This document shows positions 1-64,000 of a DNA stretch of 64,000 nt, piece after piece. This DNA is from Apostichopus japonicus. Taxonomy: Eukaryota; Echinodermata; Holothuroidea; Aspidochirotida; Stichopodidae. Location: positions 1,358,714 to 1,422,713 of the forward strand of contig NC_092567.1 of the NCBI RefSeq assembly GCF_037975245.1, given 5' to 3'. The translations under genes and the position numbers were made by a program. The notes below the pieces were generated by a model. The model did no database searches. It was not told the DNA's origin and worked only from the letters and a program-made list of their open reading frames with translations. Every line of letters begins with the position of its first letter. Position 1 is the first letter of the stretch.

Positions 1-2046
1 ACATCGCAAGTGCGATGAGAAAATTCACCCTCTACAGGATTTTGATTCTTCTGAAGGTAAATTTTGACGTTTTATTACTTGATCTAGTCAAAGTCAATAC
101 AGCTTACATTCAATTGAAATCAAATATTAGTTGAAGCAATTTCATAGATCTTTCAGTTATAAGATAATACAGGTGAAACAAGAAATGGTTTTACTTAATC
201 TGACCGTTGTCATTGCAATATCGTACAGCAACAAACAGCGAAGACTCGGAAAACGAAAACAATGACAATGCAGTGTCATCACAACATCGCAAGTTTGATG
301 AGAAAATTCACCCTCTACAGGATGTTGATTCTTCCGAAGGTAAATTTTGATGTTTGATTACTTGATCTAGTCAAAGTCAATACAGCTTACATTCAATTGA
401 AATCAAATATTAGTTTAAGCAATTTCATAGATCTTTCAGTTATAAGATAACACAGGTGAAACAAATCATGGTTTTACTTAATATGACCGTTGTAATTGCA
501 ATATCTTACAGCAACAAACAGCGAAGACTCGGAAAACGAAAACAATGACAATGCAGTGTCATCACAACATCGCAAGTTTGATGAGAAAATTCACCCTCTA
601 CAGGATGTTGATTCTTCTGAAGGTAAATTTTGACGTTTTATTACTTGATCTAGTCAAAGTCAATACAGCTTACATTCAATTGAAATCAAATATAAGTTGA
701 AGCAATTTCATAGATCTTTCAGTTATAAGATAAACACAGGTGAAACAAATCATGGTTTTACTTAATATGACAGTTGTCATTGCAATATTTTACAGCAACA
801 AACAGCGAGGACTCGGAAAACGAAAACAATGACAATGCAGTGACATCACAACATCGCAAGTTTGATGAGAAAATTCACCCTCTACATGATGTTGATTCTT
901 CCGAAGGTAAATTTTGACGTTTTATTACTTGATCTAGTCAAAGTCAATACAGCTTACATTCAATTGAAATCAAATATAAGTTTAAGCAATTTCATAGATC
1001 TTTCAGTTATAAGATAAACACAGGAGAAACAATTAATGGTTATACGCAATATCACAGTTGTAATTGCAATATCTTACAGCAATGAACAACAACGACTCGG
1101 TCAACGAAAACAATGACAATGCAGTGTCATCACAACATCGCAAGTTTGATGAGAAAATTCACCCTGCACAGGATGTTGATTCTTCCGAAGGTAAATTTTG
1201 ATGTTTTATTACTTGATCTAGTCAAAGTCAATACAGCTTACATTCAATTGAAATCAAATATTAGTTGAAGCAATTTCATAGATCTTTCAGTTATAAGATA
1301 ACACAGGTGAAACAAGTAATGGTTTTACTTAATATGACAGTTGTCATTGCAATATCTTACAGCAACGAACAGCAAAGACTCGGAAAACGAAAACAATGAC
1401 AATGCAGTGTCATCACAACATCGCAAGTTTGATGAGAAAATTCACCCTCTACAGGATGTTGATTCTTCCGAAGGTAAATTTTGACGTCTTATTACTTGAT
1501 CCAGTCAAAGTCAATACAGCTTACATTCAATTGAAATCAAATATAAGTTGAAGCAACATCATAGATCTTTCAGTTATAAGATAAACATGCGTGAAACAAG
1601 TAATGGTTTTACTTAATATGACCGTTGTCATTGCAATATCTTACAGCAATAAACAGCGACGACTCGGAAAACGAAAACAATGACAATGCAGTGTCATCAC
1701 AACATCGCAAGTTTGATGAGAAAATTCACCCTCCACATTATGTTGATGCCTCCGAAGGTAAATGTTGACATTTTATTTCTTGATCCAGTCAAAGTCAATA
1801 CAGCTTACATTCAATTGAAATCAAATAAAAATTCAAGCAATTTCATAGATTTGTCAGTTATAAGATAAAAACAGGTGAAACAAGTATTAGTTTACGTAAT
1901 ATGACAGTTGTCATTGCAATATCTTACAGCAATAAACAGCGAAGACTCGGAAAACGAAAGCAATGACAATGCAGGGTCATCACAACATCGTAGGTTTGAT
2001 GAGCAAATTCATACTTCAAAGGACGTGGAGGCTTACGAACTTCAAG
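1..2046 (+). repeat. Tandem exon+intron array, 283-284 bp unit, seven full units plus an edge fragment
   Basis: The word acatcgcaag or its close variant recurs at 1, 284, 567, 851, 1135, 1418, 1702 and 1985, spacing 283, 283, 284, 284, 283, 284, 283. Each unit has a polypyrimidine/TTACAG acceptor, an open 111-bp exon and a GAAG|GTAAAT donor. Introns are about as conserved as exons, so the array grew by recent unequal exchange. The last exon (1930-2046) is 117 bp with a diverged 3' half. Because the exon is phase 1-1, copy number can change without breaking the frame. Confidence 0.92.
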
Positions 2047-4388
2047 GTAAATCATTGCTGTTATTTCCTATTAAACTCAAACACAATCAATATTATTTGC
2101 AGTTGGAATAATATATACAGATGATCAATTTTATAGCTTCCTGATAGCAAAGACAATTCATTGTTGAAAAACGTAATGTTAATTTGTTTAAATGATATTT
2201 AATATTGAAATAAAAAAACAATTCCTGAATTAAATTTGCTCTGGGGCATTTTAAAGATCTGGAATTAGTGTGAGTTTTGCTTTATTTTGTACTTCTACTT
2301 TGTAATTACTAAAAAGACGCAATCTTTGGATGTTGAATCAAAGAATATATTATATTTTATACTTTCATATATGATACTTTTATTTAGAGTTTTGTAAGAA
2401 ATGAGGATGAGGTTATGAAAAAGACGTAATCTTTGTTTGTTGAACCAAACAATGTTGAGACTTCCGAGGGTAAATCATTGACGTTATGACTTGTTCAAGG
2501 AATGAACAGCGACGACTTGGAAACCGAAATCAATGATACTGTAGGGTCATAACAACATAAGACATTTGATTTCATTCTTGACTAAAATTACAAATATACA
2601 GAACGTAAAATCATCTTAGTCATAACATTAAAGATATAAAAACAATTGTATAAGTGTATTGTTAACAGAGTGGGTTTTCTTTAATGACGGTTGTTTGCTA
2701 TGAACAAATAATATCTGAAATTGATACATCAAACATGTAAAATGCAACATTTGATTGTCTATCTTAGAACTTACATCTGAGAGCAGCAATAACTTGCAAA
2801 ACGACACGATGAATACGACAAAACACACCCAAGATGACAAATCTGATTTCCAAAGCCCACCAATAAGCCAGAGTGAGCTTAATAAAGTTAAATATTTCAG
2901 TATTGTGCTTCTGTTGATGTCACTAAATAAAACTTTCAATGGAGATATCGGGAAACAACGTAATTTATCAATGATTAAATATAGATCCTCGTTACTTAAA
3001 ATTTCTCGTCAAGTCATGTTATGGAAGTTAACAAAACTTCACTTGACGTTCACAACCTGCAAAGTAGTTTTTTATGGAACGGTGCTTATTTGTTATAAAC
3101 AAAAATATGTTAAGGTTTTAATAAGCAAATGAATTTTCATTATGAAAACCTTAAGGCGACAGTGGATTCTCATCTTATTTCAAGTTAAGTACAAAACGAC
3201 AAAGTCAACATATTGTGTTATTTATTTACAGCCTGATGTTTCTATTTTTGTTTATATTAAATGTACAGCCTTTACATTACGTAGTTTAATTGTATTTATC
3301 CATTATTTGACTAAATGCTTCAGCAAAGAGAACAGACGCAGATGATAATGACAACTCTGATGCAAAAAGATGTCCAACAGGTCAAAGTGAGATCAAGAAA
3401 GGTAAATCAGATATATGTTTTTGTCCATTTTTTCTGAACTTAATAATCATATTCAAATTAGAAATCAAGACAATTAAATGATAATATAAAGTGTCACGTG
3501 GATTATAAACACTCGCTTACCAAGAACATAATAACAAGTAACACTTGTATATGAATATTTGATTCGGATAAAATACATGAAATAAGATGCCCCGTTTTGA
3601 AATGAAAGATGATCTGAAAAACAATATATATGCCTATCTGGTTATGTTTTGGCAGTCCTTTTGACAATGTTCATATAATGTCAATGCTGTTTTGAAATGA
3701 TGGACACAGCTGTTGCATATATGGATTTCATTGTATGTGTCCAACATTTTTACTGAAGTTTCCTCTATTTTAATATTACTCATGTCATTGACAAGCTACT
3801 GACCGAAATAACTGAACACGTAATAAACTGTTGAATTAAAAATGATTACTTTCGTAGCACCGATAACGTGCTACGTGCAAATCGGGACTAATGCAAATGC
3901 TTTTAACAACGAAAAACTGACTTGGAAATAAGAAAGAAAGAAAGATAAAAAATTGACAAAGAAAACATTGTCTAGAATGGAATTTCAAACCGAGTTAACA
4001 GTATTACAAGTTTTGGTTAACCAAGTGAGTTATCTTATTCGTATTTGGATTGGATAACCCATATTGCCCCCTACTTTACCGCAATGTCACGCAAACATTG
4101 TTATAAGTGGGATTTCTGTGCAATATGCACGAACTGAAATTTTACTCGATTTTCCAGTCTTCAATTCTTAATTTTTGTTTTCATGTCTACACGCAAGTGG
4201 TTTGATCATTTCATTTTGATGAATGCTAACCTACTTTCTAGTCAAGATTTCAGATATACTTATGAAGGTCGCCCAGCCAGTCTTATTCTGTCTAACTATG
4301 TTATAATTTGGTATTGCTTTCATTAAAATATTAGCGTTCCTTGTCGGTAACATGCTTATTAAACATTTAATTATACATAAATATATAT

Positions 4389-4419
<31 letters not shown>

Positions 4420-6931
4420 GAGTAGGTCGGCGTCTATCTTGGCGCAGAGTGCTCTATGTCCATTGGACAGAGCGTAATATATGTTGATACTAGATGAGAC
4501 TAGTGGAACACTAGTAGTTGTTACTCGGAGTTTCACGCGTTATAGCGATCTTCAGAGCGATCTTCAGCGATCTTCAGAGTTGTCTGAAGATCGCTATAAC
4601 GCGTGAAACTCCGAGTAACAACTACTAGTGTTCCACTAGTCTCATCTAGTATCAACATATATATATATATATATATATAGTTTGTTTTAAATTTTAATTC
4701 TTATTTATATGGATAGACACAAATCGTATCGAGTGGGACGGGCATTTTTGGAACCTTAGTATCTCAGCAACAGCATTTTACAGATGTGAAGACGGTAAAT
4801 ATACTAATTTATTGTAATTTATATTCAAAGGTAGTTTCAAATTAACGTTAAAAAACAAAAGAAATATATTACGACGATTAAGGAAACAAAAGCATTACTC
4901 ATAAATGTTAATAATGCTCGTTTGAATTTGGAATAGAATAATCTTTAGAATAGCTTCTTCTACAATGCTTACATTGGTTAGTTATATAATAAACAATGAT
5001 TGGATCGTATAAGACTTTAAATAATTCACGGGGTCATGCTATATTTAGGCAATTACGATATGCATGTTTTAGCAAAATACTTTCAACACGGTTTTGTTGT
5101 CGCAGCGTTGACAAAGACGCGTTCCTTTGTTAATATAACCCATAATTGGAAGTTTTCAGCGGTATTCGTTCCTTCAGTTAATCGTGAAACTACATTTGCT
5201 AAGCACTGACATTATCAACTGATCTTCAGTATGGGATAAATTTACAGATTATACAAAACACACAGTGGAATCGATACAATGTAACACGAGGTAGTTGTCT
5301 ACGACAGAGCGCCAAATTATATAAATGGTGATTCTCCTTACCGATACTAAAAGCCATTTAATTCTCCAAAATATCGGCCGCTACATGTGGTATCACAATC
5401 ATCTTCAGTGCACGCATTACTTACCTTGCATATATCACATAGCAAACTATAAACGACCCTGATTTGCTGTAAAGATCAATAAACAGTGTGTACTTAGACT
5501 TGCAGTGTGAACACAGTTCGACCAGTTCAAGCACGAGTACGAGTATGAGGACATTATCTATTTTTGTAAGGAAGGGATGAACTCGCAAGTACCCGTACGT
5601 TTTCTACACCAAATATTGGGGTCAACCGTCGGGGTAACCAATTTAGCACTATTCGCCTACAACAGTTAATACACTATAAATAATATCCCTATGTACAGAA
5701 CATATATATGGATGAGATAAAAATAAACTATATATACACAACTGATGTTAAGGTTATTATGTATATGATAAACTACAAAAAAGCGGAACGATTCATACAA
5801 GCTAGAGAAGAAATAAATTATGTTTAGAATCAAATGTGTGGATCACTGTTGAAAGGATTTGAGTAAACGTTAGGTCAAATTAATTAAAAACAAACAATAT
5901 CGCCATCAAAACATTTATTGCTAAACCTCGCAAACAATACCATTGCTATGATTTTGTTTTGTTAACCAGAGGTTCACCCTGATGAGCAACCTGGATTCTC
6001 ACGCTATCCGAAGTTGTGCTGTTTACGCGTTGCTGACACCAGTGAGAAAGTAAAGTGGCATAAAAACAACATCAACGTTGAAAGCGGTGACCATGTTGCT
6101 TGGCTCAACACCCTCGGCGGGTACTGGCATCATGCAATTGTAAAGGAGGTTTTAACTGGAGCCGAACCAAAAATAACTGTAATTGAGTGGTCTCGAAATG
6201 GTAGCACTTTTAAAATAAAAGAAGGGACTTTCAGTGAAGGTGACTGGCTTTCTCTTCGACGACCGATGTACAAAATTTTGTACCCAAGGACAGTTCTGAA
6301 TGAAAATCCAAGTACCATTGTTTTGAGAAGGGCAGTATCTTGCATGTCAAAACAAGATAGTTATAACCTAGTGACCAATAATTGTGAACACTTTGCAAGG
6401 TACTGTAAGACTGGGACGGGCTACAGCCACCAGGTGTTGCAAGGCTATGGCACATTAACTGTTTGGGCCATCCGAATTTTCCTAGATTTATTGAAATTAA
6501 TTGCATTTGTATTTTTCTCTGAAGTAGTAGAATCTTACACCAGTTGGTCATTTGAACAAGTTAGTATATTGATAATATTCGCTTTTGAATTTATTTACCT
6601 AATAGTGGCCGTGCATGTTATTGTTTTCAGAGATGAAAAATTGTCAACTTTACCGAAGGGTCAATACTGCTTTCCTATCGGTTGTGCAATTGGTAGATTA
6701 GCGGCCCGATCGGCAATTATATGGTTTTTCGCTAGCTTGTTTATGATTTATATTCCCCCATTGTTTGGTGAAATAGCAGATTGGGAGGAAATATTGGTGA
6801 GTACAGCTTTTGGTTTTTTAGGTGGTATAATAGGTGTTCTGGTATCTTACATTGCATTTTATTTAACACCATGTTGTATGTGTTATCATGAAAGAGGTAT
6901 AATTCAGAAAAAAGATGAAATAAGTGTATAA
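1..6931 (+). CDS. Gene 1: LRAT-domain membrane protein with tandemly repeated acidic linker exons (5' end outside window)
   Basis: Exons deduced from AG/GT borders and phase: 1-56 (partial), 229-339, 512-622, 796-906, 1080-1190, 1363-1473, 1647-1757, 1930-2046, 3324-3401 and 5970-6931. Every internal exon is phase 1 at both ends (seven of 111 or 117 bp, one of 78 bp), and the last exon accepts phase 1, so all join in frame. The repeated exons encode 37-residue Asp/Glu/Asn/Ser-rich segments that look disordered. The last exon encodes an LRAT (NlpC/P60-like) domain followed by about four hydrophobic segments and a short tail. Known LRAT-family members are thiol acyltransferases, phospholipases or proteases, often membrane-anchored. 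The substrate is unknown. The true start lies left of the window. The join from 3401 to 5970 is inferred from phase; small exons between may be missed (candidate 4768-4794, 27 bp, phase 1-1). Confidence 0.7.
2452..2580 (+). pseudogene. Decayed copies of the 37-codon exon
   Basis: Around 2452-2478 a tail resembling the exon 3' end (acttccgagggtaaatc) is visible. At 2503-2572 a copy of the exon 5' half (aatgaacagcgacgacttgg) runs into an in-frame TAA, and its acceptor is lost. These look like dead outer units of the array. Confidence 0.6.
2768..2887 (+). pseudogene. Exon-like segment with a lost splice donor
   Basis: A TCTTAG acceptor precedes 120 open bases in phase 1, encoding a hydrophilic stretch ending SQSELNK. 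This resembles the end of the exon at 3324-3401 (GQSEIKK). Where that exon has AAAG|GTAAAT, this one reads AAAG|TTAAAT, so the GT is gone. Shifting one base to use GTTAAAT would end in phase 0 and break the frame. Either a dead exon or one with an unusual donor. Confidence 0.45.
3324..3401 (+). CDS. Gene 1 linker exon, 26 codons, phase 1-1
   Basis: Bounded by TGCTTCAG and G|GTAAATC. It encodes an Asp/Asn-rich segment (DADDNDNSDAKR) ending QSEIKK. It keeps the phase of the array exons upstream and of the LRAT exon at 5970, so it can bridge them. Confidence 0.55.
4377..4420. repeat. AT microsatellite
   Basis: Imperfect (AT)n tract left of the long palindrome; a second AT tract lies at 4657-4678 on its other side. 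Confidence 0.9.
4477..4662. repeat. Perfect 80-bp inverted repeat with 26-bp spacer
   Basis: 4477-4556 is the exact reverse complement of 4583-4662 by direct reading. The spacer (4557-4582) holds short GCGATCTTCA direct repeats. AT microsatellites lie on both sides. It would form a long hairpin or cruciform. It lies in the intron between gene 1 exons 3324-3401 and 5970-6931. It could be a foldback transposon end or a collapsed inverted duplication. Confidence 0.95.
5970..6931 (+). CDS. LRAT-domain + four-TM terminal exon of gene 1
   Basis: The acceptor is TTTTGTTAACCAG ending at 5969. The reading frame from 5972 is open to the stop at 6929-6931 with no ATG at its head, as expected for an internal or terminal exon. 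Counting from the TTG at 6014: GDHVAW begins at residue 25, the catalytic-type His lies in YWHHAIV (His40) and the catalytic-type Cys in NNCEHFARYCKTG (Cys124). The second His of many LRAT proteins (VIH) is replaced by VIEW. Hydrophobic segments lie near residues 147-170, 183-205, 218-250 and 260-284, so the protein should be anchored in a membrane with a short charged tail. The domain call is firm; the exact enzyme activity is not. Confidence 0.85.
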
Positions 6932-9900
6932 TTTCCGTAAAAGTAAAAATGGTTTTGATGTCACATGAACCGGATTCACGTAACTATTGTTGTAAGAAGT
7001 GCATGTTGCACGCCATAGGAAGTTTCAGCAAAAGGTTCTCTTCACATCTGTAATGGGATAAGTTTAACCTTGAAGCTCCATTAAAACAGTAATTGTTTAG
7101 TAATGGAAAATATAAAAATGCCGCAAATCCTGTAATCATACAATTGCATTTCACCCTTCAGTATATGACTCATAAAGGGCTTCTTGTCAGAAGGCGAGCG
7201 GTTTCTGATAAAAATGCATATTCCTCAAAGAAGTTACAGGTTTTGTATTCACCGCTTTAGAGATATTTATTCTAACGTGGTTAATAACTATAACTTTAAC
7301 AAGCTTTGATTGCTTGAAGTTTTAATTTTACAACCTTAGAACTATAGACTAACGTTGTGCGTTCGTAGTTCTTTCTAAAGTAGGATCAGTTTACACATAA
7401 CAATTTTCATAGCTCTGACCTTAGTTTTGAGATTACTTTATATAAAAATTCGTTTTATTGTCAAGTTGTGACTGGAAGCCTAGGATGATTAAAAATCCAA
7501 CTAGTCATGTTGTTATGGTAACCACTTTGAACAGTCTCAGTTTTTTTCCAGTTGCACTAATTTTCCATTGAACTTAATAACAGACACCGTGTTATCAATA
7601 AACCATATTTGTCACAACAATTATAAACATCAACGTATTAGAATGAATTATTGTTCATTTTCTACCGTTTTCACATTTTTTTTCAAAGAGATAACATGTA
7701 TCGTTCAAAACTTGTTAGCAACGTCATAAGTTCTAGTCTCAATTGAAGCTAACTCAAATGCCTTTTTGGATAAATACATAACAATGATATGAATAGCACT
7801 TGCATTTGATATTCTACATTTTCATTTTCTAAGTTTTGTCACTATCTCTTGTGAACCGATTAATTTGATGCCCAAGAAACAATTCCGTTAGCTCGTCTGC
7901 AGGATCTATCGCCCATACGCGGCGTCGCAACTCTAAATCTAAATGGTTTTGCAATAGAAATCGCCTAACATTTCTCAACGAGATGAACGTAACCGGTTGT
8001 GATTTATAATTCTTTGCTTTATAATCGTTTAATAATTAATTCAAATTATCCTTATACTTTTTTAACTGTTATACATCTAGTACTGTTCAAATTGGTACGT
8101 AAAGATGATTTTCGATGATTGTAAGAATAATTAGCCTTCATACTGGTTGTTGCTTTTCAAGGCAACGATCAAAATTTCCAGAAAACGCAACCCCTTGAAG
8201 GATGAAGAGGACCGTAGGGATGTCTATATGTTGGTATATACTAACAAAAATAAAGTTAACAAGAGTGTCAAATTGTATTTATCGAATTAAAAATTATGAT
8301 AAAAATTTCGCCTTTTTGCTTAAAAAATGTTTAGAGTTATTGCTCTTATATTAAGAAGTAGAGAACACAGTTTACTGGTAAGTTAAGATCAGCTATATAA
8401 TCAACAAAAATGTTTCTAGTTCTTTGCAGATGTTTCTAATGTTGATTTTAGCATGCAGACGCAGCTGATCTGTTTATTGAATTGTCTAAAAGATGTAATT
8501 GTCATTTTATCTAGTTAATATTTGTCAGTTTTTGGTAAAAATATGTATTTCTATTATCATTCCTTCTGTGTTCAAATATATTTCAATAAATTTGATGGTC
8601 TTGTAACGTTATTTGCCGCTAACGTGAAAGCACTTTATTTTACTTTGTATTCTCTTTGTATTCAAATCATTAACTTTAGAAGTACATTAATACAACTTTG
8701 TTTCGTATAGACGGACAGGACCTTCTTTCCTAACACCCCCCCCCCCCTAAACTCCTCAGTATCAAAATGTAGAAGGATACAGAATGTCATGCAATACACA
8801 TTACACATTAATTTTGTGTTAATCCAAACATTAGGCTCAAAAAATATATCCCGCTTAACTTTTGACAAGCACCTATATAGGGCAAGAGAAGGGGAGGAAA
8901 GGGGGGGGTGTTGGAGTGGAGAGATCCAGGGGAGACATTTCCATTAATAGACATTTCCAACAGTAATATCAAATGTATTAAACTAGATATTTTTAGCATT
9001 CCTTTTTCGTACAATAAACACTTATAATTGAATACAGATGTAAGAGATTGTATAACAGTAATTTTAAGTCCTGTGTCGTTTACAGTCGTAATATAGGCCA
9101 CAACCTCGTTTCCATTGTCTCTCATCCACTGCTATATACCACATCTAAACCATCGAAGCCGTGGTACCGATGTTCAAGTTGGAAATGTTGAGTATCAGAA
9201 ATCTGGAATAGAAATAAGTTAACCACGCCACCAACACTGGTGTTCAAGGCGGTTTCGTCCCACGACCTGGTAAACGCATACAGGAATGTTATGGGAGATT
9301 GACATTTTGCGCAAGTCTAACACGTCAGGTCCTTTGAAAAAGACAAGTGAACGTCGATCGCCTCCTTCGTCATTATGCTAATAACTGAGTAAGCTAAGGG
9401 AGAGGCACAAATTAAACAGATTCCATGAACCAGGAAAACATTCAAGGGTATAAATAAAGTCATCGTCGTATTTATGCCGTAGAAAAAGAAAGCCAAAGGG
9501 GTTTTCGACACTGATTCACCGTTTTAAGAAGCTACCAATTTCACAATATCGGAAAATACCCACCGTTAGAATTTGTCCGCTGAATTTCATTTTTAAAGAG
9601 AGAACATAATGCTTAGTTTAATTTTCAAGGAGGCGAAAGTTCCCTTTCCTTGCAGCCACCCGCTCCCCTCATGTTCGCACAGAAGTACAACAGTATTCGC
9701 ACATGGCAGCCAACAATGTACACATTATAACGTAGGGATACTGTAAAATATCGATGCCTACATACATACATACATCTCGTGAGAAATTATGCCCGGATGG
9801 AAGACATAACACTGCTTTGCCTGAATTCCGTCCTAATTCTAGACGCATTGCCTCCCTATTGGTGCACTGTATTGTTGTCTCGTTAAGTGATTTTTGTCTC

Positions 9901-10590
9901 CCATTTAGACCGCCACTTTGTGTTTAACAAAACAGTTTTAGCACACTTCGTGTAATTCTCACATTCCTATGTATGAAAGTATTTCGTATATTTAAATCAT
10001 CAACTTAAAAAAAAAAGAATGCACATGCAGCAATTCAATAAAGAAGACGCATGGCAGAAATCATGTCGTGTATGGTCAATAAATATGATTAGATAGATAA
10101 GTCACTGTGGTACACCAAATGATATAACATGCTACTTTTCCACGGACAACAACACCATAACAATAACCTTTGTGACCCAGTGCCTTGTTGACTTTCGAAT
10201 TACTTTGACAGTTCGTGACACACATCGATAGATTAATTAATTATACTATTATTATAAATAATAAAGTGATAAAATGGTTTATATCTACAAAGATAAAGCT
10301 GTGTTGTATATAGACAATCAGATTACCTGTTAATTGTAATAGGTCTTTTGCATATGTACTAGCCTTATTAATCTTCTATAGCCAACATCGCATCGACATA
10401 AGCATATTTTCAGCAAGTAATAAAGACAATATTTCAATTCAATTCATTTATTCATTCTATTAATGTATAAAGCTATTACACACCAAAGTCGTAAAGTTCT
10501 TGCTGCTTCGTCATAATATGAGTAGGAAAATATTTATAAACAAATGCAAACAGATGTAAGAACATTAAAAACAAATATTCATATAAAAAA
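6932..10590. other. Intergenic, no gene recognised
   Basis: AT-rich sequence with a C-run (8740-8750), a G-run (8899-8908) and an A-run near 10005. Short ORFs here have no recognisable domains. Confidence 0.6.
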
Positions 10591-10599
10591 TGTCGAAAA

Positions 10600-10640
10600 A
10601 GGCTGGAGGCTGGAAGTTTTTTCACTTTTCTGGATTTTCC
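10600..10640 (+). repeat. SINE body fragment
   Basis: ggaggctggaagtttttt followed by ttctggattttcc matches the segment just after the tRNA-like head at 10899-10971 (ggaggctggacgtttg, ttctggattttcc). It lacks the head. Confidence 0.45.
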
Positions 10641-10898
10641 AACAAATCCAATTTTCCAACTAAACCTTACAATGACATATTCATTTGCCTTTGTCGTTAT
10701 TTCCATTTCATTTAACATAGTCTGATCGAAGTATCTCTTTCGAGATCCGGCTTTAGGAATCACAAATGCTTTCTGAGTTGGCTAGCATCATGTTTGATCT
10801 ATAGATTAACAAAACTAGCATTGTTCGATACAGGTGGTAGATGCCTTCAGTGTAATTACGTTCTTCCCTGCCGGTTTCCAACCTGTGGACTAACAATC

Positions 10899-11015
10899 AG
10901 TGTCCATAGCCTAGTGGTTGGGTGGTCCTATTATAACGCGTGAGGCCCGGGTACGAATCCCGGTGGAGGCTGGACGTTTGTTTACTATTCTGGATTTTCC
11001 ACCTCAAAACCATTT
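10899..11015 (+). mobile_element. tRNA-derived SINE (tRNA-like head 10899-10971)
   Basis: 73-nt tRNA-like head: near-complete acceptor stem (AGTGTCC with GGAGGCT, one mismatch), box A TAGCCTAGTGG, T arm CCGGG-TACGAAT-CCCGG with a perfect 5-bp stem. The anticodon arm does not fold and the T loop has TAC for TTC, so it is not a functional tRNA. The body after it recurs at 10600-10640. Confidence 0.55.
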
Positions 11016-11426
11016 CAATTTGTTATATAAATAAAATGTTATGAAGATTACAATACCGTTACAATAGCGTTTGCAGCTCTGTGACTTTTAAATGACTTTG
11101 ACAGATGAAGGTATACATCATTGAATATATTATTACTAAAGTTAATCATTGTCTTACCATACAAGAATTGCACCTCTAATATCTCGTTAGCAGAATATTT
11201 CACTCACTGTTACCTTATCGTCATTCGTTTATCAGAATCTTTACTTAGTTATCGCGTGATTAACAGGGTCCGAATTGGGTACTTGAGAAGGACTTCAGTG
11301 ACTTGTCAAACAATGGTTCTTAAATTTAACCTGTCCACCAAAAGCGGTGTTTTATAATAATAGGTATAGGTATACGCACTTTTATAGAAACATAGTTCTG
11401 TGGAGCATGTCGCCAACCTTGAGGAG

Positions 11427-11428
<2 letters not shown>

Positions 11429-11479
<51 letters not shown>

Positions 11480-11508
11480 GGTGTACGTGTGTGTATGTGT
11501 GTGTATGA
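11429..11508. repeat. AT then GT microsatellite
   Basis: (AT)n from about 11429 to 11466 passes directly into (GT)n with interruptions. Confidence 0.9.
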
Positions 11509-11742
11509 AATGAATGAGTAGCAAGTGGTATGACATATAGTAAATAAATAAAGAATAACACACCAGAAAAAAATCCACTTCACGACCGGTTTCGTCCTTT
11601 TGGGACTCATTAAGCGAATGTAGGAATCGAACCCCGGATCTTGTGTCACGAACCGAAGTCCGTACCAATCGACCAAAGTGATTCTACTGGTGTGAATGGG
11701 TATACATTGGCTTTGAATAGCTGCTATTGAGGGCGTATCGCC
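11506..11742 (-). mobile_element. tRNA-derived SINE, copy A
   Basis: On the minus strand a box A-like TGGTCGATTGGTACGG (near 11662-11677) is followed by a box B GGTTCGATTCC (near 11623-11633). The same sequence is repeated at 11841-12078, giving clear family borders. Confidence 0.65.
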
Positions 11743-11840
11743 TAAGTGTTATGATTGTACAAAGTGCACCCCTGGGTTTTGAAGCTGACAATTTTACACA
11801 GAACAATCACTCTTTATAGGCAAGCCAAGCCGTAAATAAG

Positions 11841-12078
11841 AAATGAATGTGTAGCACGTGGTATGACAGATATACAGTTAATAAATAAAGAATAACACAC
11901 CAGAAAAATTCCACTTCACGACCGGTTTCGTCCTTTGGGACTCATCAGGCGAATGTAGGAATCGAACCCCGATCTTTTGTCACGAACCGAAGTCCGTACC
12001 GCTCGACCACAGTGATTCTACTGGTATGTGAATGCGTATACATTTGCTTTGAATAACTGTCATTAAGTGCGTATTGCC
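11841..12078 (-). mobile_element. tRNA-derived SINE, copy B
   Basis: Second copy of the element at 11506-11742, with box A TGGTCGAGCGG and box B GGTTCGATTC on the minus strand. It abuts an inverted partial copy at 12079-12171 that repeats the part containing cacgaccggtttcg, so the locus has a head-to-head arrangement. Confidence 0.65.
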
Positions 12079-12171
12079 ACGAAACCGGTCGTGAAGTGGA
12101 ATTTTGTCTGGTGTGTTATTCTTTATTTCTTTACTATATATCTGTCATATCAACTGCTACAAATTCATTCC
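12079..12171 (+). repeat. Inverted partial copy of the same SINE
   Basis: Reverse complement of the 5' part of copy B (gaaaccggtcgtgaagtgg through aaattcatt). Confidence 0.6.
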
Positions 12172-12930
12172 TTAGGTCCACCTTTGTCAAAAAGTTCTTT
12201 TTTTTCAGTGCAATTGTGCTTAGGAAGATATTCTCAATATTTCTAATGCGTTTGATAGTAGCAGATGCTTTACAGACATTTCCTTTTACAGTCCACTTGA
12301 AAAGTTTGGTAACCAAATCATCTTGAATAATTCCTTTATTGGAGAAGATAATGCGATCGTTATGTATAATCACTTGATTAATAAAAATGTAATATATGCC
12401 AGCGACTTGTTTGATCAGTATGGTAATCCAATTGCGTATGATAGGCTCAGGCGCCGATTTCAGATTAATATATATCAATTTTCTTTATGCTGTAGTTAAA
12501 TTGACATTTGATTCCCCTGGATTGGAGAAGAGCTGGCCTGTATAAAACCTGATTCTATTTATAACAACTGTGATTGGTTTAACAAGGGCATTAATGCTAT
12601 TTCAATTTCCTAATTTCTCGTATTACCAAGAAACCGACACCATAAATAAAGAGGAATAATGCGTTTAATGTATTTATCGGAACAGGACTAGCAAGGATTA
12701 TTTTGTAAATGCCGAGTTATACTGTTTCAGATGTAAAACTGCGGGTATTTTCAATTCCGTTTGGATGTCATAAATTTATTGCGACTAATACACTTTTTTT
12801 AGTAAGGGGAAAACCAAGCCAATGTTCCTTCTATACATCACAGGTTGAAAGTCTGGAGCACTTGTTTTAGGAATGTCAGTTCACGTCAAACCTTACAAGT
12901 GGAACATGTTTTTTTTTTGTATTGGGGCGG
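12172..12930 (+). mobile_element. Decayed L1/Tx1-like LINE, 3' end of ORF2
   Basis: In one + frame near 12297-12500 the conceptual product contains KFGNQIILNNSFIGEDN and NVIYASDLFDQYGNP, matching the known C-terminal pattern of L1-like ORF2 (W/N..I...IF, KGI.YI.DL...G). At about 12827-12895 a further frame reads VESLEHLF, stop, ECQFTSN, the typical Cys/His-rich ending. Stops and frame changes show it is dead. Confidence 0.55.
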
Positions 12931-13521
12931 TGTATGTTAACACAAATATATAAAAGTTAGAACACCCGGTAAATAGTTTCGCTACAGCGACGTGACCTTG
13001 TTTGCCGCTCTAAACGCACGTCACTTGGTAAACACTTGCTGGTAACTTATTAAGTTTACTTAACCAAAATAGACAACAAATGATTTGGTCTGTCGATATT
13101 TACCGCAGAGAAAGACTAGACTGCCATTCATTGAGTTTCAAGAGAAAAAGGTAAAGTATATTTGACTTATGGCCTAGAAATTCGTATGAACGTGTCGTCA
13201 CAAACATTGCATTTGCTTTATGATACGCATGTGGCTGTTTTATTCATCTTATCAAAATATTGTGAAATTGTTAACACATGCTGTTTGTTATATCATATTT
13301 TAGATTGCACATAATTAAAACTTGATCAAAATTCACTAGTGTTACTGGATTCGGATGGCAGTCTAAATACTGGAACAGGTCAGGAGGGTGTACTTTAAGA
13401 ACACGACACCACAAATCTTACTGGTTTTAACATTCTACTTGCATCTTGTGTGCCAGACATTTTATTGTAAATTGATCGATTTTCCAACAGTGTCATCGTT
13501 TTCCGGCTATTATTTGCAATC

Positions 13522-16500
13522 ATGTCGGGGACAGTACCAGTGCCAGCTGAGACTTCATCTACAACTCATGGTGGACATCGTAAGTGACTTATTAGTTAGA
13601 AGATCTGTTTAATGAAGAATTCTTTATGTACCAATTATATATTAGAGCATAACTTTCTTTCTTTTTGCTAAATATTATGCAACGATATGATATTCTCCAC
13701 TTCTTGCTTGTTAAGTTTAAACTGTACATTTTGAAAATAAAACAATGAATCTCTAAGAACACTGGTTAAAATCTATATTGTAATATATAATGGATAAGCT
13801 CAAAATTCATTTTCCAAGTTGGAATTCTATTGTGTTTTTGAAAATTGACAGTGTTTGAAATATTATTAATTTTGAAACATTTTATTTGTACATTAATGCT
13901 GTTACTTTTTAAGAAACGCACGAAGATGGAGACAAATCGCAACGGCATCCTTCTGAACAGTTAAGTCATGGTAAGCTAGATCCAAATTGTTTTGTTCTCA
14001 AGAATTTGACATGTTATCACTTGTCTCAAACCCCGAACAGCACTTATAACCTTCCTGTCTGTCATTGGAATGTAAACATATGAAAAGTTTAAAGGTATAC
14101 AATTATACTAATGTACCACAAAATAAAAATTGATATCTATGTATGCCTATCTACAGCAGTAATAATGGATCCTACTTTACAACGGTGTTCAAAATATCGC
14201 GAAATCTCTCAAATCTTAAAACAAGATTGTTATCTGAACAACAACAAATATTTAGATTCTTATGCTCTGTAATACCGTAAATGAAAATAAAAGAACCACT
14301 GTTAAATGTCTTTGTAAGATTTTTTGATAGTCTGTTACAGTATAAACATATTTCAGAACTATGTTTAAATACAATTTGGATGCACAATTCCAAAGCTGAA
14401 GATTTTCTTGTTCGCCTTAAAATGATGGTTCTTTATTATTATTACAACTCTATAACAAAACAATTGGAAACTATTTTACAAATATTTTTAAATTCATGCA
14501 AATTATGAAGTGCCGAGATAACTTATTGATCCTCTGATTGTCAATTGCTCGTTACTCTCCATATACAGAAGGTTGGGCTGAATTCCTTGGTAAAATGGCG
14601 GACGAAATAGACCGTAAGACTGCGCAGTCACTTGCAACAATTTACCAGTTTTCAACAGCGGAAATTGAAGAAGAAATGCGTCCTGGTTACGTATTTACGA
14701 GAATGGTGGTTACGAAGGGTCATATCACTCCTAGTGACATTAGTTCTCTCTTGGAGAATCTAAGGAAAGTAGGTGGCAAAGGTCATGAGAGTAAAATAGA
14801 AGACCATTTTCAACGCGCTATGAAATCTTCCACAACCGTTGAAAGACGTGACGGTGAGTATTACATATACGATTCAAAGGAATGTGAACAATCTGAGTTA
14901 TAAAATTTGTTATAAAAACGAGATACGATAGGAAACAATATGCTTCATAATCACGGTAAAGCAACATAACGATTGTTCGACAATAATAGAAAATGCGCTA
15001 ACCTTTTTGGTTTCCATACCAAGCGTTCTTTAATTGCCTATTTGACAGATTACGGAGAATTAAAAGTGAATTTAATAAAAAGACTGGACCGTGCGACCCA
15101 TACAACGCAAATTCTCGCAATATACTTTGACATCCCACCTTGGACGTTGGGCCAATTACAGAAGGATCCCTCTCCGGGTTGCGTATTGGTCACGTATCTT
15201 GAGGAGATCCGTGTAATGTCCAAAGAGAACTCCAAAGAAGTGATCACCGCTTTGGAAAACATTGGTGCGACAGACATACTCAAGGAAACATTTGAACAAG
15301 ACCTGCGGAGTGAGGATGGTAACCTTCAAGGGGAAACTGACGGTACGTCACACAGTCACACAGTCACATAGTCACATATGATTTTCCAAGGGTATCATAC
15401 CATCATGTTCATTTCTTTGTGTGCGCTTGTGTGTTTTTCATTAGTCACATGTTCTTTTCATCATTGCTGAAACTGCATTTAAGTTAATTATGCTGATACA
15501 TACTGCACATTTGTTCTATGCAAATGTCTATTGGACTGAATCACTTCTCTGGTTAATATTAAGCATAAAATGATATTCCTATGTATTTATATTATCCTCT
15601 AAACTTCTCTGAGCATGTAAGCCGTTGTTACACCTATCATTCTTAATCATAGATCATTTATGCTTGTTCCAGTTATTCAATTTGTTACCAGTTTATATGA
15701 AATAAATAATTACCTTCAAGCGAGATACCTGCCTGAAACAGTAGAGTGAGTATAAAAATAGCTTTTCTATGTTTTTTGTTTAAAGTTTGCATCTAAGCCT
15801 CTCCTTTGTTAGATAAATATTCATTTTAGGATTAATCTTTCTTGTAAACCAAAAAAAGTTCCACATGTATCAGGAACGTACAACAATCGTATTTATCTCC
15901 TCGTGTTATTTCATGCAAGTAGTAAATTAACCACCGTAATTTATCTGAACGGTTGCTTATTCATTCTTGCAGAGAGAAATCCAAACGTTACTTCTACGGT
16001 GCAGATAGAGGACCCTCATAGCGTTGCGTCGACTCAAAAAACCATTATTAACAGTGTTAATAGCAGCATCAACTCTGGTATAACGATAGTGAGTATTTTA
16101 TCAAAGGGAAGGGGGACACCCCCTCCCCACTGAAAATGTTTTGCATTTCCAGGTGGACTTGGATGCAATTTGGTGCTCCAAATGATGTTTTTGTTTCTCA
16201 TTTGGAAATGAAAAAGGGGTTTTCTGACTTGCGAAGCGGTCGGGCGGAATGATACTTCCACCCCTCTTTATTTTTCACTGGGGAGCTGGCGCCCCCAGCC
16301 CCCGGTTCCTTCGTCCTTGGAATAAACAATACGAATAAACTGACCTTGCTCTAACCCAGTTTCTCTTCATTTTCATCATGTCATTATAATTGCGGTAAGC
16401 CTACATTACATAGATATGTGATGTACCGACTCAACTTACGCAAATGATAATCAACTTCAGTAATCATTCATACGTGATATATCGAGTTGAAGAGATTGTT

Positions 16501-18538
16501 TATTATGTACAATGAAAGTTTGACAGCCGCGTTGAATTAACTGACTAAGCGCATGGTGGACCGATTCACACAAAGATTACAGTAACTACTTTGAAACTTA
16601 AAGTATTGTAACACAGTAAAAACTGGATCTTGCTGATATATATGATAAATCGTTGGCATATGTCATTATGTTTACAATAAGAACTGAGAATATATGTAAT
16701 TCCAGCAAACGCATCAAACTGCATTTGTTGGAATTACACATATTCCCATATTTACTGTTCTCTGTGTGCATCGGAAACCATCAATGATAAATTATACTTT
16801 AAGTGAGTACCTGTTAGTTTCACAATTCCGTTGGACTAAGCAGTACTTAGTGTGTAAGATTCACTAGTAATTTAAATTTAGTGAGCTTGAGTCATGTAAA
16901 ACAAAATTGTTCTTCTAATCTTTTCTTTTTAAAAAAAAACAGTGGTTTAAGTTATTCCAGTAGTATTTCAGAAGCACATATAATGTACAACAATTTCAAA
17001 ATATGTGTCACGGTATGATTTTTCTTTCCATTCATTAGTTAACTTAACTAAATTTGTTTCTTACTTTCTAGACGGAACAGTCTCCCAAGTTTGAAATCCT
17101 TCAAAGCAGGCCTAAAGAAGATACATGTGTTTGTAATACTGGCGACTCCCGCAGATTCAGAAAATATTACTTAAATAAAAGTGTTGTAGGAGCTATTTGT
17201 AAGACGTGCGGAAAGGAATGGTTACAGAAAATGTTCCTTAGAGACCTCGCCACTACGCGAGAGATATCTGTTGATGGTCAACCGCTTTGTCTTCGAAGAT
17301 GTTCCATTAATATTTCAGAATCTTTGCCCAGCGAGAATGACGGAGATTGTTCAACATTCAAAGTAGGCGATCTCATTAAATGGAAATCAGATGAACACCA
17401 TCAAAACTTAAATGCTATTATAGAATCTATTGACACGGACGAAAACGTGTCGCTTATTGTCATTGAAGCGTCCCACTTTGGTCAAATTAAGATTTATAGA
17501 GAAGACAATTGTCTATCAAAATTTAACGATTTACATGCCATTACTTATGAGAGAAATGGCGAAGTACCAGACTTACCAGATTTGGTAAGGGCACGGGCGC
17601 TTGCATGGTGCACTGGTGATTCATACATTTCCAACATATTCCTTACTGAAACCATGAGGTTTATAAAGTACTGTAAGTTTGGTTCAGATTTGCAATGGAG
17701 GGTGATGGGGCATGTAGGTGAGGTAGTTACAAATGCACTAAAGAACACGCTAGGTTCTACATGGGTTACTGGAAGAGAGGAAAAAGATCCTTTCTCATCG
17801 GATAGAAAGTATTTTGCACCAGATGTTCATTCTGGAATCTATATTATAATTGCCGATTCAGCATTCACATTTCAGCTCAACGAGCGTGACACACACACAA
17901 CAACAGAACAAAACCTGTTTAGGTCATTTTGTACAAATTTCTCAAAATGTTTGTCTTACCACAACTTCCTGGTTTATGAGATGCTCTCTGAAAGACCATG
18001 GGCAGAGGAAAACTGGTATGTCAAACTGCGTCTAACGGATATGGTCGTCCCAATTCTGATCAAAAGTATTGAACAAGAAACCCAATCTCCTCGAACTTCT
18101 TTTAACCCTCTTGCATCAGTTGTCGGCCATGCTATTCATTTGACAATGAAAAAGACCGACGAAGAAGTCCAACTTAATGAATTACTACCCGGTGATCATA
18201 TAGTCACCTCACATACTACTCTCCATCCTCGCTGTCACGCCATCGTTGCTTCCGTAAACCTACAAATGGGACAATTAGGATTAATTCGTAATGTTTTCCC
18301 TGGCCGTATCGTGGAAAGAGTAGAGAAAGTTTCACCTCCAATTTTACGTGTAGTTTACAACAAAAGTGACATCTGTTCTCCAGATGAAGTCATCCAAAAG
18401 GCTAGATCTGAACATGCTAGAAAAAAACATTTATACTACAATATTCTGACGAACAATTGTAAACATTTTGCTGTTTGGTGTAAACGCAAAACGGATGAAA
18501 CTAGTAAATCGCGCTCTGAGAGTAATGAGTCTCCCTGA
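13522..18538 (+). CDS. Gene 2: DED-DED-LRAT(degenerate)-LRAT fusion protein
   Basis: Six exons: 13522-13579, 13914-13970, 14569-14853, 15049-15342, 15973-16088 and 17072-18538. Donor phases 1,1,1,1,0 match the acceptors and the sum is 2277 bases, 759 codons with stop. Exon 1 starts at an ATG (13522). Exons 3 and 4 each encode a death-effector-like helical domain (about residues 40-125 and 135-225). Exon 5 is a Ser/Asn/Thr linker. Exon 6 holds a Cys segment (CVC...CKTC), a degenerate LRAT domain (about 367-474; His to Asn, Cys to Thr) and an intact-looking one (about 644-745; HAIV His659, NNCKHF Cys733). DEDs recruit partners in cell-death and innate-immune complexes. LRAT folds are thiol acyltransferases or hydrolases. 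The combined role is inference: a death-fold scaffold carrying a thiol enzyme. No membrane segment was seen. A non-coding first exon may exist. Confidence 0.82.
14569..14853 (+). CDS. Gene 2 exon 3: first death-effector-like domain
   Basis: 95 codons, phase 1-1, acceptor ATATACAG and donor G|GTGAGT. The pattern EGWAEFLGKMADEIDR ... LATIYQF ... FTRMVVTKGHITPSD ... SSLLENLRKVG ... KIEDHF fits a six-helix DED with the conserved 'xxLxxxGxIxxxDxxxLxxLLxxxG' core. Without alignment the choice of DED over another death fold is a pattern call. Confidence 0.7.
15049..15342 (+). CDS. Gene 2 exon 4: second death-effector-like domain
   Basis: 98 codons, phase 1-1, acceptor TTTGACAG and donor G|GTACGT. 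It has the same helical layout as exon 3 (GELKVNLIKRLD ... ILAIYFDIPPWTL ... LVTYLEEIRVMSKENSKE ... ALENIGATDILKETF). More diverged than exon 3. Two phase-1 domain exons side by side suggest exon duplication. Confidence 0.6.
16108..16322 (-). mobile_element. Copy of a GC-rich short TIR element in gene 2 intron 5
   Basis: Reverse complement of most of the element at 37325-37690: shared blocks ggacaccccctcccc, gcaccaaattgcat (as complement), aaaaaggggttttctgactt and a terminus ggttcctNcgNccttgg. It starts only some 20 bases after the splice donor at 16088. The left end is truncated. Confidence 0.65.
16688..16746. ncRNA. Short intronic hairpin, 22-bp stem, 15-nt loop (miRNA-like or tiny foldback)
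   Basis: GAATATATGTAATTCCAGC... at 16688-16709 pairs with 16725-16746 with one mismatch and one G-T pair. Outer AGAAC/GTTCT pairing may extend it. The size suits a pre-miRNA, but a small inverted-repeat element is equally possible. Confidence 0.3.
17072..18538 (+). CDS. Gene 2 exon 6: Cys segment and two LRAT-like domains
   Basis: Acceptor TTACTTTCTAG, phase 0; 488 codons to the stop at 18536-18538. The head has four cysteines as CVC ... CKTC, a possible metal site. LRAT-like domain 1 begins GDLIKW. Where the second domain has HAIV it reads NAII, and where the second has NNCKHF it reads TETMRF, so catalysis is not expected. LRAT-like domain 2 begins GDHIV, has CHAIVASV and NNCKHFAVWCK. Its third catalytic position reads LIRN rather than the usual VIH. 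Confidence 0.8.
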   Translation, partial: TEQSPKFEILQSRPKEDTCVCNTGDSRRFRKYYLNKSVVGAICKTCGKEWLQKMFLRDLATTREISVDGQPLCLRRCSINISESLPSENDGDCSTFKVGDLIKWKSDEHHQNLNAIIESIDTDENVSLIVIEASHFGQIKIYREDNCLSKFNDLHAITYERNGEVPDLPDLVRARALAWCTGDSYISNIFLTETMRFIKYCKFGSDLQWRVMGHVGEVVTNALKNTLGSTWVTGREEKDPFSSDRKYFAPDVHSGIYIIIADSAFTFQLNERDTHTTTEQNLFRSFCTNFSKCLSYHNFLVYEMLSERPWAEENWYVKLRLTDMVVPILIKSIEQETQSPRTSFNPLASVVGHAIHLTMKKTDEEVQLNELLPGDHIVTSHTTLHPRCHAIVASVNLQMGQLGLIRNVFPGRIVERVEKVSPPILRVVYNKSDICSPDEVIQKARSEHARKKHLYYNILTNNCKHFAVWCKRKTDETSKSRSESNESP

Positions 18539-21500
18539 ACATAGATAGTCCCCACACAGGGCTATAAACAACTACCCAAGGTTGAAAGAAACCAACATAA
18601 TTTTAAAATGAAATACCTTAACACTTTTGCAGCGTTTAAATGCAATTACGTTTTTTAATTACTAATGCATATTTTCTTACTCAATGTGTATAACCACAAA
18701 TTTAATTTACATTTTTCAATAGAATACATGTTGTATTATCGTATAAATAGAATGTAAATATTTAAATAGCGTTTATGACCTTTCTTTTTTACCGAAGTTA
18801 GGTATTAAAAAGCAAATGACTATGTTCAACAAGTAGATATATTATTATACGATGGTATAACAGTTTCCACCTTTTCGATATTCAATCTAGGCGACGTAAT
18901 ATTTAGTTAGCTTTTATTGTTATTTGAAATCATTCTACATTTTTTTTTAGTTAAAGGTCGTGTGTAATCAAAGATTATAAGCCTATATGTTAAATCATTT
19001 GATATAGTCAAATTAATTCCTTTGAAAAAGTCGGCAATGTGTTGAAAAGAAATCATTCATTACAGGTTCCTTTGACTAATATTAACTAATATCATAGAAT
19101 ATTGAACACATATCAATTGAAAGGCTCAAAGACTCAAAACAGATCTGTTTGCTCCCAGATGTCTTTTAAAGGTCAATCTTGGTGTGGCAGCGATGTATAA
19201 AGGTCCAATTAAATTGTGGTACTACGTTGTCACACCCAAGTAAGTATTAGTTTCATCACGTCAAAGTAGTACAGACGAAAAACCAAATAGTTATTACGTA
19301 GACTAACAACCTTAAACATATAAGTTCTTTCATTGTTGTTGTTCCTGTTGTAACTAGAGTAACTCATAAAGTATTGTAAGATGCATTGTATTCGGTTTGC
19401 TCAATACAGCGTTACGTAAGTTTGCCAGGTCAACCAAATCCATTGGAATATCTTTTCCGTCGTCTTTATTTGTGACTTTTGTAGTAAAACACCATTGGGC
19501 AGTACATTTACACAGCCGATACTCATAGCTCGTACAGCAACTACTGTCCATGTCTTACAACCGTGCGTCAGTAATAACTACTTTGTGTTCGTAACACGGT
19601 AACATGTGTTACAGGTGGCACTGTAACCACTTCAAAGTTGTTAACTTGTTCCCATGCAAGACAACGAACTGCGTGACTGGACAAGGAGTCTATAAAGATG
19701 AGCATGCCTACAAGATGAAGTAACGGAGGTACAGTAACGCTGATTCCATTTCAAACCTCTCTTTAAATTACGCCAATTCGTCATGTCGAGAACGAATAAA
19801 TGACATGTTCGAATATATCCTTAGGCCTACCTATAGCATAAAACGACGAGATACGACTTCATTTAAGAATCGCGTATTGATGAACTCGCACTAAGGGTTA
19901 GTATAGCAAATACTGTCCATGTTCCACAACCGTGCATTAGTTATTACAATTAAGTGTTCGCAACACTGTTACATGGGTTACAGGACACTAACAATTGTTA
20001 CTGTTTTGGAACATTTGGTGACGTGAGATGCGATGTAAGGTGGGAACATGTTAAATGTTTACAGTTGTTTCTTAGACCATTGTATTAGAGGTGTTACTGT
20101 ATTACTGAGCACTATTGTATGACATTCAACTATATTTATCCTTTACAAATCTGCAATGCATTGTAAACACGTCCTTGAGATCTCGAAACTATTGGTTCTC
20201 TGTGAGTTTTGTGTTGCATCTTACTCTCAGTGTGTTAAACAAGGTAGTCCAGCTATTTTCAATGATGAGTCTCAGATATTTAGAGTAACTTCTCAAAATT
20301 CAAAGGGGTATAGTAATACGACTGCAGTGTCTTCACAAGGTCTTTTACAAATTAATGTTTTGCCGTAAGGTAAACCTTCAACACATTCAAGGAATTGATT
20401 GTAGGTGGTAATGCATCTGTGTACGGATAGAGAATAACATATGTGAAGTATATCTCTCTAATGATCATGTCAAGCTTTGACACAAACAAGAACAAGTAGC
20501 AGTTCGTAACAAAGTTGTTTCAGGTAACGATCATTTTATCATAAAGATTCCATAACGTTACAAGCAATACACTGGTGAACTATGGCACTATCAATAACGG
20601 TTATCGCGACTGCCAGGACAAGCTGAGGCATACCAGACTCGCACTCATATATAGAAGCACACGCACATTGACAATAAACTCGTTCCTAGCAGTTGGCACT
20701 GGGCTTAAATTCGAGACTCGTACGATTATATCCATTGAATATAGAACTGTTGGTGTTTTCAACTGTTACAGCCTTGTCACAGTCAGAAAAATTCAACTAA
20801 TTTGATTTAGAATAAATCTTATCTTTTGTAAAGAAACGGACGGACTGCCAATTAAAGTCGTTTCTTGACCTTTATCTGTTAACCATTGTCATTTAAACCA
20901 CTATTATCTTATCTAATTAATTATACTGGTTTAATGAACATTTGTACTTTGATCACTTCTTGGTAAGCGCAAATCAGCTATTATTCATTTATTTATTTAA
21001 ACGTTTATGAAATTTAACAAAAGCCTTCGTTCTTTATTAACTATACCTTGAATGTGACCTTGATATTTGATTGTTATTTCATATCGTCATTTAAAATATA
21101 AAACGGCAGGAGTAAATATCAATACAAGAAAATACCAAACATTTCGCATTTCGTCCTATATCTCCCGAACGTTCTTCAACACAGATATGAGCGGAGCAGA
21201 AAATGTAAAAGTAGAAGAAAAATTATGCAATCAAACTTTCCAAAAAAAGCGATAGGAACCCTTGCTTTTGTTCAGACAAACATGACAGACGTTTCAGGAA
21301 CGAAGGTTAATTGGTAGTAAATGAACCTGATGAAGGCTTTTACACTTCAACATGTAGCACTCAGACAGTTTAAGAAGGTATATTTATTTGTCATTATTAG
21401 TAAATGAAAAGTTGCAAGACACTGAAAGTCTTTGCAATTTGTCCTTTTACATAATCACTGTATAGTGTTATAAGTTCATTAATTTCATAGATTTCGTAGA

Positions 21501-21900
21501 GCAAAAACAACTGATCTTTAAACATTTCTGATATGATACTAAAACAGCTTGTTGTAAACACATTTTGACAAACTTAAGTATCTGGGCGGTATTTTAAGGT
21601 AAGTTATTATTTTACCGGTGATATATTTGTACTTCTCCCTTACATAACATCAGCAGAGACTTGCAGAAGGAGAACATCAATACATAAGTTTCTTTCCACG
21701 AAGAAAGAACAAACCAACCAGGCGACCGGGCTTTTCCTCAGTAGTAAACAATACTACCAGAGTTTTACTCAAAAACCGTCTGGCCACCTACATCTGCCAG
21801 AGCCGAATGCCCTTACTAAATTATGTGGTCTAGTTAAGTTATCAAGAGACGATTCTTATTTCATTTTAGTATTGCTTTAAACCACCAGATATCCAAGGAA
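18539..21900. other. Intergenic, with a diverged direct repeat
   Basis: No gene recognised. Two diverged copies of about 100 bp (19521-19618 and 19899-19985; shared tactgtccatg, acaaccgtgc, gttcg-aacac, gttacagg) lie about 380 bp apart. Small ORFs here look random. Confidence 0.5.
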
Positions 21901-21907
21901 GAGGTCG

Positions 21908-22153
21908 TTAATTACAAGTTCGAAGAGACGGGTGTATTTTACATTTATATTTATATAATTTAAAGGTGGGATCGCTCGTAATTTCCTCGTAAATTCTGTC
22001 CTTCACACCACCCGATTCAAAAATAACATCAATACTACCCTCTACCGGTTCGTCGCTGTTGTCTCGTAATTTCTCAGCAATCCCGTGTTTACGGCTAGTA
22101 AGCAATAAACGGGTTCGGTTACTTGAACGGTGGCCTTGGCGAAATTCCTCCAT
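21908..22153 (-). CDS. Uncharacterised 81-codon ORF
   Basis: From the ATG at 22153 it encodes a charged 81-residue protein (starts MEEFRQGHRSSNRTR) with CpG-richer codons than its surroundings. No domain is recognised. It may be a first exon of a minus-strand gene or a repeat fragment. Upstream, 22177-22202 is an 11-bp inverted repeat around a 4-base loop (agggagttgtt / aacaactccct). Confidence 0.2.
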   Translation of the reverse strand: MEEFRQGHRSSNRTRLLLTSRKHGIAEKLRDNSDEPVEGSIDVIFESGGVKDRIYEEITSDPTFKLYKYKCKIHPSLRTCN

Positions 22154-22213
22154 AGTTTCTTGTCTGTGGCAGTACAGGGAGTTGTTATGGAACAACTCCC
22201 TGGTCAGTAGCAT

Positions 22214-24370
22214 GCGGTATCACGCCGCGTTTTCGTGTGTGTTGTGTGATACAAAACTCTGTGCTTTGTTTTACGTTCAGAACTTTTTCACAACTAATGG
22301 GCTGTACAGTATAGGTTACGGTCGAGCTTTGCATCAGGCGTAATAGTTTGACCAGTGAGCTGCTACTCTAGCAGTTCCCTGCTTTTACTCTTTTAGGCCT
22401 ACATGGTGAGCAGTCGAAGTCAAGAAACAGCTCAAGAAACTAATAGTTATGAACTTTATGTCTGATTCACGCTGACTGGTGTCACAAAAAGACAAACGCG
22501 AATGAGTGAAAAAATTGACTGAAGTGATTACAAAATTGGGTATCAAACGTAAAGTCAAGTCCGTCATGTGTGAACAATTGGTATTTCAGCCAATTTAGGT
22601 ATTAATTATACATAGACAGAGTCACAGCTTACATTGTATTTTATATATAAAGTTTAGTTATATATCAGGAGGGTAAGACAAAGCGTTTTATGTCATATAC
22701 CATATATAGATAAATATGTATATTTAATTATTTTTGGACTCCTGGCAACGGGCTCTTTAGGCGATCACAGAGCACTTGCCCTAGCTCCACCCCGTCCTCC
22801 TAATCGGTGCACGTAAATCCTGTCCTTGCACCCCTTTGACCCGAATTAAAAAAATAACGAAACTTGAACGGAAAAGGGAAGGAAAATACGTTGCCATAAG
22901 GGGCGGCTCCACCCTCTTTAGAAAGGATTGGCAAAAAGGGAATAAGTTCATGAACAATAAACTAATAGTTATTTCCATTAAAAAGTGTCTCGCTGAGCAT
23001 CGGCCGTCAAAGCAAAAAACTTTTTTTTCTAAATCACGTCAGTGTATTGCTTTCCAGCGTACTGTACTCCCAGAATTGACTGTCCTGCTTTCTTGTTCCG
23101 AACGGCTCCCAACGAAATGCCAAAAAGTCGGCAACGGGGTTGGGGTGGGTTACCCAGCTCCACCATGGGGCACCTCATCTCGACTGACTCGAATTACAAC
23201 TCGAAACTTTAACTGAAATTGGATTGAATTTAAAAAAAAATATACTAGCTGTCTGCATGGATCATACTTATCTATACTATTGTGTGACCATATAGGCGTA
23301 CAGGCTCTATATAGTCAACCAGGAGAGACTGGGGGAAGCTTTTTTTCTTGCAACAGAAAATTAAACATTGCTGGGAAGTTCCTAGCACGATTAATTCATT
23401 TCAAACTTCGACGGCAATGAAGGACAAAGAGAACCATATAGGCTGACTATAAGATCATTGAACCATCACGAACAACTCCGAATAATCTTCCATTTGCCGA
23501 TTCATTACACTGGGAATAAGGGGTGGGGGTGGGGCTTTCCATTTGATCCGCAAGTATATTGAACGGTCACCACAACAAGGGTGTATAGCTTGGGACTAGC
23601 ACGGGGAGACTTGTCAACCTTGTGAACTTTTTTGGGGGTTAGACGCAGGGGGGGGGGGAGTCGGCAAACTAAAAAGTACAGGGTAAACAGAGGGGAGGAA
23701 AGAGGTCAAAAAAGAAAGAGTGAAAAACAGATAAAGGGATGGAGGAAGAAAGTAAAGAAAATGTGGAGATGGAGGCTAGGGGTAGAGATAGATATGATAT
23801 GAAAGTACAGAGAAAAAAAAACCAAGAGCAGAAAAATGGAGATCACTGGGATACTGTCAAATGCACAAGAAGAATATACAATCTAAATACTGGAATTAAA
23901 TAATGCACAACATAAATACAGCTTTGTGACATCAACAAATCAAAGGGGAAGGATATAATGTTTCAAGGATGCTGGAAAATAAGACACAACTATGCCTAAC
24001 TGTTATCTTGCCAGGAAATAAATACACCAGTGCATGAGAGGAGGTGAGAGACAGGACTGATCGTGTCGATAGGGGTACATGTGATTCAAGAAGATAGATG
24101 TAAAGATTAGCATCGTTTGGACACTTCAAATGGGACCCCCTCCCCACCCGCCCCCACGTTCAAATCATATCCCCTCCTGGCAACGGAAATGAACACCAGT
24201 ATAAATAAACCGATACAGATATTTATACAAGCTGTGCGTGTAGGTCTATATACAATATAAAGCTGGCCATTCTCTGATTGTTACTCCTTGATTGAATTTC
24301 CCCAACCTTGCCCACCTTGACTTAGAGGGTGGCCAAGCTCCTGATTCACAGTCATAGCTACTATCGAACA
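22214..24370. other. Repeat-like intergenic region
   Basis: Contains GC-richer patches (22740-22850, 23090-23200), a G-run (23649-23660) and a purine-rich stretch (23690-23880). No gene recognised. Confidence 0.4.
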
Positions 24371-24779
24371 AAATGGACGAAAGCAATTTATCTCAATCTG
24401 GTGATGCAGATGTATCATTAGCTGCTAATCCAACGTTTGTGAATGTCGCACAACCTGTCAACAAAAGTCTGGGAAAAGTGCTTGCCCCTGCCATATGTAT
24501 GATCTCTTTTGTTCAGGATCATGTAAATGTGGCAATGTGTATTCGTATAGTCTGAGGTTTCTCTCCCATGCTGCTCCATATCTAATCCTACTGGTGACAT
24601 TGGACAGAACATTGGCAGATGGCTTCTTGAGAGGTGTTGAAGTAACTGGATCAGGAGTATCTGGAGAGATTACATAAAACAAGAGTTACTAGATTGCAAG
24701 TATCCTGCTATAGCTTCTATGGCTGTGACTAAAAATATACCTTTTGTTTAGAACTTATCACACTTATGCAACACTGGAA

Positions 24780-25430
24780 ACTGATATTTCAATTTAAATG
24801 GTGTCATTGAGTTTAGAGGACATTGAAGTTACAAGTATGTTGGTGAAACCAAGACCACCCTCAAGAAGCAGTTCTAGTCACAAGTCAATACCATGAAAAT
24901 GGAGACTCCAGTAGGGGAACACTTTCAGCTCCCCAATCATACCATTAAAGACATGTCCCAACAGGTAACTAAATTCGTAGACTAACCATTTCAGACATAG
25001 TACACCACAGCAGAGATAGAGAGAGCGGACGGAATGCTCTAGCACCATTCAACTGAATGGGCTCAATATACAGGAAGGACATGACTAACTTTATCCTGCT
25101 CCATCTCTGTATTCTGCTATAGTTTATTCGCCCTCTCTCCTTACTTAATCCTCGCTCTGTACTCCACAATTTATCTAAATACCTCTGCTTTCACTGACTC
25201 CTTTTGTTCAATACACCATTAACTTCTTTCTTTGTGTTTACCATGTCCTCTCTGTTCCAGGCTCTATTGTGTCTCTTGAATTTACTGTTACTAGTCAGTT
25301 TGCCTCTAAAGAAGATCCTGATATTATCAGGCCCACTTACTTTTATAAATTCTCATACACATGTATGCATTTTAGTGGATGAGCAATATGCTACTATCTT
25401 TTTCTTTTCTTTTGGAATTTAATGAGAATG
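24780..25430 (+). mobile_element. Penelope-like retroelement relic (GIY-YIG end)
   Basis: The + strand conceptual product near 24835-24955 reads YKYVGETKTTLKKQF, a stop, then TPVGEHFQLPNHTIKDM. This is the pattern of the GIY-YIG endonuclease tail of Penelope-like elements. About 25015-25085 continues with an Arg/Glu-rich piece and LNGLNIQ in another frame. Stops and frame changes show decay. The reverse transcriptase part is not seen; the 3' border is a guess. Confidence 0.6.
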
Positions 25431-25524
25431 AAATTGTATTATTTTTCTGATCACATCAGATCAGATAAGATTAGCACTGCTCTTCCAGTCTGTAATTCAT
25501 GCAAGGATAAACATATAAATTTAC

Positions 25525-28328
25525 CTTCTCCTTTCTGAGTGTCAACTGATCTTTCTGTGGTGACAGCTGCTGAGAATGCCTCTGTTTGACTTTCAGCATC
25601 TTTCCGGAAAAGATGCATTTGAAACCTATACAATGAAACAAAAAAAATTGTCCGTAAATCATATAACTGAAATAGTAATTTTACTGTACACCCCAAGCTT
25701 AATTGTATGCATAATAAATCTGGTAATGACCAAATCATTACAAACATACATGTTTTTATCATACCTACCCAAGAAAAAATATGAAAGAGAAAAGTAACAA
25801 ACAAACACTTAGGCAGATTTCAATAATCACATATTGTTAACCCACATTGATTTAAACCCAGATAAGGATGAGATATTCTTTCATACTCTTCTTCAACATA
25901 TCCATAAACCGCAGTACCTTTCAAGAATTGTAAGGATAATTTTGTGTTGCCCAACTGCTTGCCCAACAACTTGAGCTCACATGTCAATGTAAAATTTACT
26001 ATGTAAACTTCCTGTCTTAATGAACTGATTGGTTTCATATCGCTAAAAGATGTCCAGTCTTTTGATCAAAGTTTGATGTACACTCATTATTTACCTACTG
26101 TGTAAACTTCCTGTTTATGTGAGCAGTTGGTTTCATGAGTGACAATTGAGATGCTAGCTTACTCCATGACATAAGCCCACCACTGTGAAAAATTCCTGTT
26201 TACATGAATAGCTTGATTTCAGACTACCATTAATTTAACGCTAGATTACTCTCCACAAGAGATAGTTTCGGCCACCAAATTTAATAGATATTATAATTTT
26301 TGAACACTAAACATCAGATCATTCACAAGAAGCTGAACAAAAACAAGCATAGTACTGACTATATATAAAAAATATGATAACTTAGCACAGCATCATAAAG
26401 TATGAGCATCAGGCCTACACAAAAAAAACTGGTACTTTCTTACCTCCAGGCATGGCTATATAAAGGTTTATATAGGTAGGGCCTATAGCTATATGTACTA
26501 ATATGGTCCCTCAATTTGTGAGGCTAATTTACCTAATTTCTTGCAAAGCAGTTGGGTTCCTTCAAAAATCCCAAACACAGAAATGTACACATGATTGCTG
26601 GAATATTGGACAGACAGTCAGTAGATAACAGTATAACACCATGTTGCCCAAATGAACCATTAAAACTTGATTGCATATATGCTGGCTGTGGCAGACCTTA
26701 GAAAAACCTAAGGTCTAGTTGCATACGCAGCGGTGTGAAAACATGTGAATCAGTTAGTAGTGATTCTAAATTATTTATGTAGATGCATTATTTTTATAGG
26801 AAAAATTGCAGGTCCATGTGGTTGTACTTGTACAGCACAGTAGGCCTTCCTCACTGGTGTATATTACAAAATTAGGGAATACAGTTACTATGAACACTAA
26901 ATTCAGATACTTATTACTAATACTATGGGCCTTAGTCCTATGTTATATGCCTAGTTAATTATGACTGGGCATAGGTGAGGCTTTTCTTTCAAATGCTCAT
27001 TCACAAGAATTATTCCTCAAACAAGGACAGCTGATAACAATTTAGAACCTGGAGGGGTGGGGGTGAACAGATCACCTAGGCCTAGTGGTTAGAAAATATA
27101 TTTCCATCAATTTGTTGAGGCCAAAAAACAGTTTACTTTTTGGTGATGAGAAGGCCCAGCTTTCCATGGCATAAATATGAGGAGTGAAACTAAAGACCCC
27201 CAGTCCCTGTCAGTCTTCTTTAGGAAGGATATTTCAATTTTTAACTGTATACAGTACAAAGTGGCTATTCTTACGACTAGTTGTAAGAATAATTTCCGAC
27301 TACGCATGGGCAGTTGCTATTTTTATGATTAGGAGTACTAATTTTACGACGAGGAGTAACAATAACTTCCGGTTAGGGTTAGGATTGAGGTTTAGGGTTA
27401 TGTTTAGGGTTAGGGTTACCCCTACTACATGCGCAGTTGCTTTATTTACTTTACTTCACTTGAAGTTGCCTTTGTCGTAAGAATAGTTTATAAATAATTG
27501 TTACAACTAGTCGTATAAAGAATAGCCACGGCCTATACAGTATCCTCATGACAAGCATTCACAAACAGTGATGATGATGACTCAGTAATACAACTTACTG
27601 CTATTTTGTGCTAGGATAAGTATGATAAAGTTAGCATACGCTAGGTCCATTGGAAAAATAATGAATGATAGGCCTAGTTACAAAGCCTAGGCTCATCAAA
27701 TCATGTATGTTACAAATACAATAGCATAGACACTGCGAAGTTCGAACACCTAAGCCTTAAAATACCCCAAAAACTATCTTCATTTTATTGACAGATATGT
27801 ACGTACATACTTGCGCACGGGTCATTTTGGAGAGGAAATAACTGTAGCTTCCTAGTTTTTAGTTATATTGGCTTTCGCTCGTAGGTTATCATGGTGAAAT
27901 CGTGTATTTCTTAGGGGTTTCCGAACTTTGCAGTTTGTCTGTACTTCGCAATACTGACAGTTACCTAGGACAATACCCAGTAGTACTACTATGTACTTGT
28001 ATTACCCTATACAGTTTTAGCCTAGCTTAGCAAATCATTACCTTTTCGTGTGATCCTGAAGCAAATGTTCTGCGAAATCTGCGTTGCTAACAGAAGTCAA
28101 ATCGTGGACATGTTTGTAGAGTTCTTTCTCCATTTGCCAGTTTACGTAGGAACGTAGAAGATAGATCTTCGTGGCATCTCTTCGTCGCTGTTGTTCCTTT
28201 GCACTGCTGTTTTTGTCAGGTCCATGCAACAATGGCTTTCCTCCACTTGAACCTAGGCTCGTTCCAGGATAAGGTCGTTTTCTTTCGCCCGATTCTCCTT
28301 GCCCATATCCCTTTTCCATGATTGTCAC
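25525..28328 (-). CDS. Unrecognised minus-strand gene, first two exons
   Basis: Exon 1 (28328-28042) starts at an ATG and encodes about 95 residues: a basic, Gly/Ser-rich head, a KEQQRRRDATK patch and a likely helical part (LRSYVNWQMEKELYKHV ... NADFAEHLLQDH). It ends AAAAG|GTAATG in phase 2. Exon 2 (25625-25525; acceptor TGTATAG, donor GAAG|GTAAAT) continues in frame as RFQMHLFRKDAESQTEAF ... DTQKGE and ends phase 1. Later exons were not found. I do not recognise the family. A second ATG three codons on is an alternative start. The 2.4-kb intron holds a MITE. Confidence 0.45.
27257..27533. mobile_element. 277-bp TIR element (MITE) with 9-bp target duplication
   Basis: TATACAGTA flanks the element at 27248-27256 and 27534-27542. 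The ends are inverted: GTGGCTATTCTTACGACTAG at 27261 and its near complement ending AATAGCCAC at 27529, with a few mismatches. Inside, 27373-27419 has degenerate TTAGGG-like repeats. The 9-bp duplication suits a Mutator-like source. Confidence 0.75.
27373..27419 (+). repeat. Short telomere-like (TTAGGG) patch
   Basis: Imperfect gttaggg/tttaggg units inside the MITE; too short and degenerate to be a telomere remnant on its own. Confidence 0.6.
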
Positions 28329-29739
28329 TATACTCTAGTCTAATCGAATGTATTTGTACGAAAATCGTACAGTATTCTTTACTCAAAAGGCACACAAACA
28401 ACAAACTATCGCGTACGAAAATCCTTTGCGGTAAACAGTACAATAATCTGAAATGCTGTGTTATAACATTATGTGTGCATGGGTACGGGCTTGTTACGCA
28501 TACGCTTGCCTGTGCTATTCCCTGATATAAATTTGCCACCGAGGTCACGTGAGTTTTCGGGGTCCCAGTAAACCTTGCTGAAACCTCGAAAATGCCAGCG
28601 CCCTCAAAAAAAGGTCTACGAGCGATATCGCCTTTAATGAACAATGGAATGGTATTAACAGCTTCAAGGAGGTTTTGTTAGTGGGAGCTACCTAGAGATA
28701 TAACAATAAATTCTTCTGGCAATGACGTTAGTAATATCTAATTGAGATGTTTGTTATTTAATACAACTTAAAATTCAAATACTGGTGGAAGTATTGAGGG
28801 GCTTATATGTGTTGTTAATTTAGATCAGGATATAGGGACATTTATAATCAATAACTCTATAGGGTATTCATATTCCTCCAGGTTCCAAGTAGATATGTTA
28901 ACATCCTTCTTAAAAATGATATCCTTTCTAGGGTTTTTCCAAAGGCAACAGCTTCAATATGGGGAAGAAATTGCCATTTGAAATTTACATAAGATAGTCG
29001 TTAATTATTTCGTTGGCGCCATGGTAATTCAAACTTACAATTTAATTTGGGGGATTTATTTTGACTCTCAATTGTTACGTCATAAGCCAGTAACATTTGT
29101 AAACTTTGAATGGCTGTGATATATAAGTTGACCTTCTTACTGTACTGCCACTGTACTCCTCGGCAAAGTAGCTTAAATAAGCTAAAGTTGACGTTTTCAT
29201 TAACAAATATGGTTTACTTAGTAAACGTAACTTTAAAAAGGTCACATATATACAGTTGCATCATTCATATCATCTATAAGTGAAATAGTCGGTAGTTTGG
29301 TTGCACTGCATTGTTGCTACAGGGCATATCGAGCTCCCAGTTTTCTCCTGTTTTGTATTTTTTACATAATTTTAACTTACATAATTTTTAATGTTTCTAC
29401 CATGAAATTGGGTGGATTTTTATGTTTATTATGTATTTTCTCATCTTAAAGTTTTGTTTTATTAAACATGGGCTGCCCTTACAAATACCCCAGCTACGAC
29501 CTACGAAATCGATAGCATCATTCACATTGTACAGATTAGGATTTCTGCTGGCGTGTGGTCAACTTTACGTGGCTTAAATTTATGTTCTTGTCAAAGTGTT
29601 TAAAAAACGGTCCACCAAAGCGTAACTATCTGCACTAGATCTGCCAGCAAAGATTATATCTTTGTGCAATGGCATTTCTGTGCATGCGCCACACAAACAT
29701 TGTGGCTTATCTATATACAGTGACCAGTACGTCGCAAAC

Positions 29740-29850
29740 AGCAGTGAAAGTGGTTGACAACGGTCAGCTTGCGGCTTTGATAAGTCAATGAGGATTCTTC
29801 GCAAGTTCCTACTTGCAGGAGGATCTAAAATACATACACACAATTTATTC
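29740..29850 (+). mobile_element. SINE 3' module
   Basis: cttgcggctttgataag ... ttcttcgc ... gaggatctaaaatacatac matches the 3' part of the SINE at 62500-62715 (opposite strand). No tRNA-like head is visible upstream, so it looks 5' truncated. Confidence 0.5.
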
Positions 29851-29959
29851 CTCTTGGTATGTGGATCTAAGGACCTGTACATCTCAACGTCAAATGCTTC
29901 ACGTTTGTTTGCCCTTTTTTTCAAATGTATGTTTTTTATAACAACAATCAAGAGAGCAT

Positions 29960-30200
29960 CGTCCTAACTTGTCTTACTTTGAAAAGCTGGGCTAAAGACT
30001 TCCGGCATAGTTTACCTATGTGCAGATCTAACTTTAAGTTGTTATCACACCATACTCCAAGATTTCGCACTTCTGTGATAGCTTTAATAGAAACATCATC
30101 AACTACAATAGAACCAATTCAAATCTTGGAGAGAATACTCTTAGATCCCATAACTAAAAGTTCAGTCTTTTGTGTAATTTATCTTAAGTTTTCTTCCAAC
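29960..30200 (-). mobile_element. Non-LTR reverse transcriptase fragment (CR1/L2-like)
   Basis: The minus-strand product reads KTELLVMGSKSILSKI, one stop, then VVDDVSIKAITEVRNLGVWCDNNLKLDLHIGKLCRKSLAQL in one frame. This is the known end of the RT palm/thumb (K.E.L..G ... V.NLGV..D..L....H). No motif A or YADD is present, so it is a short relic. Confidence 0.65.
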
Positions 30201-30259
30201 CATTCAAAAATGCAATTTTACATCTATTATACGCATGTTTAATATGTTGTGTAACGGTG

Positions 30260-31911
30260 TGTTTGTTTCCTTCAAAGGCTTGTATCCAAAGTGAGCGATT
30301 TGTGTTAATTTTATCAAGAAGTGATCGATTTTATAAGTCAGGTGCAGAGCTGGAGGGGAAGGAGAGAGAAGGTTAGGGTAGCTCAACTGAAATAAACTTA
30401 GTCGTATTTTTTAGACAAAGCGTGCCACTTTGATGGCAAAACAAGCCCATAATGTAAAATACATGGAAATATAACTACCCAAATTTAGGTCATGAGTATA
30501 ATTAATCTATATTCTTTAAATGTTTTGTATACGACAGGGATATCCCGGATAACTAAACACTCAGGGCGAAAACTTCGTTGCTGTGCAAAGCTAATTTTAA
30601 GTGTTAACGATATAGGCGTGTGCATGGAATGAGGAGCGTAGACAGGGGCATCCGCTTGACGCAATTCCATTCAAAATCAGTACAAGGAAAATGTATCATA
30701 CTTTCAAAAGAACTAAGATAAACATGACAAAGAGATCATGTAAACTATTCAACTGTTCTAAATTTTAAATTGTAAATGTTAAAGTAGAACGATAGTGACA
30801 GAAAAAAAAATCTCATTTTCATATATAATATAGTTTATATGTTACCAAGCAACATATTTTTTTAATTTTCCAAATAGCACACCGGAAAGTTATAAAAAAG
30901 GGAATTAAAACATCGTTTTTTCGCCTCCGTAATTTAGGAATTTGCAAACACTGCAACGACCTTGAACAGCCCTCAGGCCAGTGAATGACGTCACTGTGAT
31001 GATCTTTTCTGTTGTGAACTGTTCAGTACGGAGCTGTGCGTGCATTTCGTGTCAGCATAACTGTTATTTCCGGCGTAATGTTCAAGATATAAATAGATAA
31101 TGAATATCATGGTGTTTCTTGATTTCTTCACCACGTGTTTACCAGTTTTTTTTTTAACGAAATTTGCGGCGATTTCGCAACGATTTCCCAATATCTGAAG
31201 AGGTAACTCGCAAGCTGACCCAAAGTAACGTAAATCTCAAGATCACGTTTTTGGTGGGTTTTATACAGAGTGATGTATGAATGTGCTCACTTACCAGTCA
31301 AACTGGCACAATAACAATAGTGATGATAGTCTCAAACGTAGTTTAGTATAACATCCGAAAGAAAATCGAAAGTTCTAAACAAAGTAGATTCGCTTGTATG
31401 CACTAGGCCTACTGTAAAACATAAACGTTCCTTGTTCCTTGCATCATTAAATCCAACAGAAAGGTTTCATTGAGCTTGAAATACAACCGCAATTGTACTC
31501 AATCGAGTAGTTAGTCTAGCTCGAACAATTTTCTGACTACATGCAATGCCTATTGCGTTCATTCACATGCATGTCTCGTGGTTTGGGCTTCAGGAGGAAT
31601 CGTATTCTAGCCCAACTTCACGTAGGTCCGCAAACGGTACTTTCACACTGTGCAAACATAAGTGACAGTGTGCGCTACCTTAAGTAATACTTACACGATG
31701 TTTTGTTTCGCTCGAGCATACACACATTTCCTATTCGTATTACATTTAAAGTGGTTTGGAGGGTATAAACACATCTCTGCCCAAAAAAACTCTGCCTAAG
31801 CGACGTCCATGCCCCAATTGAAATTTGATCGTGGATTCTCTCCTCACATAGTCATTAGGCTGTTCACGTCTGACATGTCTTCCAGTTCCAACACTTACTG
31901 TTGCATTTATC

Positions 31912-31950
<39 letters not shown>

Positions 31951-33780
31951 TACGGCATAAAAAACATCAATCTTTCAATTTTTTTTTTACTTTAGTGACC
32001 TTGCCACACGCAAATTTCAATTGGGCCCGAGATGGCTCTATGACCAATTATTCCGTAATTTACATTGGGCAGTCGGCTTCACTAAATCGACAAGAAAAAG
32101 TAGAAACAATAACACCTTATTAAAATTAGACCGTTAAATGTCTCACGCAGTGTATCAAATCTCCTCTCTGGTTTAGGTTGTTTGTCGAGTCCAATATAGA
32201 GTAAGTTGCAACTAAACTTACACACTAAGTGCACACTGCTGAAGTACACTACGCCGAGCTCACTTTGTTATCATCATAATGACGTCACATGTCACTGCAG
32301 ATCACGTGATCATCATATCGCTGTTCGCGAAAAGCCCAAATTTTTTTAAAAAATCAACGAGTTTAGGATTTTCTTAAGCCTTTCCCAACATCGGATTGAC
32401 TTGAATTTTCACATGTGTAATTTGGAAACCAAGGAGAATACTCTTGAATAAAATCGTATTTTTTCGTCGATGCTGAAAAATCACTATCGTTCATCTTTAA
32501 ACTAAGAATATGATCACAACTTGTTGTTGTTTCAAGTTGTTTCATGCTGATTTCATGTTGGAAATACTAACTTTGTGCAATTGATATCACTCTTATTTTT
32601 CAAAGAATGGTTTACCTTCCCTCCTCCGCGGTAGCCCGTATCCCCATTTCTAAAAAAAAAAAAAAAAAAAAAAAACTTAAAACGAAAGCGTCTGGACCCT
32701 TACAGTTATTAGTTTTAAAAAGCTTTGCGCAGACAAAGATGGATCCACGTCACAACAAAGTAAAAATAAATTATGTTATATGTGCTGTTATCTTATAATT
32801 TATACGCTTTACCATGATCCCACAGGGGATTGGGAGTGATCATAAGTCATACCACATTTACAGATATACATCATATAGTACTGTTAATTCGCATTAGTAT
32901 TAGATTATTTCGAGGGACACAAAAATCAGATAGGTAAAAGCTAATTAAGTCCCCATTATGCATTGAATCTCGACGATCAATCGTTTTCAGTGCAACTGTG
33001 GAGCACATTATCACATATTCACGATGATTTAGCTTTTTTGTTGAAATTAAGGTCTATTCGCGGCATGGACAGAATGTTTCATTGGATCAATCTCTGGGAA
33101 TAGGCCAAAATGCTTGGGGAAAAGTACATCCGCATGACTGCGTCATTATTTACTGTAGAATAGTACGTAACAAGATTGTAGAGGTATGGATCGGTTAGTT
33201 TATGTTTATAAAGGAATTAATCAATTGGGATTTAAGATCTGTTAAGTTATTTGTATTATTAGTGAGAGTTACCTTTCTACTAGTTTTTGTTTACTTTTTA
33301 AAGGGCAGTATAATAGTCTAACTCATAAGATGTGCGTGGAACGCTTTCTGGTCACCGCGCCTAACAACCATTTCTCCCAACTGCCATTTTGACCAACCAG
33401 CCTGGAAGTGACCAGCTTCCCGGGGAACTAATGTGAATGTGCTTCAATACAGCAAGTATGCAAATAAAACCTATACTATACGGGTCTTCAATTAATTGCA
33501 TATATTACATTGGTCTGTGGTCGGAACAAACTGCCACGAAGTAAACAAATCTCATTTAACCGAAATTGAACTATGTGCTGGAACAGTCGGTGAGGTGCTC
33601 AAGGCGAATGCCCAAAGGGCCAAAGTAACCGGCTGGTGCTAGATTGTGGGACGACTGTTTTGGCAGGCAGGACTGAACAATTTTTGCTGGCCGATTTAGT
33701 CCTGGGTCACATTGAAAACCCCTGATGTATGTAAGACCTGAATATAGAAGTACGAATTAAGCTATGACAGTGATGAAATC
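30260..33780. other. Intergenic, no gene recognised
   Basis: AT-rich; (AT)n at 31915-31944, poly(A) run at 32651-32674. ORFs are short and without recognisable domains. Confidence 0.5.
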
Positions 33781-33821
33781 ATCTAACAAGTTTAACGAGT
33801 TTTTTTTTCGTTATATGGAAC

Positions 33822-33925
33822 CGACGATGACAATGACGACCAGTGGTAATGATGACAACTAAGACGAAGACGATATTAATGACGATGATGATAATGATGA
33901 TATTTATGACCATGACGATGACATG
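33822..33925 (+). repeat. Imperfect GAT/GAC trinucleotide tract
   Basis: Runs of gatgatgataatgatgat and related triplets; stop codons interrupt all long readings. Confidence 0.6.
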
Positions 33926-34090
33926 GGCGATATATCTACTTCCATCACTGTTGAAAATATTCCATCGTGACTCCATGCTATCGACTCTCTTTTTGTGCAG
34001 CTATCATCTGACACCAGAACATGTTTTTCTGAGTTCCATTCAAAGGTTCCTTTTAGGCAACATAATTATCTCTTCTCACCACGCATGCAG

Positions 34091-34419
34091 TGGATAAAAA
34101 CGTGGATGCAGAACAAGTCACATACTTTGTACTTGCACAGGCCATCATATCAAAAAATATCAACAAGATTCAACAAGTTTCGGAGGGCATCATCCATCTT
34201 GAAGAAGTTGCTTTGTTAGTCGCTTACATATACTACACATTAATGAGACAGTTTCCAAAGCTATTATCAGAAATATCACACATCGGGAGAGTTCAAACAA
34301 AGTTATCTTTACAAGGAGAGATAATTGCATTCTCTTTGCCATCAACAATTATTATTCTCTTATTATTATTAAAACCGCCAACTAAAACGTTCCTTCAATC
34401 TGATGACTATTTATGGTAA
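34091..34419 (+). CDS. Possible terminal exon of an unrecognised protein
   Basis: Preceded by an acceptor-like ...CACGCATGCAG. In phase 1 the frame is open for 109 codons: VDKNVDAEQVTYFV ..., a helical part (NINKIQQVSEGIIHLEEVALLV) and a hydrophobic run (STIIILLLLL) near the C-terminus. No ATG-led upstream exon was identified. Family unknown. Confidence 0.25.
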
Positions 34420-34429
34420 ACTACATGAA

Positions 34430-36310
34430 GAAGCAGGTGCTGACGTCACATGGCGTCAATATGACAACGTTTCTATTGAATAATTTGCGTTGCACCTGGT
34501 ATCATATGTGAGGATGGAAGTAACAATATGGAGGAATACTATATATTTATTAAATCAAACGTATGATATGAAAATTTATAAGCAGCTTTTTATCAATGTC
34601 GTATTTGCTTAAATTGTTGTTACTGGTCAAGTTTCATGTTAAATGATGAAGCAATTTTCTTGTTATGTTGGTTACTCCTTCTTCGAGCTTGGGATCATAT
34701 TCGTCCCCTTTCTACTTTATGTTGCATAATCCATGTACACAAATGGTAAATAAAATCCTCATTCAATCACAAATCCTGAAATGAAAACCAGAGCGATAAA
34801 TGAGAAAATAAAGTGAGCGTACTATAATGCTATAAATTACTGTTAATTGATGAGAGTACGCTCATCCCAAAAATCTTTAGCTGTAAACCAATAAATATTG
34901 CTGTGCAAATAACCAATCACAAGTGCAGCCAATAGTTTTCCAAGTTAGCTCCGGCTACATGAGTTCCAAACACCTGCGTTGGATTTTTTTTTTTTTTTTG
35001 GGGGGGGGGGGGACTATAAGGGTTAATTTTACAGTTAATACAATTTCTAAAGTTTAGAGTGAGTCAATTAGTCAATTGGCGTGTCAGGAATACATAAACC
35101 ATCTGGGGACATTTTCCAGGATGGTTATCAGATACTTCACCGAAATGTCATAGTAAATGAAGAACATTCCATAAGCTATCACGTGACCAAAAACATAGTA
35201 ATGCGCTATATATATATAGACTGTTGATTAAAAAAAAGAACCACTTTGGGGCTCCTCAGACTCGGTCTCTAGAAGGTGACGTTCATCTCAAGGGGTGGGC
35301 CATCGCAGGGCTTCACTTTCGGTGCCAAACACGGACGTAGAATGAAAAGGTAATGTATAGTTCCATTACAACAGAAAATTAACACAACGGGCGGTTATGC
35401 AAATAATGTGGTTGCAAGATATCAGTACATGATCAGATATATGTCTGCCTCCATGGATACAGCTTCTGATCATCAGTAAACTGTTAATAACGATAACATC
35501 TCCATGTGTAAACAGCTCCAGGTGTTCACTAAAATAAAATATACAGCTTTAGTATATTCCCTTAACTCTGTCCCCTACCGTCATACTTTGTTCATGACAT
35601 AATAATAATAATAAGAATACTACCACATGTTTAGGACATGCCACCCCAACATGATGTCCTTGAACCAATCAAAAACAATGGTTGATTCATTGAATATTCA
35701 TATAATTGTTTTTGTTTAGAAATTACCACTGAATATCATAATTAGCCGTTGTCTCAACCTCCCCCATCCAACCCTGACCAACATGCTGTCCTGGTATATG
35801 GAGTTCATTGACCTACAAGCTGTCAATTAACACTAACTAAATACATTACCAGGCACATTAATTAACCACGAATTATAAACTTATTAATACGTCTCATCAG
35901 TGTCCTTAAATAAATTTGAAATTTAAATTTCATCACCAAGAATGTTCCTACCAAACCAAAAAAAAGAAGCTTTTAAACTATATATTTCATCCACAGTTCT
36001 CAAAAGTGATAGACGCTTGGAGCCAGTACATGTATTCCTAAAATCAAGGATCACACAAAATAATTACTTAGCCGAAAAAAAGAAGACATTTCAAACAGGG
36101 CCACATGAACACAAACTGTGACCCTCTGTTAGCAATAAAGTAATACATATAGGGAGATCCTCAAACTACCAAAGTAAATGTAATTCATAATCAAATGAAT
36201 GAAAACAAACTAAGAAACATGAAAGGAAATGATAAACATAAACGACAACAAAATATTAACCAGGTTATGCTCTGGTTGCATATACAAAATGTATTAACTT
36301 CTATCACCGG
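34430..36310. other. Intergenic
   Basis: Holds a T-run followed by a G-run (34985-35012). No gene recognised. Confidence 0.5.
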
Positions 36311-36810
36311 AATATTCATCTAGTACGATAGGCATTTTGAAGCAGGTCATGGGCTACAGTTTGTTGATATAGTGCACTCTTCTTGAAAGACGGTCCAACG
36401 TGACTGTTTGTCATCATTCTATAGAAAAGTTCCAGTCGTGCACTTCCCCACGCATGAAGCGCGCAAAACGTTACACTTCGTTCTCGACAAACGACTCTTT
36501 CTCCCACTTTAAATTCTTTGGTGTATTTTTGATAAGATGGAAAATGAAAGACATTGTTTCCATGGATATATCACAATTTGTAGTTTGAACCCGGGTAAAG
36601 TGGAATCGTCGTGTACAAGATGTGAGACAGTTGCCGAACGCCTGCCTCCTGCGCTGTCTCCACCAACGGCAATACGACGAGGAAGCCACTAAATACTAAC
36701 CCCTACAGCGGGTCGGACCATTTCGAGTGCCCTCGGAACTCGGTTTCGGGTGCAACTGTGCTCGGTGCTCTCGATTCCCGAATTACGTTATTTTGCATGT
36801 TTTTAAGAAC

Positions 36811-37870
36811 CAGGTCTCGGAAGTTAGTTGACTCTATGTAATAACTTGTGAGGCCTGCTACTCGAGATAAAGATAGACATAATAGCGGTTCGAAACGGTA
36901 CTTGAAGTTTTTAAAATGATATATGTATACAACCAGGTCTTGGAGGTTAGTTGACTCTATGTAACAACTTGTGAGGCCTGCTACGAGATAAAGATAGATA
37001 CAATAGCGGTTTGAAACGGTACTTGAAGTTTTTAATATGATATATGTACACAACCAGGTCTTGGAGGTTAGTTGACTCTATGTAACAACTTGTGAGGCCT
37101 GCTACGAGATAAAGATAGATATAATAGCGGTTTTAAACGGTACTTGAAGTTTTTAAAATGATATATGTACACAACCAGGTCTTGGAGGTTAGTTGACTCT
37201 ATGTAATAACTTGTGAGACCTGTTACTTGAGATGAAGATAGATCTAAACGTTTGAAGTGAATTTTGCAGCTTTTAAATTTGATATTTGTACACAACCAGG
37301 TCTAGGAGGTTAGTTGACTCTATACAAGGGCGTAGGAACCGGGGGGCTGGGGGGCGCCAGCCCTCCCCCAGTGAAAAATGTGGAGGGGCGGAAGTATCAT
37401 TCCGCCCCCCCGGTTCGCAAGTCAGAAAACCCCTTTTTCATTTCCAAATGAGAAAAAAAAATCTCATTTGGAGCACCAAATTGCATCTAAGGCCAGGTGA
37501 AAATACAAAATTAAGTTTACAAAATGGAGTGGGTGTTGAAGTGTGCTATATTGCACCAAATTGCATCTGAGGCCACCTGGAAATGCAAAAAAATCCAAAG
37601 GGGAGGCGGACACCCCCTCCCCTTAGACCCCTCCCCCAGGCTGACCATCAGTCTTCAGCCCCCCCACTCAAAAGTACCTTCCTACGCCACTGACTCTATA
37701 TGTAATAACTTGTGAGACCTGTTACTTGAGATGAAGATAGATATATGGGTTTTAAACGGTACTCACAGTTTTTAAAATGATATATGTACACAACCAGGTC
37801 TTGGAGGTTAGTTAACTTTGTGTAATAACTTGTGAGACCTGCTATACTTGAGATATAAAGATAAATACAA
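36811..37870. repeat. 121-123 bp tandem array, interrupted by an insertion
   Basis: caggtctNggNggttagttg recurs at 36811, 36934, 37055, 37176, 37297 and, after the insert, at 37796. Units carry aacttgtgag and gataaagatag blocks. Confidence 0.88.
37325..37690 (+). mobile_element. 366-bp GC-rich TIR element nested in the tandem array
   Basis: TGACTCTATA flanks it at 37315-37324 and 37691-37700. Ends: caagggcgtaggaacc at left and ttcctacgccac at right, inverted over GGCGTAGGAA apart from one base. A related copy lies at 16108-16322. Confidence 0.78.
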
Positions 37871-39072
37871 CAGTTCTTTATTGCAGCTTTCTTATATACA
37901 TTTGTTAACTTAAAATGTCAAGAATAAACCGTGAAACGTTTGGATATTTGTGTATTTGTCTCCTATTTCCCCTCTTTTACTTAATCGCGAGCGGGACTTG
38001 GTCCGGCAATTCGTACGTTTTACACGAGCTCGTACCCGCACTATACACGTGAAATGTACAACATGTGCATCTACGTAGTTATGCAAGACTGTGACGTCAG
38101 GTGAGATCATTCTCGCTCGGGATCTTTACCGATGAACCGAACCGCTACGCGGGTTAGTATTTAGTGGCTTCCCATACGACGAGAATCCACACCGTACTCC
38201 TTGGCACACAGTGGGAACCATTAAACTGCAGCGAAGGCTTGTGTGATAGGCCCGGGGAACTTGTCCTTGGGCGTATTTTCATGGCTGTAAATGAAAGATA
38301 CGTACGAAATTACAAGCATAAAACTATTATTTTAAAGAGTATACCTGGGAAATAGAGAGAGAGAGTAGAATCATTCAAAGAAAGGGCCTTGTAATGTGAT
38401 CAATTGCTAAGAGTTTTCATTTCTCCTCTTTCTGCACATCTGAAAATATGTGACTGATATGTCAGTATCGAATATCGCATGAGTCGACCAGATCTGTACT
38501 TACTCCACGTTAATCACCACTGCATTAAGACGGGATGATATTTTCCTGGCTTAGCCGTCGGAAGAAACTGAAAGTAAAAAAAAGAGCAAAATCTTCCACT
38601 GTTTGCTCTCGCACACATCAAGAGCATGCACGTTATACCATTATGTTTTCATACAGTATACATTTCCATGTCATGTAGGAACTGACCGACGGCGATAATG
38701 AGGGTACAAGCATGGGCGTCCGCAGGGGGACGGGCGGGATAGCATTGAAAATAAGACAATTTCAAACTGCTATAGCCTTTTGGGGCTCTGCCCCCTGGAT
38801 CCCACTGAGGCTTTCAAATACATTCCAATGAAATGAAATTATTCTCTCAATTGTATGTTTGTGCTCTACTACATCTCAAAAAGTTAAATGTTACAGTTGA
38901 AACCCAAGTCCAGAGATTCCTTGCTGCTTTCTCTGACATGTATTTTCGTAGTTAGTTGAGCTTGAGTGATCACGGACCTTCCTTTGGGCTTTGGGGTCCA
39001 TTTACATTAGTGTACCACTAATTACTATGCCACATTTCTCAGCTCCAAACAACCAACGAAAATAGTTTAAGA

Positions 39073-40989
39073 CAGGGGCGTATCCAGGATTTTCCAATAG
39101 GGGGGGCGCCAGGCATGAATGATCGCCGTCCTGGGGGATGGGTCTAAGGGGAGGGGTGGACAATTTTTGCTTCCGAAGAAGGGCTGAAATGCCAAATGGT
39201 GCCATATGCATCGGCGGCGATCCGTACTTCCGAGTGGGGGGGGGGGACATGACCTTGTTGACTATCTAAGCGTAGCGCCACCATGAGTTGGCGCGAAGCG
39301 CACCAGAAAATTTTGGGATTAACAAACCCTCTAGATGGCCGGAAACGGCACTTCCCGAGGTTTCCAAGCGGCATATACCCAACTTTAAAATAGGGATGTC
39401 ATGTCCAAAATATATCATAATCAGGATCCAAAATCCTTTTTTTTTAATTTCGGGTGTTATTTTGGGAAAATTGCCCCTGTCAATCTTGTTTCAGGCGCAA
39501 CGTTAGAATGTTCGAGAGCTCTGTTATATTATTCGATGAAGAAAATGGCCTCATGCAGGCTATTATAGGCCTATACACATGCAATACACAATTACACATA
39601 GTTACATTCCTAGGTACCGATTGCTAGGGCATCCAGGTGAAACGTGTATTTAGCATTACCCTGGTTACATGAGATTCTCAGCTGTTCGAGGGAACATGTA
39701 CGTGTGTAGGCCTACTATAGGGCCTATATGAATACTATGAGGGTGCATATATGTACTATATCAATACCGTGGGCGCAATAATACACGTTGTTGTTATAGG
39801 GCCAATGAAGCCTACAGTCAACTATTTTTGCTTTATAAAGACGCTTTATTTGAAAAGATCGCACTGCGTTTATGGTAGGCGAGAAATGAAGCTAAAAAAG
39901 AGCCGTACATTAACGAAGATGCATAAATGTAGGCATGAAAATATTCTTATCCCTGGCATTTGGTGGGGGGGGGGTATGGTGCATTACATCCCCTCCACCT
40001 ATTTTCATGGGGGGATATATCCCCCCTCCACCCAGGATCGCCGCCCATGGCCATATGTGATCCATTTTTCGACCTTAATAATAAGCAACATTTCCAGTAA
40101 ATATGGACACAAAATGCACAATTTAGTATGGCTGGCATGTCATTTAGTGTTTATAGTGATAATGCAAACACAATTACCATCTATGTTTCTAAAACTATTA
40201 TGTCGCCGAACTTCGCCAGAACCTTTTTTTGGCAAACAAAAAATAAAGCATACGGGAGGGGGGGGGGGGGGGTTGAGCGATCACCGACATCTCACATAAA
40301 GGTCGTCATCAATTTTTTTTTTTTTTTTGCTAAACTTTTTTTTTGCGCCCCCCCTGGATACGCCCGTGTACTATGAGGGTGCATATATGTTCTATATCAA
40401 TACCGTGATAAAGATAAAGACGGTTTATTTGAAAAGATCGCACTGCGTTTATGGTAGGCGAGAAATGAAGCTAAAAAAGAGCCGTACATTAACGATGATG
40501 CATAAATGTAGGCATGAAAATATTCTTATCCCTGGCATTTGGTGGGGGGGGGGGATATGGTGTATTACATCCCCTCCACCCATTTTCATAGGGGGATATA
40601 TTCCCCTTCCCCCCCCCCCCCCCAGGATCGCCGCCCATGGCCATATGTGATCCATTTTTCGACCTTAATAATAAGCAACATTTCCAGTAAATATGGACAC
40701 AAAATGCACAATTTAGTATGGCTGGCATGTCACTTAGTGTTTATAGTGATAATACAAACACAATTACCATCTATGTTTCTAAAACTATTATGCCGCCTAA
40801 CTTCGCCAGAACCTTTTTTGGCAAACAAAAATTAAAGCATACGGGAGGGGGGGGGTTGAGCGATCACCGACATCTCACTTAAAGGTCGTCATCAATTTTT
40901 TTATTTTTTTTTGCTAAACTTTTTTTTTTTTTGGTGACGGCCAATAGGGGGGGGCGCGCGCCTGTTGCGCCCCCCTGGATACGCCCCTG
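39073..40989. mobile_element. 1.9-kb non-autonomous TIR element with internal tandem duplication
   Basis: CAGGGGCGTATCCAGG starts at 39073 and its inverse CCTGGATACGCCCCTG ends at 40989. TTAAGA lies on both sides (39067-39072 and 40990-40995). Inside, 39733-40368 and 40369-about 40985 are tandem copies (shared tactatgagggtgcatatatg, gatcgcactgcgtttatgg). An internal CCTGGATACGCCCGTG ends the first copy. No transposase ORF. Confidence 0.78.
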
Positions 40990-40995
40990 TTAAGA

Positions 40996-43285
40996 TGACA
41001 TTCAACACCATTTGTGTTTGATGCACTGTTTTTCAATGGAGTTTTGTGTTGCATCGGGAGGAACTGACATAATTGCCTGTGTGTTAGTCTCAGTAGTCCA
41101 GTCATTTTAAATATAGCCTCTGATGTTTAAAGTGGTCATCTCTTTAAAGATTATAAAGTCTCACCCCCATTTTAAATGAGATTTACTTGGGCTGCAAACA
41201 GTTTCAACCAAATTGGTGTGAACTGATTTACATGTCAAATAACAATCAGTCAGTAACATATTATAAAAACTATTATTGGGATTATACAAACATTAATCAG
41301 TTTTAATGAATCACCTTATTCTAAGTAGATTTCAGAAATGAGTGGCTAACGACAAATTCTCAATAAACTGATCAAATAAGTAAAAAGGCACCATCCTTGT
41401 CAGACAAGTCATTGATAGAATAAATTCCGTAACTTATCCAATGCATGATAAGCAATTATTGGTTTGTTATCAAATCGTGCTATTGTTCCAGATTAGTTGA
41501 CAAAGAAATAGAGAGAATTCTTGTAACTAAGATTACAATTGAAATTTAACAGATAGTAGTATACGTTGCTCGAAAAACACGATCCCGCCAGAAAAAGAAA
41601 TGTAACTTTTAAGCTAGAAAGCTTGATAAAAAACATAGAGATATATGTATATACGGTCACTCGGATGCTCCCAGTCATATCAGATTGCGACAAAATGCTA
41701 GCAAAGTTGATTTTACAGCAAATGATAATAATGGATTCAAATGATTCTCAAATACGTACCTCAAGTAAGAGGATATTAATGTCCATGTGCTTAATGTCTT
41801 TCGTCGTTATATAGTCATCAATTGAATGCCTGATACGTGTTACCGGAAGCCGATTAAAACGCTAAACGTTCACTGTGAATTATGGACTGCTCACATGGCG
41901 TAAACATATTGTCGTATAGGTTTCAGTAATATGAAAGCAAATGCACCAATTGAATGATATTAATCTATCTGTATTGTTATAAACTTGTATAGAATAAAGA
42001 AGATGTGGTTCGTCAATGAGTATCGATAAAGTCCATTAGTGTGTTACGTATTGGACATAACGTGGACTACTTGGTATTCCAGTAATGGCGGTTTTCTTCA
42101 TTTCTTCATTGTTCATCAGAATGTAGTCCATTGACTTGTAAAACAAATAGAATAAAAAAAACAAGGAATTGGATAACATTCTTCTGAGATCAAACTAGTT
42201 TTATCCCGATATACCGAAGAATTGAAGTCATCCCCGAAGATCATGTGTAGTATCTGTATTTTAGTCTTGATATGTTATAATACTAAGAATACAGACAACT
42301 TTGAGTCCAATAAGGATTCTGTAGCTATTCCAGTATTTTTCAAGCTATGTATTGTTCAATATACTTAATTTCTCGAATATTCGTTTAGGCTAACTTGATG
42401 GTGACGTCGGCTCCTCACTGCGGTTCTTATAGTTAATGTTAATCCGTTGTTTTTGAGGTCAACCAGATTACCAGAATATGTTCGTTGATGTTCATATAAG
42501 CAACAGAGCACCCTTGGATGGCCTTCAACATCATTTATCCATAACAAATTTGTAATTAATTATAAACATGTCATTTGAGACCATATCATTTTAATTTCTC
42601 CCATTGAGTTTTGTAGTGCAACTGAGGAACTACTCTGATAGGCTGTGTAGTAAACTGAAGGTGCAGTCACTTTAACTATGTGCTACACAACCCTAGCTAG
42701 ACCAAGAGCAGTTGTTTTTAACGGTCCACGGCATATCAAAGTTCATTTTTGTTCCTGAAGTTATCAAAACCCAATATACGGTATATTTTTTTGTGAATCT
42801 CAAACAAAGTTCTTTAGAATCACTCTGTTTCCTAAACTACCTACTATCCGGTATGAGAATTTGCTACAACACTGTTGCTTATAATGGGACCTATTTGACA
42901 CTGGTCTACTTCGGTTTTCTTGAAAAAGTGATATAGATTGATTTGTATGTATATTTAAGTTTTATCTCATGGTCTCACTGGCTTGTATGTCTCTGGCATT
43001 GCAACAAATATAATGATTGTTTTATAGTGTAGGTTGTGTACATCCTTGCCAACACATTTATGTCAAACAATGAGTTTAATTAAGTTCCTGCAAACCCTTG
43101 TGAGCCGCATGACTGTTTGGATGTGTTACTTGGCCTACCACAAATAACCCATTACAATAAAATCCGTTCCACCTTCAGAGTGACAAGAAAAAAAACGGCT
43201 TTTAAGGTATTCGATGGCGCTAGTTTGAAACAGGGTGTCCTTAGTATAAAATAATTATATAGCTCTTAAAGGCATCCGTAGATTC
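40996..43285. other. Intergenic, no gene recognised
   Basis: AT-rich with short random-looking ORFs only. Confidence 0.45.
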
Positions 43286-43289
43286 ACTT

Positions 43290-43610
43290 TTAGGAGAATA
43301 GCGCCTCATCAGGCCACGTATTCAGTGGACGGTGGCAGCAAGCATGCCGGTCGCAGAGAGTGTCCCCACCTCTGGCCAAAGGCAAGGATTCGCGCACGCC
43401 ACCTAGTACGCTTCTGGTCGATTTGACCGACCTTCTGCGCATTCTCCCGGGTTCTTTTGCGACAACACGGGAGCCATGGTACGGGATCATAGGCCACAAA
43501 AAAGCACCATGCCACAGCCAGAGGTATTATCGCCAGAGGCCTGTCTTGAACCCTAGCCACGATTTACACGACCGACGAGGAATGAGTCTTTCGTCACCCT
43601 CTTAACAGCA
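43290..43610. other. CpG-rich island of unknown nature
   Basis: Sharply higher GC and CpG than its surroundings, open in several frames on both strands (for example minus 43560-43309). No protein family recognised. May be a fragment of a GC-rich repeat or an exon of an unseen gene. Confidence 0.3.
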
Positions 43611-43720
43611 TCGGCCATCACATCAGCTAGTAAATTATATGGTTGAATTAATATATCAAGACTTCAGCGTCGACTACTGAAAGAGAAAAAGAAATCTTAA
43701 GCGTGTATAAGCAACCATTG

Positions 43721-43783
43721 ATGGCGTCGAACTCAGTTTCTTCAAGTTACCAGTCCACTGCTCTACCCTCTGAGCCATTTGAC
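43721..43783 (-). mobile_element. tRNA-like SINE head
   Basis: On the minus strand: ATGGCTCAGAGGGTAGAGC (box A) then AGTTCGACGCCATC (box B). The arms do not complete a tRNA fold, so a SINE or tRNA pseudogene. Confidence 0.4.
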
Positions 43784-43929
43784 AAATTAACTTTTAACGA
43801 GCTTAAATTGGTATTATTGGTTGGATACAATCTATTGGTAACATTAAATGACACTGCCTTCAACGAAATCTCTATTCATCCTATTTCACTATCATTAGAA
43901 CAACGGATATATCTTTATTAACAAGAAGC

Positions 43930-45500
43930 TCACGCTTCAATGTCTTTGTTTACATTGTCGCAAGAAGTTAGAATGTCGTTTCCTTTCAAGACGTAAATGT
44001 ACAATAGGCTTATGCCCGATACTATCGATGACTTCGAAGCAAGCAGTAAAGAAAAACGGATTCCGTGAAATCTTCTTATTCACAAAAGGTTGCTTACGAT
44101 TATACTCGCAAGAGATTTCTTGCTGAAAGTTGTCTCCCTTTACAACTATATTCGATGCAGACGATCGTGAACTGCGATTAAGCCTGAAATTTCAACAAAC
44201 AATACCTATACACATTTCAAGACCTTTTTGAATGAGGAAGGGACAACACTTATTAAGTCAAACACGTTAACTACATGTGACTTTTCTTTTATAGGCATCT
44301 GAATGGCTGGAAATCGCACAGTAATTCTAAACCCGAAACAGAATTCATAGGGTTTTGAGTTTATGCAAGTAGATTTGGGAACTTACCAGGGATCGGGAAT
44401 TCGTCAACTACAAGACTTTGTTTAGTCCGCAGTGACTTGTTGTGTTTATTGATCCTCTGAAACTACGGTATTTGCGTGTGTACCCCTCCGCCCCCCCCCC
44501 CCCACCCCTCACCGCATGATTGTGTTTCACACATATACAGAAGTGTGTATTTAGTTTATTAAAAATATTATAATTATCTTTATGAATATCAAATTTTGAT
44601 CTATATCAGCCAACGTTGTTTACCATTGTTTCATTTTGGAAGGCTGAATGGTAATGAGGAAGGGAATGTGACGAGGACGGGCTTTGCATGTTTATAGCTT
44701 TGATATGTGCAATACATTTTGTCAACACTTTGACATGGTCGACTCTATCAGCAGCTAAAATCTCTATAAAACATAAGTTATAGGAGGCAATAACATCCAT
44801 TCAAGGTCGTAGCTACTCTCCTTTCACCGCCCCCTCCTTCTCATTTCATTTGCCAATAGGTTACCGAACCATGAAAATTGAATCTTAGATCTCTATAAAA
44901 AAGATATAAACTGACGGAATAAAAATTAAGTATCTCCCTCCTTTTGATTTGAAAAGAGGTATTTGCGTCACCTCTCATAGAGTGTGGGTTTGAAATTATT
45001 GAAAATAGAACAACAAAATACTAGTCTTTCATCAGAACTCTGCTTTAATTTATGATGTGTCTTTCATCCAGAACTCTGTTTAACTCTGTTTAACACAAGA
45101 TGTTGTGTCATTGAAATATGCGTGACATGACAATCATGTTCCAGCATGAATGGTATAAACGTAGCTCAGTCATTTGGGTAACCTTATGTACGTAACCAAG
45201 GTATCGTCTTGTATTCAGATCTGATTTTGCCATTGGGTAACAAGCAAATGTGTCCCGCTCACTTCATACAGTTTGGCGCAAATATATCTTATTATCAAGA
45301 ACATGCAAAATTGAGTGGGACCATATTCAATTAGACTATGGGCCAATGGAGACACCCCCTAACTAACTTTAACTTCATCACCTCACCCAAATTTATTCAT
45401 GGAACAAATTTAATCTTCAACAAAAGAACATCATGTTACAAAGTATTGAAGTGTTTAAAGTGTCAAAAGGAAGGAAGAACCAATGAGAACATGAGAACTA
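43930..45500. other. Intergenic, no gene recognised
   Basis: C-run at 44490-44504; otherwise AT-rich without recognisable coding sequence. Confidence 0.45.
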
Positions 45501-45507
45501 TAGAAAC

Positions 45508-47230
45508 ATTCTTTGTAACACAACAGTCACTAAAGTTTTATTTTTAGATTTTTCAAGTGCTTTTAATATGGTTTTACCAAATCGGTTAATCCAAGGTTTG
45601 TGTAGTTTTATCGATGAGCCAGGGCTTATACACTGGTTGGCTAATTTTTTACAAGGATGGTCCCGACAAGTCAAGCTACAGAAAGGTTACTCAGAGGAAT
45701 CAAATATTACAGTGGGAGTCCCCCAGGGAGGTCCTCTTTCTGCGTTACTTTTGACAATATACACAGATGATATACGTTCTTCTCTGGGGTGTAATGTAAT
45801 TAAGTACGCTGATGATACAGCTATATCCCGTAACATTTCAAAACGGAAACACCTTGAAAATCAAAATGACTATAAATCATGTATTGATAAAATGGTCAAT
45901 TTGTGTGAGCAGAAGGACCTCTTACTTAATCCTAAGAAATCTAAAGAAATAATTTTTGAAAACATTAACATTAAACATCAAGGTCTCATTCAGACCAGGG
46001 ATCAGGAAACTTATGTTCAAGGCTCCATCGTGGAGCGGGTAACTTATACTATATACTTAGGAGTTGATATTGACTGCCAAACTTATCTTCAAGCAAACTA
46101 AGGTTACACATGTTACCCCTCTCCTTAAAGCATTACACTGGCTTCCAATTGAAACGCGTATACATTACAAAGTCCTTATTATAATCCACAATTGTATTTA
46201 TAATCATTTATCTCCAAACTACCTTTCAGAACTTCTAAAAGTAAAGCAATACAAGCGTGCCACCCGTCAGTCAAAATGTATTACCCTTCCTAAACCTAGG
46301 ACCAATGGGGTTACTTATGCCAACCGTGCTTTTTCAGTTTCCTGGTCCCAAATTGTGGAATTCCCTCCCAAACCATTTAAAATGTGTACCTAATTAATCA
46401 CTTTTCAAATCAAAACTAAAAACCTTCCTCTATGCTAAACATTTTTCAATTTGATTTGTAACTATATTTCATTGTTGCATTATTATTTTTGCTTTTCGTT
46501 CTATTCATATTTATATGTATGGCGCTTTTGATAACTATTTTGTTTATAATTAGCGCATGATAAATCTTAGTTATTATTATTATTATATTGACGCCAAGTT
46601 AACCTTTACTAAACATATATCTAAAACGATGTCTAAGGTGTATTATATTGTATCAACGTTGGCATACATTACTCCTTATTTTCATTCTAATGTAAGAGAT
46701 GAGGTTTTTAACTCATCAATTCTGCCAGTTGTCGTGTATGCAGTTCCTGTCTGGTATCACCTTCTACTTGAAAAGGACAAGACAAGAATCAGAAGTTTCT
46801 TGAAGTACTGCTCAAATATATTTAATCTCGACTATGAAAGCCTTGTTGGTAAAGTAAACACTTCTGCTAAAAATGAATTCATAAGACTAGCTAAGAATAT
46901 ACATAGTTCTAAAGATCACCCACTTCACTCCGAGTTGATCTCTCTGTGCAATAAAACCAACAAGTACAATCTAAGTAATCCTACTATCTTGCCATCTTTT
47001 AGAATTATGCTTTTTAAGAACTCATTTATCTACAGAGCAGCCATTTATATTCGAAATGGGTTCTTAGAATCTCTGTTATAATCCTTTTAATCTTTAAAAC
47101 TTCTAATCCTCCATCTTATTTCTCTTTTTTTTGTTAATGCTTTCATGTTTGTACATGTTTACGTCTATTATGTATCATTCTTATGTGTCCTATTTATAAA
47201 TTTTATAGTTTATACTGGAATAAAGAAAAA
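45508..47230 (+). mobile_element. Non-LTR retrotransposon (CR1/L2/Jockey-like), 5' truncated, interrupted by another LINE
   Basis: Reverse transcriptase motifs in order: FLDFSSAFN (motif A, about 45542-45568), GVPQGGPLSALL, then KYADDTA (catalytic YADD), KDLLLNPKKSKEIIF and YLGVDID. The frame breaks at about 46080, where foreign sequence enters, and resumes at 46586 as IDAKLTFTKHISK ... LPVVVYAVPVWY, with a stop at 47079-47081 and an AT-rich 3' tail. The endonuclease domain is absent. Motif A has Asn after Phe where Asp is common. Confidence 0.85.
46081..46584 (+). mobile_element. 3' end of a second LINE, nested
   Basis: Encodes HVTPLLKALHWLPIETRIHYK ... NYLSELL ... NRAFSV, the known C-terminus of CR1/L2-type ORF2, followed by a 3' UTR (ggcgctttt...) ending in (TTA)n. 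The flank ATATTGACTGCCAA (46067-46080) is repeated as ATATTGACGCCAA (46585-46597), a target-site duplication with one indel. Confidence 0.82.
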
Positions 47231-47239
47231 TGGAATGGT

Positions 47240-47670
47240 TCATACGCAAAATAACTTTATCCGATCACTGTTTACCATAGGATGTGGTCTTAGCTGAGTA
47301 CCGAGGTATATACGTTGTGAAACAGACTCTCCATTTCAAACGTGCAACATATAACCTACTAATGAGTGAATCAAGGATCAGCTATTCCGAAGAAAAGAAA
47401 ACACTTCCTTCTCGTAAAACCTTCAGCTTGCAAGTATGTGGTGGGTGGATTAAATTTTACAGTGCCTTTTACACACCATGCGTTGCTACATATTATTAAG
47501 TCATCCATGCATTGTAAGAAACGGTTGTTTGCATTCCGAGTGAGTAATTAAGAACCACATATGGCAAGATTTTTGTGGTACATATAGGGATTAAATAACT
47601 GATGTTCCCCTTGATGTTTCCCTGAAGTCCTAAGAACGAAGATGTCAAATATTCTTTATGATAGTTAGTA
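47240..47670. other. Intergenic between LINE and receptor cluster
   Basis: Nothing recognised. Confidence 0.4.
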
Positions 47671-47679
47671 CAAGCATTC

Positions 47680-48936
47680 TTATAAAACTGTAATTTCGTC
47701 ATCTTCAAGATCGTCTTGCTTTTCTACAGACTTTTTCTGGTTCGAGGTTTCAGAAAAGGCCAAATAGAGCGGGTTATCTTGCATTTCTGTGTCTTTCGAA
47801 ATAACTTCAGTTTTCACATCATCCTGGTTTGAAATGGGAATATCCTGCACATTTTGGTAAAGACGCAATTTAACTATGATAACGACTAAGACGAAAGTAA
47901 TTACTCCCAACACTGTAGTACATGTTATCAACACAACACTAACTGACTTAAAATCAGACGGAGATGGCACTGTTTCCTGTTGGCCAACATCACGACGCGC
48001 AACAGCAACCACGTGGGCCCGAGTGTCGTAAGATGAACATTTAACTGTATGAATACCATTACCACCTATTACTGCTTCAGCTAATCTGAGGCTACTTTCA
48101 CCAGCAGTTTGTTTAATGGTTACGTTCAAGCTCGCCTTCATCGTGTGGGTTAGCTCGTTGAAGTTCATTATGTTACCATTGGCTCCAATGATTGTCCAGT
48201 ACGTCAATCGAGGAGGCAGACTTTTACAGACAAAAGTCAAGTCCTCCAAATCTTCGTCAGTGAAGTTATCGGGTGAAATAGCAACTTCCAGCTCTCTTAA
48301 AATCTGCATAGGCGACGTGTGTTCATTTGAACAACCTAATTGAGTAAAGTTATAGGGAAGTGTAACCTCGTGGAATGAAAAAAATATCCCCTTTTTGTTT
48401 TGCACGTTTCTAACGCAAGTGATTAGAACATTTTCTCCGTAATATCCCAATTCACCAACACTAGACATTACAGGATCGTAGCGAGTGTCTATTTTAGTTA
48501 TATTTACAGTAGTTTCTGATTCGAACAAAATCATCACGACTCCTGTAGAACTGGATGTTTTCCTTGACTCGAATCTTTGACGACAAGTGAACATTCCAAG
48601 GGGATCAATCTTTGTAGCAGTCTTGCTTATCCTGTTTTCTAAAATTTCCTCAGCTTCAATCTCGTCCGAATGGTTACGAAAGAGTGTCAGATTGGAAGGA
48701 AATGGTAAAAGAGAAACGCAAGTAATCCTTACCTCGGGGTTATTCCGTTGCTTCGAACCACGCAAGACGTAATTCCTGACCCCGTTTACTATGCGCTTGA
48801 TACCAACGTTGACGTCCAGTGTTATTTGGCCATGGGATGGCACAGTGACTACAGTTAACAGGTTAAGCAAGAGCAGAGTGCAGATAATGCGATTGTTAGC
48901 TGATCTATCCATCATAGGTCTGTATGAAGCGAACAT
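47680..48936 (-). CDS. Ig-like type I transmembrane receptor, single exon, intact
   Basis: 418 codons. Signal peptide about residues 15-36 (the core CTLLLLNLLTVVTV); the ATG at residue 8 or 9 could be the real start. The ectodomain has Cys pairs consistent with Ig-like modules (C73/C118, C174/C202, C237/C300) and several N-glycosylation sites. The membrane-proximal module has PPRLTYWTIIGANGN and VKCSSYDT, both conserved in the paralogue at 55900-57117. Membrane span about 332-356. The cytoplasmic tail is acidic with an NPLY motif (388-391). NPxY motifs in other proteins bind PTB domains or drive endocytosis. Ligand and family name unknown. The coding region shows no intron. Confidence 0.78.
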   Translation of the reverse strand: MFASYRPMMDRSANNRIICTLLLLNLLTVVTVPSHGQITLDVNVGIKRIVNGVRNYVLRGSKQRNNPEVRITCVSLLPFPSNLTLFRNHSDEIEAEEILENRISKTATKIDPLGMFTCRQRFESRKTSSSTGVVMILFESETTVNITKIDTRYDPVMSSVGELGYYGENVLITCVRNVQNKKGIFFSFHEVTLPYNFTQLGCSNEHTSPMQILRELEVAISPDNFTDEDLEDLTFVCKSLPPRLTYWTIIGANGNIMNFNELTHTMKASLNVTIKQTAGESSLRLAEAVIGGNGIHTVKCSSYDTRAHVVAVARRDVGQQETVPSPSDFKSVSVVLITCTTVLGVITFVLVVIIVKLRLYQNVQDIPISNQDDVKTEVISKDTEMQDNPLYLAFSETSNQKKSVEKQDDLEDDEITVL

Positions 48937-48999
48937 ATTACTCTATCTTTACACAGTGTCAATGGTTCACTAACGATGATATCAAGGAACTGTAACAAC

Positions 49000-51900
49000 G
49001 TATGACATATCCTGTCCTCAATAGTTAAAGTTCAAACTTGTTTATTAAAGCATCATAAGTATAAAGACGTTTCCGTAGACTCACCTATATTTTCATAATT
49101 CAAACGATTGTTTATAATCAGTTTAACCGTGTTCATGTGGTGCTCATGAGTACGCATACACTTAGTGAACCACTCTTTTAATCCTCCAACAAATTTTCGT
49201 CTAATCAATGTAAATTTTGAAGTAAACGGATATGAGAACAAATCCAACTTTTTCGACTGTCAATAAATCATAAAGTCCGAGGTATTAATGTCTTCTTATC
49301 AGAATGCATGTGCTTACGGAATGTTACAACTGATGCAGAATTTGAGAAATCATTATCCATAATACATGTGTATAATTCCAAACAAGATTTCTATGAACGA
49401 GTTTGGGTTGATAAAGAACATGCAGCCAATAGTAGGCCTATGTTGATATCAGTATATTGAAAACGGTCAACAATCATGCACATATGCCGAAATTTTATCG
49501 AAGTTGATTTTGATTGTAGCTCGCTTTAACTCTGTATGTATTGCAATACTATTTGTATAAATTAACAGTGGTGCATGTTGGTACATGTTGAAACCAACAA
49601 CATTACATCTAATTGTTTATCATGTTTGTAGTCTTAGGGTTCCATTTGCAGCAGAACATCCTACCTTATCCCAAACATCACCCCTTTCTCACCACCGTAT
49701 CACAGTGGCACGAGATCGATAGCGGCAAACCCAACCTTTCCCAAGTAACCTTAGTAAATGAAATCTTCTTTTCCTAGCATCTTAAGACAAATACAAATAA
49801 GACGATTAGTGAGAAAGAGACCGTGAACAACCAGTTTAAATCTACATAGCGCTTTAAAGATGTTGAAACACAAACACCGGCATCATAATGCACATATCAC
49901 ATGTTAAAAACCCGGTTCAGCCATTATGGAGATGGATGTGTATACAACTACTAATAGGCTAACAATGTCTTCATTGATGTTAATTGGCCAAGCAATACAC
50001 AAACGTGATACTTGTAACTGTCGATCAAAGTGAGAGTAAAACCTGACACGTATGATTTTTGGGGGGAGCATTACTTTTTTTTCGGAAATTAGGAATTGCT
50101 ATAATTTAGATTTCCCCCTCCCTGTGATAGGATCCCCATACAAATTCGTGATGCTCATTGAGTTCAATGACCTGTCAATTCCTTGCAGGAAGTTGATATA
50201 TGACTATGCCTTTATTCTTGGGATCACATTGCTTTTTCCTCCATGTGTACCAAGAAGAGTAAACCACTGCTTACCCCATACGTCAACAGATACAGTACCA
50301 AAGCTCTCCCAGACGATGGGGGTCTTCCAAAAACAGGTGCCCTTTGTGTTCACCTCTCTGTCTATGAGACCCTTTTTCAAGGACTTTGTCCCAAAGTTGT
50401 TTCTTAGTGATTGTTTAATAATGTTGATGTTTCCAGATAATGAGTTAACAGATCAGCTATCAGCTATGGGGTTCATTTATTTTCCTCATTTGGGCTGGGC
50501 AGGAAGTTGTATTAGGATAATTTCACCTGGCTCTATACAAGAAGGCGACAAAATTGTGAGACATTTAAAAACTAGAATTTGGGATCACAAAAAACTATAA
50601 GATGTATGCTCAAAATTACACGTGGAAGCTACTTTTCAAATAATTTCAAACTAAGTTCTGCTTAAATGATATGCGATAGCAGCTATAATACATGTTAAAT
50701 AGTATAATCATAATTTTGCATTTCAGCGTCAGGTCATAGTGTCCAGCACATGAATTCGAAGGTAGTTGGTGGTGGGGTCGAGGGGGGGGGGGTGGAGAGA
50801 GCCGAGCAGTGGGAGTATATTCAAAATTTCCAATTTCGAATGAATTTATATAGGAGAGGAGCTGACCTGGGGTTATTGAAGCCGAATTCTATGAGCACTT
50901 TATTGGCAGCTGTAAGTGCGAGATTGTGCTGACTGAAAATTCCCCGGCTAAGTTAGTCAATAAGCTGAATCTTTATGGGAGTTCCAGCTGCGAATGAAGT
51001 AATTTGCAAAGGAGGGGGTGCTGCTCTAGGGTCATTGAAGCCATTTCTGTAATATGCTGAAAATTCACACACACAGTGGATTTGTTTTGCTTTATATATT
51101 TGTTTGTTTTCGAAAAGGATTTATGATAACAGGAAAACTGTCTGAGTGACATTTCTTGAGAAATCGAGTTTAATCATTAACTTGCTATGCAACGCCAAAA
51201 GCCCGATCTACAAATTTTGAGTAGGAAACTCCAATCAAAGCTAGGAAACCTATGCAAGTATTTAGCTACTGATTCAACAACGAGATGAGATTTATAACAA
51301 CTAACACGTAAAGCAAGTATATAACATAATATACTCCACACAATTCTGCCACTTCCACTGTGGTTATCACATTGTATCTTTGTACTGTCTAACGTGGAGT
51401 ATATACTGTGCAATTCTGACAAAATTTTGCTTGTATGGTTAAGTACGGCTATCCTTGTTGTTTGTCTCCGAATACGGAATTAAGTTAACCACGTTGTTTT
51501 TAACGTTCGATCCTTCAGGTAGGTTTATCGCCAATATCGTTAATTATGAGTATGACGAAATGGTACTCGCCTTTGTATTACTATGTACAAATTTATGAGT
51601 TTATGATCGAGTAAACAACAAGTACCACTAACATGTAATATTTGAGGGTCAGTTCCCTTAGCTTCAGGAGTAACACCCAGAAACTCGATCGTTCTTGTCA
51701 TCTTGATGTGGTTCTTGTGAATCCTTGGTATCTACGTACGTAACGTCGTTGATTCGAACTCCTTTTACCGAACTGCTTAGAATGGCAGTGCTCTAATGTT
51801 GTTGACCTAATGTGTGCGTGCGTTGTTTGTATATCCATCGTTTTTGCAAATTTGTGTTTTTGCGTAACTGGGTGTGCGTAGTTTAAGCCAGAAAACACTG

Positions 51901-52090
51901 TCAATTATATATGATAAAATAAGATTCCCTTCCATTGATGTTTTACGCATTTAACGTTAGTGGAACTAATTAAACGAAAAGCGTAAATACCTAAGTATAT
52001 GTGTCGGTCGAAAAAAGTTTTTCCTCAAATTGTATAATCCAACTGATCATTGTATTATTCTTAATGTCTGTCTCAGTTGGACAAGTTAAG
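49000..52090. other. Intergenic, apart from one long uncharacterised ORF
   Basis: Mostly AT-rich sequence, with G-rich patches at 50765-50800. No second receptor copy was recognised here. Confidence 0.4.
50052..50600 (+). other. 182-codon ORF of unknown status
   Basis: Open from an ATG at 50052, with mixed hydrophobic composition and no recognised domain or signal peptide. Could be chance, a gene fragment or part of a repeat. Confidence 0.15.
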
Positions 52091-52095
52091 TTTCG

Positions 52096-52353
52096 TTATA
52101 TTTGAAAATCAACAGTTGCACATTCGGTATAATAGGGTGTCCAGGAAGACACTACATTTAATGTAAGACAGGTAACTTTCGAAACCGTATATGAGGTGTA
52201 AAGTCGCACTCCTGACTCAGCAATGTGATTACCTGTCACCTCCACATCTGTATTTGTCATAAAACCAGCGTTGATTACTAAAAGATCAATTGCAGAAATC
52301 AACAAAAGTATTAAAACACGAATATTCATATTTCTCGTTATTCTCGCCGACAA
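52096..52353 (-). pseudogene. N-terminal fragment of an Ig-like receptor paralogue
   Basis: 85 codons: signal peptide (MNIRVLILLLISAIDLLV, second Met at residue 9), then TDVEVTGNHIAESGVRLY, which lines up with the mature start of the two other family members (LDVNVGIKRIVNGV; IDVQVQGSNVVKSGV), then one Cys and an early stop. No TM or membrane-proximal module follows within the next 2 kb. It could also be a short secreted form or a first exon. Confidence 0.45.
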
Positions 52354-53263
52354 TGCTAACTTGAAAACTTACATCCTGGATATTATCATTTCTTTGTACC
52401 CTAATTCCGTTCCATCAAACTTCCCTGTTATGACAATTTGTCAAAACATATCGTTCGTAATTAATGACATCCGTCTTTTGTTATTGGGTTAGAGAACGCA
52501 CGACCATTGTCATAATTTGTTTATTCATTTACAGCATTACTTTACATTGTCTATGACTGTCCATGGCAGTGGCGGCACCAGAAATTCCATAGTGGGCAGG
52601 AAGAGGAGTGGGTGACAAGCAAGATAAACTAAGGAGGGACTATGAAACGCGTTTTTCCCTCCCCCTCATGAAATTCTAAACTGCCAAAAGTTGTCTAATA
52701 ACCAGGGTCGTACATTCACATTTTGCAAAGACGAATGTTGACACATCTCAAGACAGACGTGGCTGTTGGACCGCACAGACTGACTGAGCAACTTGCTTTA
52801 TATCGTGAAATGTATGGTACACCCAAACCGATTCCTTCGATCCTGTTGCTCAAATTGTTTATTGCCAAAATTTGGAGGTTGAGATGTTAATATCATGAAC
52901 TGCGCGAGCTGTTAATATCATTAACTGCTTGCGGATTTCCTTGTTGTAATCAAAACATTCAACTAAGTCGAATAAATCTATGAAATAGATTCATTTGATA
53001 AAAGTCTCTTGGATTTATAGAAGTATATTGAACAAGGAAACTGTTAGCACCAATCGATAATGTTTTTAATATAAATGTTAAAGGTACATTTTGAACAATT
53101 GCAAAAGGAATGGGAAAATTATGTAGCAATTTTGAAAGAAATCATTCTTTTTGGTTGCTAAAACGGGATGATAAGTTATTTAAATTTTACAAGTTCTGCT
53201 CACTTATCCAGTCTCTTGGTTGGTTTTGATCTCTACAATAAATTTCTTTGCTGAGGTGCGATA

Positions 53264-53282
53264 TAGCCATATATATATATAG
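53264..53282. repeat. Short AT microsatellite
   Basis: (AT)n tract. Confidence 0.8.
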
Positions 53283-53929
53283 TATACAGCGTAACAAGTA
53301 ACCACATCCAAATTCCATACGAGACAACCCAGACAGAGAAGGAGATTAAAGACAAAAAAATCAACTTTTGCAAATTTCTTTGTTCTTTTCAACTTAATAA
53401 AAATGTTTCACAGTGTTTCATTAACAATGTCGCCAGTAAGGATCCAGTGTCATAAAACTTGTTTAGTCCTGATAAATTGGTTGCAGAGTTCGAAACACTT
53501 ATAACACGGTTACTTATGATTTAGTGATGTAACTTATGTTCATTTTATGAACTAATTAAAGCATGCACGGAGCGAGACAATATCGCAAAATCTTTTACAT
53601 TCAGAACCGGTGGCTTCACTCAACAAAGACCTTATAGCAGCTCAGTACGAAGTAGGTGCAGCTATTAACATGTAATGAAGACACCAATCACTTTGCCACC
53701 ATTACTTATATTATTATTCATCATCTTTATTTTCACATGAAGTGAATTCATTTTACTTGCCCATCCCATCATACCTTAATCATAGGAAACAAGTTGTTTA
53801 CTATTCTGATTTTGTTTTAACCTTTTACTAATTCAACTATCACTGATTAACGCTATGGACACAATTGTTTATTCGCCAGTTGCTTTTTTGTTTTTTTGTA
53901 TTGTAGTATAAACAGAAAAGACAAAAAAT

Positions 53930-54880
53930 GAACCTAATAACATCACAGAAAATTTTCCAGAACGTTACAGAAGTATAAAAAACATCACAGTTACATACAC
54001 GTATACTACATGTGATAGCACCAATCCCTTATATGTAATATAAATTTTTGAAAAAGTTTCCTTTTTCAAACAAACCTATTAAAAACAAGACAGCCAAACC
54101 TTGCACATCCTACTTTCACACATTTTTTGTTTTTGTTTTTACGAACATATAAGTAATAGAAGAAACAGGAAATTGTCCAGAATGTTACAGAAGTATAAAA
54201 AACATCACAGTTATATACACGTACACTACATTTGACAACACCAATCCCTTATTAATAATAGAAAATTTTGAAAAACTTTAAATTTTCAAACAAACATTCT
54301 ATTAAAGACAAGACAGCCAAACCTTGCACATCCAACTTTCTCTCTTACACATATTTTTTTCGTTTTTACGAACATATAAGTAATAATGGAGAGACAGGAA
54401 ATTGTCCAGAACGTTACAGAAGTATAAACAACATCACAGTTATATACACGTATACTACATGTGATAGCACCAATCCCTTATTAGTAATAGAAAATTTTGA
54501 ACAAGTTTCATATTTCAAACAAACCTTCTATTACAGACAAAACAGTCAAACCTTGCACATCCTACTTTCACTCTTACACATATTAGTTTTGTTTTTACGA
54601 ACCTATAACTAATAGAGAAACAGGAAATTGTCCAGAACGTTACAGAAGTATAAACAACATCACAGTTATATACACGTATACTACATGTGACAACACTTAT
54701 TAGTTATAGAAAATTTTGAAAAAGTTTCATTTTTCAAACAAACCTTCTATTAAAGACAAAACAGCCAAACCTTTCACATCCTACTGTCACTCTTACAAAT
54801 AATTTTTGTTTTTACGAACATAAAAGTAAAAGAGAAACAGGAAATTGTCCAGAATGTTACAGACGTGTATAAAAAGTATA
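53930..54880. repeat. Tandem array, unit 217-229 bp, about four copies
   Basis: gtccagaaNgttacag recurs ending near 53970, 54190, 54419, 54645 and 54862. Each unit also has acatcacagttatatacacg and agacagccaaacc. One + frame of each unit encodes a similar stretch (NITVIYTYTT), but units carry stops and clear splice sites were not found, so it is treated as non-coding. Confidence 0.85.
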
Positions 54881-55319
54881 AACAACTCCCTGCTCGCTGC
54901 TCTTTGCTGTATTATTATCAATAAAAGAGAAAGTATAATGACAGCAATTCAGTACAATCTTTAATTGTAAAAATAAAAGTCTTCCTAACTGCTATAGTAT
55001 TAATCTTTTTCAATTTTTAAATATTTTTCATGAAGAATATTATGCTACAAGTTTCATGTTGAAATATTTCCGTAAAGGTTCATTTTATAAACAGGCTTAT
55101 TTTTTTTCTTAAACTTACCACGTCCATCTACAGATCTAAAAAATATCGTGTCTGTACGTCAAAGAACATAGCAGTACTTATATACAGAAAAGTGTCATCT
55201 TTCGAAAAGTGTTTCGTATAACAGTGAACATGGTATTGAATGCCTCCAAAGGCCCTCATCGTTGTTAATATTTTGATAGAATTATTAGAATTTGTAACAG
55301 ATTGTTAACTGTATTATTA

Positions 55320-55900
55320 CACAGTATAGATTATTCATACAGAAAGCTGGTATAGTCTGTGAGTATAGCATGGCGATATCTTGTGTACTAAATAACTATA
55401 ACAAGACATGTATTGTAGAGACAAATGACGTCATTGGACTTAATGATAGCCCTCAAACCTCATCTTTCAATGTTAATTTGCATACAACAGATATTATTAC
55501 ACAGTGGGCTAAGCATATTGGCTATTTCGTAAGAGGCATGTATATGGGCCTATATGAGGGTAAATCCTGACTTCTCTCCCTCTCTACATATCTCTCTAAC
55601 TTCTCCCAGTGTTGGTCTGTATCCATGTATGACTGTTTTCCGTCCTGATGGGAGGCCTCATCATATGTCTCTGTGCGTTGAAACGCAGAATGGAATATGA
55701 TGTCATTCATGTACCACCTTCAATGTTCCAATATGCATAAACATCGGTTTGAAGCCCTTGACGTTGGGTTATTCATTTGTGAAATTTGACGTCATCTGCT
55801 TTATATTATAATACCATTACATGTTGATCTATGTTAACATGCATCTCTCTTCCTCTTTTTCTGCTGTTCCTTTATCCAATGAAGAACGATCTACCACATT
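55320..55900. repeat. Segment duplicated at 62930-63598
   Basis: Shared blocks: cagaaagctggt, cttgtgta-taaata, gacaaatgacgtcattggac and gaagaacgatctaccaca. It lies 3' of the receptor gene in both places, so the duplication carried gene and flank together. Confidence 0.75.
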
Positions 55901-57117
55901 TAAATATTGTGTAAGTCTATGTCACGTGATGTCTGTGACGCATGATTGTTGGTGGCTCGCTTTAACTTTCCACATAAGAGGATTAGAACGATGATTATAA
56001 TACAGACAATATACGTCAAAGTAACAATGAATGCTATTAAGATAGCGTAGGTTGTTTCCGTAGTTGCCTCCGTTGAATCATTTAGCGTAACAGTTGTTTT
56101 CACATCATTGTCTTCTGTGACTACTCTGTGTGACGTAACATTCACCTGTGCCAATGTATCATAGGAAGAGCACCTCACTTCCTGTATATCATTACCACCA
56201 GGAGATGCTTCTATAATGTTTAGTATAGTCTCTCCTGGTCTCTGAGTTATGGTGGTATTTATGCTTACCTTGATGACATCATTGGAACTATAGTCGAGAA
56301 TGTCACCATTGGCTGTTATAATAGTCCAGCGCATCAAACGAGGTGGATCACTGGTGCAACGAAACTCCATTGATGCAGCGTTACTTGTAAAATTGGAGGG
56401 TGTCAATGAAAGTTGCAGTTGATTAGTTATGTTTAAGTTGAGAGATAGTGATACACAGTCCTGATAGATGTTTCTTAAATTGATGAAAGGATTTTCTATA
56501 CTTAAATAATATCCCCATTTGCACCTGACGATCCTCTGACTATTGCTAGGAACATGGGTCATTGATGTTGATGACAGCTTTGGTTGAAATTTGCATTTCG
56601 AGTAAAATATATCTACCTCGGTACAGGTTATTGATATCTGTTCACCAGCATAAACCCTCGAACCAACGCTCGTAGAGATGAACTGCTCTTCTGGAACAAA
56701 TTCAACTTCAACTTCACTGTTAATGGTGGTGCGAATTCGTATTTTGTCTAGGAGATAACTTTTGTCAAATAAAGCACGAAAAGTATATTTCTCTGTTCCG
56801 GCACTCACTGTGGATAATCTGTTTGACCACATAATGTTATACATATTACTGTCATCTACATTAATCGCGTGGAGTATTTGACGATTTTTCAAGATAAATA
56901 CCTCTTCAGGACGAACGAAAGCATAATTCAGTGCACATTTGATCAATCTGTTCCGTGAATCAGATCCAACAGCAGTTTATTGCCATACCCCTGATTTGAC
57001 AACGTTACTCCCTTGTACCTGTACGTCTATGGTAGCCACTATTCCTTCCGCAAAGGGACAAATGAGACAAAAAGTCAAACTGAAAAGAATCCCAACATTA
57101 GTAAGAAAGCCGGCCGT
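55900..57117 (-). pseudogene. Ig-like receptor paralogue with start loss, in-frame stop and truncated tail
   Basis: From 57117 the minus strand encodes a signal-peptide-like segment (AGFLTNVGILFSLTFCLICP) headed by ACG, not ATG, then IDVQVQGSNVVKSGVWQ and a TAA (56979-56977). The same frame reopens and runs 348 codons from 56946 to 55900. It has Cys108, the membrane-proximal module (PPRLMRWTIITANGD, VRCSSYDT), a membrane span about residues 299-325 and only about 22 cytoplasmic residues. The tail lacks the NPxY region of its neighbours. Counter-view: a shorter product could start at an internal ATG (residue 35) and lack a signal peptide. Confidence 0.6.
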
Positions 57118-57787
57118 GGTTAGGTATGAATTTCAAGTATCAGTCGTTTGAAAATATCAAAATACATTGTACTCACGAGCATAAAATGTAAAGTGAACTT
57201 ACAAGGAAGTAGTTGCGTGTTTTCTTACGTGTTTATTTATTTTTAGGAGATTGTTTCCTGTTACGTAGTTTTCTGCCGAACTTTTGTATGTTTTGTATGT
57301 TTTGTGTTTTTATTTTAGATGCTGATCATGGCAAGGCACTGTATTATAATTGGCTATTCTCGCAAAAACGAGAAAGCAGCTTTATAGCTATGCGATGGAA
57401 GTTATTGCTTTGTAAAGTTGTTGTTCATAATTTATATTCTAATTGCTAGGCAAAAACGAATATAATCAACTTTATACGTATTTCACAATTATCCGAAATT
57501 AGTAAAAATGTTTTGACTTTTACAATATGAAAGACGACTTTTTTTGAAGATGTTTACCACGGTACGTCGCAGTATCAGGAAAATTAAGCTAAAATAAAAG
57601 TCCCTTGCAAGGAGAGAGGATAAAACTTCACTTTTGTGGCATAGTTTGTCATGAAACAATCCTTTCAAAGTTTGGTTAGGATGAAAGACATCCTACTAGC
57701 TTCCAACTCTAGTCAAAACAAAGAAGTTAATGTTTTAAAATAATTTTTGATTGGTTTTAACAACCCACGTATTTCCAGTTTAACGTA

Positions 57788-58461
57788 TATCTCGGTTTAT
57801 CTCGGCAAAATGTTAAGATTCAGATATTTGTTACTTTGATGAGTTATTGTATCTCGGTAAAACGTCAATTTTCAGATTTTTGTCAGTTTGACGACTTGTT
57901 GTATCTCGGCAAAACGTTAATTTTCAAAATTTTGTCATTTTGACGACTTGTTTTATCTTGGCAAAACCATAATTTTCAAATTTTTGTCATTTTGACGACT
58001 TGTTGTATCTTAACAAAACGTCAATTTTCAGAGTTTTGTTATTGTGACGACTTGTTGTATCTTAACAAAACGTCAATTTTCAGAGTTTTGTTATTTTGAA
58101 GAGTTATTGTATCTCGGCAAAACGTCAATTTTCAGGTTTTTGTCAGTTTGACGACTTGTTGTATCTCGGCAAAACGTTAAGATTCAGATTTTTGTCATAT
58201 TGACGACTTGTTGTATTACGGCAAAACGTCAAATTTCAGATTCTTGTCAATTTGATGAGTTATTGTATCTCGGCAAAACGTCAATTTTCAAATTTTGTTA
58301 TTTTGATGAGATATTGTATCTCGGCAAAACGTCAATTTTCAGATTTTTGTCATTTTGACGACTTGTTGCATCTCGGCAAATTTAATAATTTTGTCGTTTT
58401 GACGAGTTGTTAAACTCGGCAAAACTTCATTTTTCTGAATTTTGTCATTTTGACGAGTTTG
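57788..58461. repeat. 52-bp minisatellite, about 13 copies
   Basis: ttgtatctcggcaaaacg ... tttttgtcattttgacgac units; starts at 57851, 57903, 57955 and 58007 show an exact 52-bp step. Confidence 0.9.
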
Positions 58462-58469
58462 TTTCTCTT

Positions 58470-61400
58470 TCATCACCATGTTCCTTCTACGCTTCCGTAG
58501 TTGTGTTAGAATAACAATAAACTTTTAGAGCTCCTAAGATTAAACCTGCGTGAACAGTGTACCAGTCCAGGCTTATGTGAAACTACGGTTCATAAATAAA
58601 TTGATTACGTCTTTGTGTTTTATGTAGGCCTATCAGTTTCATTGTCAGCCCCTATATCCAGGGGCGTCAATCACAGTATATTATTTTTCTTATTTTACAG
58701 TATGTTGTATTAGTACGTATAAGCAACATAACACTACATGTAAATGATATTGTCCATTCATTTTGGTAAGCAATGTCACTCATGACAGTTGCAAGTATAA
58801 CATTTTTGAGACTGGTGCTAAGCTGCTAGTCATGTGTAGAATAGCAATAAACGTAGAGAGTTTCTCAGATTTAACCTGCGTGAACAGTATAGCAGTCTAA
58901 TGTGAACTACGATTCATAAATATGTTAATTATGTCTATGTGTTTTAAAGGCCTATCAGTTTTATTTTAAGCCACTTTATCAGTGCCACTAAGTTTTAGTT
59001 AAGAATATTGAGACACAGTCCACGACAGTCCCACCCCACCATCCCACTCAGCTCACCCCCCCCCCCATAGTCATAGTCATGATCATACGGTTGCAGTTTC
59101 TAGGGAAGGGGACTTGGGTTGGGATTGGATCAGGAAGGGGGGAGTTTTACGCGCGACCAGTTCTATCCTTGTAGGTACCTTTGCAATATGACCATTCCCA
59201 AACACATTTAAAACCATGGTAACGGTACTACGAATGTCTCTTTACCCAAATTGAACAGTTTTTGCCTGAGTTCCCTCCGCTAAATTCTCAAAGGGACAGT
59301 CCAACTAAACATATGAACTTGATATACTGTAGAGAAAGTCCAGCGCGAAGCCAGGATTCCTTAATGGGGGAGGGGTTGTGGGGGAGTTGGATTCCGTTTA
59401 TTGACCTGTGAACGAAAGAATATTGCACTACCTGCGTGGTGTCCAGGGCGCGCCATAGAGACCCTGGTTGGGTCCAGGAGCGAAACCCATGGAAGCTATA
59501 CGATATGGTGGCAACTTTTATCCAATCGGCCGAGATTTTAGCCATGTAAGATATCTTTAAATGTTCAGAATATTGCATATGATTAGCCAAATATTTCATT
59601 CGTTGGTTAGAAATTATTCAAGAAGGAAATACCTCACTTAAACTAGAAGTTAATGCTAGGTTGGCCAAGTAAAATCCGTGATATATTCCAATGTTCGCCT
59701 TTCTGAAACAATGTGCTTGTTCTCTCTACTTTGTCCTCCAAATTCTCCCCACCATGGTCCCACTCTTCCTTCTCTCTTTCCACCTCTCTCCACCCCCCCC
59801 CCCCCCCCTCCTCTCTCTCTCTCCGTCTTATGCTACACCCACCCCCCTCACTTTTACACTCACCATTTCTTTTCTCATTTTATATGGGGCGCAACCTGCC
59901 GTGGTTACGCTTGGAGAAAGTCACTATACTCTTAGCTGATAACCCTGTGTCCTCTGTTATCGTGCTGTTCACAGTACATATATGCATCGTTTACACTTTT
60001 TCTACAAAAGCCTAATGTATTTCTTTATAATAAGCTGATTCATATTTTCGGTTAAAATCTGTTATTTGCCGAAACTTAAAAAATCAAACATGATATAGCG
60101 GTGGGATTTTTACAATTGAGTTAAATTTGTCATCCTTTCAATTGTTTTGCCTAAAGTTCTTTTTTTGGTCGGACTAGTTTTTCAACAGTACATTTTAAGT
60201 TTATTGTCTATGATTAACTATAATTATGATTACAATCAATTTGTATATGAACCTCAGTTTCATCGACTTAGGGTTCATTCATACAGCCACTACAAAACTG
60301 CCTATAGTCCATCGGCTTTATTACATTAATCGGCTTTTAAATATTGTGATGCCGTTTGTCATCATATCTGTCGCCCTCTATTTATTCAGGCTACATGTCA
60401 CCGTTTATAGCAACATGTGCATTCCATTTGGACAATGACGTACTACAGGTCACGTGACGTCTGTCCATCAGCTCAGGTGGATCAGATATCGAGACTTGTA
60501 AGTCATTATTCGCTCCCGTTCTGAATCGTTCGGTTCGGTAGTAGCACTGGCTCCTACCATTGTGGTCGTATTTGTATCTGTTTCTTATTCGTCTTTAAAC
60601 ACGTTTGTGTGTATCGTTATAGGTCTCTACTTCGGTAATGAGACCTCGTTTGTAACCATTTTCGTTTTAGGACATGTTTTTCTATTTTAATTTTGAGGGC
60701 TTCGTGCCGATGTATTGTGGCTAAATGTAGTAATAGATTACGAAATCTCAGAGTTCGTTCTTTACTCGTTTATCCATGTGTTATATTCTCTGCATGTAAT
60801 AGCTAGGTTCAAGGCTCGTCGCTACTAACACACAACCATCCAAGCAGCATTGTTTTTCATACCACCACCAGTTCTCAGTAGGGAATATTTAGGCGCCCCC
60901 GGAATCTTAGTCTGAGGAAACGTTGCAATTTGTTTAGTCGTTGGAAATAATATTTTGGTTATGCCTATTCTAACGACTGGTCAGCATATGTGAGTTCACA
61001 CATGCGATGTTGAAATCACGTAATATATCATGCTGCAGCTTCCAAGTAACAATATCGGAATAAAGTTGCGCGGACGGTCGATATAACAATGGTATAAAGT
61101 TATAACCATACATACGATGTAACAAGCATGGTAGGGGATTATCTCGTTGGGAAGCGAGTGTGACGAAATGAGTGGTGAGGAGAGGGTCTCTTAGCGATGA
61201 CAGAAAGCAACTGGTTTGATAATATTCAATTTGAGACGCAATTGGCTGGTTTAACTATGATAATACCCCGTCAATTTACCTATTAACGTCAACTACGAAC
61301 TGGTTCAATTGAGCCTTTAAATGCACGTTGTAATTTACGTTCAATATTTCGTTTAGCCCACCAATATCTTTTGGGGGGCAAGTGAGGGTCAAGTAAGGGG

Positions 61401-62500
61401 AAAGTGGGGCATGTGGGGCAGGGGCAAGTGGGGGAAGGCAGGGGCCAGACAATTGACTGGGGCCTGCTATCCTCTGTCCCCTTGTCCCCGCTGGATACGA
61501 CACTGGAATTGAACAATCCATGTTCTCCACGAGTAAAGTTTTCAGGAATTTGACGAATGACTACTGCTTCCTTTTATTTCTCTTACTGGTAAATACAACA
61601 AACTTCAAATATGAAATGTTTGCTCAGAGGGGAAGTCTATGCTGTGTGTCTTAAACGACGGAGCATGCTAGCGGTCAGTTGATACGAAATGTTTATAAGT
61701 GACACCGAAAGGACTCTGCATTTGTCCTGTAATAGTAGGTCTGATAGATGAAAGTAAATTGTCTAAATTTGATGCCTGATATTACATCATATATAGACAG
61801 ATATTCCTGATTCTTTCATTTATCTTTCATTGCAAATAAACGGTTAGCGTTCGTCAACGAAGTGTTTGTTTGTTTTAACATGTATATGATCATTAAACAC
61901 GCTAAACGTATTCTTTTTCATTCTCTTTCTTTGAGATGAAAACTCTTTTAATATAAGCTACCGTGTAGCAGAGAGTAGGGAGACTTTGATTCATTAAATC
62001 AGTTTTTTTCCACAATTTGTTTGCTAAAAAACATTACGATTAGAGGGATATAAAGAAACCAGACAACGCAGTATACTAACAATCTTCTATACTTGTATTC
62101 TATACACATGCAAGATATCTTCATTGGTCATACTCAGGTAATAGAGAAACAGAAAAATGAGCCACGACATTAACAGGTACATTGAAAAGTAACGATCTTT
62201 CTTGCCTCAGTACTGGAAACGATTAAAACGTATTTGACATGAGCATTTAGATACAGTTATTTACAATCTTTAATAAGAGAAATTAGCATCTTCAATGCTA
62301 AAGTGCAGGTTTAATCCTTTACCAATTTGATGTTTTGAGATATCCTTTGTTAACATCTGATGCTCATTAGCTTTCAGTGACTGTGCTACTTAGTCTTATA
62401 CACAGACCATTAGGTGAGTTTCTCAGATGCAAAACAAAACTAAATGGACAACCAAATGATTTTAATGGCCTCAAAAAATCAAAAAACATGTTTATACTTT
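58470..62500. other. Intergenic with low-complexity tracts
   Basis: C-run (59056-59066), polypyrimidine tract with a long C-run (59775-59825) and G-rich stretch (61372-61450) ending gctggatacgacactgg, which resembles transposon ends. No gene recognised. Confidence 0.5.
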
Positions 62501-62715
62501 ATGTATGTATGTATTTTAGATCCTCGCGAAGAAGCCATACTCGGTTTATCAAAGCCGCAAGATGACCGAAGCCAGTCTCTTAGATCCATGATTATGAATT
62601 GTCAATTGTCAACAACTCTGTAACTGGACGACATACATTAATCTTGGAGTGACTCGAACTCGGGAACTTATGATTGGAAGGCACCGGCGTTAACCACTGA
62701 GCTAACACTCCCTAA
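62500..62715 (-). mobile_element. tRNA-derived SINE
   Basis: Minus-strand head: GGAGTGTTAGCTCAGTGGTT, then GCCTTCCAA in the anticodon region (Gly-UCC-like), then GAGTTCGAGTCACTCC. The downstream module gcggctttgataa ... ggcttcttcgcgaggatc and the end taaaatacatacatac match 29740-29850. Confidence 0.6.
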
Positions 62716-62929
62716 ATAGTGTTGAATGTCATGGGCGCTCCGTTGTGCATTTTCAAGTATTAAAAAACATATTTTGGTAGAGTTATTAGAATTAATAAAA
62801 CAACGAATAAACATTAACATTCAGGTCTATGTCACTTTTCAATATGGCTGTTAACTTTATTTTAATAACAACGTACAATCATATGCATAATTCATTTTGT
62901 TTACGATATAACTACACAGTATATGTAAA

Positions 62930-63598
62930 ATTATATTTAGTACAGAAAGCTGGTTTAGTCTGTGAGTGAAGCATCGTTATAATCTTGTGTATTAAATAAA
63001 GATAACCCTAATAAGATATGTATTGTACAGACAAATGACGTCATTGGACTTAACGATATCTCCAAATTTCTTTAAATTCTCTCAATGTTAATTTGTATAC
63101 AGCAGATTTTTAATGGTACAATACTACACAGAAGGTTAAACATATAGTCTCTTCATAAAGCGCGTATAGTATCTATGCATAACATTCTCATTTCATAGAA
63201 CAAAATGAATGTAATACACTAACAAGTCATGTGTTGTGCAAAAAGTAACGCTATTGGATACAACTATTTCTATAATTCTCTTCAACGACTCTCAATGTTA
63301 ATTAATATCCATGTATAACTGTGCTCGCTGTCTTTATGGGAGACTACATTAGTTGTAGTCTCTGTGAGTTGACATGCATGATGGAAATATGACGTCATTC
63401 ATATACCATCGTTCATGTTCTAATGTGCACATATACCGTTTTGATGCCCTTGATATAGTGTTATCAGTTGTGATCTCTGACGTCATTCCGTGTCATAATA
63501 TAACACCATTTCATGTTGATATATATTAACATACATCTCTCTTCCTCTTTTCCGCTGTTCTTTTATCCAATGAAGAACGATCTACCACATTTAAATCT
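62930..63598. repeat. Second copy of the receptor-flank duplication
   Basis: Counterpart of 55320-55900; see that entry for the shared blocks. Confidence 0.75.
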
Positions 63599-63647
63599 TC
63601 ATAGAGATGACTTCAAGAAGAATATGACGTCATTCTGTCTAAAGACT

Positions 63648-63998
63648 TTAAATGTTGATATATGTACATGTATCAGTTTGCTCTTCGTCGTTGGGGTTGT
63701 AAACATCATTTGTTTCCGAGTAGGACATATAAACCGGATTGTGGTGTAACTCTGTTGCTGAGGGTGCTTCCATACTGCAATCGTTGTCATGTGATGTCGG
63801 CGGCGCATGATGGATGGTGGCTCGCTCTAACTTTCTACATAAGATGATTAGAACGACAATTAAAATAGAGACAATAGATGTCAAGGTAACAGTAATTGCT
63901 ATAAAGATAGCGTACGTTGTTCCCGTAGTTGACTGAAAGTTTAGACGTTGTGCTTCGGAGCTCTTTGACTCGTTACAATCATTAGGGGAACCAGTCAC
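63648..63998 (-). CDS. Ig-like receptor paralogue, C-terminal end (continues past window edge)
   Basis: 116 codons open to the right edge. A short Ser/Thr-rich stalk, a membrane span (TYAIFIAITVTLTSIVSILI...) very like the paralogue at 55900-57117, the basic stop-transfer CRKLERAT, and a cytoplasmic tail with NPVYMSYSET, DVYNPNDEE and a terminal TYINI. The NP(V/L)Y..(Y/F)SET core is shared with the intact gene at 47680-48936. The ectodomain lies outside the window. Confidence 0.72.
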   Translation of the reverse strand: MTGSPNDCNESKSSEAQRLNFQSTTGTTYAIFIAITVTLTSIVSILIVVLIILCRKLERATIHHAPPTSHDNDCSMEAPSATELHHNPVYMSYSETNDVYNPNDEEQTDTCTYINI

Positions 63999-64000
63999 CA

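Follow-up and report, generated by a model that had tools for sequence, protein, structure and literature searches.

We describe a six-exon gene on the forward strand (13522-18538) of a 64,000-nucleotide stretch of Apostichopus japonicus DNA, referred to here as the window. The encoded protein of 758 amino acids carries two LRAT copies, the first without and the second with the catalytic His and Cys, and it has no strongly hydrophobic stretch. Our best explanation, which we favor tentatively and rate somewhat short of even, is that this is a soluble animal protein that belongs to the LRAT branch of the NlpC/P60 superfamily and in which copy 2 would be the active enzyme, copy 1 its inactive partner, and two N-terminal modules the means by which the protein may be recruited to a membrane.

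Gene structure and predicted transcript

Rebuilding the gene from the window sequence yielded a single reading frame of 758 codons plus a stop, distributed over six exons (Table 1). This bears out the six phase-consistent exons and the 758-residue frame proposed by the first-pass annotation, as AG or GT stands at each of the ten splice borders, giving GT-AG introns, the phases fit, and the frame is open to its stop codon. Splice sites were scored with a simple hand-set consensus, and the five donors and five acceptors were ranked among the 3865 GT and 3387 AG sites of the window, respectively. Exon 6 alone holds an open frame of 488 codons, for which the chance expectation is approximately 1e-10 at the base composition of the window, and of the 56 candidate exons of 20-400 nt that contain no stop and would connect exon 4 with exon 6 in frame, exon 5 ranks second. 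Based on the open frame, the splice-site ranks, the chance expectation for exon 6, and the linking rank of exon 5, the gene itself is real with high probability, and one predicted transcript common to all six exons is likely. Two other readings of the locus were rejected: exon 6 as an independent gene, since its first in-frame Met falls downstream of the Cys-rich segment and starting there would lose that segment, and a pseudogene, since the frame is intact across 758 codons.

Table 1. Exons of the 758-residue protein and segments encoded by exon 6 (window positions; splice-site ranks as percentiles among all GT or AG sites of the window).
Feature	Position	Strand	Start phase	Acceptor percentile	Donor percentile	Remarks
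Exon 1	13522-13579	+	0		94.0	Start ATG; polar N-terminal tail
Exon 2	13914-13970	+	1	86.4	99.6	57 nt, phase 1-1; polar/acidic linker
Exon 3	14569-14853	+	1	94.5	99.9	Phase 1-1; N-terminal module 1, ~95 aa, putatively death-fold-like by eye
Exon 4	15049-15342	+	1	84.9	99.0	Phase 1-1; N-terminal module 2, ~98 aa; matches bacterial Death-like domain 3 below the cut-off
Exon 5	15973-16088	+	1	98.6	95.9	Ser/Asn-rich linker; puts exon 6 in frame
Exon 6	17072-18538	+	0	98.3		Includes stop codon; Cys-rich segment, LRAT copy 1, middle region, LRAT copy 2
C-x-C ... C-x-x-C segment	17126-17209	+				Residues 289-316, read from the translation; possible metal site
LRAT copy 1	17366-17680	+				Residues 369-473; Asn384 for the catalytic His, Thr464 for the catalytic Cys
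Middle region	17687-18190	+				Residues 476-643; no family match above cut-off
LRAT copy 2	18191-18487	+				Residues 644-742; His659 (18236-18238) and Cys733 (18458-18460) kept

The Cys-rich segment noted previously is present as letters in the translation, although it matches no Pfam family. Likewise, no Pfam family exceeded its cut-off in the middle region, whether the whole protein or the pieces 17072-17800 and 17660-18160 were searched. The mean hydropathy of the protein does not exceed 1.02 in any 19-residue stretch, compared with four stretches above 1.6 in the product of the neighboring LRAT gene described below, and the protein seems, judging from its sequence, to be soluble and to lack an evident transmembrane anchor.

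Two LRAT copies, one with catalytic residues

Copy 2 is matched by Pfam LRAT (PF04970) at 28.3 bits (cut-off 24.3, E 2.4e-6) when the whole protein is searched and at 31.0 bits (E 3.4e-7), again over the cut-off, when it is searched alone, with a match that covers only profile positions 77-116 of 120, i.e., the last third. In alignments, copy 2 retains the GD motif, the catalytic His659, and Cys733 of an NNCKHF block, the closing block reading NNCKHFAVWCK, and none of 2000 shuffles reached its score against the LRAT domain of the neighboring gene. The second LRAT domain that had been proposed for exon 6 is thus confirmed, both by a profile match above the cut-off and by the retention of His and Cys. 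In the available part of the relevant source, the Cys of the NCEHFV motif is described as the nucleophile and a Cys-His-polar triad as the pattern across the superfamily (PMC10102619), and the available part of another places LRAT among circularly permuted NlpC/P60-like enzymes (PMC10318531).

In contrast to copy 2, copy 1 had no Pfam LRAT match, either in 17072-17800 at E up to 10 or alone at E up to 1, and this half of the claimed LRAT pair is supported by likeness to the LRAT domain of the neighboring gene (26% identity over 136 columns; E 0.005 or 7.7e-4 within the window, depending on the direction of comparison; score reached by 0 of 2000 shuffles). Compared directly, copies 1 and 2 were not significantly similar, as 371 of 2000 shuffles reached the score. 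The replacements of both catalytic residues (Table 1) are read from the aligned columns, and the loss of the Cys is firmer than that of the His because two other His residues stand 4 and 5 residues ahead of Asn384. A PLAAT3 row was misplaced in its N-terminal part in one alignment, and the first His was therefore positioned without it. With Asn in place of the His and Thr in place of the Cys, copy 1 is probably a pseudoenzyme, so that the protein probably has one thiol active site rather than two; two working LRAT active sites were rejected on the same grounds. The thiol active site postulated by the first-pass annotation therefore probably stands for copy 2, whereas the loss of both residues from copy 1 had been missed.

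Do the N-terminal modules adopt a death fold?

Exons 3 and 4 had been assigned to DED-type modules, an identification that rests on pattern reading and gained no firm support, since neither Pfam nor searches of PDB sequences and of structures returned a significant match and the profile scores were marginal. Whether the query was the whole protein, exon 3, exon 4, or the two exons joined, Pfam listed neither DED, DD, CARD, nor PYD at E up to 10, in a range where the HMMER filters drop most matches above 0.1. We also built DED, DD, CARD, and PYD profiles from human sequences and scored them against 5000 shuffles of each exon, again with marginal results that named no subfamily. Exon 3 scored 1.7 bits with DED (189 of the 5000 shuffles reaching the score), 0.7 with DD (474), 2.9 with CARD (77), and -0.8 with PYD (1531); the corresponding values for exon 4 were 2.6 (153), 0.4 (733), 0.2 (885), and 5.8 bits (15). 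The CARD profile for exon 3 and the PYD profile for exon 4 thus did better than DED, and even the 15 of 5000 for exon 4 is not strong because eight tests were made. For comparison, left-out members scored 20-63 bits against their own family profile for DED, DD, and PYD, and -0.8 to 27.3 bits for CARD.

An earlier six-sequence DED profile, which included c-FLIP DED1 (left out of the later profile and of the hydrophobic-pattern tests), gave scores that were reached by 37 (exon 3) and 97 (exon 4) of 2000 shuffles, and hhalign to a DED alignment returned E 0.17 and 0.13, respectively, with probabilities below 1 percent. Testing the hydrophobic pattern of the last three helices also gave a negative result, with 2738 of 5000 shuffles reaching the score of exon 3 (0.342) and 479 that of exon 4 (0.450). 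On the same scale, the best of 40 unrelated frames reached 0.507 and the best of 32 LRAT-coding tiles 0.471, while 4 of the 40 unrelated frames scored at least as high as exon 4.

The best hint of a death-like fold is the sub-threshold match of exon 4, searched alone, to bacterial Death-like domain 3 (bDLD3, PF20690; 13.7 bits, cut-off 27.1, E 0.065, profile positions 2-69 of 73), which ranks behind the unrelated family HisG_C (E 0.044) and is not listed by Pfam for the joined exons 3 and 4 or for the whole protein. Alignment-free structure prediction gave a pLDDT of 38 with no residue above 50, and structure searches with so poor a model, which returned no significant match, weigh neither for nor against the fold. 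In this low-confidence model (pLDDT below 50 throughout), exon 3 forms helices at 2-13, 16-26, 39-48, 55-67, and 74-86, a five-helix spacing that presumably fits a death fold. Exons 3 and 4 appear only doubtfully related to each other, as their scores were reached by 348 and 391 of 5000 shuffles locally and by 194 and 182 of 5000 end to end. Overall, we consider the chance that these exons encode a death-like fold to be about even or a little better, and that of a DED in particular to be lower.

The neighboring LRAT gene and the rest of the window

Upstream of the six-exon gene, the same strand carries another LRAT gene. Its LRAT exon (5966-6931, +; Pfam LRAT E 2e-9) is a single open frame that encodes one LRAT copy, in which the catalytic His and Cys are kept according to the alignment, followed by four predicted membrane spans. 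Upstream of this exon, a 283-bp tandem array that is cut by the window edge occupies positions 1-2011 in the region 1-2046. It comprises seven complete exons, six of 111 nt and the last of 117 nt, all open and of phase 1-1, and another that is cut by the window edge; they encode polar, acidic peptides of 37-39 residues. Judging from strand, order, and phase, the array exons probably belong to this LRAT gene and form a variable linker in it.

It is a serious possibility, although again one below even, that the 758-residue protein is a lineage-expanded member of the LRAT family, the N-terminal exons of which encode a different small domain, or linkers that evolve rapidly, unconnected to death signaling. 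The array of short phase-1 linker exons in the neighboring gene suggests that gain or change of exons ahead of the LRAT exon is a local habit, and the absence of a significant death-fold match for exons 3 and 4 points the same way. However, exons 3 and 4 are each approximately 95-98 codons long and of phase 1-1, exon 4 has its sub-threshold Death-like match, and the spacing of the five exon 3 helices in the low-confidence model presumably fits a death fold. Should the N-terminal modules prove to have another fold, the gene would count as a moderately unusual LRAT-family member. In a tblastn search of the window, neither exon 3 nor exon 4 had a significant second copy.

Elsewhere in the window, two frames on the reverse strand (47680-48942 and 55900-56976) are related to each other (32% identity over 198 aligned columns, E 8e-25); by eye they resemble cell-surface proteins that carry a hydrophobic stretch close to the C-terminus, and neither has a Pfam match above the cut-off. 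Retroelement pieces lie at 45487-47081 (+): positions 45487-46101 encode a reverse transcriptase domain (PF00078, E 6.5e-16), and another frame (46554-47081, +) has only a sub-cut-off match. A weak Rfam tRNA match at 10900-10971 (+; 31.7 bits, cut-off 29) is absent from the ARAGORN output and is perhaps a tRNA-derived repeat. Further tandem arrays are found at 36808-37323 (period 121 bp), 53945-54875 (229 bp), and 57798-58456 (52 bp).

Proposed function

In the explanation that we favor, a soluble protein with one active LRAT copy, Cys733 of copy 2 would attack the acyl ester of a membrane lipid with the help of His659; most likely, Cys733 would take the acyl group, and the chemistry would be that of a phospholipase or an acyl transfer as in LRAT/PLAAT enzymes. 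Copy 1, without Cys and His, may serve as a structural or lipid-binding partner. The two modules of approximately 95 residues, most likely death-like helical bundles, would bind a partner or self-assemble, and recruitment driven by them could carry the active copy to the membrane. Such recruitment would be needed because the protein seems to lack a membrane span; PLAAT4 carries its own (PMC10102619, available part). According to the available part of another study, mitochondria to which PLAAT, an LRAT-type enzyme, is translocated by chemical induction become deformed, an effect that depends on phospholipase activity, and mitochondria with PLAAT brought to their surface lose luminal proteins (PMC9338259). 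Since translocation by a chemical dimerizer suffices to deform mitochondria, N-terminal assembly modules might be a natural way to the same effect.

It is rather doubtful that the protein is a death-fold-assembled lipid enzyme, in which two death-like modules would nucleate a complex that delivers one active LRAT copy, braced by its inactive twin, onto membranes. If it were, cell-death or immune signaling would end in direct lipid remodeling instead of a caspase, and a natural gene coupling a PLAAT-like enzyme to an assembly module would link a death-fold complex directly to membrane damage. Regardless of the death fold, a single chain that holds one seemingly active LRAT copy and one inactive copy offers a testable pair.

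We consider it improbable that the protein is a scaffold, the LRAT copies of which both lack useful catalysis and bind only lipid or protein. In most PLAATs, a second His lies 12 residues after the first. Copy 2 has no His at this place, 12 residues past His659, where the loop aligns poorly, and the lack of a clear second His, together with the loss of His and Cys from copy 1, would be consistent with a scaffold. However, copy 2 retains GD, His, and the Cys of NNCKHF, and the third triad position varies, the second His being replaced by Asn in PLAAT1 according to the available part of the source (PMC10102619). Slightly less probable still is a model error, either a fusion of exons from two genes or a wrong exon 5, with the N-terminal modules and the LRAT exon belonging to separate products: the 983-nt intron preceding exon 6 does contain two AATAAA words, and a linking candidate of just 35 nt outscores exon 5, but exon 6 opens right at a well-ranked acceptor (98.3rd percentile), the first Met in its frame lies past the Cys-rich segment, and exon 5 brings the frame back into register with splice sites at the 95.9th (donor) and 98.6th (acceptor) percentile.

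Comparison with known systems

Among the matches listed in our literature search, the coverage of which leaves out most subscription journals, no paper described a DED-LRAT or death-fold-LRAT fusion, and none paired an LRAT domain directly with a death effector domain; we do not claim absence from print. Domain recombination involving DED, DD, and CARD is known for the innate-immune genes of amphioxus, and that text contains no LRAT (PMC2575513).

Exons 3 and 4 resemble the modules of DED proteins (FADD, caspase-8, c-FLIP, and PEA-15) in size and, by eye, in the C-terminal half, and they stand in tandem like the DEDs of caspase-8 and c-FLIP. However, they have no significant profile match and a negative pattern test, and the effector that follows is LRAT instead of a caspase. 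The PF20690 domain, with which exon 4 aligns below the cut-off, is prokaryotic; the available part of the paper that named it lists other effectors, and LRAT or NlpC is absent from its main text.

The neighboring gene shares with the 758-residue protein the strand, a similar LRAT domain, and phase-1 linker exons ahead of it, and differs in its single LRAT copy and its four predicted membrane spans, of which the 758-residue protein has none evident. The GD motif, the His, and the NC-x-H-F block of copy 2 are also those of the LRAT/PLAAT (H-REV107) family (PF04970). Unlike members of this family, the 758-residue protein has two copies, the first without catalytic residues, carries N-terminal modules, and has neither a C-terminal membrane span nor a second His 12 residues on, at the PLAAT spacing.

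Four LRAT loci were also found elsewhere. Three of them (L001, L003, and L004) were read and two (L001 and L003) aligned, while L002 was left out. The three that were read encode stand-alone LRAT-like proteins on viral contigs, with the block NNCEHFAVWCKTG or NNCEHFAVYCKTG. L001 and L003 are single-domain proteins of 188 and 183 amino acids with nearly complete Pfam LRAT matches (E 6.2e-22 and 1.1e-25, respectively), thus differing from the protein described here. In the alignment, they share GD, HW, and NNCEHFAVWCKTG with copy 2 at 30 and 33% identity, and their closing block reads NNCEHFAVWCK, against NNCKHFAVWCK in copy 2.
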